Of a stretch of 64,000 bases of DNA, positions 1 to 64,000 are shown piece after piece. Numbering within the stretch: position 1 is the first letter of the stretch; each line of letters begins with the position of its first letter. Both the position numbers and the translations under genes were made by a program. Source of the stretch: Actinomycetota bacterium (GTDB taxonomy: Bacteria > Actinomycetota > Actinomycetes > Nanopelagicales > Nanopelagicaceae); the NCBI GenBank assembly GCA_014377015.1, contig JACMQL010000047.1:1-64000 (forward strand), given 5' to 3'. A model generated the notes under the pieces. It was not told the DNA's origin and ran no database searches. It was given only the letters and a program-made list of their open reading frames with translations.

Positions 1-866
1 ATTATCGCTCGACCGTGGAATTTGTATCGTGGCATCCACGAACTCGTCAGGATTGTAAAGAGCGCTCCAATCGTCACCGCTGCATAGAGAAGTCCAAGTG
101 CCCAAGGTGCGTTCAGGTAGTCCACCCAAAATGGAATCAGCGCGGTGGGCATCGCGAAGAACATCGCAGCCAGATCGATTAGATATGTGCCGAGTAAATC
201 TTGTCGGCTTTTCGCATACCTGATACCTTCCAAAAACGCTGCTAGAGATGGCTTTTCAGAATGTTCAGAGGGCGGGACAGATCCGACTCGCGCGAGCAGA
301 ATGAGAGAAATAACGAAAGAGAACATATCCACCGCGAATCCAGTTGTTACGGAAAATGCTGCAATGATCACTCCGCCGATCGCGGGACCGATGATGACGC
401 CGAACTGTGCCCGCAGACCCATTAAGGCACTTGCCGCCGGTAGTTCTGCATGACCTACGAGACGAGGCAGGATTGCATCCATGCTTGGTCGTTGCAGGCC
501 ATCGACAGCCGCGAAGAGGGCGGTCACGATGTAGATCAAGAGCAGGTTGGGTTTGCTCTGAATCGAATTCAGAGCCAGCACCGCGACTAGTACGAGGGAA
601 GTTGCCTCCATTGCCCAGATCATCTTCTTGCGATCGATGGCATCTGCAAGCACACCACCATAGAGGCCGAAAACTATGAGCGGGACTAGTTCGACCGCAC
701 CGCTAAGACCGACCGCGAGATAGGAATTTGTGAGTTCCTTGATTTGAAACGGGATCGCGACGTAAGTAATCATCGATCCTAGATATGAGACCAAACCGGA
801 TAGCCAGAGATTGCGAAAATTGCGGTTCGTCCGCAGAAGCGAGAAGTCGATGCTGAATTTTCCCAA
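1..866 (-). CDS. MFS transporter (MFS_3/EntS-like exporter), partial at window edge, probable TTG start
   Basis: Manual reverse-strand translation gives GKFSIDFSLLRTNRNFRNLWLSGLVSYLGSMITYVAIPFQIKELT...GLYGGVLADAIDRKKM...; open to position 1; in-frame TGA just upstream of TTG 866. Absent from the ORF track because the stop lies outside the window. Confidence 0.8.
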   Translation of the reverse strand, partial: MGKFSIDFSLLRTNRNFRNLWLSGLVSYLGSMITYVAIPFQIKELTNSYLAVGLSGAVELVPLIVFGLYGGVLADAIDRKKMIWAMEATSLVLVAVLALNSIQSKPNLLLIYIVTALFAAVDGLQRPSMDAILPRLVGHAELPAASALMGLRAQFGVIIGPAIGGVIIAAFSVTTGFAVDMFSFVISLILLARVGSVPPSEHSEKPSLAAFLEGIRYAKSRQDLLGTYLIDLAAMFFAMPTALIPFWVDYLNAPWALGLLYAAVTIGALFTILTSSWMPRYKFHGRAI

Positions 867-922
867 ACTAGGCGCCCAACCCAGTCACCCAGACATAGAT
901 CTGACGCGAGTTAAGTTCATTA

Positions 923-1726
923 TCAGGAGTAAGTCTGCTCCGACCCCGGAAATTTTCCATAGGCGACATCCTCTGCCCATTCTTGGGCAGCGGCAAGCAT
1001 TTCCCCCCGCAAATTTCTGTAGGCCTTCGCTAAGCGAGGTGGATTTTTCGTGATGCCCATTAAGTCGGTCCACACGAGCACTTGCGCATCGCAATTCGGA
1101 CCAGCACCGATTCCAATGGTCGGAATTGTGATGGCTTGCGTGATTTTTTCGGCAAGGTCAGCAGGAATAAGTTCAAGCACGATGGCAAAAGCTCCGGCAT
1201 CTTGTAAGGCGATCGCAGCCTCGCGAATCAGGTCTCCATCTTGTCTTCCCTGCACTTTGTATCCACCGAGTTGGTGCAGTGACTGCGGAGTAAATCCAAG
1301 GTGACCCATGACGGGAATACCAGATTTAGTGAGCAGGCGGACTTGCTCGAGTTGAGCACCTTCCAGTTTTACGGCGTGTGCTCCTGCCTCTTTCATGAAT
1401 CGAAGCGAAGTTGCGAGGGCTTGCTGCGCGCCAGCTTCATAGGATCCGAAAGGCAAGTCTGAAACCACAAGTGCACGCCTTGTGGCCGATACGACAGCCC
1501 TGGTCAGTGGAAGGAGTTCGTCCACGGTGACAGGGATGGTGTTCTCCATGCCGAGGAAATTATTGCCAGCGCTGTCACCGACGAGCAGAACAGGTATGCC
1601 GGCATCGTCAAAAATGCCCGCTGTCATCTGCTCGTAGGACGTTAGCATCGACCATTTTTCTTGGCGCGCTTTTTTCTGGGCTAGATCGGCAATAGTGATG
1701 CGACGAGTAGGGGCAAGATTGCTCAT
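923..1726 (-). CDS. panB: 3-methyl-2-oxobutanoate hydroxymethyltransferase
   Basis: 267 aa; KWSMLTSYEQMTAGIFDDAGIPVLLVGDSAGNNFLGMENTIPVTVDELL is a typical PanB N-terminus; SD ggagga before ATG. Confidence 0.96.
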   Translation of the reverse strand: MSNLAPTRRITIADLAQKKARQEKWSMLTSYEQMTAGIFDDAGIPVLLVGDSAGNNFLGMENTIPVTVDELLPLTRAVVSATRRALVVSDLPFGSYEAGAQQALATSLRFMKEAGAHAVKLEGAQLEQVRLLTKSGIPVMGHLGFTPQSLHQLGGYKVQGRQDGDLIREAAIALQDAGAFAIVLELIPADLAEKITQAITIPTIGIGAGPNCDAQVLVWTDLMGITKNPPRLAKAYRNLRGEMLAAAQEWAEDVAYGKFPGSEQTYS

Positions 1727-1843
1727 ATAAATCCTCCAAACCTCAAGGCCTGAGTTTCAGGTCCCTGGGATAACTTCGGCTCAATCCTAACTAATCAAAG
1801 CGGCAAGACAAAAGTAGCGAAAGTGGATTTCGTACTTGGCGAG

Positions 1844-1849
1844 TAGGCT
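1844..1849 (+). promoter_or_regulatory. -10 box TAGGCT, leaderless promoter of nadE
   Basis: TAGGCT-CTTTGC-GTG: exactly 6 nt to the GTG start at 1856. Confidence 0.6.
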
Positions 1850-1855
1850 CTTTGC

Positions 1856-3562
1856 GTGAACAACCACGCGGGTCCTTCTGGTCAGTTGCGCATTGCGATG
1901 GCGCAGCTAAATCCGTGCGTCGGTGATCTTTCCCGAAATGCCCTTCTGATTAAGGAGTGGGCGACCAAGGCACACGAACTCGGAGCGCATGTCGTTGTAT
2001 TCCCCGAAATGGTTGTCACTGGCTATCCAGTCGAGGACCTCGCTTTGCGAGCTAGTTTTCGTAAAGCCAGTCGAGATTCTCTATCTGAAATTGTGCAGTG
2101 GGCGGGGCGGGCCGGATTGGGAAAGATGGTTCTTGTTGTGGGTTATCTGGATGAATCCGAAGGCGGTCCGCAAAACGCTCTTGCGGTAATTCAGGGCGGT
2201 GAGATGCGGGCGAAATATGTGAAAGTCCACTTACCAAATTACGGAGTTTTCGACGAGTTTCGTAACTTCGTCCCCGGTGGCAAGTCGCTCATTTTTAGAT
2301 TGCATGGAATTGATATTGCCGTTGCAATTTGCGAAGACATCTGGCAGGACGATGGGATAGTCGCAGAATTAATTTCCCGAAAGCCGGGCATCTTGCTGGT
2401 TCCCAATGGCAGCCCCTTTGAACGAAATAAGGATGATGTACGACTTGCTTTGGTAGAGCGTCGCGCGCGCGAACTCGGCGCCCCGGTGGTGTACGTGAAT
2501 ATGACTGGTGGTCAAGATGATTTGGTATTCGACGGCGACTCGATTGTGGTTGACCAGTTGGGTCAAACTCTTTATCGTGCGCCTCGCTTTGATGATCACC
2601 TGGCGTTGGTGGATCTGCAATTACGTTGCCAGAGCTCCATTCCCGATGTGATTCTGGATGAAACTCCATGTCCTGCCTATGCACCTCTAGCGCCCCACCG
2701 CGAAACGCGCCTCGATGACCTGGCCGAGGTTTGGCAAGCCCTCGTCGTCGGACTTCGAGATTATGCGCACAAGAACTCATTCTCCACTGCTGCGATTGCC
2801 CTGTCAGGAGGAATCGACTCCGCGCTTGTCGCCACACTTGCAGTAGACGCGCTGGGGGCATCCAATGTTTATTGCTACGGACTTCCGAGCAAATATTCCT
2901 CAACCCACTCGCTCAAAGATGCACAAGCACTTGCTGACAACACCGGCCTTAATTTCTCTGTAATTAGCATCGCGCCGATGGTGGAGTCCTTTGTAGATGA
3001 GTTGCGTCTTTCTGGAATTGCTGAAGAAAATGTTCAAGCCAGAGTTCGCGGCACCACCATGATGGGAATCTCAAATCAGTTTGGGCATTTAGTTCTCGCA
3101 ACCGGCAACAAGAGTGAGTTGGCCGTCGGCTATTCCACTCTGTATGGCGATGCAGTTGGTGGGTACGCCCCAATTAAGGATCTATACAAAGTTGACGTGT
3201 GGGCTCTGGCTCGGTGGCGCAATTCCATTGCCGAGTTGTCCCGGCAAATATCTCCCATCCCGATCAATTCCATCGAGAAGGAGCCAAGTGCTGAACTGCG
3301 TCCTGGTCAAAAAGATTCTGATTCTTTGCCTGAGTATTCGATTCTTGATGAGATCTTGGTGCGGTACATCGAAGGGGACGAGGGCGCGGCTTCCTTGATT
3401 GCCTCAGGCTTGGACGCAGCACTTGTTCGCCGTGTTATTTCTATGGTGGATCGGGCTGAATACAAGAGACGTCAATATCCGCCCGGGACCAAGGTCTCAA
3501 GGCGCGCATTTGGCAAAGATCGACGCCTGCCGATGACATCCCACTGGATCGAACGTATCTAG
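1856..3562 (+). CDS. nadE: Glutamine-dependent NAD+ synthetase
   Basis: 568 aa; N-terminal nitrilase-like glutaminase (VVFPEMVVTGYPVEDL) plus synthetase domain (ALSGGIDSALVATLAVDALG). Confidence 0.96.
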   Translation: MNNHAGPSGQLRIAMAQLNPCVGDLSRNALLIKEWATKAHELGAHVVVFPEMVVTGYPVEDLALRASFRKASRDSLSEIVQWAGRAGLGKMVLVVGYLDESEGGPQNALAVIQGGEMRAKYVKVHLPNYGVFDEFRNFVPGGKSLIFRLHGIDIAVAICEDIWQDDGIVAELISRKPGILLVPNGSPFERNKDDVRLALVERRARELGAPVVYVNMTGGQDDLVFDGDSIVVDQLGQTLYRAPRFDDHLALVDLQLRCQSSIPDVILDETPCPAYAPLAPHRETRLDDLAEVWQALVVGLRDYAHKNSFSTAAIALSGGIDSALVATLAVDALGASNVYCYGLPSKYSSTHSLKDAQALADNTGLNFSVISIAPMVESFVDELRLSGIAEENVQARVRGTTMMGISNQFGHLVLATGNKSELAVGYSTLYGDAVGGYAPIKDLYKVDVWALARWRNSIAELSRQISPIPINSIEKEPSAELRPGQKDSDSLPEYSILDEILVRYIEGDEGAASLIASGLDAALVRRVISMVDRAEYKRRQYPPGTKVSRRAFGKDRRLPMTSHWIERI

Positions 3563-3610
3563 TTTGGGATAATTGCGAGTAGTTCGCAGGTAGCCAAAAA
3601 TCGCGGAGGG

Positions 3611-3616
3611 TAATAT
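3611..3616 (+). promoter_or_regulatory. -10 box TAATAT, candidate leaderless promoter of the cysK leader peptide
   Basis: TAATAT-GTCCGT-GTG(3623): 6-nt spacing as at other leaderless genes in the window. Confidence 0.55.
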
Positions 3617-3622
3617 GTCCGT

Positions 3623-3700
3623 GTGCTGGAGATCAAATATTGGTTGTTCACTCGACGTCGCGTGATTGATTTTGGCCGCGCTTGCACGAGCGCCTGCTGA
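3623..3700 (+). CDS. Short leader peptide (uORF), 25 aa, upstream of cysK-cysE
   Basis: GTG CTG GAG ATC AAA TAT TGG TTG TTC ACT CGA CGT CGC GTG ATT GAT TTT GGC CGC GCT TGC ACG AGC GCC TGC TGA = (M)LEIKYWLFTRRRVIDFGRACTSAC*. Resembles the actinobacterial 'putative leader peptide' pattern RRxVDLxRVxSAxC, ends in Cys, precedes cysteine biosynthesis genes, correctly spaced -10. Confidence 0.7.
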   Translation: MLEIKYWLFTRRRVIDFGRACTSAC

Positions 3701-3836
3701 CTTTCACACCGCATTTTCGAGCGTGGAACCCGGCGATTTATTACGTGCGAGAGTGCAACATATTTCGACACTCAACTAAGAAGTCCTATTTGAATTACAT
3801 CAACTTCAATCGAGAGAAATGAACGGCGGAGGAATT

Positions 3837-4769
3837 ATGAAGGTTTACAACAACATCACAGAGGTAGTCGGTAATACTCCTTTGGTACGAATCAACCGAA
3901 TCACTGATGGCGCGGCAGGAAATGTTTTTGCAAAGTTGGAGTTTTATAACCCAACCGCAAGCGTAAAGGACCGCATTGGCATTGCGATGGTCGATGCAGC
4001 CGAACTTTCTGGTGAACTAAAGCCGGGCGGCACAATCGTCGAGGCTACGTCGGGAAATACCGGTATTGCATTGGCCATGGTTGGAGCGGCGCGTGGCTAC
4101 AAAGTAATTTTGACAATGCCAGATTCAATGTCAAAGGAACGACGCACACTCTTGCGCGCATTCGGTGCCGAACTTGTGCTGACTCCGGCAGCGGAAGGCA
4201 TGCGCGGAGCTATTGCGAGGGCTGAAGAGTTGGGCGCCACGGATGGCGCAGTACTCGTTCGTCAATTTGAGAACGATGCGAACCCGGAGATTCACCGCAA
4301 GACGACGGCCGAAGAAATCTGGCGGGACACAGACGGCAACGTTGACGCGATTGTTGCGGGCGTCGGAACCGGCGGAACGATCACTGGAATTGGACAAGTC
4401 CTCAAAGCGCGTAATCCGAATCTAAAGGTATTCGCGGTAGAGCCGGCGGCATCTCCACTTCTGAACGGTGGAGCGCCCAGCGGTCACCCGATTCAGGGCA
4501 TTGGCGCTAACTTCATTCCTAATATTTTAGATCGCGACATCTACGACGAAGTCTTCGATGCGAGCGCTGAGGATGCAATTGCTTACGCGCGTCGAGCCGG
4601 CACCGAAGAAGGCATTCTGGCGGGCATCTCCTCCGGAGCTGCGTTGTGGGCAGCATCTCAAATCGCGAAGCGACCTGAATTCGCGGGGAAGAATATCGTC
4701 GTGATAATTCCTTCCTTTGGCGAGCGCTACTTGTCAACGGTTTTGTATAAGGACCTTGCGGAGCTATAA
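3837..4769 (+). CDS. cysK: Cysteine synthase A (O-acetylserine sulfhydrylase)
   Basis: [22 protein letters not shown]...[14 protein letters not shown]...[21 protein letters not shown] before ATG 3837 (ORF-track start 3819 is upstream). Confidence 0.96.
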
Positions 4770-5276
4770 ATGAGCCTGCATATTCGCGAAGACATCAGCA
4801 ACGCGTTGGCGCGCGATCCTGCTGCAAGGAGCCGACTCGAAATATTTCTTGCCTACCCCGGCTTGCACGCAATTTGGGGACACCGAATGGCGCATTGGCT
4901 CTGGACGCATAATTTCAAACTCGTTGCTCGTGTCTGGTCCAATTGGACCCGCACGGCGACGGGCATTGAAATTCACCCCGGGGCCGTTATCGGTCGCCGC
5001 TTTTTCATTGACCACGGTATGGGCGTAGTGATCGGTGAGACTTCAGTCATCGGCGATGACGTGATGATGTATCACGATGTGACGTTGGGTGCGCGTTCGT
5101 ACAAGAAGGGCAAGCGACACCCCACGATCGGCAACAACGTCATCATCGGGGCAGGTGCCCGCGTCATTGGGGACGTTACTATCGGCGCCGGCGCAGTCTT
5201 AGGCGCAAATACCCTGGTCACCAAAGACGTAGCCGAACGGGCGCAACTCGACTCATCTGAGTTTTTTGTAATCTAG
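4770..5276 (+). CDS. cysE: Serine O-acetyltransferase
   Basis: 168 aa; left-handed beta-helix hexapeptide repeats ([33 protein letters not shown]); directly after cysK. Confidence 0.96.
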
Positions 5277-5365
5277 GAAATGTCCTTTTCGGGCTCTGGT
5301 TGGCCATTGCGTCATGCTGACTATTCGTTAACACTGTTGTAACGCAGTTTTGACACGATTGCGCC

Positions 5366-6715
5366 ATGACCCCAATGGATCCGATCGACGAAACTAACGG
5401 TGTTGGTGAGTTACAAGCCGCCTCAAACAAGCAGGAAGAATTTGTTCTTCGCACTATTGAAGAGCGCAATATTCGTTTCGTCCGTTTGTGGTTCACCGAC
5501 GTTCTGGGCTTTCTCAAATCTGTCGCAATAGCCCCTGCTGAATTAGAGAATGCTTTCGAAGAAGGAATTGGCTTTGATGGCTCAGCTATTGAAGGATTTG
5601 CGCGTGAGAGCGAGTCGGACATGCTCGCAAAACCAGATCCGAGTACCTTTTCCATTCTGCCATGGCGCACTGAAGCACCTGGTGCTGCCCGCATGTTCTG
5701 CGACATCGTGATGCCAGATGGCAAACCGTCACCTGCAGATCCGCGTCATGTACTGCGTCGCACTCTCAATAAAGCAGCTGAGATGGGGTACACCTGTTAC
5801 ACGCATCCCGAGATCGAATTCTATTTATTCAAGGACCGTCCAGAACACGGGAAGAGCCCGGTGCCAGTCGATTCGAGCGGCTACTTTGATCAGACACCCG
5901 CCGTCGTTGGCCATGATTTTCGGCGCCAGGCAATCACGATTTTGGAAGCAATGGGAATCAGCGTTGAATTTAGCCACCACGAAGGCGGTCCAGGTCAACA
6001 GGAAATTGATCTGCGATACGCCGATGCTTTAAGTACCGCAGATAACATCATGACTTTCCGTCATGTGGTTAAGGAAGTTGCACTAGACCAAGGTTTTCAT
6101 GCTTCCTTCATGCCCAAGCCTTTCACGCAGCATCCTGGTTCAGGCATGCACACGCACGTCTCTTTGTTCGAAGGAGAGAACAACGCCTTCTACGACGCAA
6201 GTGATGAGTACAACTTATCCAGAGTTGGTCGATCCTTTATTGCAGGTCTCTTGCGTCACGCTTCGGAAATCTCAGCTGTGACCAATCAATGGGTAAATTC
6301 ATACAAAAGATTGCACGGTGGCGGCGAGGCGCCGGCGGTCGCGAACTGGGGACATAGCAACCGAGGCGCCCTTGTACGTGTGCCCATGTATAAACCGAAG
6401 AAAGAGAATTCCACGCGCATCGAATTCCGATCTCCAGATTCTGCATGCAACCCATACCTGGCCTACGCCGTGATGCTGTCGGCGGGGTTGAAGGGCGTAG
6501 CCGAAAATTACGAGTTGCCTGATTCAACGCATGCGGTTGCTCTTCCGAGTAATTTACATGAAGCCATTATTGCCATGGAAGGAAGTGAATTAGTTCGTGA
6601 GACTCTGGGCGAGCACGTCTTTGAATACGTACTGAGAAATAAGCGCGCCGAATGGAATGATTATCGACGCCAAGTTTCCGCATACGAACTCGACAGGTAT
6701 CTTCCGATTCTTTGA
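5366..6715 (+). CDS. glnA: Glutamine synthetase, type I
   Basis: 449 aa; GFDGSAIEGFARESESDMLAKPD, VNSYKRLHGGGEAP, NPYLAYAVMLSAGLKG. Confidence 0.93.
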   Translation: MTPMDPIDETNGVGELQAASNKQEEFVLRTIEERNIRFVRLWFTDVLGFLKSVAIAPAELENAFEEGIGFDGSAIEGFARESESDMLAKPDPSTFSILPWRTEAPGAARMFCDIVMPDGKPSPADPRHVLRRTLNKAAEMGYTCYTHPEIEFYLFKDRPEHGKSPVPVDSSGYFDQTPAVVGHDFRRQAITILEAMGISVEFSHHEGGPGQQEIDLRYADALSTADNIMTFRHVVKEVALDQGFHASFMPKPFTQHPGSGMHTHVSLFEGENNAFYDASDEYNLSRVGRSFIAGLLRHASEISAVTNQWVNSYKRLHGGGEAPAVANWGHSNRGALVRVPMYKPKKENSTRIEFRSPDSACNPYLAYAVMLSAGLKGVAENYELPDSTHAVALPSNLHEAIIAMEGSELVRETLGEHVFEYVLRNKRAEWNDYRRQVSAYELDRYLPIL

Positions 6716-6735
6716 TTGTGAGTGATACTTAGCGG

Positions 6736-7941
6736 GTGAAGAGAGCGGATTGGCACTTACGAGCTAATCTCTTTGTCCTTTTGTATTTACTTGCAGCGTT
6801 GGGTTCTGGCATCCAATCCGCGTTGTCAGAAGAAAAGCATCTTTCTTGGTTGACAGTTCATCTGCTTCTTCTCGGAGCGGTTACAAATGGAATTCTCACG
6901 TGGGGCGAGCACTTCGTGGCAGCTTTGTTGTGGTCGCGATCGCAAGGTCGATTGCGCCGCCTTCCCTTGGTGCTCGCCCTGAATGCGGGAATCCTTGGTT
7001 GTCTCGTTGGAGTGGAGATCAAACTCCACGCCTTGGTCGTGGTCTCATCGCTCGTCGTGGGCGGCATTATTTTCATTTATGTTTGGGGCATTCATAGATC
7101 AATCTCTGAAACGTTGAACAAGCGCTATGTCGGATTAATTCGTTACTACCAGTACGCAGGGCTTGCAATTATTTTGGGAATTTCTCTAGGCACGGTGGGC
7201 GTTTTCATACCTCACGAGGAACTTTGGCATTCGAAATTGGCACTGGCTCATGTCCATGTGAATTTGATGGGCTGGGTTGGCCTGACAATCATCGGCACGT
7301 TGATCACTTTTTGGCCAACGATTCTGCGCACTCCGATGCATCCAAAGGCAGTCAAATTCGGTGAAAAAGGTTTGCGATTTCTTGTCTTTGGTGTTGCTCT
7401 CGTAATTGTCGCGGCAGTCTTAGATATCCGCGTTTTAGTTGCAGTAGGCGACCTCATCTACCTGGCAGGGGCAGCAGTGGCGCTAACTCCGGCTGCTTTA
7501 GTAATAAGGCAACGCGTACCTGATCGAGCAAGCTCCTGGATGGTCGCAACTGGAGTGGTCGGATTCGTTGTCCTCATTGCCCTCGACATAGTGACTGCCC
7601 TGCAGAGTAATTCTGCGGAAAGTTTCTTCGAAGCAATTGAAGACCACTCTTTGATTATTTTCGTAGTTTGGCTATTGCCTATATTTCTCGGGTCTCTCAC
7701 CTATTTACTACCTATGACGCTGGGCAGGGGACCCAAAGTCAATCGTGAACTTGAAGCGATCATTAATTACGGTTGGCGCTTGAGGGTATTTCTACTTCCA
7801 ATCTCATCTTTCTTACTGTTATTCACCGGCTTTCACGATGCTGGCTTTGCTGCGGCGGGCATAGCGCTGGGCATCTTCTTAGTCTTGGCGTTTACGACCA
7901 TGATACGTGCCAGACGATATAAGCCAGTAGCTTCGCCCTGA
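6736..7941 (+). CDS. Polytopic membrane protein, NnrS/heme-copper-like
   Basis: 401 aa, many hydrophobic segments; conserved-looking His motifs HLLLLGAVTNGILTWGEHF and HVHVNLMGWVGLTIIGT; leaderless-type GATACT-N6-GTG start. Confidence 0.6.
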   Translation: MKRADWHLRANLFVLLYLLAALGSGIQSALSEEKHLSWLTVHLLLLGAVTNGILTWGEHFVAALLWSRSQGRLRRLPLVLALNAGILGCLVGVEIKLHALVVVSSLVVGGIIFIYVWGIHRSISETLNKRYVGLIRYYQYAGLAIILGISLGTVGVFIPHEELWHSKLALAHVHVNLMGWVGLTIIGTLITFWPTILRTPMHPKAVKFGEKGLRFLVFGVALVIVAAVLDIRVLVAVGDLIYLAGAAVALTPAALVIRQRVPDRASSWMVATGVVGFVVLIALDIVTALQSNSAESFFEAIEDHSLIIFVVWLLPIFLGSLTYLLPMTLGRGPKVNRELEAIINYGWRLRVFLLPISSFLLLFTGFHDAGFAAAGIALGIFLVLAFTTMIRARRYKPVASP

Positions 7942-7994
7942 TTCAATCCGCGCGGGATACGTACCTGGCGCACGCATAGCGAGACAATATTCTT

Positions 7995-8873
7995 ATGAAC
8001 ACTATTTTAGATGCCATTGGAAATACGCCGCTCATTCAGATTGAGGGCATCTGGGTGAAGATGGAATTTCTTAACCCATCTGGTTCGATAAAAGCTCGTA
8101 TCGCGAAGTACATCATTGAAAGGGCAGAGCGTGACGGCATGCTGAGTTTAGGCGACACGATCGTGGAAGCATCCAGCGGCAACACGGGTAACGCAATGAG
8201 CATGGTTGCGGCAGTCAAAGGTTACAAAATGATTGTTGTCATGCCAGATGGAATGAGCCCAGAAAGGACTGCGATCTCTCGCGCATTCGGAGCAGAAGTA
8301 CGCACCATGGGAGATTTTCACGTGACTGATGCACTTGCAGAAGCCCGCCGCATGGGCCAGTTGCCGGGATATTTTGCACCTCAGCAATTCGACAATGAAT
8401 GGAATGTGAACGAAAATCGAGAATGGTTGGGTGCGGAAATTCTCCAACAAATGCCAGTTCTGCCTGATTTGGTTATTGGTGGTATCGGCACTGGCGGAAC
8501 AATTATCGGGGTGGGGCAAGCATTTAAAGCTGCTAATCCCGACTGCAAAGTAATTGCCTTGGAACCTGCAGAATCGTGCACCATTCTTTGCGGTGAAATT
8601 GCGAAGCATTTGATTGAAGGAATTGCGGACGGATTTGTGCCGGGAATAATCGAGCGTCATCGCGATGTCATAGACGGATTCGTTGATATACATTCCGAAG
8701 AATCAATTGTTGAAATGCGAAGATTGGCAAGTGAACATGGAATCTTTGTAGGTCCGTCATCTGGTGCACACTTACTTGCCGCAAAGCGATTGAAGGAGCA
8801 GTACAAAGTCGAAAACGTTGTGACATTTTTCTGCGACGAAGGTGAGAAATACATCACGGATTACTGGCTCTAA
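7995..8873 (+). CDS. PLP-dependent cysteine synthase family protein (second paralog)
   Basis: 292 aa; ILDAIGNTPLIQIEGIWVKMEFLNPSGSIKARIAKYIIE...EASSGNTGNAMSMVAAVKG. Confidence 0.85.
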   Translation: MNTILDAIGNTPLIQIEGIWVKMEFLNPSGSIKARIAKYIIERAERDGMLSLGDTIVEASSGNTGNAMSMVAAVKGYKMIVVMPDGMSPERTAISRAFGAEVRTMGDFHVTDALAEARRMGQLPGYFAPQQFDNEWNVNENREWLGAEILQQMPVLPDLVIGGIGTGGTIIGVGQAFKAANPDCKVIALEPAESCTILCGEIAKHLIEGIADGFVPGIIERHRDVIDGFVDIHSEESIVEMRRLASEHGIFVGPSSGAHLLAAKRLKEQYKVENVVTFFCDEGEKYITDYWL

Positions 8874-8938
8874 CTATTTGTCAAAGAGCGGCTGACATAC
8901 CCAGATACTTCCGCAAGCGAGGCAATACTTGAGCGCAA

Positions 8939-9415
8939 TCAGCCATTCCTGCCAAACTCTTGGAGTGCATCACCGCTGAGTCGATAAACAGTCCACTCAT
9001 CCATTCCGACGGCTCCTAGAGATTTGTACAACTCCAATGCGGAGGTATTCCAATCCAAAACCCACCACTGAAATCGTTCATATCCACGAGAAACGCATAT
9101 CTGCGCCAAAGATTTCAGCAATTCCATTCCGTGACCCTCGCCCCGATATTTCGGATCCACGTACAAGTCCTCTAAATACATTCCGTGCTTACCGAGCCAA
9201 GTCGAATAGTTGAGATGCCAAATGGCGATCCCGATCACGACGTTATCGACTTCTACAACATGTGCGAACACTTGAGGGTTATGACCAAAGAGTGTATTTA
9301 GGAGATCTTCTTCGGTCGCGCGCACCTGGTCGAGGGCCCTTTCATATTCGGCAAGTTCTCGAATGAGAATCAGGATGCGCGCAACATCTGCTTCAACGGC
9401 TGGTCTGACACTCAT
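8939..9415 (-). CDS. GNAT family N-acetyltransferase
   Basis: 158 aa; LEDLYVDPKYRGEGHGMELLKSLAQICVSRGYERFQWWVLDWNTSALELYKSLGA; leaderless TATCGT-N6-ATG. Confidence 0.9.
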   Translation of the reverse strand: MSVRPAVEADVARILILIRELAEYERALDQVRATEEDLLNTLFGHNPQVFAHVVEVDNVVIGIAIWHLNYSTWLGKHGMYLEDLYVDPKYRGEGHGMELLKSLAQICVSRGYERFQWWVLDWNTSALELYKSLGAVGMDEWTVYRLSGDALQEFGRNG

Positions 9416-9471
9416 TTGGTAACGATACCTGATGGCTACAACCTGTTTCTTCGCAGCAATTCCATCTCAAT

Positions 9472-9501
9472 TTGCTGAGTTTTCCCATCAGCGGCTACCC
9501 T
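9472..9501 (+). promoter_or_regulatory. Promoter of leuA leader: TTGCTG-18-TACCCT
   Basis: -35 TTGCTG 9472-9477, -10 TACCCT 9496-9501, then 6 nt to ATG 9508. Confidence 0.6.
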
Positions 9502-9507
9502 TTGCAG

Positions 9508-9555
9508 ATGATTCTGCGCAGCCTCCTCCTTCGCTGCCGTGGCGGGGTCCTTTAA
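9508..9555 (+). CDS. leuA leader peptide MILRSLLLRCRGGVL
   Basis: ATG ATT CTG CGC AGC CTC CTC CTT CGC TGC CGT GGC GGG GTC CTT TAA; consecutive Leu codons CTC CTC CTT; immediately 5' of overlapping alternative hairpins and leuA. Confidence 0.8.
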   Translation: MILRSLLLRCRGGVL

Positions 9556-9580
9556 CCGGTCCCCTCGTCGCGGGGTTTTT
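9544..9580 (+). terminator. leuA attenuator (antiterminator/terminator pair)
   Basis: Antiterminator GGGGtCC(9544-9550)/GGtCCCC(9558-9564) is mutually exclusive with terminator CCCC(9561-9564)/GGGG(9572-9575) followed by TTTTT (9576-9580). Confidence 0.7.
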
Positions 9581-9618
9581 GCATTGCCGGTACAACCCAA
9601 AACCCGCGAGCCACTTAA

Positions 9619-11346
<1,728 letters not shown>

Positions 11347-11364
11347 TTCTTACATTGATACCGA

Positions 11365-11370
11365 TACGGT
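11365..11370 (+). promoter_or_regulatory. -10 box TACGGT, leaderless promoter of recO
   Basis: TACGGT-AATGGC-ATG(11377). Confidence 0.5.
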
Positions 11371-11376
11371 AATGGC

Positions 11377-12108
11377 ATGAGTCTTTACCGCGATCAAGCG
11401 GTGGTGTTGCGGACCCAGAAGTTGGGCGAAGCAGATCGAATCATCACTTTACTCACCCGTGAACACGGGAGACTGCGCGGTGTCGCAAAAGGTGTGCGTC
11501 GTACGAAATCGAAATTCGGCGCTCGCCTAGAGCCCGGAAGTCACGTCGATGTGCAACTCTATGTCGGTAAGACTTTTGACATAGTCACCCAAGTGGAAGC
11601 AATTGAGAATTATGGTGAGACCCTCACTCATGATTACCGAAGGTGGACTGTATCGGCGGCAATTTTGGAGACAGCAGAAAGGTTCACATTCCAAGAACGT
11701 GAACCAGCCTTGCAGGAGTACCTGTTAGTAGTCGCTGGGCTGAAAGCTTTAGCCGAATCTCGCCACGACCCTTCCTTGATCTTGGATGCTTTTTTGCTTC
11801 GCTCGCTTGGGATTGGCGGATATGCCCCTTCGCTGTCGATGTGTTCGCGTTGCGGTGCGCCAGGTCCGCATAAATATTTCTCTCTCGTAGGTGGGGGCAG
11901 TGTGTGCCTAAATTGCCGGCCATCGGCAAGTGCGACTCCATCAGCAGAAACGCTCGAACTCATGGGCGCACTTCTGAGCGGAGATTGGGCGCAAGCCGAT
12001 CAGAGTGAAGGGCGCCACCGCCGCGAGGCGAGCGGACTTATTGCTGCATATCTGCAATGGCATCTCGAGCGCGGTATCAGGAGTTTGCCTTTGGTGGAGC
12101 GCGCGTGA
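11377..12108 (+). CDS. recO: DNA repair protein RecO
   Basis: 243 aa; [60 protein letters not shown] zinc motif. Confidence 0.96.
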
Positions 12109-12860
12109 ACAGGCCACCCAAGCCGCATCGGTCTGGGGCTCGCCCGCCGAAATTTTCACCAGAGAAGATCCCCGGGCATATCGCCGTAGTAATGGACGGA
12201 AACGGCCGCTGGGCGCAAGAGCGGGGATTACCTCGTACCGCCGGCCATGAGGCTGGTGAGGCTGCACTTTTTGATTTAGTTGAGGGCGCAATTGAAATCG
12301 GCGTGCAGGAGCTAAGTGCGTACGCATTTTCGACGGAGAATTGGCGCAGGTCTCCAGATGAAGTGAAGTTCCTCATGGGATTTAATCGTGATGTCATTCG
12401 ACGCCGACGGGACGAGATGAATGAATTAGGTGTGAAAGTTAGGTGGGTGGGTAGGCCAAAAAGATTATGGAAATCAGTAATTAAGGAACTTGAAATAGCT
12501 GAAGAACTCACCCAGACAAATCAAGTTCTAACCCTGAATATGTGCGTGAATTATGGAGGGCGGGCTGAGATTGTCGATGCCGCCACCGCGCTTGCTCACG
12601 CGGTCCAACTTGGAGAGGTGTCTCCAGCGGAAGTTAATGAGAAACTCTTTCAAAGTTATCTCGACGAACCGACGATGCGCGATGTCGATCTATTCCTTCG
12701 CTCTTCAGGGGAAATGCGCACCAGCAATTTCCTGCCGTGGCAATCTGTTTATGCGGAGTTCGTCTTTATGGACGTACTTTGGCCCGATGTGGATAGGCGA
12801 GTTCTCTGGCGAGCAGTGGAGGAATACGGGAGGAGAGATCGACGATTCGGTAAGGCCTGA
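12105..12860 (+). CDS. uppS: Isoprenyl transferase (undecaprenyl diphosphate synthase family)
   Basis: [34 protein letters not shown]; probable GTG start 12105 overlapping recO stop (GTGA). Confidence 0.95.
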
Positions 12861-12941
12861 GTGGTGAGCTTTGGCGGATAATTGCAATTATTTAGGTTCT
12901 AAAAAGAGTTATCCTTGCGGGCAGACGAAAGGCGCCAAGTA

Positions 12942-13586
12942 ATGAAAATTGTACGCAAGGGTCATCCTAATGAGGAAGACGCCGATGTGTTCTATGTCGA
13001 ACGTGCTGAAAAAAGCCTCGTAGCACACCATAGAAAATCAGCCGGCCGTCGTGTTGCACCGTATCTAATCGTCGCAATAGTAATCGCGTTAGGAACGATT
13101 ACGTTTCAGAAATATTTAGGAGATTCTCCGCAAGACACTCGATCAATTGTGCTGGCACTGCAAGGTAAAAAAGTGCTGGATGAGATGGCCCTGCGTGATC
13201 TTGTTGTTAGCCAAGAATTAACTGCTTACTGGATTGGGCCGAAGGAGAACTCTAAATACGCGCTTTCCTCTTACCCGGATGGCCAGATTTTTGTTCGATA
13301 CTTACCAGATGGCAAAGGTCTAGCTGACACCTCGGCCACCTATCTAGTGATTGCGACCTATCCGCAAAAGGATGCGTTTGTGACCACTCAAATTCGGGCT
13401 AACGATTTGAATGCAGTGGGATTCACTAACCTGGATGGGCATGCCGTTTTTTACAGTACGACCCGACCGGCAAGCGTTTATGTCGGTCTACGCGATGTTG
13501 ATTTTCAAGTAGAGATTTTCGACCCGACAGCCGGTCGTGCCCTTATTGCGGCAAGAACCGCGGGACTCATTCGTCAAATTAAATGA
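12942..13586 (+). CDS. Uncharacterised single-TM extracytoplasmic protein, paralog A
   Basis: TM APYLIVAIVIALGTITF; shared motifs LRDLVVSQELTAYWIGPKENSKYAL, RYLPDGKG, VGFTNLDGHAVFY, DVDFQVEIFDP with two other CDS in the window. Possible TTG start at 12915. Confidence 0.75.
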   Translation: MKIVRKGHPNEEDADVFYVERAEKSLVAHHRKSAGRRVAPYLIVAIVIALGTITFQKYLGDSPQDTRSIVLALQGKKVLDEMALRDLVVSQELTAYWIGPKENSKYALSSYPDGQIFVRYLPDGKGLADTSATYLVIATYPQKDAFVTTQIRANDLNAVGFTNLDGHAVFYSTTRPASVYVGLRDVDFQVEIFDPTAGRALIAARTAGLIRQIK

Positions 13587-13661
13587 AGTTGTTCCTGCTA
13601 CTCACGACTAAGCGTAGGAAAATGATTTAGTAATTACTCCATGAATTTTTTAACTTTACAT

Positions 13662-13681
13662 TCGTAAAGTTTGCTTAGAGT
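13662..13681. repeat. Perfect inverted repeat AACTTTAC-ATTC-GTAAAGTT in AT-rich intergenic region
   Basis: 8-bp arms, 4-nt spacer, between paralogs A and B. Confidence 0.6.
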
Positions 13682-13851
13682 TTGGCTCAACAATCGATTT
13701 TTTGACCGTTTTGTAGCGACATATTTCTACCGAATGGTAATAAATCTTCACATTCTTGATAAACTTTTGTTAGTTGTAAGTGACCACCTAAGCGCATGCG
13801 CATCTGCGCCCAGTATTAACGTATGCGAATGAGAGGAACTGTTACATATCC

Positions 13852-14496
13852 ATGGGAATAGGAATCCTTCAAGATGAGAGCGGAGTTCGTACCTTGCTAG
13901 ATCATGGCATGCGAGAAGTTTCCGGGGATTATAAACCCGTCAAGAGAATGCGGGTTCGCTACATCCTGCCTCATATCATTACCGCTCTCGTATTTTCATT
14001 GTTAAGCCTTTCAGTAGAGCACTACATTTCAGCCAAGAATTCCAACTTGCAAGAAGATCTTCTCGTCATTCATGGAGCAAAGACCGTGGACGCGCAAGAA
14101 TTACGCGACGTTGTGGTGCGCAATGGCTTGACGGTTTACTGGGTCGGGGCGGAATCTGGATATAAATATCTGCTTAACGCCGCCGTACCAAGTTCAATCT
14201 CGCTCAGATACGTACCTGTCGGTAGCACAGGCCAAGGGGAGAAGACCACTTATCGTGAAGTTGGAACATTCGTTTCAGCAGGTGCATTCGGCATCACCCG
14301 CAAAGCTGCCTCTCTTGACAACGGCGTCGGATTCGTAAACGTAGATGGTCACGCGGTCTATTACGATTCGCGAGATCCAACCAATGTTTATCTCGGCCTC
14401 AAGAACAAGGACATTCAAATTGAGGTCTTTGATCCGCGCCCAGATCAAGCACTCGCCAAAGTAATGAGCGCGAAGACTGTTTCTAAGATCCGATAG
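13852..14496 (+). CDS. Uncharacterised single-TM extracytoplasmic protein, paralog B
   Basis: 214 aa; LRDVVVRNGLTVYWVGAESGYKYLLNA, RYVPVG, VGFVNVDGHAVYY, NKDIQIEVFDPRP. Confidence 0.75.
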   Translation: MGIGILQDESGVRTLLDHGMREVSGDYKPVKRMRVRYILPHIITALVFSLLSLSVEHYISAKNSNLQEDLLVIHGAKTVDAQELRDVVVRNGLTVYWVGAESGYKYLLNAAVPSSISLRYVPVGSTGQGEKTTYREVGTFVSAGAFGITRKAASLDNGVGFVNVDGHAVYYDSRDPTNVYLGLKNKDIQIEVFDPRPDQALAKVMSAKTVSKIR

Positions 14497-14871
14497 TTAA
14501 TTCTTAAAACACGATTGGCAGGTACCGTAGATCTCGGCGCTATGGCTAACGTCGTGAAATCCGTGTTCAAGCGCATGTTCGCTCGCCCACTTTTCAACGG
14601 AACCACCGTCAATTTCTATTGTTTTACCGCACTTTTTGCACACTAAATGGTGGTGGTGGCTTTCGCCGCAGAGACGGTAAACAGATTCGCCATCTTCGCG
14701 TCGCATAACATCAATAATTTTTTCCTGTAGTAACTTGCCAAGAGTCCGGTACGTCGTCGTCAGTCCGATGCGCTCGCCACTTCGAGTCATGAGTTGATGA
14801 ATCTCTTGGGCGCTCGCAAACCCCCCAGCGCTATCTAGCGCCTGCAGAATTCGAGTTTTGGATTTGCTCAC
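14497..14871 (-). CDS. zur: Fur family transcriptional regulator, probably Zur
   Basis: 124 aa from GTG 14871; QEIHQLMTRSGERIGLTTTYRTLGKLLQEKIIDVMRREDGESVYRLCGESHHHHLVCKKCGKTIEID; overlaps the stop of a ZIP transporter gene (GTGA). Confidence 0.88.
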   Translation of the reverse strand: MSKSKTRILQALDSAGGFASAQEIHQLMTRSGERIGLTTTYRTLGKLLQEKIIDVMRREDGESVYRLCGESHHHHLVCKKCGKTIEIDGGSVEKWASEHALEHGFHDVSHSAEIYGTCQSCFKN

Positions 14872-15623
14872 ACGCCACCGAGTTGTCCCACGACTAGCCA
14901 CATGATTAGTACTCCAACAACCGTAGCTAACATGGTCAGGCGAGATGGATGTCGGGAATGCGCCTCGGGCAAAATGTGCGAAGTTGCCAGATAGATGAGG
15001 AATCCCGAAAAAATTCCCAAGTAGATTCCAATATACGCGCTGCTGATTGTGAAATAGATTCCGACGGCAGTTCCAGAAATTCGCATCACTGCATCGACTC
15101 CCAAAAGGGTAATCGCCCGCGGTTTCCACTTATCGCGAGTGATTAAGAAAGAGACAGTATTGAGTCCATCGGTGAAGGCATGAACCATGATTGCAATGAA
15201 CACGGCATAGCCGAGCGATGTGCTCACTTGAAAAGCTAGACCTAGCGCGATTCCATCTAGAAAAACATGGCCCGCCATGGCAAGTGCGCCCAGCGTTCCA
15301 GCAATATTTGCACTGTGGTGATGTTCATGGCCGTAATCAGATTCGGTAGGTTCATGTGATCCGAAGAACTGTTCGGCAAAATGCAACGCAAGAAATCCAC
15401 CGACAAATGCGAGCGAAACGTCGGGAACATTTCCTAAAGTCCACTCGCTCTCCGCAAAAATTTCTGGTAGCAGATCAAAAGCAACAAGTCCTAAAAGCAA
15501 TCCGGCAGAAAGGCCAAGCGTGAGATGGAGCCGATCGCGAGATCTGAGCGCCACAAATCCACCCGTTGCAGTGGCAAGGGCGCAAATCGAAGCGAAAGCA
15601 AGGGCGGTCATTTGGGACAACAT
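14868..15623 (-). CDS. ZIP family metal (zinc) transporter
   Basis: MLSQMTALAFASICALATATGGFVAL...; HEHHHS loop; HVFLDGIALGLAF and HAFTDGLNT motifs. Start reassigned from 15668 to 15623 because a Zur-like palindrome overlaps the longer start. Confidence 0.88.
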   Translation of the reverse strand: MLSQMTALAFASICALATATGGFVALRSRDRLHLTLGLSAGLLLGLVAFDLLPEIFAESEWTLGNVPDVSLAFVGGFLALHFAEQFFGSHEPTESDYGHEHHHSANIAGTLGALAMAGHVFLDGIALGLAFQVSTSLGYAVFIAIMVHAFTDGLNTVSFLITRDKWKPRAITLLGVDAVMRISGTAVGIYFTISSAYIGIYLGIFSGFLIYLATSHILPEAHSRHPSRLTMLATVVGVLIMWLVVGQLGGV

Positions 15624-15646
15624 GGGGGAAGCGTAATCGAGATTTA

Positions 15647-15667
15647 TGAAAATGACAACCATTTCCA
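15647..15667. promoter_or_regulatory. Candidate Zur operator TGAAAATG-ACAAC-CATTTCCA
   Basis: Imperfect palindrome (one mismatch across 8-bp arms) directly upstream of the ZIP-zur operon; resembles the AT-rich TGAAAATnATTTTCA-type Zur box. Confidence 0.55.
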
Positions 15668-15691
15668 TATTTTACAAGCTAGGCTCGTCTT

Positions 15692-15991
15692 ATGCTCGCA
15701 ATCGCCCGCTTTAGCGTTCCTTTGGCGCAAGCCTTCGAGTTTCGGGCCGCTCTGGAAGGTGCCCACGAGGCGCTGTCCAACTGTGCTGGATTTATCTCGG
15801 GTGAAACTGGTCGGAATTTAGATGACCCCACCCTGTGGGTTTTAATGACTTCGTGGAAGGATGTCGGTTCCTACCGGCGGGCATTGAGTTCAATTGAGGT
15901 CAAAATGAGGGCCGTACCGTTGTTGGCGCAAGCAATCGATGAGCCGGGTGCGTATCACAATGATGCATCCGAGGGAGCATTCACCGCGTAA
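15692..15991 (+). CDS. Antibiotic biosynthesis monooxygenase (ABM)-like small protein
   Basis: 99 aa; ARFSVPLAQAFEFRAALEGAHEALSNCAGFISGETGRNLDDPTLWVLMTSWKDVGSYRRAL; TAGGCT-N6-ATG. Confidence 0.7.
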   Translation: MLAIARFSVPLAQAFEFRAALEGAHEALSNCAGFISGETGRNLDDPTLWVLMTSWKDVGSYRRALSSIEVKMRAVPLLAQAIDEPGAYHNDASEGAFTA

Positions 15992-16060
15992 AGTACGCCT
16001 ACGGGTTGCAACTACATCGATTGTGCACCGCCGACAGCCAGCCGGATGGAGATAAAAACT

Positions 16061-17437
16061 ATGGCCGATCGTCTCGAAACTATCGTCAGCCTCGCTAAGC
16101 GGCGCGGCTTCGTCTACCCCTCCAGTGAGATTTACGGGGGTTTGCGTGCTGCGTGGGACTACGGGCCCTTGGGCGTTGAACTCAAAAACAACGTTAAGCG
16201 TCAATGGTGGAAGTCCATGGTCACGGGACGTGAAGATGTCGTCGGCCTCGACTCCTGCGTGATCCTGGCGCGTGAAGTCTGGGAGGCATCAGGTCACGTC
16301 TCAACTTTCTCTGATCCCTTAACTGAGTGCACCGCCTGTCACAAGCGCTTCCGCGCAGATCATCTAGAGGAAGCATTCGAAGCCAAAAACAAGCGACCTC
16401 CTCAATCACTTGCTGAAGTCAACTGCCCAGCTTGTGGAAATAAAGGTCAATTCACGACACCCAAGCAATTTTCTGGACTTTTAAAGACCTACCTCGGGCC
16501 AGTTGAAGACGAGTCTGGGTTGGCATATCTGCGCCCCGAAACTGCGCAAGGAATTTTCATCAATTTTGACAATGTCGTCACGACGTCACGGAAAAAACCG
16601 CCATTTGGTATTGGCCAGATCGGAAAATCATTTCGAAATGAAATTACACCCGGGAATTTTATTTTTCGCACACGTGAGTTCGAGCAGATGGAGATGGAAT
16701 TCTTTGTGGTGCCCGGAACCGACGAAGAATGGCATCAATACTGGATTGATACTCGGCTTGCTTGGTACAAAGACTTAGGCATTGATCCGCAACGTCTTCG
16801 AATTTACGATCACCCGAAAGAAAAGTTGTCTCACTACTCCAAGCGCACTGCCGACATCGAATATAAATTTGAATTTGCAGGCACAGAGTGGGGCGAACTC
16901 GAAGGTATCGCTAGTCGTACTGATTTTGATCTCAAGGCGCATTCAAGTGCTTCAGGAAAAGATCTCTCTTGGTTCGATCAAGAAAAGAACGAACGCTGGA
17001 CTCCCTACGTAATCGAGCCAGCAGCTGGCGTCGATCGTTGCACTCTGACTTTTCTGATGGATGCTTTCACCGAAGACGAAGCACCTAATTCCAAGGGGGA
17101 GATGGAGAAACGCGCGGTCCTCAAAATTGACCATCGATTGGCGCCCGTGAAAGTAGCTGTTCTGCCTTTGTCACGTAATGCTGACCTCTCTCCTAAGGCG
17201 CGGGACTTAGCGGCGCAGTTGCGAAAGAATTGGAATATCGATTTCGATGATGCGGGTGCCATCGGACGCCGTTATCGTCGCCAAGATGAAATCGGCACTC
17301 CTTTCTGCATCACAGTCGATTTCGACTCCCTTGACGATCATGCGGTGACGATTCGACATCGCGACACCATGGCGCAGGAGCGCATTGCTCTGGATCAGGT
17401 AGAGGCATGGTTAGCGCCACGACTTCTCGGCGCATAG
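16061..17437 (+). CDS. glyS: Glycyl-tRNA synthetase
   Basis: [54 protein letters not shown]; class II motifs; SD ggagat before ATG. Alternative start 16046. Confidence 0.96.
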
Positions 17438-18573
17438 CCCCGCTTACCCTTCGACTTGCGACGGGGGAGCACCAGATTGATCCGCCAGTGGTACTCGCTC
17501 CCATGGCTGGAATAACCAACGCGCCATTTCGAACTCTTTGTCGCGAACAAGGCGCGGGTCTTTTTGTTTCAGAAATGGTTACTGCGCGCGCTCTCATAGA
17601 AAGACGTCCCGAGACGTTGCGCATGATCGCTCCCGGTCCTGGCGAGTGGCCGCGATCAGTGCAGTTGTACAGTGTCGATCCAGCGACAATGCGCGCAGCC
17701 GTGACCATGCTCGGTAAGGAAAATCTGGCAGACCATATTGATATGAATTTCGGTTGCCCCGTTCCGAAAGTGACTCGCAAAGGAGGCGGTGCAGCCCTGC
17801 CGTATAAGCGCCGCCTTTTCACATCAATAGTTGGTGCAGCCATAGAAGCTGCCAAGCCTTTCGGTTTGCCGATAACCGTCAAGATGCGTATCGGCATCGA
17901 TAGCGACCACGAAACATATTTAGAAGCGGCAAAAAGTGCTGCTGACTTAGGCGTGAATTGGGTGGCGCTGCACGCGCGCACGGCAGAGCAGATGTACGAG
18001 GGCAAATCCGATTGGAGCGCCATCGAACGTTTGGTCGATCACCTGAAACCGACGGGCGTGCCCGTTTTGGGCAATGGAGATATTTGGTCCGGCGCGGACG
18101 CGATGGCAATGGTCGAACAAACGAATTGTGCAGGAGTTGTTGTTGGCCGCGGATGTCTGGGCCGGCCGTGGTTATTTAATGATTTAGTCGCATCTTTTCG
18201 CGGCGCGAACGTCAAGTCGCTTCCGACGCTTCACGAAGTTCGCGAAGTTATGTTTCGACATGGTCAATTGATTGTCGAACACTTCGAATCCGAAGACCGT
18301 GGCTGCCGAGACCTTCGCAAACATATGGCTTGGTATCTCAAAGGGTTCAGAGTCGCCGGCCCGCTGCGGCGCCAGTTTGGAATGGTCTCTTCGCTTTCAG
18401 AACTTCGCGCATTGCTGGATCAACTTGAAGATCAGCCTTATCCGAATGCAGTCGGAGATATGCCACGAGGTCGAACTAGTCATGGAAGGCCAGTGACGCT
18501 TCCGCAAGGTTGGCTCGATGACCCGGATGAATTGGCAGTTGTTGATTTAGAAGACGCATTTTCGGGCGGCTGA
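17407..18573 (+). CDS. dusB: tRNA-dihydrouridine synthase
   Basis: 388 aa; [58 protein letters not shown]; overlaps the glyS end. Confidence 0.95.
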
Positions 18574-18574
18574 G

Positions 18575-19204
18575 ATGTTTGCGTTTCGAATAATTCGTCG
18601 CGTAATCAGCGCGATCATCTTGCTGGCCATTGTGATTCCGCTAGTGGCGGGCGGCAAGACTTGGATGGCTGCGCGCGATTCCACCGCGGGCAAAGCGGAT
18701 GTGATCGTGGTGCTTGGTGCAGCACAATTCGATGGTCGTCCTAGTGAGGTTTTTGAATCTCGGCTAGTTGAAGCAAAACGAATTTTTCTTCTAGGTTACG
18801 CGCCATCCATAATCACCGTCGGTTCGGGCGCTCCGGGAGATCGCACAACTGAAGCGGCCTCCGCAAAAAAGTGGTTGTTAAGTAATGGAATTAAGTCCGT
18901 CAACGTGACCGCCATCGAAGAAGGTCGCGATACTTTCGTAAGCACTGAAAGTTATATTGCATTGATGAAAGCGAAAGGATGGGAAAGCGTGATTATTGTG
19001 ACTGACCCGTATCACTGCCTCAGGGCGATGACGATGGCCTCGGATCTGGGTGCGAGAGCAACGTGCTCTCCTGCTCGTACAGGTGTCAACTCATTGGAGA
19101 ATTTCAACGTGCGTTATTTAATTCGAGAAACTGGCGCGTATCTTGCATATATAACATTGGGCAGACGTGGAATTCACGTGAGTGATCATCTAGGTCGCGA
19201 GTAA
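18575..19204 (+). CDS. YdcF/SanA family (DUF218) membrane-anchored protein
   Basis: 209 aa; DVIVVLGAAQFDGRPSEVFESRLVEAKRIF...VIIVTDPYHCLRA. Confidence 0.88.
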   Translation: MFAFRIIRRVISAIILLAIVIPLVAGGKTWMAARDSTAGKADVIVVLGAAQFDGRPSEVFESRLVEAKRIFLLGYAPSIITVGSGAPGDRTTEAASAKKWLLSNGIKSVNVTAIEEGRDTFVSTESYIALMKAKGWESVIIVTDPYHCLRAMTMASDLGARATCSPARTGVNSLENFNVRYLIRETGAYLAYITLGRRGIHVSDHLGRE

Positions 19205-19214
19205 GGTAAGGCGC

Positions 19215-20447
19215 ATGGATTCTTACAACGGCACAGACAAGGAGAGATTCCTCGACGAGCCGGCCAAACGTGCAGGACGTACTGAATTTATGCGCGACCG
19301 TGCTCGAGTAATTCATTCCGCGTCGCTGCGTCGACTTGGCGCAAAAACGCAAGTGGCCGTGCCGTGGGAAAATGATTTTCAACGTACTCGTCTGGCCCAC
19401 TCCTTAGAAGTTGCTCAAATCGGCCGCGAATTGGGTGATTCACTTGGCGCCGACCCCGATCTACTTGATACTGCCTGCCTTGCTCATGATTTAGGTCATC
19501 CACCGTTCGGTCATAACGGCGAAACTGCGTTGGCCGAGATTGCACACGAGTGTGGCGGCTTCGAGGGAAACGCCCAGAGTTTTCGGCTACTTACCCGCCT
19601 GGAAGCCAAGACCTATGACATGCACGGCCGCTCCTTTGGTCTAAACCTCACACGCGCTTCGTTGGATGCGGTTTCAAAATATCCCTGGCCCTATGCGCGC
19701 ACAAATCGCAAATACGGTGTGTATGCGGAGGATCTAGAAATTTTCGATTGGATGCGCCTGGGCGCCCCCATCGAGAGGCGTTGCATCGAGGCGCAAATTA
19801 TGGATTGGTCGGATGATGTCTCCTATTCAGTTCACGATTTAGAAGATGCTCTGGTAGCACACCAAGTCAAAGTTGAAGATTTCGCCAGCGATCTTCCTCT
19901 TCTTCACAAAGTGATGCTGGCTGACTATGGCGTGCAGGCAAGTGAAGAAGAAACCGTAGAGTCTCTCAAGCGTTTGGAGAGCCTGTCCTGCTGGCCGACT
20001 CAATACGACGGCTCGCATCAAAGCCTGGCCCGCACCAAAGATCTCACCAGTCAATTGATAGGCAGATTTGTGTTGACGGCCGAGACTGAGACGCGCAAAG
20101 TTCACGGGCGTTCGCCACTCGTGAGGTACTGGGCTAACTTGGAAGTTCCGCGCGACTTACGTTTAGAAGTTGGCCTGCTTAAATCTATTGCCGGGCACTA
20201 CTTAATCAATTCTCCAATTGCGCAAGATAGATATGCACGTCAAAGAGTAGTTATCACCGAACTTGTCGAAATGATTTTGGCTAGCGCGCCACACACTCTC
20301 GATACGATATTTCTTGAAGACTGGAAAAACGCCGCCACTGATGCGGCGAAGTTGAGAGTGGTCATCGATCAAGTCGCTAGCCTCACCGATCCCGGCGCTT
20401 ATGCCATGCACGCGCGCCTGACGGCGCAGATAGAATCGCAAACATGA
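19215..20447 (+). CDS. dgt: Deoxyguanosinetriphosphate triphosphohydrolase (dGTPase)
   Basis: 410 aa; RDRARVIHSASLRRLGAKTQV, TACLAHDLGHPPFGHNGE (HD motif). Confidence 0.95.
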   Translation: MDSYNGTDKERFLDEPAKRAGRTEFMRDRARVIHSASLRRLGAKTQVAVPWENDFQRTRLAHSLEVAQIGRELGDSLGADPDLLDTACLAHDLGHPPFGHNGETALAEIAHECGGFEGNAQSFRLLTRLEAKTYDMHGRSFGLNLTRASLDAVSKYPWPYARTNRKYGVYAEDLEIFDWMRLGAPIERRCIEAQIMDWSDDVSYSVHDLEDALVAHQVKVEDFASDLPLLHKVMLADYGVQASEEETVESLKRLESLSCWPTQYDGSHQSLARTKDLTSQLIGRFVLTAETETRKVHGRSPLVRYWANLEVPRDLRLEVGLLKSIAGHYLINSPIAQDRYARQRVVITELVEMILASAPHTLDTIFLEDWKNAATDAAKLRVVIDQVASLTDPGAYAMHARLTAQIESQT

Positions 20448-22297
20448 GCGGTCGCATAAAAGATGAAGATGTTGCGTACATCCGCGAACGCGCACCTATC
20501 GATGAAGTCGTAGGCGATTATGTCCAACTCAAAAATGCCGGAGGAGGCCAGAAAAAAGGTCTATGTCCTTTTCATGATGAAAAATCGCCTTCTTTTCACG
20601 TAACGCCGAGCAAAGGATATTTTCATTGTTTCGGTTGCCAGGTGGGTGGCGACGTTATTGCGTTCTTGATGAAGATCGATCACCTTTCATTTACCGAAAC
20701 TGTGGAGCGTCTTGCCGAACGAATTGGCTACACCTTGCATTACGAGGAGGGCGCGACTGGGAAAGTCACTCCGCCCGGCCAGCGGTCCCGTTTAATTGCG
20801 GCGAATTTGGCGGCCGCAAAGTTCTATCAATCTCAATTAAACGAATCTTCCCAGGCGCAGTACGGACGCGAATTATTGCTCAAGCGCGGATTTGATAAAG
20901 ATGCATGCGCAAAATTCGAAGTGGGCTATGCACCAGATGAATGGGATGCGCTGACGAAGTTTTTGCGCGCGCAAAGTTTTACGATGGACGAACTAGAAAT
21001 TGCTGGACTTTCAAAAATGGGTCAACGTGGTCCAATTGACCGCTTCAGAAATAGATTGATGTGGCCGATTCGAGATATTTCTGGAGATGTGGTCGGTTTC
21101 GGTGCGCGCAAGTTAGCGTCGGACGATGTTGATACTGGTCCGAAATATCTCAATACCCCCGAGACGCCGATTTACAAGAAGAGTCAAGTTCTCTACGGAT
21201 TAGATATGGCGAAGAAAGAGATTGCTAAATCTCGACAGGCCGTGATCGTTGAAGGCTATACGGACGTGATGGCTGCCCACTTAGCAGGAATACCAACTGC
21301 GGTAGCAACGTGCGGGACCGCGTTTGGCACCGACCACATTCGAATTTTACGCCGACTTCTGATGGATGACGATGCTTTCCGCGGTGAGGTTATTTTTACA
21401 TTCGACGGAGATGCAGCGGGACAGAAAGCGGCCCTCCGCGCATTTAGTGAGGATCAGAAATTCGTCACGCAAACTTTTGTGGCCGTTGAACCAAACGGAT
21501 TAGATCCCTGCGACTTGCGACAACACAAGGGCGATGCCGCACTTCGCGACCTCATAGCAAGACGGGTGCCACTTTTCGAATTCGCCATTAGAAGTGAGAT
21601 AAATCGTCACAACCTTGAAACCGCTGAGGGGCGCGTTAATGCACTCAATGCAGCCGCTCCGGTTGTTGGACAGATTCGCGATAAATCTCTGCGCCCTGAA
21701 TATATCCGTCTTTTGGCTGGATGGCTGGGTGTCGAAGTGGAGATAGTCGCATCAGCCGTTAACAGAGTTGCCCGTTCAAACGCTGCGCCAGAAAATCCCG
21801 CCCCCGAAGCCAGCACCCTGGCCATCAACGATTCCAGGTGGCGTCCCGATCCGGCCGAACCCCGACTCGCCCTTGAGCGCGAAGTCCTTAAAGCAAAATT
21901 GCAGATGCCCGAACTTGTCAGTGACTGGTCGGCGATCGAGGCCGATGCTTTCACTCACCCTGCTTACCGCCAGTTGCGAATCGAGATTGATTCGCACAGC
22001 AGTGCAAACGTGCGACTTGAAGATGTGGACGATGCCCGCATGAAATCCTTGCTGGCGGAGTTATCGGTCGAACCGATTCGCGCTGACGGGGAGATTTCTC
22101 AACGCTACGTGGAGAGCATCGTGGCCCGCTTGCGGGAAGTGGCAATGAGTCGGGCGATAGCGGATGTGAAATCCACCTTGCAACGGCTTAACCCGCTGAC
22201 TCAAGAGGAGCAATACACGGCCCTTTTCACGCAACTCGTGGCTTTGGAAAGCACCCGCCGCACCATGCACGAACTTGCTTTGGGGGAGTTAGCTTGA
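20444..22297 (+). CDS. dnaG: DNA primase
   Basis: 617 aa; zinc finger CPFHDEKSPSFHVTPSKGYFHCFGC; TOPRIM VEGYTDVMAAHLAG. Confidence 0.97.
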   Translation: MSGRIKDEDVAYIRERAPIDEVVGDYVQLKNAGGGQKKGLCPFHDEKSPSFHVTPSKGYFHCFGCQVGGDVIAFLMKIDHLSFTETVERLAERIGYTLHYEEGATGKVTPPGQRSRLIAANLAAAKFYQSQLNESSQAQYGRELLLKRGFDKDACAKFEVGYAPDEWDALTKFLRAQSFTMDELEIAGLSKMGQRGPIDRFRNRLMWPIRDISGDVVGFGARKLASDDVDTGPKYLNTPETPIYKKSQVLYGLDMAKKEIAKSRQAVIVEGYTDVMAAHLAGIPTAVATCGTAFGTDHIRILRRLLMDDDAFRGEVIFTFDGDAAGQKAALRAFSEDQKFVTQTFVAVEPNGLDPCDLRQHKGDAALRDLIARRVPLFEFAIRSEINRHNLETAEGRVNALNAAAPVVGQIRDKSLRPEYIRLLAGWLGVEVEIVASAVNRVARSNAAPENPAPEASTLAINDSRWRPDPAEPRLALEREVLKAKLQMPELVSDWSAIEADAFTHPAYRQLRIEIDSHSSANVRLEDVDDARMKSLLAELSVEPIRADGEISQRYVESIVARLREVAMSRAIADVKSTLQRLNPLTQEEQYTALFTQLVALESTRRTMHELALGELA

Positions 22298-22356
22298 GTT
22301 AGAAGCCCGCGGGCGCGTGCGCTAGAGTTGCGCCCTTGCCAGTGTCTTCACCGTAA

Positions 22357-22432
22357 TCCCTGATAGCTCAATTGGCAGAGCAGCCGGCTGTTAACCGGCA
22401 GGTTCTTGGTTCGAGTCCAAGTCAGGGAGCCA
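22357..22432 (+). tRNA. tRNA-Asn (anticodon GTT), CCA encoded
   Basis: Acceptor TCCCTGA/TCAGGGA, anticodon arm GCCGG-CTGTTAA-CCGGC, T-arm GGTTCGAGTCC, 3' GCCA. Confidence 0.97.
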
Positions 22433-22463
22433 GATTCCCTTCCAAGCTTTAGGCTCCTTGCTT

Positions 22464-22469
22464 TAGGCT
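22464..22469 (+). promoter_or_regulatory. -10 box TAGGCT, leaderless promoter
   Basis: TAGGCT-AACCAC-ATG(22476); an additional upstream copy of GCTTTAGGCT lies 15 bp away (22446-22455). Confidence 0.55.
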
Positions 22470-22475
22470 AACCAC

Positions 22476-23372
22476 ATGCTTTATCTCAAAAATTATTTTC
22501 ACTCTGTCATCTCCTCGTGGAGGGTGCAATCTCCCTCTGTGAGGATCATTCGCCTCTGGCTGGGTGTCACTTGGATTTACGGAGGATGGGATAAAGCCAT
22601 TGACCCTGGTTTCCTGGCCAAAACGGGCGCGACCTCCATTGCGCGTCAATTAGAGGGCTACTCACAATCATCGCCTTTGGGCTTTCTTTTTCAACATTTG
22701 ATTGAACGCGCAAATTTGGTGGGCGTGATAGTAATGATCTCGGAATTCGCCATTGGCTTGGCAACGCTTTTCTGGGTCGCACCGACGCTATTCGCTTTTT
22801 CAGGTTTTGCGATGTCAATTGGCCTCTGGCTCTCCGCGACCTGGCACGTGCAGCCGTATTTTCTCGGAAGTGACACCGCCTATGCGATTTTGTGGCTTGC
22901 CTACCTACTTGCCGTAATCGGTGCGCGCAGAAAAATCGATATCTCATTGGATCGTCGCGGGACAATTCGGTTGGGATTAGTAGGTGCGTTTGCGGTCATG
23001 GCTAGCGCGGTAGGACGCGTACTTCAACAAAGTCCAAAGGGTGACGCTTCAGCTTTGAATGCAAATGCAACTGGAGCGCAAATTCTCGCATCCAGCAAAT
23101 TGGCGGTCGGTGCAAACCACGAGTTCACAACGACTTCCGGCGAGCCTGCAATACTTTTCCGAACTGCAGTTGGAGTTTTTGCATATTCTGAGATTTGCAC
23201 TCACCAAGGCTGCACCGTCTCATACTTGGAATCAGAGAGATCCTTACGGTGCCCGTGTCACGGAGCCAGTTTCGACCCATTCAACGGAGCCGCGGTGAAA
23301 GCCGGACCTGCCCTCAGCCCCCTCCCGAGCATCAAAGTTGTAGAAGAGTCGGGCTGGATTGTGTACGCCTAG
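22476..23372 (+). CDS. DoxX/TQO-like membrane domain fused to C-terminal Rieske [2Fe-2S] domain
   Basis: 298 aa; N-terminal IIRLWLGVTWIYGGWDKAIDPGF (DoxX-like) and C-terminal CTHQGCTVSYLESERSLRCPCHGASFD. Confidence 0.88.
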   Translation: MLYLKNYFHSVISSWRVQSPSVRIIRLWLGVTWIYGGWDKAIDPGFLAKTGATSIARQLEGYSQSSPLGFLFQHLIERANLVGVIVMISEFAIGLATLFWVAPTLFAFSGFAMSIGLWLSATWHVQPYFLGSDTAYAILWLAYLLAVIGARRKIDISLDRRGTIRLGLVGAFAVMASAVGRVLQQSPKGDASALNANATGAQILASSKLAVGANHEFTTTSGEPAILFRTAVGVFAYSEICTHQGCTVSYLESERSLRCPCHGASFDPFNGAAVKAGPALSPLPSIKVVEESGWIVYA

Positions 23373-23527
23373 GGAGTTCGCTTTCGCAGATGAGCCAGGA
23401 TTAAGAAACTCTGACAAAATGCTCAGCAAACGTAAGGTTTTCTAATAGGAAATTTCGTTACGGTTCCGGGCATGCGGTGTTGTGACGCTACTTCGCTAAC
23501 GGTGATTCAGAAAGGCTAGGTCTTACG

Positions 23528-24676
23528 GTGCAATCAAAAATGTCTTCAATTAGGTTTCGCATTGGGAAATCCACTGGAATGAAAATCATGGCTGGTTTTA
23601 TTCTTGGAGCGAGCGTGATCGGGGGAGTCGCAACAGCGGTGACTCCTGGAAGTACGACCGCTCGCGCTTGTGTCGATAACCGAACCAATGCCATGTATTA
23701 CTCAGAGGACGGAACCTGCGCAAAGAACCGCACATTGGTGGAGTTGAGCGAAGGCGGCATTAGCGTCAAGGCTGTCGCGGCTGCAGTAACTCCTAGCGTC
23801 GTATCAGTGTTGGTAACGACTGCTAATGGTGGAGGAAATGGATCTGGCTCTGTCATTAGGACTGGTGCCACGACTAGTTACATCTTGACGAACAACCACG
23901 TTGTAGAGGATGCCGTTAGCACCGGAACAATTAAAGTTGAATTCAGCAACGGTGATACCGTGCCCGCCACTATCGTCGGGCGTGATGCAATCTACGATCT
24001 CGCTGTCCTCAAAATTTCAAAAGGCAATCTGCCGGTTATAGCTTTTGGAGATTCTTCAAAACTCACCATTGGCGATCCTGTGGTTGCAATCGGATCTCCA
24101 CTTGGGCTAGCAAGTACCGTGACGAGTGGAATCGTCTCCGCCCTTAATCGCCCAGTGACAACTGGAAATGCCGGTTCTGAATCATTTATCAATGCAATTC
24201 AGACCGACGCTGCAATCAACCCAGGTAACTCTGGCGGTGCCCTCCTCGACTCGCAGGGCAAGATGGTTGGTGTGAACTCTGCGATCGCGACCTTGTCGTC
24301 GGGCGGGTCGAGCGGAAGTATCGGGCTCGGTTTCTCGATACCGATAAATGAAGCAAAACGAATCGCTACGGAGTTGATCGACAATGGCGTGTCAACTCGT
24401 CCAGTGTTGGGCGTCTATTTCGATACGAGTTACCTAGGCATAGGTGCCAAGGTTTCCCAGCTCAGCTTTGGAGAAGCGGCGGATAAGGCAGGCATGCCGG
24501 TCGGTTCGATAATTCGTTTTATCGACGGGGCGCGGATATCAGATTTCATTTCCTGCGTCGTGAAGATTCGTTCGTATGCGCCAGGCACAACTGTGTCGGT
24601 TTTGGTGGATCTTCCATCTGGATTACAAAAGACGTTTAGGGTCGTACTGGGTTCGGCGCAAACAATAAATTCCTGA
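23528..24676 (+). CDS. Secreted trypsin-like serine protease with PDZ domain (HtrA/DegP-like)
   Basis: 382 aa; NNHVV (His), DLAVLKI (Asp), TDAAINPGNSGGAL (Ser); C-terminal PDZ-like segment. Confidence 0.93.
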   Translation: MQSKMSSIRFRIGKSTGMKIMAGFILGASVIGGVATAVTPGSTTARACVDNRTNAMYYSEDGTCAKNRTLVELSEGGISVKAVAAAVTPSVVSVLVTTANGGGNGSGSVIRTGATTSYILTNNHVVEDAVSTGTIKVEFSNGDTVPATIVGRDAIYDLAVLKISKGNLPVIAFGDSSKLTIGDPVVAIGSPLGLASTVTSGIVSALNRPVTTGNAGSESFINAIQTDAAINPGNSGGALLDSQGKMVGVNSAIATLSSGGSSGSIGLGFSIPINEAKRIATELIDNGVSTRPVLGVYFDTSYLGIGAKVSQLSFGEAADKAGMPVGSIIRFIDGARISDFISCVVKIRSYAPGTTVSVLVDLPSGLQKTFRVVLGSAQTINS

Positions 24677-24737
24677 GTCAGTTAAATCGCGCCGAAAAAT
24701 GAACGAGAAATTGATAGTGGTCAGGCTAAGGTGAGAC

Positions 24738-24977
24738 ATGGCTCTTTTTAGACTCCATGTTTCCCTGCCCGATCGTCCAGGCTCGCTCGGAGCCGTCGCA
24801 TCGGCGATCGGATTTGCGGGTGGAGATATTCGTGGACTAGTTGTGATGAAGAGTGAAGACGGTCGTGGCTATGACGACATCACAGTTGCGATTCCGGGAT
24901 CGGATCCCACAGATCTCCTGACGATTCTTAAAGATATCGGTGGGGTTGAAGTTTTGCGCGTATTGCCAGTCGAATAA
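24738..24977 (+). CDS. ACT-domain protein
   Basis: 79 aa; LFRLHVSLPDRPGSLGAVASAIGFAGGDIRGLVVM. Confidence 0.85.
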   Translation: MALFRLHVSLPDRPGSLGAVASAIGFAGGDIRGLVVMKSEDGRGYDDITVAIPGSDPTDLLTILKDIGGVEVLRVLPVE

Positions 24978-26477
24978 TTATTCGATCCAGTCAAAAGATC
25001 GAGTGACGGCCTTCTTCCAAAGTCGAAAACCCTCTTCACGTTCTTGACTCGTTGAATTTGAGGTCCATGTTCGGGAAGGTTTCCACAACGCCTTTATTTC
25101 AGAGATATCCTTCCAATAACCAACCACCAATCCCGCCGCGTAAGCCGCCCCGAGCGCGGTAGTCTCGGCGATCATTGGACGCGTTATATCTAAACCCATG
25201 ATGTCAGCCTGCAATTGCATGCAGAACTCATTTGCACTTACCCCGCCATCGACCTTCATCATCGTCAGTGGAACTCCACTATCAGCCGACATTGCATCCA
25301 TGATCTCGCGAGTTTGATAACAGATCGCCTCAAGGGTGGCTCGCACGATGTGCGCTTTCGTTGTTGCCCTAGTCAGACCGACAATCACTCCTCGTGCATC
25401 GCTACGCCAATACGGAGCAAATAAGCCGGAGAAGGCTGGCACAAAATAGACACCGCCATTATCGGGTACCGAAGCTGCTAGCGCTTCAGTCTCGGCAGCA
25501 CTAGTAATGATTTGTAATTGGTCGCGCAGCCATTGGATGGCCGAACCTGTCACCGCAATGGAACCTTCGAGTGCATACTGGACGGGTTGACCTTTGAATT
25601 GGAATGCAACCGTTGTAAGTAGACCATTCGAAGATCGCACAATCTCACTGCCCGTATTTAGTAGCGCAAAGTTGCCAGTGCCATACGTGGTTTTTGATTC
25701 ACCACGATCGAAGCAAGTCTGACCAACGAGTGCGCCTTGTTGATCTCCCAAGATTGCCGATAGGGCAACCGCTGCCCCCAGCGGACCGGCTGGATCGGTG
25801 TAAGCATAAATTTCGGAGGATGAGCGAATTTCAGGTAGCAAATTCCTAGGCACTCCAAAAATGTCAAGCAATTGCTGATCCCAATCCAGAGTTTCAAGGT
25901 TCATCAGTGAAGTGCGGCTGGCATTTGTGACGTCAGTGAAATGAACACCGCCGTTTGCCCCGCCCGAGAGATTCCACAGCAACCAGGAATCAATCGTGCC
26001 AAGCAGGGCACTTCCATCTTCGATCTTTTCTTTCGCGCCCGAAGCGTGGGTCATCAGCCATTTCATTTTCGCGGCCGAAAAATACGGTGCGACCGTTAAA
26101 CCTGATTTACTTTTTATTACTTCCTTCTCTAGTTCAGTAAGAGTCGCAAGAAATTCCGCGGTTCGCGCGTCCTGCCAAACAATTGCGTTATGCAAAGGTG
26201 CACCCGTGAGTGAATCCCACATCACCGTCGTTTCGCGCTGATTAGTAATTCCAATGGCAGCAAGATCAGAACCAAGAATTTCGGAATTCTTGAGAGCGCC
26301 GATTATTACCTCTTTCGTTCGATGCCAGATTTCTTGCGCATCATGTTCGACCCATCCTGATTTTTCTAGAATCTGCCGATGCTCAAGTTGATGCTGTCCA
26401 ACTACATTGCCTTTGCAATCGAAAATCATGAATCGCGTACTGCTGGTACCTTGGTCTAAGCTCCCAACAAATTTCAT
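24978..26477 (-). CDS. glpK: Glycerol kinase
   Basis: MKFVGSLDQGTSSTRFMIFD...GWVEHDAQEIW...TNQRETTVMWD; SD ggagac before ATG 26477. Confidence 0.96.
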   Translation of the reverse strand: MKFVGSLDQGTSSTRFMIFDCKGNVVGQHQLEHRQILEKSGWVEHDAQEIWHRTKEVIIGALKNSEILGSDLAAIGITNQRETTVMWDSLTGAPLHNAIVWQDARTAEFLATLTELEKEVIKSKSGLTVAPYFSAAKMKWLMTHASGAKEKIEDGSALLGTIDSWLLWNLSGGANGGVHFTDVTNASRTSLMNLETLDWDQQLLDIFGVPRNLLPEIRSSSEIYAYTDPAGPLGAAVALSAILGDQQGALVGQTCFDRGESKTTYGTGNFALLNTGSEIVRSSNGLLTTVAFQFKGQPVQYALEGSIAVTGSAIQWLRDQLQIITSAAETEALAASVPDNGGVYFVPAFSGLFAPYWRSDARGVIVGLTRATTKAHIVRATLEAICYQTREIMDAMSADSGVPLTMMKVDGGVSANEFCMQLQADIMGLDITRPMIAETTALGAAYAAGLVVGYWKDISEIKALWKPSRTWTSNSTSQEREEGFRLWKKAVTRSFDWIE

Positions 26478-26539
26478 CAGGGTCTCCAATTCATGAATGC
26501 GTTACACTCCACTTTACTGGTATAGAAATCAGGTGACAC

Positions 26540-28192
26540 ATGTTCGACTCGCGATTGAACCCCAAACAACATCGCACCGCCGTGTCCGAGTTAGCCAGAC
26601 AAAGTTTTGATGTACTCGTCATAGGCGGCGGCGTTACAGGGGTTGGGGCAGCGCTGGATGCTGCCTCTCGTGGACTTCGAGTTGCCCTGGTTGAATCGGG
26701 AGATATTGCTTCGGGAACCTCTAGTCGTTCGAGCAAGTTGATTCATGGGGGTCTTCGTTATCTGGAGCAATACGATTTCAGGTTGGTACGAGAGGCTCTA
26801 CAAGAGCGCGAAGCAATGGTTACCACGCTAGCGCCGCACTTAGTCAAACCCGTGGCCTTTCTTTTCCCGTTGCAAGACAAGGTTAAGGATCGGACATATG
26901 TAGGCGCTGGCCTCACTCTTTACGATGTACTTCGCGGTTTCCAACGCACCTTGCCGTGGCATAAGCACCTAAGCCAGAAAGGGGTTGCGGAGGTTGCACC
27001 CTCTATCCGGCAGGATGTTGTTATAGGGGCGGTTAAGTATTTCGATGCGCAAGTTGACGATGCTCGACATACCATGATGATCGCTCGCACAGCGCTCAAA
27101 TATGGCGCAATCATTGCTACTGGAGTTAAGTGCGAAACTCTCATCAAAGATGGAAGCAAGGTGGTAGGCGCCAATGTACGTGATAGCGAGTCCGGAAATC
27201 TCATCAAGGTCTCGGCTGGCGTAACAGTAATGTGTGCAGGTATTTGGAGTGACGAATTGCATGAGCAATTTGGCTTGACGCCGGGTTACGAAGTGCGGAT
27301 GAGCAAGGGCGTTCATATTGTGTTGCCAGGTAGTGCTATTGCTTCCGAAGTAGGGATAGTTCTCAAGACCCCAGTCTCAGTTCTTTTCGTAATTCCTTGG
27401 GACGGCAAGTGGATATTGGGAACAACAGATACGGAGTACACGGGCGATCGAGCGCGACCACTTGCCACGCGCGAAGATGTTGATTACATCATTGATCAAG
27501 CCAATCGTATTTTAGCGCCGGAAATCCGAATTGAAGATGTGATCGGCGTGTACGCAGGGCTGCGACCGTTGGTATCAAGCAAGGCGGATACTTCCACCAC
27601 AAAGTTATCTCGAGAGCATACAGTTGACCGTCCGATGGCCGGCTTTGTGAGTGTGGCAGGTGGAAAATATACGACCTATCGAATTATGGCTGAAGATGTA
27701 ATCGATGTTGCCACACAGGATTTGCCAATCGAAGTAGGCAAGTCTATTACTGACAAATTGCCTCTCGTTGGTGCGGAAGGCTACAACGCGCTACTAAACC
27801 AGATTCCTATGATCTCCTCAGATACTGGAATTTCCGAAGCCTCACTTACGCACTTACTGAATAGATATGGATCTTTAATTTCGGAAATCCTCACTTTGAT
27901 TGAAAGGGATTCTTCGTTGGGTGAATTGCTTACTGAAGATCTTCCATATCTAAAAGCCGAGATTTTTTACGCGGCAAGCCATGAAGGCGCGCGCTGCGTG
28001 GAAGACGTGATTGCACGTCGAACTCGAATTTCCTTTGAATCACCTGATGCCGGAATCGGAGTTGCGGACGAGATTGCCTGCATCATCGCCCCAGTTCTTG
28101 GCTGGAGTAGCAGAGATAGAAAGCGGTCAGTGAAAGCTTACGAGCAATATGCAGAACGTGAGCTGGCCAGCAAGCAGGGCGTTAATTCCTGA
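26540..28192 (+). CDS. glpD: Glycerol-3-phosphate dehydrogenase, FAD-dependent
   Basis: 550 aa; DVLVIGGGVTGVGAALDAASRGLRVALVESGDIASGTSSRSSKLIHGGLRYLE. Confidence 0.95.
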   Translation: MFDSRLNPKQHRTAVSELARQSFDVLVIGGGVTGVGAALDAASRGLRVALVESGDIASGTSSRSSKLIHGGLRYLEQYDFRLVREALQEREAMVTTLAPHLVKPVAFLFPLQDKVKDRTYVGAGLTLYDVLRGFQRTLPWHKHLSQKGVAEVAPSIRQDVVIGAVKYFDAQVDDARHTMMIARTALKYGAIIATGVKCETLIKDGSKVVGANVRDSESGNLIKVSAGVTVMCAGIWSDELHEQFGLTPGYEVRMSKGVHIVLPGSAIASEVGIVLKTPVSVLFVIPWDGKWILGTTDTEYTGDRARPLATREDVDYIIDQANRILAPEIRIEDVIGVYAGLRPLVSSKADTSTTKLSREHTVDRPMAGFVSVAGGKYTTYRIMAEDVIDVATQDLPIEVGKSITDKLPLVGAEGYNALLNQIPMISSDTGISEASLTHLLNRYGSLISEILTLIERDSSLGELLTEDLPYLKAEIFYAASHEGARCVEDVIARRTRISFESPDAGIGVADEIACIIAPVLGWSSRDRKRSVKAYEQYAERELASKQGVNS

Positions 28193-29825
28193 TCTGATTC
28201 TTGCAAGGGTCAGTAGTCCCAGTACTTGATGGCTTAGGTGATGGGACAGACGTGGTCGTCGGTGTCGGTGTCGGAAAAGGTCCTTGCGCAATCGTGAGAG
28301 TAAGGGGAGCAATACTTTTGGCATGCGTTCCAGTGCCATCGGTGAAGGAGACTCTGCCGAGCCAGGTTCCGACAGGCATACCCTTTACAATTAATGAATA
28401 CCGTCCGCTTGATGAACGAGTGACGCTTTGGATGATGGGAAGATACACAGGATTTGATTTATCTGGCACGAATTTCACAGTACCCGTGACGACAGGCTCG
28501 CCAGTCGGTCGGGTAACTTGAATAGAGATCACAACTGGCTTATCGGTCGTACTCGCTTTTACATTAACGATCTGGGTTTGACTAGGTTCCTTAATAGGCA
28601 TCAAGTCAGCGACTTCTGGCTCCCAAGTTCCCTGCATGAGTTCTAAGAAGGCATTCGGCGTTCCACGAAACACATTGAGATCAAGTCGACCTCCAGGTAC
28701 ACCGTATTTCTTAGCTATTCCGCAAGAGGTGTACTGCCACATCATCCAGAGAGAAGAGCAATTTGCTGTCGTCCATGAATGCACATAACAGCCGGAATTC
28801 TTCTGACCTGGTTGTGCGAGTGGATCTGCCGGGTTGAGTGAATAATGAGCAATCCATAATGGATATTGGTTGAGCGCGGGGCTACGCATCATCGCGTTTT
28901 CAAGAAATTGTGAATACGAATATAAGATAGGGGTACGGCCAGTTTTCGCGGCGACATCGGCTAACCAGGTTTCGGCCCATAGGGTGACGAGCGCCTTTGA
29001 GGTGTATTTGGTGCAGGCACCGTTTGAAAATCGTACGCAGTTATTTTCTAAATCAAGTGCGTAGGAGAGATCTCTACTCGTGTAACCCCCGAGACTTGCT
29101 AATCGCCAGACAGCCTTCTGCGCCTGAGCCCGTGCATCAGTTTCAATCACGTTTGGATCTGTTGAATCTGGCAGTGTCGCGTAGTGATAAAAACCGGTGT
29201 AGATACCAGCCGCCTGCGCAGCATCGTGATCCATCGCAACATATTTGAGTGTGATTGCGTCCGAAGTGTCCCGTGTATCGGAAGCCTTAATCATCACGAA
29301 TCTCACGCCGGCTGCATACATCTTGTCGAAATCTATTGGAGCGTCACCAGGATGCTGCCAGCGACTAATGTCCGCCCCGTGAATTCGCCCTCCTGGCCCC
29401 GTCTCTTCTATAAGGGAAGTTGGGTCATACTCACTCATCTGCGGCCCCTGTTTTATGGAAATGGTGCGAAAAGGTGAGTACAAGCGTGTGCCACCGGCCA
29501 CGGTCGTGGCGCGATAGGTCGCAGTTGCATTTAATGCGGTTGCTACAGTTTCAATCTTCCAGGTCCCAGCGAGATTTGTTCTAGTTGAAAGAGATGTCTC
29601 TTGCCACTTCCCGGCGATCTGGACATTTATTTCAACTTTCAATGCGGACCTACGAGGTGTGATCTGTCCATACAGCGTTACGAGAGGTTCGCCCACACTA
29701 GGCGTCTGTTTGAGCGCCAAGGAAAGAGAATAGCTACCAGCATCCGCGCTCGAGGAGTTGAGTCCGAAGGCGATAAGAATTACTCCGAGAATAATCGCGA
29801 CATATCGTCGAGAAATTGCAATCAC
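28182..29825 (-). CDS. Secreted GH25 muramidase (lysozyme M1-like) with accessory beta domains
   Basis: 547 aa; signal peptide; GADISRWQHPGDAPIDFDKMYAAGVRFVMIKASD...GIYTGFYHYA; C-terminal Pro/Thr/Ser-rich tail; 11-bp convergent overlap with glpD. Confidence 0.88.
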   Translation of the reverse strand: MIAISRRYVAIILGVILIAFGLNSSSADAGSYSLSLALKQTPSVGEPLVTLYGQITPRRSALKVEINVQIAGKWQETSLSTRTNLAGTWKIETVATALNATATYRATTVAGGTRLYSPFRTISIKQGPQMSEYDPTSLIEETGPGGRIHGADISRWQHPGDAPIDFDKMYAAGVRFVMIKASDTRDTSDAITLKYVAMDHDAAQAAGIYTGFYHYATLPDSTDPNVIETDARAQAQKAVWRLASLGGYTSRDLSYALDLENNCVRFSNGACTKYTSKALVTLWAETWLADVAAKTGRTPILYSYSQFLENAMMRSPALNQYPLWIAHYSLNPADPLAQPGQKNSGCYVHSWTTANCSSLWMMWQYTSCGIAKKYGVPGGRLDLNVFRGTPNAFLELMQGTWEPEVADLMPIKEPSQTQIVNVKASTTDKPVVISIQVTRPTGEPVVTGTVKFVPDKSNPVYLPIIQSVTRSSSGRYSLIVKGMPVGTWLGRVSFTDGTGTHAKSIAPLTLTIAQGPFPTPTPTTTSVPSPKPSSTGTTDPCKNQIRN

Positions 29826-30079
29826 GAGCTTGAGATTTCTAATTCTAAGTTGCAGATTTCTTTTATGGACTCAATGAGCGCTATTCGATGATGATCGCGA
29901 ACCTGCGCGTAATCAAATCCGGTCGCAAATTTCGTGGCATCTGAAAAATCCAAAGTAAGTGTCAATCCGTCTAACTTGGCAAGACGGGCATCAAAAAAAA
30001 CAATCCACGCCATGCGATCGCGACGTTCAAGAGCGTCGAGTACATCGTTCCACCGAGAGCGCAAATCCGTGAGATCCAT
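29822..30079 (-). CDS. Small protein resembling the C-terminal segment of actinobacterial DnaX (pol III gamma/tau)
   Basis: 85 aa; LRSRWNDVLDALERRDRMAWIVFFDARLAKLDGLTLTLDFSDATKFATGF parallels the W..VL..xxxRxRxxWxLL..A.V....G.TLxLxF pattern at the end of actinobacterial DnaX. Confidence 0.55.
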   Translation of the reverse strand: MDLTDLRSRWNDVLDALERRDRMAWIVFFDARLAKLDGLTLTLDFSDATKFATGFDYAQVRDHHRIALIESIKEICNLELEISSS

Positions 30080-30117
30080 AGAGGGGAAGATACCTGACGA
30101 ACCTTAAGAACAAGCCA

Positions 30118-30795
30118 TCAGGAAGCGGACGAGCCCACCCATCGGTTGAACTCGTTAGTCATGAGGACGCGCATATTGCGTTTTCTGTCGCACTGAAACC
30201 CCATCGCCAAGGCAATTCTTGCCACAATCTGTTCGACCGCCTTCTCACTCACAAAACGTACTTTGGCAATTTCAGCGTTGCTCAATCCTTGCGAAAGAAA
30301 CCTGAGAGTCTCTACTTGGATATTTGTGAGGTCTTGGACTACTGACATGAAAGAGTTTTCAAGGAGTTGAGGGAAGCGATTGACCCAAAGAATCTTCTCG
30401 TTGTTGATGCGCGCAAGCGTTGAGTGAAGAATGGCATCGCATAGAACCTCAATGTCTCCGATGCGGCGCTTCATGACCATAAGTGCAGAAGGTGCGATTT
30501 CGCACTCCTGAATACCAAGAAGTCGCAGATCAGAACATGTGGAGGTATGCACTACTCCAATGGCTTGATTGCGGGCTCTCATACGGGTAGCAAAGGACAC
30601 TCCGTCGAAGTGATTAAAATCCACGTCCACAACAATTACTTCTGGATGTAGGGTGCGAAACAGACTCTCCGCCGCGACGAGACTTCGAGCGGTACCTACA
30701 ATATTTATTCCACGAAGATTGAGTACCTCAGAAAGTGTTATTAATTCGAAAGCGTCGTCATTGATAAGTAAAACTTTCTCATTCATGGTGGTCAT
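30118..30795 (-). CDS. Orphan response regulator with LuxR-type HTH
   Basis: 225 aa; receiver-like VLLINDDAFELITLSEVL...VIVVDVDFNHFDG; HTH LRFLSQGLSNAEIAKVRFVSEKAVEQIVARIALAMG. Confidence 0.82.
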   Translation of the reverse strand: MTTMNEKVLLINDDAFELITLSEVLNLRGINIVGTARSLVAAESLFRTLHPEVIVVDVDFNHFDGVSFATRMRARNQAIGVVHTSTCSDLRLLGIQECEIAPSALMVMKRRIGDIEVLCDAILHSTLARINNEKILWVNRFPQLLENSFMSVVQDLTNIQVETLRFLSQGLSNAEIAKVRFVSEKAVEQIVARIALAMGFQCDRKRNMRVLMTNEFNRWVGSSAS

Positions 30796-30927
30796 TCATG
30801 GTGTTTATGAGCCTATGGCGATTTATGCAATACGGTGGACAATCTCGGTTCAATCTGCGGGAATTGCCTTATTTAAGTGGAATTTTAGGGGTAGCCCCAG
30901 GAAGTGGCACCAACTGATATCAGACTT

Positions 30928-31788
30928 CTATGTGGCGAGCAGATCTCGAATTACGTTAGAAATTTCGGAAATGATGTCGGATGCGCAAATAGGTCCGCCG
31001 CCGCTAGCCCTGTCAGCTGCTTGTGCATGGAGTAATGCACCGGTGGCGGCAATACCAACAAGGCTGGAAGCCTCACTAAGAATCTTGTCTGATTGGGTTG
31101 CCATAAGCGCTCCGATAATTCCCGCTAAAACATCACCCGTTCCAGCGGTGGCCATCCAAGAAGTTGCCATCGGAAGTTCAATGCAATGGTCAGGTGCCGC
31201 AATAAATGTGACGGTTCCCTTGAGAAGTACGCATACTTTTAATTCATCAGCGGCACGACGACACCATTGACGAGGATCTTTCTTAATTTCCGCAGCGCTG
31301 ACTTTGACACCCGTGCTTTCAAAAAGTCGTGCCAACTCTCGGTAATGCGGCGTGATGAGTGTCGGACCGTGGAATCTTCCGACAAACTCCAGCGCACCTG
31401 CATCGAGAAGCACGGGAGTCCTCTGGTTGAGCGCGGTTTCGATTACCGCTTCCCGCGCACGATCTAGATTCTTAGGATCCACTCCTGAGCCAATAGCCCA
31501 CGCCTGAACTTGCCCCTCCATAATTACAACTTCCGGACAGGAATTAAGTACCAGCATTTGAGATTTTTCGGTACCGAAATATCTGATCATGCCAATCCCT
31601 GTTCGCAATGCCGCCTTAGAAGATAGGACGGCGGACCCGGGGTACTCGTCAGATCCCGCAACTAAGCCGAGAACTCCGCGCGAATATTTGTCATCTGAGT
31701 TGAGGGGGACGGGCAAGAAATTGCGCGCCTCTTGCGGGTTCCACACTTTCCAATCATTCATTTTGCACCCATCATGTTGCTCTCGCAT
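30928..31788 (-). CDS. nnrD: ADP/ATP-dependent NAD(P)H-hydrate dehydratase
   Basis: 286 aa; YSRGVLGLVAGSDEYPGSAVLSSKAALRTGIGMIRYF; MATSWMATAGTGDVLAGIIGALMA. Confidence 0.92.
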   Translation of the reverse strand: MREQHDGCKMNDWKVWNPQEARNFLPVPLNSDDKYSRGVLGLVAGSDEYPGSAVLSSKAALRTGIGMIRYFGTEKSQMLVLNSCPEVVIMEGQVQAWAIGSGVDPKNLDRAREAVIETALNQRTPVLLDAGALEFVGRFHGPTLITPHYRELARLFESTGVKVSAAEIKKDPRQWCRRAADELKVCVLLKGTVTFIAAPDHCIELPMATSWMATAGTGDVLAGIIGALMATQSDKILSEASSLVGIAATGALLHAQAADRASGGGPICASDIISEISNVIRDLLAT

Positions 31789-31846
31789 GAGTATATTTGC
31801 CTTCTGGCCGTTAGTGAATGGTTACCTAATTCGTAGGGAGAAGCTT

Positions 31847-32734
31847 TTGAGCAAAGTTCTTGCTGTCATCGCGACCGAGACAAATCCGAGACAACTTGTT
31901 CAAACCGATGGAGTCGATTACTGGTTGATCTCTGGCGTGAACACTCTAGGGGACGCGCTGCGCATGCGACTCCACGACTTTCGCGCAGCACTCGACGGCC
32001 CTATTGGTGAGAAAGTAGCGGGACGGCTAGGTGTGCCGATCTCGGATGAAATTGAAATATGGGGTGCTGGAGTTACCTACCTTCGCTCTCGTGATGCCCG
32101 AAAAGAAGAAAGTGGCATGCCCGATGTGTATCAGCGGGTTTATGAGGCCGATCGTCCAGAGATATTTTTGAAATCAACCGCTATTCGATGTGTTGGTGAC
32201 GGAGACAAAATTGGAATGCGAGGTGATGCTTCTGCGACGGTTCCAGAGCCTGAAGTTGTCATCGTCATCAACCGTTATGAAGAAATTATCGGACTGACAA
32301 TCTGCAACGACGTGACTGCACGTTCTATTGAAGGAGAGAACCCCCTTTACCTTTCACAGGCGAAGATCTACATCGGTTCGACCTCCATGGGACCCACCAT
32401 CACACCCTCATGGAACATCACCGAGTACAAAAATGTCGGAATTCGCTCCTCCATTGAACGAAATGGGGCAACAGTTTGGAAAGCACAGACATCTCTGGGT
32501 GACCTAAATCGTACTTTCGAAGATCTTGTCTCCTACCTTTTTCGGTGCCAGGTGTTTCCAGATGGCGTCGTTTTATCAACTGGAACAGGCATTATTCCGC
32601 CGCTGGATGTAGCGCTGGAAGAGGGGGACATAGTCTCAATTACCGTCGATGAGGTGGGCACCTTGACGAATCAAGTTGAGATTATTCCGATTGACAGCAA
32701 CGCTCGAGCAAATGAAACCGAAGGGAAAGCGTGA
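31847..32734 (+). CDS. Fumarylacetoacetate hydrolase family protein (2-keto-3-deoxy sugar acid dehydratase-like)
   Basis: Probable TTG start 31847 after SD; WGAGVTYLRSRDARKEES...IGLTICNDVTARSIEGENPLYLSQAKIY. Confidence 0.85.
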   Translation: MSKVLAVIATETNPRQLVQTDGVDYWLISGVNTLGDALRMRLHDFRAALDGPIGEKVAGRLGVPISDEIEIWGAGVTYLRSRDARKEESGMPDVYQRVYEADRPEIFLKSTAIRCVGDGDKIGMRGDASATVPEPEVVIVINRYEEIIGLTICNDVTARSIEGENPLYLSQAKIYIGSTSMGPTITPSWNITEYKNVGIRSSIERNGATVWKAQTSLGDLNRTFEDLVSYLFRCQVFPDGVVLSTGTGIIPPLDVALEEGDIVSITVDEVGTLTNQVEIIPIDSNARANETEGKA

Positions 32735-33660
32735 TGAAATCGCTCGGAAAGCAGATTTTGTGGTCCGAATGGGACGACCTCGAAGTTCCGGCGGGTATGC
32801 GCACGCTATCTCCAGCCACCGCGCCACTAGATCAGATGGATGAGAAGATCCTTTCGGAGATTACTTTTTACGTCGCGCCGTATCTAGGCGGCCGGAAGGG
32901 ACTTGCGTACGCAAATCGCATGTCATCACTTTCAGTTCTCCAACTTTTGACTGCGGGATTCGACGACGCGATGGATTATGTCCGCCCAGAAATTACTTTG
33001 TGCAACGGACGAGGTATACACGATGCGTCGACAGCCGAACTCGCCGTCGGGCTCACAATTGCTTCACTACGCGGAATTCCAGATTTTGTGCGCAACCAAG
33101 AAAAAGGCGAATGGAAGCCAGGCCGCTACAAATCTATTAATGATCGTAAAATCGGCATCGTAGGCTTTGGGGCTATCGGCAAAAATATTGCGCGAATACT
33201 TTCCGGCTTCGATGTCGATGTTGTGGCGTTCTCGCAATCAGGGCGTGATGGCGCAATAAAGATGACTGATTTCGACGCGCACCTTCCAACTTTGGATGTA
33301 GTGATTTTGATTCTCCCGCTCAATGATTCCAGCTACCACCTCTTTGATGAACGCAGATTTTCACTCATGAAAGACGGCGCACTTCTGGTAAACGTTGCTC
33401 GTGGCGCAGTCGTGGATACGGATGCGCTAGTTGCGGCGCTGCATACTGGCAAGATCACTGCCGCTGTTGATGTTACAGATCCGGAGCCTCTACCGGCCGA
33501 TCATCCGCTTTGGGGCGCACCTGGCATCTTGATCGCCCCACATGTAGGAGGAAATTCAAGTGCATTCGAACCGCGTGCCAGAAAGCTTATTGAACAACAA
33601 TTGAACAGATTGGCCGAAGGAATCGAACTCGAAAACATTATTGTTCGCGCCACGCGATAG
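32731..33660 (+). CDS. D-isomer specific 2-hydroxyacid dehydrogenase
   Basis: 309 aa; KIGIVGFGAIGKNIARILSGF, LLVNVARGAVVDTDALVAAL, DVTDPEPLPADHPLW; start overlaps upstream stop. Confidence 0.92.
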   Translation: MMKSLGKQILWSEWDDLEVPAGMRTLSPATAPLDQMDEKILSEITFYVAPYLGGRKGLAYANRMSSLSVLQLLTAGFDDAMDYVRPEITLCNGRGIHDASTAELAVGLTIASLRGIPDFVRNQEKGEWKPGRYKSINDRKIGIVGFGAIGKNIARILSGFDVDVVAFSQSGRDGAIKMTDFDAHLPTLDVVILILPLNDSSYHLFDERRFSLMKDGALLVNVARGAVVDTDALVAALHTGKITAAVDVTDPEPLPADHPLWGAPGILIAPHVGGNSSAFEPRARKLIEQQLNRLAEGIELENIIVRATR

Positions 33661-33674
33661 GTAGTATTTCGCCC

Positions 33675-35408
33675 ATGAGCGAAGACATGGGAAAAGGCAA
33701 GCGACGAAGTTCGGAATGGTTTGGAGACACAGGAAAGAATGGTTTCATCCATCGTTCCTGGATGCGCAATCAAGGCTTCGCGCCGGATCTTTTTGACGGC
33801 CGACCTGTCATCGGAATCGGCTCGACTTGGTCTGAGTTCACGCCGTGCAATGCCCACCTCAATCGGGTAGCTGAATCGATCAAGCGCGGAGTATGGGAAG
33901 CCGGTGGATTTCCACTTGAGTTCCCCGCAATGTCACTTGGCGAGCCGATCATGCGCCCGACCACGATGTTGTATCGCAATCTATTGGCTATGGAAGTTGA
34001 AGAATTAATCCGGGCCAATCCTATGGACGGCGTTATTCTGCTGGCTGGCTGCGATAAGACAACACCGGGAATGCTTATGGGGGCCGCCAGCGTTGACATT
34101 CCAACTTTGATGATGACTGGCGGACCGATGCTCAACGGCAAGTTCCGTGGAACAGATATTGGTTCAGGCACCGACGTCTGGAAATTCGCTGACGAAGTTC
34201 GTGCAGGTCGGATGAGCGAGGAAGAATTCACCGAGGCGGAAACCTGTATGGCCCGCAGCGCAGGTCACTGCATGACTATGGGCACGGCATCGACGATGGC
34301 TTCGGTCACTGAAGCACTCGGCATGCAACTGCCGGGCAGCGCTGCTATTCCGGCAGTTGATTCACGCCGCTATGCCTTGGCTCAGATTGCGGGTCGCCGT
34401 ATCGTGGCGATGGTCCAAGAGGATCTGCGCCTGTCAAAGATTCTCACGCGCAAAGCATTCGAGAATGCCATCCGCGTCAACGCCGCTGTCGGTGGGTCTA
34501 CGAACGCAGTCGTTCACTTGTTAGCACTAGCGGGCCGCGTCGGAGTGGATCTAGAGCTTTCAGATTTTGATTCGTTAGCGCGCGACATTCCAGTGGTAGT
34601 TAATCTCATGCCTTCAGGAAAATATTTGATGGAAGATTTCTTCTATGCGGGCGGCATTCCGGTAGTGATGTCTGAGCTCGGCGATCTCATTCACCGCGAT
34701 CACATCACCGTCACTGGAAAGACTGTTGCGGAAAATATCGAGAAAGCCAAAAACTGGAACAAAGATGTGATCACTTCGGTCGCGGAGCCTTTCCAGGTGG
34801 CAGGTTCGGGGACTGTCGTCTTGCGCGGGTCCCTTGCACCTGATGGAGCAGTACTGAAAATTTCCGCCGCCTCTCCGCACTTACTTAAACATCGTGGCAG
34901 AGCGCGCGTTTTCAGCACGGTTGAGGCGTACAACATCGCAGCCGATGACATGAACATGGATATAGATGAAGGCGACATCATTGTTTTGCAAAATTCCGGA
35001 CCAAAGGGTTATCCAGGATTTCCTGAGGTGGGTAATGTGTCTATGCCCCGCAAACTTATGGCCATGGGGATCATGGATTGCATTCGAATCTCTGACGCTC
35101 GGATGAGTGGAACTGCCTACGGCACCGTCGTTTTACACGTGGCTCCTGAATCGGCAATCGGTGGCCCACTTGCACTCGTGCGAAATGATGACGAGATCGA
35201 ACTCGATGTTGCGAATCGGCGCCTAGATCTACTCGTGTCTCCCGAAGTTCTTGAACAACGTCGAGCAGATTGGAAAGCTCCTGTTGGCGGACCAACGCGC
35301 GGGTGGAGCAAAATCTATGTTGATCATGTTTTGCAAGCCAACAAAGGCGCAGACCTTGACTTCCTGGTAGGCGGCTCAGGCAGCGATGTCCCGCGCCACT
35401 CCCACTGA
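33675..35408 (+). CDS. IlvD/Edd family sugar-acid dehydratase (L-arabinonate dehydratase-like)
   Basis: 577 aa; GIGSTWSEFTPCNAHL, ILLAGCDKTTPGMLMGAASVDIP, AVGGSTNAVVHLLALAGR; sugar-acid subtype inferred from neighbours. Confidence 0.88.
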   Translation: MSEDMGKGKRRSSEWFGDTGKNGFIHRSWMRNQGFAPDLFDGRPVIGIGSTWSEFTPCNAHLNRVAESIKRGVWEAGGFPLEFPAMSLGEPIMRPTTMLYRNLLAMEVEELIRANPMDGVILLAGCDKTTPGMLMGAASVDIPTLMMTGGPMLNGKFRGTDIGSGTDVWKFADEVRAGRMSEEEFTEAETCMARSAGHCMTMGTASTMASVTEALGMQLPGSAAIPAVDSRRYALAQIAGRRIVAMVQEDLRLSKILTRKAFENAIRVNAAVGGSTNAVVHLLALAGRVGVDLELSDFDSLARDIPVVVNLMPSGKYLMEDFFYAGGIPVVMSELGDLIHRDHITVTGKTVAENIEKAKNWNKDVITSVAEPFQVAGSGTVVLRGSLAPDGAVLKISAASPHLLKHRGRARVFSTVEAYNIAADDMNMDIDEGDIIVLQNSGPKGYPGFPEVGNVSMPRKLMAMGIMDCIRISDARMSGTAYGTVVLHVAPESAIGGPLALVRNDDEIELDVANRRLDLLVSPEVLEQRRADWKAPVGGPTRGWSKIYVDHVLQANKGADLDFLVGGSGSDVPRHSH

Positions 35409-35429
35409 CTTTGATGCAACGGAGGGACC

Positions 35430-36308
35430 ATGATTAGAGCTTCCGTTTTTGATGAACGAGTCAATTTGCTGGGTGAAGGTCCGACCGCAACTGGGGTGGC
35501 GAACGAACAAATCTCGTGGGTCGACATTATGGGAAGAAAAGTGCGCTCGCGTAATTTTCTTACCGGAGAAATCATGGAGTACGCAACGCAAGAAGACGTC
35601 GGCTTCGCGATTCCGCGAGTTACCGGCGGTGCCATCCTGGGAGTTGTCTCAGGTCCAGTGTTGCGCGATGCGGACGGCTCGCTACACCAACTACCGTCAC
35701 GCGAAGATGCGGACGGATTTCCTGCGCGTCGTCCAATTCGATGGAACGACGGGAAAGTCTCCCCGCAAGGTGATCTATTTATGGGCACCATGCCTTACGA
35801 CTTTGCGGCCAATGGGGGAGCCTTTTATCAACTTCGTGGTGACGGCAAACATATCCGACGCCTCTTTGGCGACGTTACGGTCAGCAATGGGCTTGACTGG
35901 ACGGTCGATGGTTCACGAATGTTCTACATAGACACCGCCTTGGGCGGAGTGGACATATTTGATGTTGAAGGTCATGACATCAGAAATCGTAGAACTCTGA
36001 TCCATTTCCCGAAGGAGATGGGATCCCCAGACGGAATGAGCGTGGATGCCAATGACAATCTTTGGGTTGCCTTTTGGCTAGGCGCGGCGGTTCGCTGCTT
36101 TGACGGTCGGACGGGCATCCAAATTGAGGAAATCACCTGCCCCGCGCCCAGGATCACCTCGTGTGTCTTCGGCGGGGAAAAATTAGACCAGATATTTATC
36201 ACAAGTGCGCGTGAAGATACCGACCTGGCACAATATCCTGAGGCAGGAATGGTCTTTATGGCCAGTCCTGGCGTGGTCGGCCAGAAAACCACACATTTTC
36301 GAATTTGA
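35430..36308 (+). CDS. SMP-30/gluconolactonase/LRE family protein
   Basis: 292 aa; LGEGPTATGVANEQISWVDI, VSNGLDWTVDGSRMFYIDT, PDGMSVDANDNLWVAFW. Confidence 0.9.
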   Translation: MIRASVFDERVNLLGEGPTATGVANEQISWVDIMGRKVRSRNFLTGEIMEYATQEDVGFAIPRVTGGAILGVVSGPVLRDADGSLHQLPSREDADGFPARRPIRWNDGKVSPQGDLFMGTMPYDFAANGGAFYQLRGDGKHIRRLFGDVTVSNGLDWTVDGSRMFYIDTALGGVDIFDVEGHDIRNRRTLIHFPKEMGSPDGMSVDANDNLWVAFWLGAAVRCFDGRTGIQIEEITCPAPRITSCVFGGEKLDQIFITSAREDTDLAQYPEAGMVFMASPGVVGQKTTHFRI

Positions 36309-36368
36309 TTTTTAGGTTCGCCTTGGAGTCACCTAGGGATCCCACTTCTGGTGGGCGAAGGAGTTTTA

Positions 36369-38990
36369 GTGAAAATCACATCCTCATTTGGTAGTCGTCG
36401 GCGCCAAGTTGGTGCGCTGCTTGTTTCCCTAGCGTTACTGGCAATCTCCTTACCTTCGCAGGCTAGCGCCACTCCCTCGACCGTACATCTCACCATTCAC
36501 TATCAGCGCCCAGGTGAAGATTACAAAGGCTGGAACTTGTGGCTCTGGAAAAATGTTTCTGGGAGTTCAGGTGATGTCGATGTAAACGCCAACGGCACAG
36601 AATTCAACGGGGATGATGCTTTTGGAAAAGTGCTGAAATTAGACATTCCTGACATGGCAAATTTTGAAAGCGTGGGATTTATTGTTCGATTAAACGCATG
36701 GCAATCAAAGGATGTCGGCGACGATCGCTTCGTTACTAATTTTGATGCGAACGGAAATGCAACCATCTGGCTAATCCAGGGGGACAAGACTGTATATACA
36801 AGTGCCCCCACAAGTAACGCTTCAATTCGTTCGGCCAGCATCGACGGATTCCGTCTACTTACGGTAGAACTCAGCCAGAAGATGGCACTCACCGGTTCAG
36901 GAGCTGAAGGGTTTACTCTTTCCGACGGAAATAGTGTCACCTCCGTAAAAGCGCTCAACGGTACCTCGACTAGTGCAAGTCAAGTTCAACTTACTCTCGG
37001 TGCTGACGTCGTCCTTGGTAAGACCTACACGCTCTCGCATCCAACGTTTGGAAAAGTTGAAACAACCCCAGGCAAGATCATGAACTCCGATGGGTTCAAC
37101 ACTCGCTTTACGTACGCAGGCAACGATCTTGGGAACACATATTTCACGGATCGCACTGATTTTCGTCTTTGGGCACCAACTGCAACTGCAGTCAAGTTAG
37201 TGACTTATGCCAAGGCTGACACTTCTGCGAATGAAGGTATCACTACACCGATGCTCGCTGATCAGAACGGAACGTGGATAACCACTCAGAAAGTCAATGC
37301 CAACGGTCTCATTTATAACTACCGCGTCACGGTCGGTGGAGTTGAGCGTGAGGCAGTAGATCCCTATGTGCGTGCTACAACAATCAATGGCACGCGTGGC
37401 GTAGTCGTGGATCTGTCGAAGACCGATCCGCAGGGCTGGAGCAAGAAGAAACCTTCATTCAGCGGGAAAGGTACTGATGCCGTAATTTATGAATTGCATG
37501 TACGAGACTTGTCGATGGATGCATCAGGAAATTTCCCAGCCGCCCAGAAAGGAAAATATTCGGCACTTTCCAACATGACGGCCAAGACAAATGCCGGTGG
37601 TCTCGCTGGTGTTGCGGCGATAAAGGACCTTGGCGCAACTCATGTTGAGTTACTTCCAGTTTTTGATTACGCATCGGTCGATGAAGCTAATCCGACTTTT
37701 AACTGGGGGTATGACCCGCAGAACTACAATGTGCCAGAAGGCTCTTACTCATCAGATCCCAGGAACCCCACTGCACGTATCGTTGAACTGAAGAGCGCAA
37801 TTCAGTCTCTGCACGACAACAACTTACGTGTGATGATGGACGTGGTGTATAACCACGTATTTAGCGTTTCAAGTTTCAGTCAAGAAAATATAGTGCCCGG
37901 CTACTTTTTCCGAACCAATTCCGATGGCACTCTCACTAACGGCAGTGGAGTCGGAAACGATGTGGCCTCCGAGAGACCGATGGTGCGTAAATTTATCGTC
38001 GACTCAGTTAAGTACTGGGCGACCCAATATCGCCTCGATGGATTTCGCTTCGACTTGATGGGGCTAATTGACCTGACAACAATGCAGCAAATCCGCATGG
38101 AACTTACGAAGATCGATCCTTCCATATTGATTATCGGCGAGGGTTGGGACATGGGCACCTTGCCCGCTATAGAGAAATCAACCCAACAAAACATAGGCTC
38201 TTTGGTCGGCATTTCTGCCTTCAATGACCAACTTCGTGACGGTATAAAGGGCTCAGTCTTCGATGCTACTGATACCGGTTATGCCACGGGTAAGTTGACG
38301 CAGATCACAAGCACAAAAGCGGGCATTGTCGGCAATGTTTTCTATAGCCGGGACGTTTTGGGGAAGTGGATAACCACAGATCCCACCCAATCGGTTAACT
38401 ATGTTGAGTCACACGACAATTTAACTTTGTTTGACAAGTTGACCGCCAGCGTTCCTAATGCCCCAACCGCCAAAATAGATACACTCGATCGATTCGCAAC
38501 CTCGATAGCATTCCTAGCTCAAGGTGTGCCATTTATGCAGGCCGGTCAGGAGTTTTTGAGATCCAAAAATGGTGATTCCAATAGTTATCGCTCAAGTGAT
38601 GCCATCAATTCCCTCAAATGGGATTTGCGAGGTAAGAACATTGCAACAGTGAATTACTACAAGGGGCTGCTGGCTCTACGAAAGGCGCATCCGGCTTTTC
38701 GAATGTCGACGACTACTTCGATACAGAAGAACCTGACATTTCTCAAAGCCTCTAATGATGTTATCGCGTATTCACTCAATGGATCCGCCGTGAAAGACAG
38801 TTGGAAGTCAATCGTCGTGGTTCATAACCCTAACTCGACTTCCCAGAAAATCGCCCTACCATCGAAAGGTAATTGGAGCGTTGTGGTGAATGAGAAGAGC
38901 GCAGGAGTAAAAGTAATCAAGACTTTGAAAGCTACCTCGAAAATTACCGTTGCAGGATTGGCGACTACAGTTCTGCAAAGAGTTAAATAA
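36369..38990 (+). CDS. Secreted type I pullulanase (CBM41-like + GH13)
   Basis: Signal peptide; N-terminal CBM41-like HYQRPGEDYKGWNLWLW; YDPQNYNVPEGSYSSDP; DGFRFDLMGL; IIGEGWDMGT. SD AAGGAG before GTG 36369. Confidence 0.92.
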   Translation: MKITSSFGSRRRQVGALLVSLALLAISLPSQASATPSTVHLTIHYQRPGEDYKGWNLWLWKNVSGSSGDVDVNANGTEFNGDDAFGKVLKLDIPDMANFESVGFIVRLNAWQSKDVGDDRFVTNFDANGNATIWLIQGDKTVYTSAPTSNASIRSASIDGFRLLTVELSQKMALTGSGAEGFTLSDGNSVTSVKALNGTSTSASQVQLTLGADVVLGKTYTLSHPTFGKVETTPGKIMNSDGFNTRFTYAGNDLGNTYFTDRTDFRLWAPTATAVKLVTYAKADTSANEGITTPMLADQNGTWITTQKVNANGLIYNYRVTVGGVEREAVDPYVRATTINGTRGVVVDLSKTDPQGWSKKKPSFSGKGTDAVIYELHVRDLSMDASGNFPAAQKGKYSALSNMTAKTNAGGLAGVAAIKDLGATHVELLPVFDYASVDEANPTFNWGYDPQNYNVPEGSYSSDPRNPTARIVELKSAIQSLHDNNLRVMMDVVYNHVFSVSSFSQENIVPGYFFRTNSDGTLTNGSGVGNDVASERPMVRKFIVDSVKYWATQYRLDGFRFDLMGLIDLTTMQQIRMELTKIDPSILIIGEGWDMGTLPAIEKSTQQNIGSLVGISAFNDQLRDGIKGSVFDATDTGYATGKLTQITSTKAGIVGNVFYSRDVLGKWITTDPTQSVNYVESHDNLTLFDKLTASVPNAPTAKIDTLDRFATSIAFLAQGVPFMQAGQEFLRSKNGDSNSYRSSDAINSLKWDLRGKNIATVNYYKGLLALRKAHPAFRMSTTTSIQKNLTFLKASNDVIAYSLNGSAVKDSWKSIVVVHNPNSTSQKIALPSKGNWSVVVNEKSAGVKVIKTLKATSKITVAGLATTVLQRVK

Positions 38991-39621
38991 TGAGTGTCAG
39001 CCGGTCGTTTATCGCTAGTTCTAAAGCTGTGCCGGTGCGCGAGTCGAAGAGTTCGACCTGTACATCTTTGCCCTTGAATGCTGTATAGACATTCTGGGGT
39101 AAATCCTTGTAATAAAGAATCTGATTTCCATTGACGTTGGTGAAAGAGATGGAGTCTGGCTCTTTGGCCGCTTCACGGAAAAGATGGAAGCTGTTATTAG
39201 TTTTGTAGGTAGAGACGACGCGATAGTTTGATCCCAGATCTTCAAGACCGTGGCCCTTAGGCAGATATCGTATGGAGATGCGATCATTTTCAGATGCGTC
39301 GAGGACGTACTTGGCATTCGCTACTGGGCCAACCCAATAAGCTTCTAGGCCCTTTAGTTTGACAATTTGTTTTAGTTCGCCAAGAGTCAAAGCGTAGAGC
39401 CCATGAGTCATCAAGTATTGATCGACGTCGCGTATAGGAGTCCTTCCCTGCAAATCTTCGGTGCTAAGGGGAATGAGAGTAACTAAGAGGGCGAAGATAA
39501 ATACCGCTGCGCGTAAGGCAGAGCCGTGGCTATAACTTCTCGTCACGCGGGCAACAAGACCAGAGTTACCCTGGCTCGGAATATCGCCTGCAACTCCATC
39601 CTTGCTCATAATCATCTCCAA
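38983..39621 (-). CDS. Uncharacterised single-TM extracytoplasmic protein, paralog C
   Basis: 212 aa; LKQIVKLKGLEAYWVGPVANAKYVL, IRYLPKGHGLEDLGSNYRVVSTY, ISFTNVNGNQILYY, GKDVQVELFD: same family as 12942 and 13852 CDS. Confidence 0.78.
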   Translation of the reverse strand: MEMIMSKDGVAGDIPSQGNSGLVARVTRSYSHGSALRAAVFIFALLVTLIPLSTEDLQGRTPIRDVDQYLMTHGLYALTLGELKQIVKLKGLEAYWVGPVANAKYVLDASENDRISIRYLPKGHGLEDLGSNYRVVSTYKTNNSFHLFREAAKEPDSISFTNVNGNQILYYKDLPQNVYTAFKGKDVQVELFDSRTGTALELAINDRLTLII

Positions 39622-39809
39622 TTCGCTATCTATTATCAGTCGTGGAGCACCTCTCCGCTACTATTTTTTGTGATTTAGTAAACTGTGACCGAAGCTAGGA
39701 TTACGGCGCTGGCTTGTTTCGAATAGGCACAAATTTCTGGTCCGGGAGCCCTCGACGTGCTAGGCATGCTTGAGAGATGTGGCTAAGGTAGAGAGAAGGG
39801 GGAGAGAAC

Positions 39810-40244
39810 ATGAAACATATAAAGATACTTGGATTAGCTCTTCTGGTGATCTTCGCGGGCACCGTTTTTTCCGTACCAGCAAGTAACGCCGCCTCGCTGC
39901 CTTCCAAATGCGTCGGCGTAAAGACGCAAGTTCGGGCTTTCGAAAAGATGGAGAAGCCTCTATCAGTGAAATATGGACCAGTAAACGGGAAATGGTCCTG
40001 GTATTTTGCCACAGATAATTCCGATTTCTACATTGACCTACAGAAGACAATCGTCGACCTGCAAGTGAAGATGTTCAGTTTTGATAAGGCAAATATTGAA
40101 TGTTTCACGCCTACGCAAAAGGAATACATCACCTCCAGTCTGAAGATCTGGAAAGATTTGCAATCAGAAATGAAGGTCCGGCCCAGTTGGCTGGCGGGAT
40201 TCTCATTCGTCGCCATAGTGTGGGACTCTATTTACAGTAAGTGA
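39810..40244 (+). CDS. Small secreted protein of unknown function
   Basis: 144 aa; signal peptide MKHIKILGLALLVIFAGTVFSVPASNAA; SD ggggaga. Confidence 0.65.
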   Translation: MKHIKILGLALLVIFAGTVFSVPASNAASLPSKCVGVKTQVRAFEKMEKPLSVKYGPVNGKWSWYFATDNSDFYIDLQKTIVDLQVKMFSFDKANIECFTPTQKEYITSSLKIWKDLQSEMKVRPSWLAGFSFVAIVWDSIYSK

Positions 40245-40318
40245 TAGTAAGTGAGTGGTGCAGGCTGTGCGATAAGAAATGAACCACTGGCTGTTCAACG
40301 GAGAGGATTTTTAGGTTC

Positions 40319-43105
40319 ATGACGAATAGGGCTCTGGTCGGAGCGCTAGAGGCGGCTGTGCCCGGTGGAGTGTTTGCTCATATCTTCGACCGCACATCTA
40401 TGGCTAGTGATGCGTCGCATTATGCGCTAATTCCTGAAGTAGTTGTGCGGCCGAAACACGCTGGCCATGTAGGTCAACTCTTTCGGGTGAGCCACGAGAT
40501 GAACATCGCACTGACGTTCCGTTCGGGTGGCACGAGCCTAAGTGGGCAGGGCGTTTCATCTGGCTTGCTCGTTGACGTGCGCAGACATTTCAAAGAAATT
40601 GAAGTACTCAATGATGGAGCCCGAATTCGACTGCAACCAGGTTCAACTGTCAAGCAGGCAAATCTTGCACTGATGAAATACGGCCACAAACTAGGACCTG
40701 ATCCTGCAAGTGAGATCGCATGCACGATAGGCGGAGTGGTCGCTAATAACTCGAGTGGGATGGCTTGCGGAACTAAATTCAACACCTATGCAACTTTGGA
40801 CTCGATGATATTTGTTTTGCCAAGTGGCACGGTTGTGGACACTCGACGCCCAGATGCTGATGATGAGTTGCGGAGCAAAGAGCCAGAATTGTATGAAGGT
40901 CTCGCTGGATTGCAGAAGCGTATTCATGCAACTAGTGAATCGGTGGAGAAGATTCGCCAGATGTATGCGATTAAGAACACCATGGGTTATTCGCTCAATT
41001 CTTTTGTAGATTACAAACGACCCGTCGACATTCTTCAACACCTGATTGTGGGGAGTGAAGGAACGCTGGCTTTTATTGCAGAAGTCACCTTCAACACTGT
41101 CCCGCTATTGCAGAAACAGGCTACTGGGTTGCTAATTTTTGAGACCTTGGAGGCAGCTACCGACTCGTTGTTGGCTCTAAAGGAGTCGCGGGCTAACGTG
41201 ATCGAACTTCTTGACGCCTCGTCCCTGCGAGTGGCGCAGCGGGAGCACATGGCGGATTCAGTTTTGGTCCATCACACATTCGTCGATCATGCGGCCTTGT
41301 TGGTTGAGTATCAAGCAGCGAGCGTAGCTGAACTTGAGTCCTTAATGGAGAGTGGTCAGAGAACTTTCGCGAAATTGCCCATTGCACCAACAGTTTTGAC
41401 ACAGGAACTCAAGACTCGCAACGAACTTTGGAAAGCACGTAAAGGTCTCTATGCGGCAGTTGCGGGCAACCGTCCATCCGGCACGACTGCGATATTGGAA
41501 GATATTGCGGTGCCAAGTTGGGCACTGCATGAGACGACAAAAGAGTTAGCGGAGTTGTTGCGCAAGCATAAATATTTCGACAGTGTGATTTTCGGTCATG
41601 CCAAAGACGGGAATCTGCATTTCTTGCTGAATGAGCGATTCGACATACCAGAGATGTTAGAGCGTTATCGCAATTTCACTGAGGAGATGGTGACACTTGT
41701 ACTTTCCAATAATGGCTCACTTAAGGCTGAGCATGGCACGGGTCGCATCATGGCGCCTTACGTGCGCAGGCAATTCGGAGACGAACTCTACGAAGTCATG
41801 GTCGAGATCAAGCGACTTTGTGATCCGCGTAACGTCTTGAACCCTGGAGTGCTTATCAATTCCGATCCGGAGATTTATGTGCAAGATTTGAAAACGAGCC
41901 CAACGATTGACGTAGAAGTCGATAGGTGCGTTGAGTGCGGATACTGTGAGCCGGTCTGCCCGAGTCGCGATTTGACTCTTACCCCGCGCCAGCGAATCGT
42001 GATTAGACGTGCTATCTCCGAAGCCGAGTCGGCGGGTGATGACGCACTCGTGAAAGACCTGTCTGGCAGATTCGACTATGACGTAGTCCAAACTTGTGCG
42101 GCCGACAGCATGTGCGCGGTCAACTGCCCCGTTCATATTGATACAGGAGCTTTGGTAAAGCGATTGCGCGCGGAAGAACATGGCGCAATTGCGAACAAAA
42201 TAGGTGCTATCACCGCTTCAAATTGGGCGCCAATCACCTCGCTTGTGGGTAAGACCTTGTCGCTGGCGCAGAAACTGCCTGCGACTCTGATCACTCCTCT
42301 GAATAAAGTGGCAAGAAACGTGATGGGTGCTGATGCTGTGCCACTGTGGAACAAATTCTTGCCTGGTGGAGGAGTTCGACGGGAGGCGATCATCAATCCT
42401 GCTGCTGACGTTATCTTCTTCCCTTCGTGTCTCAACACAATGTTTGCAAGTTCCGACGAGGGTCTTGGAGCGCAAGGAGCGTTTCTATCTTTGTGCAAAC
42501 GCGCTGGAATCGCAGTCGCTGTTCCAGAAAATATTTCAGAACTGTGTTGCGGGACTCCGTGGATATCCAAGGGGCTGACAGCGGGTTACGAGACGATGGG
42601 AAAGCGCACCGCTTCTGCCTTAGCAAAGTTGGCCGTTGATCAGAAACTTCCAGTCGTCTGCGATTCAACCTCTTGTACCTATGGATTGAACGAACTGAAG
42701 ATGACTGGTACTGCTGACCTCAAATTCGAAGACGCGTTGGAATACGTAGCCACACATGTTTTACCCAAATTGAAAATTTTTAAGAAGCTCGAATCTATAA
42801 CTTTGCATCCAACTTGCTCTGGCATGCAACTCGGACTTAATGAAGCAATGGCAAAGATTGCAAGTGCGGTCGCTGACACGGTAGTGACGCCCGAGAATTG
42901 GGCTTGCTGCGGATACGCGGGCGATCGCGGCATGTTGCATCCCGAACTCACTGCCTCCGCCACAAAATTTGAATCTCAAGAAGTGCGTGCGAACAAAACT
43001 TCCAAGTATGCGTCTTCTAATCGTCCGTGCGAAATCGCAATGTCGAATGCGACAGGCGAGACTTACGTTCATCTTTTGGAAGTCTTGGAGGAAGTTACGC
43101 GCTAG
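40319..43105 (+). CDS. FAD-linked oxidase fused to 4Fe-4S ferredoxin/CCG domains (D-lactate/D-2-hydroxyacid dehydrogenase type)
   Basis: 928 aa; FRSGGTSLSGQGVSSGLLVDV, GGVVANNSSGMACGT, CVECGYCEPVCPSRDLTLTPRQRI, C-terminal cysteine-rich CCG-like motifs. Confidence 0.9.
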   Translation: MTNRALVGALEAAVPGGVFAHIFDRTSMASDASHYALIPEVVVRPKHAGHVGQLFRVSHEMNIALTFRSGGTSLSGQGVSSGLLVDVRRHFKEIEVLNDGARIRLQPGSTVKQANLALMKYGHKLGPDPASEIACTIGGVVANNSSGMACGTKFNTYATLDSMIFVLPSGTVVDTRRPDADDELRSKEPELYEGLAGLQKRIHATSESVEKIRQMYAIKNTMGYSLNSFVDYKRPVDILQHLIVGSEGTLAFIAEVTFNTVPLLQKQATGLLIFETLEAATDSLLALKESRANVIELLDASSLRVAQREHMADSVLVHHTFVDHAALLVEYQAASVAELESLMESGQRTFAKLPIAPTVLTQELKTRNELWKARKGLYAAVAGNRPSGTTAILEDIAVPSWALHETTKELAELLRKHKYFDSVIFGHAKDGNLHFLLNERFDIPEMLERYRNFTEEMVTLVLSNNGSLKAEHGTGRIMAPYVRRQFGDELYEVMVEIKRLCDPRNVLNPGVLINSDPEIYVQDLKTSPTIDVEVDRCVECGYCEPVCPSRDLTLTPRQRIVIRRAISEAESAGDDALVKDLSGRFDYDVVQTCAADSMCAVNCPVHIDTGALVKRLRAEEHGAIANKIGAITASNWAPITSLVGKTLSLAQKLPATLITPLNKVARNVMGADAVPLWNKFLPGGGVRREAIINPAADVIFFPSCLNTMFASSDEGLGAQGAFLSLCKRAGIAVAVPENISELCCGTPWISKGLTAGYETMGKRTASALAKLAVDQKLPVVCDSTSCTYGLNELKMTGTADLKFEDALEYVATHVLPKLKIFKKLESITLHPTCSGMQLGLNEAMAKIASAVADTVVTPENWACCGYAGDRGMLHPELTASATKFESQEVRANKTSKYASSNRPCEIAMSNATGETYVHLLEVLEEVTR

Positions 43106-43124
43106 AAGTTGTAAGGTTTCATTT

Positions 43125-44288
43125 ATGAAAATCACGAAAATCACTACGACAATTGTCAATGCCAAAATGCGCAATTGGGTAATTGTGCGAATTTACACTG
43201 ATGTACCAGGCTTAATTGGCATTGGTGAGGCAACCGTCGAATTTCAATCGCAAGCAGTTGTAGGTGCGGTAGAGGATATTGCACCGCTCATTATCGGTAA
43301 GGATCCGCGCGACATTGAGCGAAATTGGCAAATCCTTTATCGACACCCGTTCTTTAAGGGCGGCGTGGTGACGATGTCGGCAATCAGTGGAATTGATCAG
43401 GCGATGTGGGACATCACAGCGAAGGATCAAGGAGTGCCGCTCTACCGAGTTCTGGGCGGCTTGGCGCGTGATCGAGTACGAATGTATGACCATCTCGGCG
43501 GCGGCAATTCCGATGCGGTCTACAATTCTGATTCGGAAGCCGAGTTCCAGGAGAAGATGCGACAGAGCATCGCGGAAGGATTTACCGCAGTAAAAATTTT
43601 GGCCGTTCCGCATACAGAGCCTTTAGGTAGCAATGATTCACTTCGCCATGCCGAGTCGTTGATGGCAACGGCGCGCGAAGCCGCTGGGCCGGACGTTGAC
43701 ATCATGATTGATTTTCACGGACGCACGACGGCGGCAATGGCGATTCAATACGGGAAAGTCTTGGAGCCATTTAACCCGTTCTTCCTCGAAGAAGTGGTGC
43801 AACCTGATCAGATAGAGGCGTTCAAGCAGGCGCGTTCGGGAATCAATGTGCCACTTGCCGCTGGAGAGCGACTTCTATCGCGATTTGAATTTTTGCCGAT
43901 GTTGCAAGCTGGAATCATCGATGTCGCCCAACCGGATGTTTGTCATGCGGGAGGAATTACGGAAGTGCGGAAAATTGCCGCACTCTGTGACACGTTCGGG
44001 GTTGTGATGGCGCCGCATAATCCGCTCGGTCCAATTGCAACGATGGTAAATGTCCATTTGGGGCTGACGATGCCGAACTTTCTGATTCAAGAAGTGATGC
44101 GCGCAGATGTTCCGTGGCGCAACGAAGTCTTTCAAGGCGTCCCGGATATCAACGACGGATTTATTTACCCGCCTACCGCACCAGGAATCGGCGTCGACAT
44201 GGACGAGATTGGTGCGGCATCGCATCCTTACGTGCCGGTGACCTCAACGCAGTGGTTTCACCGAGATGGGTCTGTTGCAGACTGGTAG
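43125..44288 (+). CDS. Enolase-superfamily (mandelate racemase/DgoD-like) sugar-acid dehydratase
   Basis: MKITKITTTIVNAKMRNWVIVRIYTDVPGLIGIGEATVEF; DIMIDFHGRTTAAMAIQY; FFLEEVVQPDQ; MAPHNPLGPIATMVNVHL. Confidence 0.88.
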   Translation: MKITKITTTIVNAKMRNWVIVRIYTDVPGLIGIGEATVEFQSQAVVGAVEDIAPLIIGKDPRDIERNWQILYRHPFFKGGVVTMSAISGIDQAMWDITAKDQGVPLYRVLGGLARDRVRMYDHLGGGNSDAVYNSDSEAEFQEKMRQSIAEGFTAVKILAVPHTEPLGSNDSLRHAESLMATAREAAGPDVDIMIDFHGRTTAAMAIQYGKVLEPFNPFFLEEVVQPDQIEAFKQARSGINVPLAAGERLLSRFEFLPMLQAGIIDVAQPDVCHAGGITEVRKIAALCDTFGVVMAPHNPLGPIATMVNVHLGLTMPNFLIQEVMRADVPWRNEVFQGVPDINDGFIYPPTAPGIGVDMDEIGAASHPYVPVTSTQWFHRDGSVADW

Positions 44289-44305
44289 AAATTGTTAGGA
44301 TGAAA

Positions 44306-44326
44306 TTGCCGAACCGTGTTCGGCAA
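44306..44326. promoter_or_regulatory. Candidate IclR operator, perfect inverted repeat TTGCCGAAC-CGT-GTTCGGCAA
   Basis: 9-bp perfect arms upstream of the iclR-type gene; matching site at 45183. Confidence 0.7.
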
Positions 44327-44376
44327 CGCCGAGCATCGCGACAACCCGCGAGTCGGCATGAAGGGTAGGCACTGTC

Positions 44377-45159
44377 GTGGCGGCACCGACTTCAGATCGC
44401 GTTGCAGGAGTGGCACGCGCCCTCAAGCTTCTCGAGATCATCACTCTCGGTCCCGCCGATGGTATGAATCTCACCGAACTTTCGAAGAAAATAGAGATAT
44501 CTAAGAGTTCAACTCTGGCGCTCCTGCGCACCATGACAGATGCGGGTTTTGTACGGATTAAGGAACCTGGCCCGCGTTATCTACCCGGGATGACTTTGCT
44601 TCGATTAGGCGATCTATCGCGAACAACTCAGCCGATCGATGAAATTGCGCAAACGTATATTCCTGCCCTTGCCCAGGAGATAGGCATGACAATTCGCGTT
44701 GCCCTCAATGAAGGTGGACGACCCGTGTTTATCTCTCGTGCCGATGCGCCAGGTTCAGTTCGCTTCCATACAATGCTGGGGGCGAAAGAATTCCCCAGTG
44801 TCTCCTCGGCCGGTAAGGCTATTTTGGCCAATCTTTCTGATGAAGAAATTGCCGCAGTTATCGATGAAACGGGTTTGCCGACGCGCACCAAACATTCGCA
44901 CGGCTCACTCTCGTCATTGATGCGCGATATCAATCAAGTACGTGCGCGCGGTTACGCCATCGATGATGAGGAAGATGTTGAGGGAATTTTCTGCATTGGT
45001 GCCGCATTCTTCGACCACGCGGGCCGATGCGGAGGCGCAATAAGTGCGACGGGAATTAAGACGGCAGCGCGCCAGAAGCGGACCGCCTTCTTCGGCGCCC
45101 AAGTGGTCAAATGCGCGGATGCCATCACGAAAGAATTGCACGGGCGGCGCGCGCGATAG
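44377..45159 (+). CDS. IclR family transcriptional regulator
   Basis: 260 aa; VARALKLLEIITLGPADGMNLTELSKKIEISKSSTLALLRTMTDAGFV; effector domain SSAGKAILANLSDEEI. Confidence 0.94.
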   Translation: MAAPTSDRVAGVARALKLLEIITLGPADGMNLTELSKKIEISKSSTLALLRTMTDAGFVRIKEPGPRYLPGMTLLRLGDLSRTTQPIDEIAQTYIPALAQEIGMTIRVALNEGGRPVFISRADAPGSVRFHTMLGAKEFPSVSSAGKAILANLSDEEIAAVIDETGLPTRTKHSHGSLSSLMRDINQVRARGYAIDDEEDVEGIFCIGAAFFDHAGRCGGAISATGIKTAARQKRTAFFGAQVVKCADAITKELHGRRAR

Positions 45160-45182
45160 ACAGCGCTACGAAATTTACATAA

Positions 45183-45211
45183 TTGCCTAACTCAGTTCGG
45201 CAGTGCCTAAC
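45183..45211. promoter_or_regulatory. Candidate IclR operator TTGCCTAAC-TCA-GTTCGGCAG plus extra half-site TGCCTAAC
   Basis: Degenerate copy of the 44306 repeat (same 9-3-9 geometry) just upstream of TTGACA (45219-45224) preceding the ABC operon. Confidence 0.65.
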
Positions 45212-45323
45212 ATTTCTATTGACAATGGTTTTGCGAAGCAATTCACTTAAGCCACCCTGGGTCAACTTCGATTGTGGAAGGGACTCAATTCAATGAACGA
45301 CCAAGGAATGTGGAAGGAAGTAG

Positions 45324-46856
45324 ATGCTTCAGTCACATATGAGCAAAAGAAAAAAACTGCTAGCCGCAGCCGTCACGGCCGGACTAGTGCTATCCATCAC
45401 TTCAACTGTTGGCGTTGCACAAGGTGCAGCGAAGACGAACCTCGTAGTGGCATCCACTCAAGGTATTCCTCAACTCAACCCAATTATCCGTACCTTTGCA
45501 TTTGAAGAGTCGCTTTTCCCACTTTTGTGGTCAGGTCTCTCAAAGTGGAAATCAACCGGAGCAGTCGGACCAGATCTAGCAAAATCATGGAAGGCGAATG
45601 CCGCGGCAACGCAGTGGACATTTAATCTTCGCAGTAACGCCAAGTTCTCTGATGGAAGCCCATTGGATTCAAAGGCAGTAAAGGCAGTTTTTGACTACGC
45701 ACTCGAAGATAAGACCGTTACTCAGGAGCGCAACAAGATCAAGATGATTTCCAAAGTCACCGCATCTGGCGACAAGGTTATTTTTGATCTCAGCACACCT
45801 AACGCGCTCTTCCCAGAGGCAATCGCATGGATCAAGATGATCAAGGTAAGCGAAGTTGCAAAGTTCAACGTTAATCCGAGTACGTCTGGACCATACAAGG
45901 TCAAGTCGTTCAGCCCTAACGTTTCACTTGAAATGGTTTCTAACCCTAGTTATTTCGGCATCAAGTCAAAGATCACCTCAATTAAGTTCGTGAAGGCATC
46001 TGACCCAACTGCTGCAGTGACATCACTTCGCTCTGGCGATATTGATTTCCTCTATCAATTGCCTTTGGCAGATGCAGCACCATTGAAGAAGGACAAGAAA
46101 CTTCAGCTTGTAAAGGCCAAGGTTTCATCTGTTTCTGTTACATGGGAATACGACATGAAGTCAGCTCCATTCAATGACTTGCGCGTACGTCAAGCCGTTG
46201 CATATGCAACTGACCGTGCTGCAATCTTGAAGTCTGCCTATTATGGCTTCGGCGCAGTATCCGCATACAACACCATCGTTCCTGATAAGAGCGAATGGCA
46301 GTGCGGTACTGCAGGTGGACTTACCAAGTACACCTACGATCTTGCAAAGGCAAAGGCACTTTTTGCTGCAGCAGGCGTCACTGGCTTCACATGGTGGGGC
46401 GTTTCAGGTGCGCTACCTGAGTTCGATGCGATGGGACAGGTACTACAAGCATCACTCAAGTCGATCGGAATCACGATGAAGATTGAGAACAACGAAGTTG
46501 GAACATGGGCAGGAAAGTTCTACCCAGCCGGAAAGACCTACCCAGGTCTTTTGCTTCCTAACTATCAATCAGTACCTGGCGAGCCAGCATTCTCAATGAA
46601 CTTCCTTCTAACGGGACGCGCAGAGAGTAACTGGGAGAGCAAGGCATACGACGCTCAATACACCAAGGCAATCGGAACGCTGGACAAGAGCGCTCGTAAG
46701 GCTGCCTGGTGCAAGGCAATGTTGATGGAAAACCAAGAGCTTCCACTTATCACCCCATTCGTATTTGACGTTCTGCACGCATCACGCGCAAACGTAAAGG
46801 GTGCTTGGGTTGAGGCCGGTGGACAGATTCACCTGGAGGATGTCCGCATTATCTAA
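45324..46856 (+). CDS. ABC transporter substrate-binding protein, peptide/nickel family (SBP_bac_5)
   Basis: 510 aa; signal peptide; GPDLAKSWKANAAATQWTFNLRSNAKFSDGSPLDSKAV; start may be ATG 45339. Confidence 0.93.
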   Translation: MLQSHMSKRKKLLAAAVTAGLVLSITSTVGVAQGAAKTNLVVASTQGIPQLNPIIRTFAFEESLFPLLWSGLSKWKSTGAVGPDLAKSWKANAAATQWTFNLRSNAKFSDGSPLDSKAVKAVFDYALEDKTVTQERNKIKMISKVTASGDKVIFDLSTPNALFPEAIAWIKMIKVSEVAKFNVNPSTSGPYKVKSFSPNVSLEMVSNPSYFGIKSKITSIKFVKASDPTAAVTSLRSGDIDFLYQLPLADAAPLKKDKKLQLVKAKVSSVSVTWEYDMKSAPFNDLRVRQAVAYATDRAAILKSAYYGFGAVSAYNTIVPDKSEWQCGTAGGLTKYTYDLAKAKALFAAAGVTGFTWWGVSGALPEFDAMGQVLQASLKSIGITMKIENNEVGTWAGKFYPAGKTYPGLLLPNYQSVPGEPAFSMNFLLTGRAESNWESKAYDAQYTKAIGTLDKSARKAAWCKAMLMENQELPLITPFVFDVLHASRANVKGAWVEAGGQIHLEDVRII

Positions 46857-46911
46857 ATCAGTAAAGAAGTAAATAGACCGACCATGTACGTGAGAGGAAT
46901 GAAGGAGTTGT

Positions 46912-47883
46912 ATGCGGAAGTTTTTAATCCGACGAGCTGCATCAAGCGCGATCGTTCTAGCAATGAGCGTTGTCTTGGTCTTCGTCTCGATTCGACTTCT
47001 GCCAGGAGATCCGGTGCTCGCAAAACTTGGAGCAGCGACTGAAGTAACTCCGGAAGCCTTAAAGGCGTTGCGCGAGGAGGCGGGCTTAAACCGCCCCCTC
47101 CTCGCGCAACTCTTCTCATGGATTTGGAATGCTTTGCATGGAGATCTAGGAAGTTCGTATCACTCGCAATTACCAGTTGCTCAATTGGTGAGCGAACGAA
47201 TTCCTGTAACGCTCGAGCTAACCTTCTTCATCATTCTTATCGCGATAATTTTCGCCCTTATCTTGGCGCCACTTTCAACACATCGTCCAGGTGGTCGGGT
47301 TGATCGCATCATTGGATACGGAACCTCGATGGGATTATCCGTCCCTGGTTTCGTTATTGGAATTATTCTGATTCTTGTCTTCTCACTTCGACTCGCGTGG
47401 CTGCCTTCGCGCGGGTATGTGCCATTTACTGAAGACCCCGTAGAGAATCTCAAACTTATGATTTTGCCGGCGATTACTGGCGGTCTCACGGCGACGCCTT
47501 ACCTGGTGCGTTATTTGCGCGCCTCCATGTTAGAAATTAAGCAATCCTCTTTCGTGCGTACCGCCGAAGGAAAAGGATTGTCAGATCGAAGAATTCTGTT
47601 TCGCCACATTTTGCCTAACTCTCTTGTGCCTACATTGACGATGTTGGGTTTGATCGTGGGATACACACTGAGTGGCGTTCTAGTTATTGAGTATATGTTT
47701 GGCTTACCTGGCATTGGCTCGCTGGCGATTGAGAGTGCAACCAAACGAGATTACGCAATGATCCAAGGGGTATCTTTAACAATCATCGCCTCATTTATTC
47801 TCACCACTTTCTTATTCGACATTTTGTGCGGGCTCGTGGATCCTCGTCTGCGTCTGGACAAAGGGGAGAAGAGTGAAGTTTAA
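46912..47883 (+). CDS. ABC transporter permease, DppB-like
   Basis: 323 aa; IRRAASSAIVLAMSVVLVFVSIRLLPGDPV; RTAEGKGLSDRRILFRHILPNSLVPTLT. Confidence 0.94.
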   Translation: MRKFLIRRAASSAIVLAMSVVLVFVSIRLLPGDPVLAKLGAATEVTPEALKALREEAGLNRPLLAQLFSWIWNALHGDLGSSYHSQLPVAQLVSERIPVTLELTFFIILIAIIFALILAPLSTHRPGGRVDRIIGYGTSMGLSVPGFVIGIILILVFSLRLAWLPSRGYVPFTEDPVENLKLMILPAITGGLTATPYLVRYLRASMLEIKQSSFVRTAEGKGLSDRRILFRHILPNSLVPTLTMLGLIVGYTLSGVLVIEYMFGLPGIGSLAIESATKRDYAMIQGVSLTIIASFILTTFLFDILCGLVDPRLRLDKGEKSEV

Positions 47884-48685
47884 AGACCGCTTCTCCTTCT
47901 CCGGCACTCTCATCATTCTTATTTTGGGAGTCTGTCTAGCTTGCCCATGGGTCGCGCCATACGATCCGTACGCAATTGGTGGCGATATTCCATTCGCTGG
48001 TCCAAGCAAAGCACACTGGTTTGGTACTGATGATTTAGGACGTGATTTGTTGTCACGAATCTTGTATGGCGGCCGTATCTCAATTCTCATTGCAATCTCC
48101 GCAACTCTTATTGCTCTGATCATCGGAACTCTCTGGGGGGTGACTGCTGGAGTGCGACGCGGATGGATTGATGAGTTCTTGATGCGAACCGCGGATGCGA
48201 TGATGGCGATTCCACAGATTCTCTTTGCTCTCATTGCACTATCTGCCGTAGGAGCAAGTGTTTATTCCGTCCCAGTGGTGGTGGGAGTGCTGCTCTCTCC
48301 GACCACGGCGCGTATGGCGCGAAGTGCCGTGGTTGCCGAACTCAATGCAGATTACGTAGTGGCTGCAACGGCGAGTGGCGTGAAGCGCTCCAGACTCATC
48401 ATGTCGGAAGTTATGCCAAATATTGCACCTCAACTCCTTGTTCAATTGAGCATTAACGCGGCCGCAGCCGTGATGCTGGAGGCAACATTGAGTTTCATCG
48501 GTTTGGGTATTCAGCCCCCAGATGCGTCATGGGGAACATTGATGTTGCAGGGGTATGCAAAAATTTGGAACACTTACTGGTTCGTTGCATTTCCTGCTTT
48601 AGCAGTAACAATTACCATCCTTGCCTTTAACGCTTATGGGGAGAGAATTCGAGTTTCACTTGATTCACGGCGGTCATCTTCATGA
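47873..48685 (+). CDS. ABC transporter permease, DppC-like
   Basis: 270 aa; HWFGTDDLGRDLLSRILYGGRISI; EATLSFIGLGIQPPDASWG. Confidence 0.94.
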   Translation: MKFKDRFSFSGTLIILILGVCLACPWVAPYDPYAIGGDIPFAGPSKAHWFGTDDLGRDLLSRILYGGRISILIAISATLIALIIGTLWGVTAGVRRGWIDEFLMRTADAMMAIPQILFALIALSAVGASVYSVPVVVGVLLSPTTARMARSAVVAELNADYVVAATASGVKRSRLIMSEVMPNIAPQLLVQLSINAAAAVMLEATLSFIGLGIQPPDASWGTLMLQGYAKIWNTYWFVAFPALAVTITILAFNAYGERIRVSLDSRRSSS

Positions 48686-49671
48686 CGAAAGTTTTGAGTG
48701 TAAAGAATCTTTCAATTTCAGTTCCGTCTTCACAGGGGCGCGCGACGGTTGTAGATGACCTTTCATTCGCCATTGAAGCGGGCAAGAAGGTGGGGCTGGT
48801 AGGAGAATCAGGAAGCGGCAAATCGCTCACGGCACTTGCGTTGATGCGACTCATCAAGAGTCCAGTTCAAATTGATGCTGGCCAAATCTTCCTTGGTGAT
48901 CGCAATGTCTTGAGCATGGACATGCAGGATTTTCGCCATATTCGTGGCAACGAAATTTCGATGATTTACCAAGATCCTATGTCAGCGTTAAATCCGATTA
49001 TGCGCGTGGGCCAGCAGATCGTAGAGAGCATTCAGTTGCAGTCAAATGCTACCGGTAGGCAGGCCCGCGCTATAGCGGTGGACCATTTGGCAAGTGTGGG
49101 AATTCCTGAACCAGAACGTCGCTTTGATTCTTACCCTTTCGAAATGTCAGGTGGAATGCTGCAAAGAGTAGTGATAGCCATAGCACTTAGCGGAGAGCCC
49201 AAAGTCCTGATCGCGGATGAGGCGACAACAGCTCTTGATGTGACAACGCAAGATCGAGTTCTGACGTTGATTGACAAGTTAGCCGCTGAACGTGGACTTT
49301 CGGTTCTGCTGATTACACATGATCTAGGGGTCGCCGCTCAATTCAGCGATGACATATTGGTGATGTATGCGGGCAAGTTGGTGGAGTGCGGTTCGGTAAA
49401 TCAGATTTTTTCTCAACCAGTGCATCCATATACCAAAGCGCTGTTGGATTCGCGTTGCGACTACACAATCGACATCACCAAGCCCATCAAGTCGATTGCG
49501 GGCCAGCCTCCTCGACCCGACAATCGTCCGAGCGGTTGCGTTTTCTCTCCCCGTTGTGAACATGCACAACCACAATGCAGCGCCTCTGTACCGCCGCTTG
49601 AATTTATCCAGGATCGGTACACCGCATGCTTTCGCGCCGAGGATCTTTTCCATATTGGGCAGGTGAACTAA
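48682..49671 (+). CDS. ABC transporter ATP-binding protein, DppD-like
   Basis: 329 aa; Walker A GESGSGKS; MSGGMLQRVVIA; CVFSPRCEHAQPQC. Confidence 0.95.
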   Translation: MTKVLSVKNLSISVPSSQGRATVVDDLSFAIEAGKKVGLVGESGSGKSLTALALMRLIKSPVQIDAGQIFLGDRNVLSMDMQDFRHIRGNEISMIYQDPMSALNPIMRVGQQIVESIQLQSNATGRQARAIAVDHLASVGIPEPERRFDSYPFEMSGGMLQRVVIAIALSGEPKVLIADEATTALDVTTQDRVLTLIDKLAAERGLSVLLITHDLGVAAQFSDDILVMYAGKLVECGSVNQIFSQPVHPYTKALLDSRCDYTIDITKPIKSIAGQPPRPDNRPSGCVFSPRCEHAQPQCSASVPPLEFIQDRYTACFRAEDLFHIGQVN

Positions 49672-50649
49672 ATGTCGAGCCATTCTGAAATCGTTGCCTC
49701 TGCCAATGGAGTCAGCCGAATCTTTCGATCGAAAACTGGCGAAGTCCGTGCCCTCGATAATGTCTCTTTCACGCTAAGTAAGGGTAAGACACTTGCGCTA
49801 GTTGGGGAATCTGGAAGTGGAAAAACTACTGCTGCACGTATTCTTTTAGGCCTTGATAATCCCAATTCTGGCATCGTGGAGATTCTTGGAAGAGTGCTCG
49901 GAAGCCTGAAGCATGAAGAAATGCGTTTGCTCCGCCGCGAAATTCAAGTTGTGCAGCAAGATCCATTTAGCCAACTCAATCGGCGACATTCTGTCGAGCG
50001 CATCGTCTCTGGTCCGCTTATGGCTTTTGGTGTTGGCGATAAGGAGTCGCGTCGAACCCAAGTTATTGCACTTTTAGAGGCGGTGGGCTTGGAGAAGGAA
50101 CACCTGAAGCGCCGCCCGCATGAACTTTCTGGCGGTCAGTGCCAGCGCGTGGCTATTGCGCGCGCGTTGGCGCTGGATCCAAAGATTGTGGTGCTAGATG
50201 AGGCGGTCTCGGCGCTTGACGTGTCAGTACGCGCTCAAGTTCTCAATCTTCTACGCAAGCTTCAGCAAGAGCGCGGCCTGACATACCTTTTCATCACGCA
50301 TGATCTTGGAGTCGCCCACTATATGGCGGATGAAATAGCTGTCATGTTCCGTGGCAGGATTGTTGAGCGTGGAAGTCGCGAAGATGTTTTTGAGAATTCC
50401 CGTCATCATTACACGGTCGGACTTTTGTCATCTGTACCGCTGGCTACGCCCACCCTCAGTAAGGCGATTCGCGACCAAGTTCAATCGCTACCCAGTCCCG
50501 GTGAAGGAGATGCCTGTCTTTACCGTACGCGATGCACAGTTGGATTGACCCGCGAAGATTGCAAGTCCACGTCACTCGTGATAACTCAAGGCACGTCAAC
50601 ACACTCATGGCTTTGCCATTCCCCGGTACAAGATTCAATTCCTGCGTAG
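49672..50649 (+). CDS. ABC transporter ATP-binding protein, DppF-like
   Basis: 325 aa; GESGSGKTTAARILLG; LSGGQCQRVAIARALALDPKIVVLDEAVSALDVSV. Confidence 0.95.
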   Translation: MSSHSEIVASANGVSRIFRSKTGEVRALDNVSFTLSKGKTLALVGESGSGKTTAARILLGLDNPNSGIVEILGRVLGSLKHEEMRLLRREIQVVQQDPFSQLNRRHSVERIVSGPLMAFGVGDKESRRTQVIALLEAVGLEKEHLKRRPHELSGGQCQRVAIARALALDPKIVVLDEAVSALDVSVRAQVLNLLRKLQQERGLTYLFITHDLGVAHYMADEIAVMFRGRIVERGSREDVFENSRHHYTVGLLSSVPLATPTLSKAIRDQVQSLPSPGEGDACLYRTRCTVGLTREDCKSTSLVITQGTSTHSWLCHSPVQDSIPA

Positions 50650-50695
50650 CACCATCAGCTGGAAAAAACGATTTACTAAAAAGGAGGCAACGCGC

Positions 50696-51538
50696 ATGAG
50701 CACATCAACTCTCCCTGTAGTGGTTGTAACTGGAGCGGCATCTGGGATTGGACGCGGAATCGCGTTGCGGCTTGCGCAGGATTACCAAGTGGTGCTGGTT
50801 GATCTCAACCCAACCACGCTTCCTAACGTCGAGAAGGAAATCAACGATGCGGGTGGTCTCGCTTTCAAGTCGTTAGGTGATGTAGGAAAGAGAGACACGC
50901 ATCATCGCGCTCGTGCCCTTGCCGAAGAGAAGGGGCTTTTGGCTGCCTGGGTCAATTGCGCGGGTTGGACCCGCGGCGCTCCACTTCACGACTTTCCCAA
51001 TGATCCTGCTGTGCTTGAAGAACTCATCTCTGCCAACCAAATCGGCACCTTTTGGGGATGCGCCGAAGCAGTCAATGCCTTCGTTTCAAAGAAAACCAAA
51101 GGCGCGATTGTAAACATTTCATCCGTTCACGGTCGCCGGGCCTGGCCAGATCATGCGGTATACGAGATGACGAAAGCGGCGGTCGATGCACTCACTCGAA
51201 ATGTGGCGGTTGCTTACGGACCTTTCGGAATTCGATGTAACGCAGTGGCACCGGGTGCAATCATGACTCCTGCCTTAGCGCAAAGTTTTATAGATGCGCC
51301 AGATGCAAGAGAGCGGCGCCAATCTCTTGAGTTGCTTACGCCGCTCAAACGGATTGGTGAGCCAAGTGAGATAGCCGAAGTCGTGGCCTTTTTGCTCTCC
51401 GAAAAGGCGTCATATGTCTCGGGACAAAGTGTTGGTGCCGAAGGCGGTTGGACTTCCGCTCTAGGTGTCCCTGCGATTGATGCAAGGCTGGCAGAACAGT
51501 ACGGCCTTGATCCTGCAACAGGTCTTCCGCAGGACTGA
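50696..51538 (+). CDS. SDR family oxidoreductase
   Basis: 280 aa; VVTGAASGIGRGIALRLA; YEMTKAAVDALTRNVA; C-terminal GAEGGW; SD aaggagg. Confidence 0.92.
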   Translation: MSTSTLPVVVVTGAASGIGRGIALRLAQDYQVVLVDLNPTTLPNVEKEINDAGGLAFKSLGDVGKRDTHHRARALAEEKGLLAAWVNCAGWTRGAPLHDFPNDPAVLEELISANQIGTFWGCAEAVNAFVSKKTKGAIVNISSVHGRRAWPDHAVYEMTKAAVDALTRNVAVAYGPFGIRCNAVAPGAIMTPALAQSFIDAPDARERRQSLELLTPLKRIGEPSEIAEVVAFLLSEKASYVSGQSVGAEGGWTSALGVPAIDARLAEQYGLDPATGLPQD

Positions 51539-51542
51539 GCGC

Positions 51543-52628
51543 ATGACACAACTTGGTCCAAGAGATCCTTTCATCCGCCGCGCGGTCGGCCATTTTGGTC
51601 GGGTCGCGCTTTGGGAAGGTCACGAAATTGTAGAAATGTCATCGCCGCATATTCATCTAAAAATCAGTTTAAGTAGGGGCGCCGAGATTCTGGAAATGCG
51701 CTCGCGCCGACTCGACATGGATATTCTTTGGCACGGTCATGAGGACATTGTCCGGCACCGACCTGCAACGCAGACATCTGCGCCGTCTATCGGTAACTTC
51801 TTGGATCATTTTTCGGGTGGATGGCAAGAGGTTTTGCCGACGGCTCAATACCCAGTGGAATACAAGGCGGCGCCGATCGGTGCACACGGGGAGGTAGCCA
51901 TGCTCTCGTGGAATTACAGGGTCATCAGCGATGAGTCTGATTCCATTTCGGTTGAGTTCTTTGTGGACTTACGACGCTTCCCGTTGCGATTAACTCGGCG
52001 CATGACCCTCACTGACGGTGTATTAAGAATGGATGAATCGGTCGAAAACCTCAGCGCTGAAATGATTGAATTTCAGTGGGGACATCATCTGGTTTTGGGA
52101 GGGCCATTTGTCGACCCAGGGATGGAAATGATCGTCAATACGGGAGAGCGGATCGAGATCCCAAGTTATCCCTCACCTACATATAGATACAAAGTAGAAA
52201 CTGAATCCACATGGCCGAGCGCCTATCTGGCTGATGGGAGCCTTGCAGATGTCAGCATCGTTGGAGAAACAGATGGCACGGATGGTCATTTGATACTTGG
52301 TCCGATGAGCGACACGACAGTAATTTTCCGTAACCATAAATTCGAAACAGATGTGAAAATCGCCTGGGATATGAAAGTATTTCCCTATTGCTGGATCTGG
52401 ATGGTGCTCGGAGGCATTCCCCAGTGGCCGTTGTGGGGAAGAGATCGTCTGGTGACTCTCGAACCTTTCTCGTCTCCGGTTATTTCCTTGACCGATGCCA
52501 TCGCGCAAGGCAGTGCCTTGAAGTTGAATCCCAAAGAGAAAATGCGAACATGGGTCCTCTGCGAGATTTCTGCTTTTTCTGACTCAATTGAATCGATCTC
52601 AACTAAGAATGGTGTGAAAAGTGAGTAA
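51543..52628 (+). CDS. DUF4432 / aldose-1-epimerase-like protein
   Basis: SLSRGAEILEMRSRRLDMDILWHGHED; EFQWGHHLVLGGPFVDPGMEM; start reassigned to ATG 51543. Confidence 0.75.
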   Translation: MTQLGPRDPFIRRAVGHFGRVALWEGHEIVEMSSPHIHLKISLSRGAEILEMRSRRLDMDILWHGHEDIVRHRPATQTSAPSIGNFLDHFSGGWQEVLPTAQYPVEYKAAPIGAHGEVAMLSWNYRVISDESDSISVEFFVDLRRFPLRLTRRMTLTDGVLRMDESVENLSAEMIEFQWGHHLVLGGPFVDPGMEMIVNTGERIEIPSYPSPTYRYKVETESTWPSAYLADGSLADVSIVGETDGTDGHLILGPMSDTTVIFRNHKFETDVKIAWDMKVFPYCWIWMVLGGIPQWPLWGRDRLVTLEPFSSPVISLTDAIAQGSALKLNPKEKMRTWVLCEISAFSDSIESISTKNGVKSE

Positions 52629-53532
52629 CTTCAAAAACCTCCATGGCGTTTTGCCGGTACTGCATACGCCATTTGATGAGCAGGAAGAAATCGATCGCCC
52701 AATTCTTCACAAGGAAATTGCATGGCTGCACGGTCTTGGCGTGGACGGTGTCACGACAGGGATGGTCACTGAAATTCTCAAACTTTCACCAGCCGAGCGA
52801 ATGTCCCTCCATGAAATAATTGCAGAATCATCAGTGCCACTTGGTCTCATCACCGTGCTGAGCGCTGGGGCAGAGTCGACGAAGCAGGCGATTGCCTACG
52901 CAAAACATGCTCAATCAATCCAAGCCGACGCGGTCATGGTAAACCCGCCTTTGAGCACGTCGCTGAGCGAAAATGATCTGTATGGCTATTATGCAGCCAT
53001 ATTTAACGCAACTGATATTCCACTGATTGTGCAGGATGCGTCAGGTTATGTAGGACGCCCTGTCTCATTAGAACTTCAAGTAAAACTCCTTAATGACTTT
53101 GGCTCACGTATTTACTTTAAGCCAGAAGCCGTTCCGATTGGTCCGCGATTGTCACTCTTCCTTGAAGCTACCAACGGACAAGCGCGCGTCTTGGAAGGAT
53201 CCGGTGGCGGGGCTTTGATTGACACCCATCAGCGCGGAGTCGTAGGAACTATGCCAGGCGCCGATAATGCATGGGCATTAGTCGCTCTGTGGCGGGCCCT
53301 TGAAGCGGGCAACTTCGATCTTGCAGATCGAATCAGCGGCCCCTTGGTAAATATCATCGCACTTGAGTTTTCGCTCGACGCCTACTTGGCAATTGAGAAG
53401 TACTTTATGAGAAAACAAGGTATTTTTATCAATGAGATTGTCCGCCAACCTTTCGGATTTAGATTGGACGAGAAAACTAAATTGCGGTTGGACCGTCTCT
53501 TTGATCTGCTTCACGCAAGCGTCTATAACTAG
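52621..53532 (+). CDS. DapA/NanA-family lyase (dihydrodipicolinate synthase-like aldolase)
   Basis: 303 aa; GVLPVLHTPFDEQEEIDRPILHKEIAWLHGLGVDGVTTGMVTEILKLSPAER; YFKPEAVP. Confidence 0.9.
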   Translation: MSNFKNLHGVLPVLHTPFDEQEEIDRPILHKEIAWLHGLGVDGVTTGMVTEILKLSPAERMSLHEIIAESSVPLGLITVLSAGAESTKQAIAYAKHAQSIQADAVMVNPPLSTSLSENDLYGYYAAIFNATDIPLIVQDASGYVGRPVSLELQVKLLNDFGSRIYFKPEAVPIGPRLSLFLEATNGQARVLEGSGGGALIDTHQRGVVGTMPGADNAWALVALWRALEAGNFDLADRISGPLVNIIALEFSLDAYLAIEKYFMRKQGIFINEIVRQPFGFRLDEKTKLRLDRLFDLLHASVYN

Positions 53533-53588
53533 CAAATCCAAACTGAAACCAGCTGCAAGCGAAGAATAGAAACTAGGAGATTTTGTTA

Positions 53589-54347
53589 ATGAGCGAGACC
53601 CTCACGGATTTCAAGGATCAAGTTGTTGTCATCTCAGGCGCTGCGCAAGGAATCGGGTTGGCGGCGGCCAAACTTATTCACGGGCGCGGCGGACAGGTTG
53701 TCCTGCTCGATGTTCTGGTTGAGAAACTTCAGCACGTCAAGGTCGAACTCTCCTTGGAGGCTGATCAAGTTCATCAAATTGACGTCGGTGATCCTGAGTC
53801 AGTAAGGAATACGATTGCCGAAATTGAAAAATGCTACGGTCAGATTCATGCACTCATCAATACAGCTGGAATTGTTGGTCCAACTAATGTCGGAACTGAA
53901 CTTATTGATTGGACAGATTTTGAGCGCACGGTGCGTATCAACCTATTCGGAACGATTTGGCTGACTCAAGCCGTGTTGCCACTTATGAAAGAGAAGAAAT
54001 ATGGACGCATCGTCCACGTGACTTCTATTGCAGGCAAAGAAGGAAATCCGGGCATGTCTCCATACAACACCTCCAAGTCAGGGATGATTGGCTTTGTAAA
54101 GGGAGTCGCCAAAGAGGTCGCCCCATTGGGTATCACCGTAAACGCACTTGCTCCAGCGGTAATCAGCACTCCGATGAATGCCAACACCAGCGATGAAACG
54201 CTGAAGTACATGATTTCGCGGATTCCCATGGGACGAGTGGGCGAGGCTGAAGAGGTTGCAGAGATGCTTGCCTTCATTGCATCGAAGGCATGTTCCTACA
54301 CAACTGGCTTCACGTTCGATACCTCTGGTGGCAGAGCTACGTATTAA
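53589..54347 (+). CDS. SDR family oxidoreductase
   Basis: VVISGAAQGIGLAAAKLI; YNTSKSGMIGFVKGVAKE; FDTSGGRATY. Confidence 0.92.
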   Translation: MSETLTDFKDQVVVISGAAQGIGLAAAKLIHGRGGQVVLLDVLVEKLQHVKVELSLEADQVHQIDVGDPESVRNTIAEIEKCYGQIHALINTAGIVGPTNVGTELIDWTDFERTVRINLFGTIWLTQAVLPLMKEKKYGRIVHVTSIAGKEGNPGMSPYNTSKSGMIGFVKGVAKEVAPLGITVNALAPAVISTPMNANTSDETLKYMISRIPMGRVGEAEEVAEMLAFIASKACSYTTGFTFDTSGGRATY

Positions 54348-54381
54348 TTTGTATTTCTCGCACTTCGAAGAAAGGAAGACG

Positions 54382-55179
54382 ATGTCCAACCGAACCATTC
54401 AACAATTGTTGGATATGCATGGGAAAGTCGCGATCGTGACAGGTGGCGGAACTCACTTAGGTAGGGCGATGACGGAATCTCTTGCCGAACTCGGGGCGGT
54501 TGTGCATATCGCATCTCGTCGTGTGGATTTGTGTGAAGAAACCGCGATAGAGATGCGCTCCCGCGGCTTGCAGGTTCATGCCCACGGATGTGATGCGACG
54601 AAAGAGGATCAAGTAAGACAACTCGTTGAAAATGTCTTTGCGCAATCCGGGCGACTTGATGTAATGGTGGCAAATGCTGGTGGAAATTCGACAACCTCAC
54701 ATCCACCTCATGCCAGCCTGGCTGAATTTCGCAATACTTTCGAATTGAATGTGGTGTCGACATTCATCAGCGCCCAAGAGGCAGCCAAAGTTATGATTCC
54801 GCAAGGCAAGGGCGCGATCGTTACGATCGGTTCGATCGCTTCACGCCTGGCGATGGATCCGCGAATTTATGAGTCAACTTCTTTTATGCGATCAGGTGCG
54901 CCGTACATAACAGCTAAGGCCGCTGTTCTCAACCTGACTCGAGCGCTGGCAGCTGAATTTAGTCCTCATGGGGTGCGTGTTAATTGCATTTCTCCCGGTC
55001 AGATTCCTAACGATGAGACCGACAAAGATCAAGTGGAAATATTTAGAAAGATGAATGCCTTTCATCGCACCGGGCTCGCGGAAGATCTCAAAGGTGCGGT
55101 TGCTCTACTTGCAACTGATGCGGGTGCGTGGATAACCGGACAAGAAGTGTTAGTCGATGGCGGCTGGTCAATATGGTAA
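54382..55179 (+). CDS. SDR family oxidoreductase
   Basis: AIVTGGGTHLGRAMTESLAELGAVVHIASR; YITAKAAVLNLTRALAAEFSPHGVRVN; start ATG 54382 after SD. Confidence 0.92.
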   Translation: MSNRTIQQLLDMHGKVAIVTGGGTHLGRAMTESLAELGAVVHIASRRVDLCEETAIEMRSRGLQVHAHGCDATKEDQVRQLVENVFAQSGRLDVMVANAGGNSTTSHPPHASLAEFRNTFELNVVSTFISAQEAAKVMIPQGKGAIVTIGSIASRLAMDPRIYESTSFMRSGAPYITAKAAVLNLTRALAAEFSPHGVRVNCISPGQIPNDETDKDQVEIFRKMNAFHRTGLAEDLKGAVALLATDAGAWITGQEVLVDGGWSIW

Positions 55180-55877
55180 GCAAATTTGATTCAAGTCGAG
55201 CCGACTGGAGTGCCTGGCGGGCAAGTCGGGTCGAAGGCGCCAAGAGCCCGCTGGGCAAGTTAGCCCTTGTACAAACGACATGGCTGCCCGAGGACGCAAT
55301 ATTCGATCCCAGAAAAGCAACCTTGGACCAGCCAACAACAGTTACAGCAACAGAGATTGAAAGAAGAGACTTCGACGGGAATTTGCTGGCGCATGGTTAT
55401 CGGCTATGGGATTCCAACTCTGAGGCAATCCAGAATTTTATCGGAATAGAAACATTTGATTTCGACGCCAAGTGGATTATTGAAGGTAAATTCAAAGCTT
55501 ACGAGAACAGCAAGCCAATTGCATTTGAATTCATAAAAGACAATGGTGGAACTCGCGATTTGGCTGTCCCCGGAGTAATCGAGGCCACTATTGAAGGAGT
55601 TGAGTATCGCCTCTTCGCATTTGATGATGATGGGCAATTAATTCTCCCGTTCACTGATCTCACCAACTCTGTGGAAACTTATGAGTCCGGACGATTTCTG
55701 CTTGTGGACCATATCGCTGGAATTGAATATGTAGTCCTGGATTTTAATCGCGCCTTCGCTCCGCCATGTGCTTTTTCAAATCATTTCAACTGCCCGTTGG
55801 CTCCAGCCGGAAACCGGATAGGAATCGCGGTGCGTGCAGGAGAGAAACGGCCACTCTTCAAGAACCAAGTTAAGTAG
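55173..55877 (+). CDS. DUF1684 domain-containing protein
   Basis: RLFAFDDDGQLILPFTDLTNSVETYESGRFL...VLDFNRAFAPPCAFSNHFNCPLAPAGNRIGIAVRAGEK is diagnostic; start overlaps upstream SDR. Confidence 0.9.
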   Translation: MVSKFDSSRADWSAWRASRVEGAKSPLGKLALVQTTWLPEDAIFDPRKATLDQPTTVTATEIERRDFDGNLLAHGYRLWDSNSEAIQNFIGIETFDFDAKWIIEGKFKAYENSKPIAFEFIKDNGGTRDLAVPGVIEATIEGVEYRLFAFDDDGQLILPFTDLTNSVETYESGRFLLVDHIAGIEYVVLDFNRAFAPPCAFSNHFNCPLAPAGNRIGIAVRAGEKRPLFKNQVK

Positions 55878-55884
55878 GTCGGTA

Positions 55885-57051
55885 ATGGCGGAGGACATTG
55901 TGCAACTGCTGCAAAGACTAATAGCTATTGATTCGGTTAATTCACATCTCGGCGGAAAAGCAAACGCCGAATTTGCTCTGCATGTATTCCTCGAAAGCTG
56001 GGCCAAGTCAGCAGGATTCATAACAACGCGCCTGCCGATTGGATCCCAATCTGAGGGTCCTAACTTCAACCTGCTGATCACTTACGAGGTTTCCGAACAT
56101 GCGCCTTGGTTGTTGTTCGAATCGCATTCAGACACTGTCGGGATCGACGGAATGAAAATTGATCCATTCGCATCGCTGATTTCTGAGGGCAAACTTCATG
56201 GTCGCGGAGCCTGCGATACAAAAGGAAGCGGTGCCGCAATGTTGTGCGCGCTTGTCGAGTACACGGCCTTGCATTCGCATAGCCAAAACATCGCAGTCCT
56301 TTTTGTCACGGAAGAAGAGATTTCCAAATCAGGCGTGAATGCCTTTGTGACCAAACAACTACCTGGGCTTTCATGGGTACCGCGTGGTGTCATTGTGGGA
56401 GAACCTACTAATTGCGAGCTCGTGGTGGCACACAACGGAGTGATTCGCTGGAAGGTTGCCGTTAAGGGATTGGCCGCACACTCCTCAAATCCCTCCTTAG
56501 GTAAGAGTGCAATTTCCAAGATGGCCAAACTTCTGCTGGTATTTGAGAAGCAATATTGTGAAAAACTGGACTTGGTGCATCCGCTTACAGGTCGCGCCGC
56601 ATGCTCAGTGAATGTGATTTCTGGGGGAGATTCCGTAAATATTATTCCGGCGCACTGCGAGGTAACTATTGATCGTAGGGTGCTGCCAGGAGAGATCTCC
56701 TCGCAGATTATTCGTGACTACTCGAAAGTCATAAATGATATTGCCGCTCGAGATGGCGATATGGAAGTTGAAATTCAACTTGCTTTTATTGATCGCGCCT
56801 TGGATCCACTTACAAATCGCGAATTGGCATCCAAGGTATCGGAAGTTCTGGACAGTCTAGGTTTCCATTCGGCTGAACGTGGCGTTGGATACGGGACCGA
56901 CGCTTCTACATATTCCTATGCAAACATCCCTGCCATTGTTTTAGGACCCGGAAGCATCGAACAAGCTCACACGAGTGATGAATGGGTGGATATTTCGGAA
57001 TTGCATAAAGCTCAAGCCATCTACTTGGAGTTGATGAGAATGAAATTCTAG
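55885..57051 (+). CDS. M20 family metallopeptidase (ArgE/DapE/ACY1)
   Basis: SHSDTVGIDGMKIDPFASLISEGKLHGRGACDTKGSGAAML; TEEEISKSG; start ATG 55885. Confidence 0.93.
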   Translation: MAEDIVQLLQRLIAIDSVNSHLGGKANAEFALHVFLESWAKSAGFITTRLPIGSQSEGPNFNLLITYEVSEHAPWLLFESHSDTVGIDGMKIDPFASLISEGKLHGRGACDTKGSGAAMLCALVEYTALHSHSQNIAVLFVTEEEISKSGVNAFVTKQLPGLSWVPRGVIVGEPTNCELVVAHNGVIRWKVAVKGLAAHSSNPSLGKSAISKMAKLLLVFEKQYCEKLDLVHPLTGRAACSVNVISGGDSVNIIPAHCEVTIDRRVLPGEISSQIIRDYSKVINDIAARDGDMEVEIQLAFIDRALDPLTNRELASKVSEVLDSLGFHSAERGVGYGTDASTYSYANIPAIVLGPGSIEQAHTSDEWVDISELHKAQAIYLELMRMKF

Positions 57052-57980
57052 TGCCAAGCACATTGAGCATCGGTATAGTCGGATTTGGCAGGATGGGGCA
57101 AGAGCACGCTCGCCATATTGAAGAGTCGACTGAAATGCGAGTTGCCGTGGTCGTCGAGCCAATGGAAGAGAATTTTGAACGTATCAGCCGATCATTCATT
57201 GATTCAGAAGTAAGACTTTTCACCGAACTAGCCGATGCGATCTCATTAGAACAAGTTGATGGATGGATCATCTCGTCGCCCACTTCCTCACATGTCCAAA
57301 GTGCGCGCATTTTGCTTGAAGCGGGCCAGCGAGTAATGCTGGAGAAGCCGATTGCCGAGTCGCTGGAAAACGCAAAACTCTTGCAAGACCTCGTTCGAGC
57401 GGATTCAGCTAATTTAATGATGGGTCATATTCTGCTGTGGAGCCCAGAATTTCAGGAGTTGCGCAATAAGGTTCAGCCAAGGGGAGCCATCCGCGAAATC
57501 AAAACTTTACGCCAGCGCTCTCAATCACACAGGATCGACTATCCCAACGAATCCTTGTTTTCGTTGCTTATGGTGCATGACCTTTATTGCATTCAAGCGC
57601 TGACTTTAGGCAAAGAGCCCCTGAAATTTGTGGGACGCACCCGCAACCATCAAGCTGGCGGAATTGATTTCGCTAGCGCAGAGTTAGTTTGGGCCGATTC
57701 GACCGTAGCCACTGCGAAAGCAAACTACTTCTTAGCCAATGATCCGCCCGGTCTTATTGATGATGAAATTTCCGTACGTGGCGATGACTGGAGCGAGTTC
57801 GTTCACTTCCGCGGCAATTTTGCGCAAGCCCTGCGCAACGAGCATGCGCATTTTGCAGAACTTCTCCGCGGGGAAGTGGCAGTTCCGATCGGAGCGCGCT
57901 ACCAAGACGCACTGCAAATTCAGGGATGGGTGGATGCTTTGATATCGTCGGCTGCTGTTGGAAACTACGAAGGAGAGTGA
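57051..57980 (+). CDS. Gfo/Idh/MocA family oxidoreductase
   Basis: 309 aa; SIGIVGFGRMGQEHARHIEE; VMLEKPIAESLENAKLL. Confidence 0.92.
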   Translation: MPSTLSIGIVGFGRMGQEHARHIEESTEMRVAVVVEPMEENFERISRSFIDSEVRLFTELADAISLEQVDGWIISSPTSSHVQSARILLEAGQRVMLEKPIAESLENAKLLQDLVRADSANLMMGHILLWSPEFQELRNKVQPRGAIREIKTLRQRSQSHRIDYPNESLFSLLMVHDLYCIQALTLGKEPLKFVGRTRNHQAGGIDFASAELVWADSTVATAKANYFLANDPPGLIDDEISVRGDDWSEFVHFRGNFAQALRNEHAHFAELLRGEVAVPIGARYQDALQIQGWVDALISSAAVGNYEGE

Positions 57981-57981
57981 T

Positions 57982-59115
57982 GTGTTAACTGAGTCGAGTC
58001 GCCAGCAGGACTTCCCCAGCCTCGCTGGCCGCGTTTATCTCAACACTTCGGCAGAAGGAATTCCTCCTACCTCGGTTCTTGAATCGTTGGCGCAATACGG
58101 GCAAGACAAGTTGCTCGGCATGGACGGTCGTTTACTTCATGCCAAGCGCTACGAAGATGTAAAAGTTAAGACTGCGAAATTCTTTGGTCTTAGTGCATCC
58201 GATATCGGACTTTGCTCGTGTTCCTCAGAGGCATACAACCTGGCATTTGCCGCTCTTAGGCTTAAAGAAGGCGACGAAGTTGTCATCAACGATCTAGATT
58301 TTCCCGCGGGAGCAACTCCTTGGTTGGTTCCTGGGTCTTCTGCAACTGTCAAAGTGTGGCGTAATCGCGATGGCGTACTGGATGCCAAAGATCTGGCTTC
58401 ATTACTAAGTCCTAATACTAAATTTGTAAATACCTCACTTGTGAGTTTCTACAATGGATTTCGAATTGATCTGGACGAGGTTTCGCAGACTGTCAGAGCG
58501 AACTCACCCGCCATGCTTGGCGTGGATGTGACGCAAGCACTTGGACGCCACGAACTAAACCTTCAGGGAGCGGATCTGATCGTGAGTTCTACCCATAAGT
58601 GGTTGCTTGCATCGCATGGCGGGGGTCTTGTCGGAGTCAATCCTGAGCGAGCAGACGAGTGGACAGTACCGGTAGGCGGTTGGCTCAATCTGGAGAACGC
58701 CTTCGATGAATCTCGCTTCGCTGGTGTGCAGCCCAAGAAAGGGGCGGCAAGTTTCTCAGTAGGTATGCCGAATTATTCCGTCATTTACGCAATTGATGCT
58801 GCTCTCGATTACATCGACAGCATTGGAGTTGCCGAAATAGATGCGAGCACGCAGGAACTTGTCATGCTTTGCCGTGAAGGTGTTGCTGCACTGCCTGTTG
58901 AACTTCTCGGACCTCGCCATCCAAAAAATTCCTCAGCAATTATCGCGTTTAGGCACCCTGATTTCGAATTGATTAATGAAGCCTTGCACGATGAGGCAAT
59001 CCACGTGATGGCCCACGCTGGTCGCATCCGAGTTTCGATTCATGGATATAACACCAGGGCTGATATTGAACGATTTCTTTATTGCTTGGAGAATGCGTTG
59101 CAGATAGCAAATTAG
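57982..59115 (+). CDS. Class V aminotransferase (PLP-dependent)
   Basis: GRVYLNTSAEGIPPTSVLESL; LGVDVTQALGRHELNLQGADLIVSSTHKWLLASHGGGLV (PLP Lys); start GTG 57982 probable. Confidence 0.9.
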   Translation: MLTESSRQQDFPSLAGRVYLNTSAEGIPPTSVLESLAQYGQDKLLGMDGRLLHAKRYEDVKVKTAKFFGLSASDIGLCSCSSEAYNLAFAALRLKEGDEVVINDLDFPAGATPWLVPGSSATVKVWRNRDGVLDAKDLASLLSPNTKFVNTSLVSFYNGFRIDLDEVSQTVRANSPAMLGVDVTQALGRHELNLQGADLIVSSTHKWLLASHGGGLVGVNPERADEWTVPVGGWLNLENAFDESRFAGVQPKKGAASFSVGMPNYSVIYAIDAALDYIDSIGVAEIDASTQELVMLCREGVAALPVELLGPRHPKNSSAIIAFRHPDFELINEALHDEAIHVMAHAGRIRVSIHGYNTRADIERFLYCLENALQIAN

Positions 59116-59123
59116 ATGGCTGG

Positions 59124-59129
59124 TAGGGT
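59124..59129 (+). promoter_or_regulatory. -10 box TAGGGT, internal leaderless promoter for prpBCD
   Basis: TAGGGT-GAAGAG-ATG(59136). Confidence 0.5.
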
Positions 59130-59135
59130 GAAGAG

Positions 59136-60020
59136 ATGAGCGGTCAGAGCGCAGGGCAAAGATTTAGAGAAGCGGTCGCAACTGAGTCGCCCTTGCAGAT
59201 TATTGGAACCATCAATGCCAACCACGCATTAGCGGCCAAAGAGATTGGCTACAAGGCGATCTATCTCTCAGGAGGTGGAGTTGCGGCAGGTTCTCTCGGA
59301 GTGCCAGATTTGGGAATCACGAATCTGGCCGATGTCTTGATTGATGTTCGACGCATAACTGACATTTGCGATGTTCCGTTGCTAGTTGATGCCGATACCG
59401 GATTTGGCCCGTCTGCTTTCAATATTGCTCGAACTATAAGGGATATTGTTAAAGCCGGTGCGGGAGCCTTGCATATCGAGGATCAAGCTGGCGCAAAGCG
59501 ATGCGGACATCGTCCAAACAAGGAAATAGTCAGCAAGAGTGAAATGGTGGATCGAATAAGGGCCGCAGTAGACGCGCGCACCGATGATTCCTTCGTGATT
59601 ATGGCCAGAACGGATGCCGTAGCCAGCGAAGGCGTTGAATCGGCGTTAGATCGTGTCGGGGCATACGTTGAGGCAGGCGCGGACATGATTTTTCCAGAAG
59701 CTATTACAGATCTTGAAACCTACTCAAAATTTACTGCTGATGCGGGAGTTCCAGTTCTGGCCAATATCACGGAATTTGGCTTGACCCCCATGTTCACTGT
59801 TGAAGAATTGCGGGCAGTCGGTGTCGCCATGGTTCTTTATCCGCTCTCCGGCTTCCGTGCAATGAATAAGGCGGCAGAAAGTGTCTTTAATGCAATTCGT
59901 CGCGAGGGTACTCAGCGGGGAGTGCTCGATCAGATGCAAACTCGAGAAGAACTTTATGCGCGAATTAATTATTATGAATACGAGCATGTGCTCGATGACT
60001 ATCAGAATCCGGAAAGGTAA
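59136..60020 (+). CDS. prpB: 2-methylisocitrate lyase
   Basis: 294 aa; [72 protein letters not shown]. Confidence 0.95.
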
Positions 60021-60027
60021 AGCCTAA

Positions 60028-61176
60028 GTGAGTGAATTTAGGGCCAAGAAATCAGTTGCACTTTCTGGAGTAGTGGCAGGCAACACGTCCCTTTGCTCGG
60101 TTGGTCGAAGCGGGAACGATCTTCATTATCGAGGTTATGACATTAAGGACCTTGCTGAAGAGTGCGAATTCGAAGAAGTTGCGTACTTACTGATTCACGG
60201 AAAGTTGCCCACCTTCGCAGAACTGCAGTCCTACAAGAACAAACTTGGGTCAATGCGAGGAATACCTGATGAGGTGAAGGTTGTACTCGAAGCGCTTCCA
60301 AAAGATGCAAACCCAATGGATGTCCTGCGAACTGCGATATCCGCCTTAGGTTGCATACAACAGGAGCCACTTGCCCATCGACCAGAGGACGCGCAAGAGA
60401 TTGCAGATCGTCTCTTAGCCTCGAGTGCTTCCATGCTCATGTATTGGTATCACTTCAGTTTGTTCGGCACTCGGATTTCGGTAGAAACTGATGAAGAATC
60501 TATAGGTGGACATTTTCTCCACTTATTGCACGGAGAAAGACCGCCTGCTTCCTGGGTGAAAGCTATGCACGTGGCACTAATTCTGTATGCAGAGCATGAG
60601 TTCAATGCTTCGACGTTCACATGTCGCGTTATCGCAGGCACGGGATCAGATTTCTATTCAGCCATTACAGGGGGGATTGGCGCACTTCGCGGTCCAAAGC
60701 ACGGCGGAGCCAATGAAGTCGCCCTCGAAATTCAAGAACGATACGCAAACTCAGAAGTTGCCGCAGTTGACATCTATGATCGAATCACACGCAAAGAGGT
60801 AATCATAGGATTCGGTCATCCCGTATATACGGTCTCCGATCCGCGAAATGACATTATCAAGGGAGTTGCGCTCAATTTGTCGGTGGAATCCGAGTCAGTG
60901 CAACTATTCGATATTGCCGACAGAATTGCCGAAGTAATGTGGGATGCGAAGAAGATGTTTCCTAACTTGGACTGGTTTTCAGCGGTTGCCCTCAATGTAA
61001 TGAAAATACCAACCACATTCTTCACCCCCATTTTTGTGATGGCACGTCTTTCAGGTTGGTCTGCTCACATTATTGAGCAACGCATCGATAACAAGATCAT
61101 TCGGCCCAGCGCCAACTACGAAGGTCCAGAGAATCTGACGTTTGTTTCTATTCTCGATCGAGAGGCGACTTCCTGA
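60028..61176 (+). CDS. prpC: 2-methylcitrate synthase / citrate synthase
   Basis: 382 aa; [70 protein letters not shown]. Confidence 0.93.
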
Positions 61177-62633
61177 TGTCAATTCAAGTAGATCGAGTAC
61201 CTCAAGATTTTGATCAAGTGATGATTGACATTGTTGATTACGTTGAGAATTATAAAATTATCTCGGATGTTGCTTACGAGACTGCTTGGAATTGCTTGCT
61301 TGATACCATCGGATGCGGGCTGGAAGCTCTGGAATACGCGGCGTGCACCAAATTACTCGGACCTGTCGTGCCTGGCACCTCCGTTCCGCATGGGACACGG
61401 GTTCCCGGCACCAGTTACGTCTTGGACCCCGTTCAAGGGGCATTCAATATTGGTGCCACGATTCGCTGGCTCGATTTTAATGACACGTGGTTAGCTGCTG
61501 AATGGGGACACCCTTCTGACAACCTTGGCGCAATTCTGGCAGTAGCCGATTGGCTCTCCCAAAATGCGATCGCGGAAGGGAGGCAACCCCTGACGATGCG
61601 TGATGTTTTGACGGCCATGATTAAGGCGCATGAAATACAAGGTTGCATCGCACTTGAAAATTCGTTCAATCGTGTTGGGTTGGACCACGTGGTGCTGGTA
61701 AAAGTAGCCTCAGTAGCTGTCGTTTCACAGATGCTTGGACTCACTAGAGAACAGTCGCTTAATGCTTTATCTCTCGCGTGGGTTGATGGTCAAGCCTTGC
61801 GAACGTATCGTCATTTCCCCAATGCTGGATCTCGGAAATCATGGGCAGCAGGTGATGCAACCTCCCGTGGCGTGCGCCTCGCACTCATGGCCAAAGCCGG
61901 TGAGATGGGTTATCCCTCAGCGCTAACTGCCAAAACGTGGGGATTTTACGATGTGCTCTTTAAGGGCCAGCCATTCACTTTCCAACGTTCATACGGATCC
62001 TACGTTATGGAAAATATCCTCTTCAAGATTTCTTTCCCTGCTGAGTTTCATTCGCAGACTGCTGTCGAGGCGGCCATGACATTACGAGATCAGATGGTCT
62101 CCTTAGGAAAAACCGATGCTGATATTGCGTCCATAGTTATCCGAACGCACGAAGCCTGCATTCGGATAATAGATAAACACGGCCCCTTGAATAATCCGGC
62201 GGATCGCGACCATTGCATCCAATACATGGTTGCAGTCCCGCTAATCTTTGGACGTTTGATTGCTTCGGACTACGAAGATGCAATCGCATCAGACCGAAGA
62301 ATTGATGCTTTGCGTGAGAAAATTTCCTGCGTAGAGGATCCTCAATACACACTTGACTATCACGATCCGTCTAAGCGAAGTATTCCGAATGCGTTATCAA
62401 TTGTTTTCACAGATGGCTCTTGTCTTGCGGAAGTTGCGGTTGAATACCCAATTGGGCATGCTAATCGTCGCGTTGAAGGTATTCCGCTCTTGATTGAAAA
62501 ATTCAAGAAGAACCTCAGTCGTCAGTTTTCTACTCAACGGCAAAACGAAATTTTGTCTATAACTTCGGATCGTAATGAATTTGAGGCAACCAGTGTGAAC
62601 GATTTTATGGAACTCTTTGTCAAGGAAAGTTAA
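61176..62633 (+). CDS. prpD: 2-methylcitrate dehydratase (MmgE/PrpD)
   Basis: 485 aa; DTIGCGLEALEYAACTKLLGPVVPGT; IRWLDFNDTWLAAEWGHPSDNLGAILAVADW. Confidence 0.94.
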   Translation: MSIQVDRVPQDFDQVMIDIVDYVENYKIISDVAYETAWNCLLDTIGCGLEALEYAACTKLLGPVVPGTSVPHGTRVPGTSYVLDPVQGAFNIGATIRWLDFNDTWLAAEWGHPSDNLGAILAVADWLSQNAIAEGRQPLTMRDVLTAMIKAHEIQGCIALENSFNRVGLDHVVLVKVASVAVVSQMLGLTREQSLNALSLAWVDGQALRTYRHFPNAGSRKSWAAGDATSRGVRLALMAKAGEMGYPSALTAKTWGFYDVLFKGQPFTFQRSYGSYVMENILFKISFPAEFHSQTAVEAAMTLRDQMVSLGKTDADIASIVIRTHEACIRIIDKHGPLNNPADRDHCIQYMVAVPLIFGRLIASDYEDAIASDRRIDALREKISCVEDPQYTLDYHDPSKRSIPNALSIVFTDGSCLAEVAVEYPIGHANRRVEGIPLLIEKFKKNLSRQFSTQRQNEILSITSDRNEFEATSVNDFMELFVKES

Positions 62634-62653
62634 TCCCAAAAAATGAAAAGGAA

Positions 62654-64000
62654 TTAATCTTTGACCCGTTCGAGTGCGCGAAGGGCTGCCTGAACGGCTT
62701 GTTGTTCGGAATCGGGATGCCAGAGAGCTGGTTGGCAGTACACCTGCGGCAACAAGTCCGGTAAAGCGTAAGTATTCGGCCACTTCCAACCGCCTTCAGG
62801 GAAGTCTTCTTTTCGTGGCAAATACATAATTGTTCCGTTGGTGTACCCCAGAACAAAAGTATTCTCCCAAGGGGAATTGGCTTTTATCTGTTCTCCAGTT
62901 TGATAAAAGGCCTCAACGCCTAGCCCCACCAAAACGATGTCGCCGATGCGCAGGGCCTGCGCCATGAAATCACAGGTTGGGTCCTTCTCCTTCGTCCGCT
63001 CCAACACGCTGAGAGTCCATGCATGGATAGTCCGCGCAGCACGAATCTCCCAACTAAGGGCACCCCGATCCTCTCGGTCCTTAATTTCGATACGCCATTT
63101 TTCAACTTCTGCGGAAATAACTTCTTTAGAAGGCAAGGGGGAAAAGCGGAAGGGGACGACTTCTTCGCTGCCTTTTAAAGTGATATCCAGATGGTCAGTA
63201 ACTAGGGTCCAAGGCTTGAAAAGAATATTTGGCACCCCATTGAGTGTGACTCTTTCATTTTGACGACGATGCGTGTTCAACCCAAGAGCGACTTTTACAA
63301 CTTCCGCGCCAAGGGCCGTACCGACCTGGTAGACAGATTCCGTGCAATCTTTCTCGTACCCGATCCCAACTTTAGGATTGATGTTGCCTCCGCACCCTTG
63401 GAGAAACAGGGCAACGCCGCCAATTTTCTCTTCAATTATGCGCTTGGCTGGCCCGGGAAAATCCGCCGAGAGTGTCGGCGAAGCTGCGCCATTGACTACC
63501 GGATGGCAGGAGTATCGAAATAGCGTGGCAATCGCCTTTCCAGATAAGTCATCGACTCGGATGACCCCTACGCTGCTATCTACTTCATGGCCCGGGACTT
63601 CTCCGAGAATGTCCTGACTGCCGTTCCATTCACGACGATACACATTAAGGTCAGCATCGCCCCATGCACTTGCGATGCGGGCATCTTGAATTGAGTCGTG
63701 AGCAGTCCGCGTACATTGCGCGATCTTCTCCAATAGAAAATCGTAATATTTCTTTTGTGCCTCGTAGTCTTCCGCCATAACTGCATTGCCATTATTGCGC
63801 GGAAGGGTTGGAGAACTGTGATTATGGCTGTAATTAAAAAGTACATGTGCTCGAGGTATGTTAAGAATTCCGGCAACCAATTCTCGTATTTCCGTTGCTT
63901 CTTCAGGAACAGCATTTCCGATATCACATGCTATGACGGCGACGCATTCGCCTTTTGATCGCAATACAAGCACACCTAATTCCATATCATCGTCAATCGC
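62654..64000 (-). CDS. Neutral/alkaline ceramidase-like (non-lysosomal ceramidase superfamily) protein, partial at window edge
   Basis: NYSHNHSSPTLPRN, FRYSCHPVVNGAASPTLSADFPGPAKRIIEEKIGGVALFLQGCGGNINPK; frame still open at 64000. Confidence 0.75.
   Translation of the reverse strand, partial: AIDDDMELGVLVLRSKGECVAVIACDIGNAVPEEATEIRELVAGILNIPRAHVLFNYSHNHSSPTLPRNNGNAVMAEDYEAQKKYYDFLLEKIAQCTRTAHDSIQDARIASAWGDADLNVYRREWNGSQDILGEVPGHEVDSSVGVIRVDDLSGKAIATLFRYSCHPVVNGAASPTLSADFPGPAKRIIEEKIGGVALFLQGCGGNINPKVGIGYEKDCTESVYQVGTALGAEVVKVALGLNTHRRQNERVTLNGVPNILFKPWTLVTDHLDITLKGSEEVVPFRFSPLPSKEVISAEVEKWRIEIKDREDRGALSWEIRAARTIHAWTLSVLERTKEKDPTCDFMAQALRIGDIVLVGLGVEAFYQTGEQIKANSPWENTFVLGYTNGTIMYLPRKEDFPEGGWKWPNTYALPDLLPQVYCQPALWHPDSEQQAVQAALRALERVKD

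Follow-up and report, generated by a model that had tools for sequence, protein, structure and literature searches.

A probable leaderless cysteine leader peptide upstream of cysK-cysE in a streamlined freshwater actinobacterium

We analyzed a 64,000-nt stretch of DNA (the window) from a streamlined freshwater actinobacterium, whose genome assembly comprises 1.72 Mb in 50 contigs, and found that its cysK-cysE operon is probably preceded by a leaderless, cis-acting cysteine leader peptide. This leader is most likely a ribosome-based cysteine gauge; its response to cysteine, and the direction of that response, would be those of the mycobacterial leaders, from which both are taken by analogy. The finding would bring both streamlined freshwater actinobacteria and the cysK-cysE operon into the range of cysteine leader control, with related leaders carried by several separate sulfur operons of one 1.7-Mb genome. 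It also turns the loose idea of a "Cys-rich leader" into a sharp, testable rule, in which a conserved core stands at a set distance from one Cys codon.

An earlier sequence-only reading had placed a 25-codon ORF at GTG 3623, 6 nt past a TAATAT box, with two Cys codons near its end and 136 nt between it and cysK-cysE. The sequence and the ORF list bear this out: the ORF runs from GTG (3623-3625) to TGA (3698-3700), the Cys codons lie at 3683-3685 and 3695-3697, the spacer from leader stop to cysK (3701-3836) is indeed 136 nt long, and both downstream genes are confirmed by curated models (Table 1). A second cysK-like gene, of PALP fold and 42% identical to the first, lies at 7995-8873; a profile search found no leader of the present family upstream of it.

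Table 1. Features of the leader and the cysK-cysE operon in the window
Feature	Position	Strand	Remark
TAATAT, -10-like box	3611..3616	+	6 nt before leader start codon
Leader-peptide ORF, leaderless type, VLEIKYWLFTRRRVIDFGRACTSAC, then stop	3623..3700	+	Peptide conserved (pN/pS 0.15); E=8e-17 by a profile that excludes the window sequence
Conserved core F-T-R-R-R-V-I-D-F, codons 9-17	3647..3673	+	Invariant residues across cysK-linked peptides
First Cys codon, C21, Asp+5	3683..3685	+	Not conserved: Cys at Asp+5 in 10/39 cysK leaders
Last Cys codon, C25, Asp+9, proposed sensing codon	3695..3697	+	Asp+9 Cys near-universal
Predicted hairpin, 5' arm opening at last Cys codon	3695..3735	+	Arm pairing and fold; weak alone
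GGAGG Shine-Dalgarno site of cysK	3828..3832	+	Such a site in 39/39 cysK leaders
cysK, cysteine synthase A	3837..4769	+	Start ATG 3837; TIGR01139, 451 bits vs cut-off 351
cysE, serine O-acetyltransferase, adjoining cysK	4770..5276	+	TIGR01172, 225 bits vs cut-off 211

The DNA upstream of cysK was inspected in relatives without demanding a Cys; the named close relatives are metagenome-assembled actinobacteria, one of them labelled Candidatus Nanopelagicaceae. The pattern FT[RK]xR[VI]xDF was found upstream of cysK at 50 loci, 41 of them distinct by sequence. Almost every close relative has a leader before cysK, and the pattern is absent from some loci whose cysK is 72-76% identical and from Microbacteriaceae-type loci. 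In almost every case the leader begins with an ATG or GTG placed exactly 8 codons ahead of FT. Across 27 cysK-linked peptides, residues W7, F9, T10, R11, R13, D16, and F17 are invariant even though their codons differ, and every one of the 96 distinct family peptides has the Asp of the core. Within the core codons, the third position varies in 11 of 11, the first in 5, and the second in 2; the ratio pN/pS is 0.15 in the cysK leaders and 0.23 in the leaders found before DUF4395 genes (see below), and exceeds 1.6 in shifted frames. A profile built from relatives only, with the window sequence left out, recovered the leader ORF at E=8e-17, the next frame in the window scoring E=0.28, and a profile restricted to Streptomyces- and mycobacteria-type rows still ranked the ORF first in the window, weakly (E 0.037). 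Pfam returned nothing matching the leader peptide. Among what would refute it, the sequence-only reading had named in advance an unconserved core or random synonymous and nonsynonymous change; that test was run, and its outcome strongly favours the peptide. The pattern of substitution among relatives indicates that the leader ORF is real and that purifying selection on its peptide is strong.

Initiation at this ORF appears to be leaderless, as had been proposed. A TANNNT box lies 6-7 nt upstream of the start in 37 of the 39 distinct cysK leaders, against 2.3 expected from shuffled upstream DNA, and in this set the start position was fixed by the peptide before the boxes were scored. The corresponding counts for the DUF4395 copies (42/43) and the rhodanese copies (5/9) are biased upward, the start having been chosen partly by the box. 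A Shine-Dalgarno-like site occurs before the leader in 1/39 of these loci, compared with 39/39 before cysK. A scan of 3500-3900 for a sigma-70 type promoter returned none. Judging from the conserved box and its spacing, a leaderless start at or beside GTG 3623 is well supported. An alternative is that the ORF is a chance one, short ORFs being common, or that translation is led by a Shine-Dalgarno site from ATG 3615, which opens another, 16-codon frame (MSVCWRSNIGCSLDVA) and has GGAGGG (3605-3610) 4 nt upstream. We regard this alternative as scarcely credible: conservation and coding signal belong to the GTG 3623 frame, which refutes the chance-ORF reading, and since only a single cysK leader has a Shine-Dalgarno-like site before it, the GGAGGG is probably incidental.

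Two more copies of the leader lie in the same genome outside the cysK locus; the sequence-only reading had recognized the kind of the cysK leader and missed both of these. One copy, MFRNEPVLFTKRRVIDFGRLAGSLCRM, stands before a DUF4395 gene and after a thioredoxin-fold gene, and the other, VINTAIEFTKRRTVDYCRIMTTSCNG, before the genes for a rhodanese-type and a Sulf_transp protein. A fourth genomic match (C10, E 0.65) contains one internal stop and was discarded. In the family sample, 92 of 121 genomes had at least one match, and the 62 non-cysK copies examined (60 fetched plus the genome's own two) precede DUF4395 in 46 cases and a rhodanese gene in 10.

Sequence comparison indicates that the family is akin to the known actinobacterial Cys leaders (Ms5788A, Ms4527A, and NF042934), among which it forms a new lineage. 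Leaderless Cys uORFs before cysA2/Msmeg_5788 and nirA/Msmeg_4527 were described by Shell et al. 2015, with ribosome occupancy shown at the M. smegmatis locus of the cysA2/Msmeg_5788 uORF (PMC4633059). Canestrari et al. 2020 is cited for cysteine-responsive control by mycobacterial leaders (PMC9031893) and for translation attenuation as its mode (PMC13236596), and Seliverstov et al. 2005 predicted that mycobacterial cys operons are preceded by Cys leaders lacking terminators (PMC1262725). With the Ms5788A family (NF042933, the mycobacterial uORF before cysA2/Msmeg_5788) the present family has in common a short ORF with leaderless-type architecture before sulfur genes, a T-K-R-R-x-V-D-L/F core, and a Cys at Asp+9. 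NF042933 matches the genome's DUF4395 copy (27 aa) at E 1.4e-5 and 24.6 bits, below the curated cut-off of 45; its best E is 4.9e-5 in the cysK set and 4.9e-7 in a DUF4395 leader, and in a mycobacteria-like genome the leader stands directly before DUF4395. However, a poly-Cys run characterizes the mycobacterial form, whereas the family here has one or a few Cys, and the window copy precedes cysK-cysE and itself gets no NF042933 match. The sole NCBIfam match of the window peptide, over residues 12-25, is to the Ms4527A family (NF042936, before nirA/Msmeg_4527); this match is weak, at E 0.064 and 12.9 bits where the cut-off is 45, and the downstream gene is a different one. NF042934 (cis_reg_atten, "putative leader peptide", Streptomyces type RRHVDLxRxSSAxC) shares the core layout and the Asp+9 Cys, often single, but has RRHVDL where the window family has FTRRRVIDF; its best E in the cysK set is 0.0013, and the DUF4395 copy reaches 18.9 vs 27 bits. 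Leaders of the NF042934 type gave 7-11 matches per genome in three genomes of one family. Some members match these families significantly; where bit scores are given, the window peptide and the other members fall below the curated cut-offs of NF042933, NF042936, and NF042934.

Like the actinobacterial leaderless Cys leaders, the window ORF is short, lies directly upstream of a cysteine/sulfur gene, and has an R-R-x-V/I-D-L/F core with a Cys at a fixed offset; the run of consecutive Cys codons that marks the mycobacterial poly-Cys leaders is not found in it, its two Cys being separated. Conservation, coding signal, and gene linkage together support its earlier description as a translated leader of the actinobacterial Cys type, tied to sulfur genes.

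Across the family, a Cys stands at Asp+9 in 93 of 96 distinct peptides as scored, a count that rises to about 94 once a single mis-anchored row is put right, with L010 (Cys at +10) and L193 as the exceptions. By class, the counts are 38/39 for cysK, 44/45 (45/45 corrected) for DUF4395, and 9/9 for rhodanese leaders, of which the cysK set is the unbiased part, a Cys not having been required in its selection. A Cys at Asp+9 is likewise present in 27 of 27 Streptomyces-type, Mycobacterium-type, and other actinobacterial leaders found by a profile that itself favours such a layout, and the stretch from Asp to Cys aligns gap-free over 16 peptides of several families. One Streptomyces-type leader, L145 (VSRTPLLTSRRHIDLLRVCSAI, then stop), has the stop codon, not a Cys, at Asp+9. 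After the core, a single Cys is present in 40 of 45 distinct DUF4395 leaders, and most cysK leaders have 2-4 Cys codons. The sequence-only reading had overlooked both the fixed spacing and the single-Cys sisters; with one Cys codon in many sister leaders, being Cys-rich is not the defining feature.

Peptide-level selection together with the fixed Asp-to-Cys spacing suggests stalling assisted by the nascent chain instead of stalling on a succession of hungry codons. When the Cys codon occupies the A site, the Asp would lie nine residues from the incoming residue and the RR pair about 12-13, depths in the tunnel where known arrest peptides act. TnaC-type nascent-chain arrest leaders have conserved residues ~9-16 positions before the stall, a short ORF, and control of a downstream operon; the window leader resembles them in this layout, and arrest at it is putative. 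A competing explanation, plain hungry-codon attenuation in which nothing but the Cys codons counts and the remaining residues serve as a passive spacer, is the established idea for mycobacterial poly-Cys leaders and would suit the several post-core Cys codons of most cysK leaders. We consider it possible but somewhat doubtful, because the core is more conserved than the Cys-codon count, the single post-core Cys of the DUF4395 leaders is nearly always at Asp+9, and a passive spacer needs neither an invariant Asp nor a fixed spacing. Strong purifying selection on the peptide, and the presence of several related peptides within one genome, could also point to a released peptide that works in trans as a small protein, whose target might be a regulator or a sulfur enzyme. 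This is improbable given that the N-terminus before the Asp ranges from 7 to 17 residues, that the ORF mostly ends 0-2 codons past the Cys, and that within a single genome the copies stand before different sulfur operons.

Taken more widely, the role suggested for the nascent chain would make these leaders phylum-wide cysteine sensors in which the chain stalls the ribosome, the core [FL]T[KR]RRx[VI]D[FYL] serving as an exit-tunnel ruler nine residues before a single Cys codon and the mycobacterial poly-Cys run being a later amplification; we rate this slightly short of an even chance. Should stalling require the core, many leaders of actinobacteria would be arrest peptides tuned to cysteine. 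The literature searched yielded no statement of the Asp-to-Cys rule or of a nascent-chain role, which does not prove that none exists, and the mechanistic hypothesis is sharper than what that literature offers.

In the proposed mechanism, transcription would start at or next to GTG 3623, and the ribosome would load on the 5' end of the mRNA. The core FTRRRVIDFGR would sit in the exit tunnel as the Cys25 codon enters the A site; when charged Cys-tRNA is scarce, the ribosome would stall at Cys25, aided by contacts between core and tunnel, and would keep the RNA of the Cys-codon hairpin open, allowing cysK-cysE to be expressed. When cysteine is sufficient, the ribosome would finish and depart, the hairpin would form, and expression would drop.

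The hairpin that opens at the Cys codon covaries strongly in the DUF4395 leaders and weakly at cysK. In the DUF4395 leaders, the fold of the 52-nt segment that starts at the Cys codon has a mean z of -2.75, own-arm pairing is -13.25 compared with -8.07 when permuted (0 of 5000 permutations as low), 34 of 39 own-arm pairings fall below the 10th percentile, and the hairpin ends a median of 18 nt upstream of the downstream ATG. The signal is weaker in the cysK leaders (own-arm pairing -7.18 vs -6.01, p 0.0002; mean z -0.65), and the arm-pairing test gave no hairpin signal in the rhodanese leaders. The window hairpin at 3695-3735 has an own-arm duplex of -12.6 kcal/mol, compared with -5.2 kcal/mol with unrelated arms, and the fold of 3692-3745 (z=-1.6) is weak alone. 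In this model, a ribosome sitting on the last Cys codon would block the hairpin. The sequence-only reading had noted that the Cys region TTGCAC (3682-3687) could pair with GTGCAA (3753-3758). Both sequences are present, but they form an isolated 6-bp match outside the predicted folds, and the spacers of relatives differ; this pairing is not supported, and the different hairpin beginning at the last Cys codon had been missed. The whole-leader fold was rejected as a structured element, being no stabler than shuffles (z +1.1), and Rfam returned only a tRNA in the window and nothing in ten related loci. Among the cysK leaders of the window's genus, L025, L092, L095, L096, and others carry an A-T-rich hairpin over the leader stop, with a CTGCNNCACAAAAG-like loop and a U-rich 3' side.

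Modelled exposure of the cysK Shine-Dalgarno site was 0.33 when free and 0.31 with a ribosome stalled on the Cys codon, with no general gain; at DUF4395 a stalled ribosome produced a small rise. The model does not bear out systematic unmasking of the cysK site by a stalled ribosome, and with no general gain there, the output step of a stall could be either translation initiation or premature termination. Rho-dependent or hairpin-driven transcription termination, in place of control of cysK translation, would agree with the unchanged exposure, and Rho has been proposed for mycobacterial cys leaders (PMC1262725). We give this explanation real weight but less than an even chance: no intrinsic terminator was found within 3500-3900, and the position of the DUF4395 hairpin end relative to the downstream ATG fits interference with initiation. 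In one genome, a DUF4395 leader (L197) has TCTCC directly after its Cys codon, which pairs with the DUF4395 Shine-Dalgarno GGAGA, and direct sequestration is predicted there.

A short Cys leader of an unrelated type, with the ending C-x-C-x-[RG]-R-G-x, was observed in Chloroflexota, both 150-255 nt before cysK (L044, L047, L050, L052, L056, L061, L064, L067, and L075) and in L285-L295. Its GGCGGGG codons are complementary to CCRCCGCC right past the stop and to CCCCGC further on; the loci checked had no Rfam match. A pattern search found it in 10 of 100 genomes of one class, with 11 matches in total against 1 for the reversed control. Nearly all of these leaders precede cysK-type, sulfurtransferase, sulfite-reductase-type, or sulfhydrylase genes, an assignment made by eye in which L293 is ambiguous.
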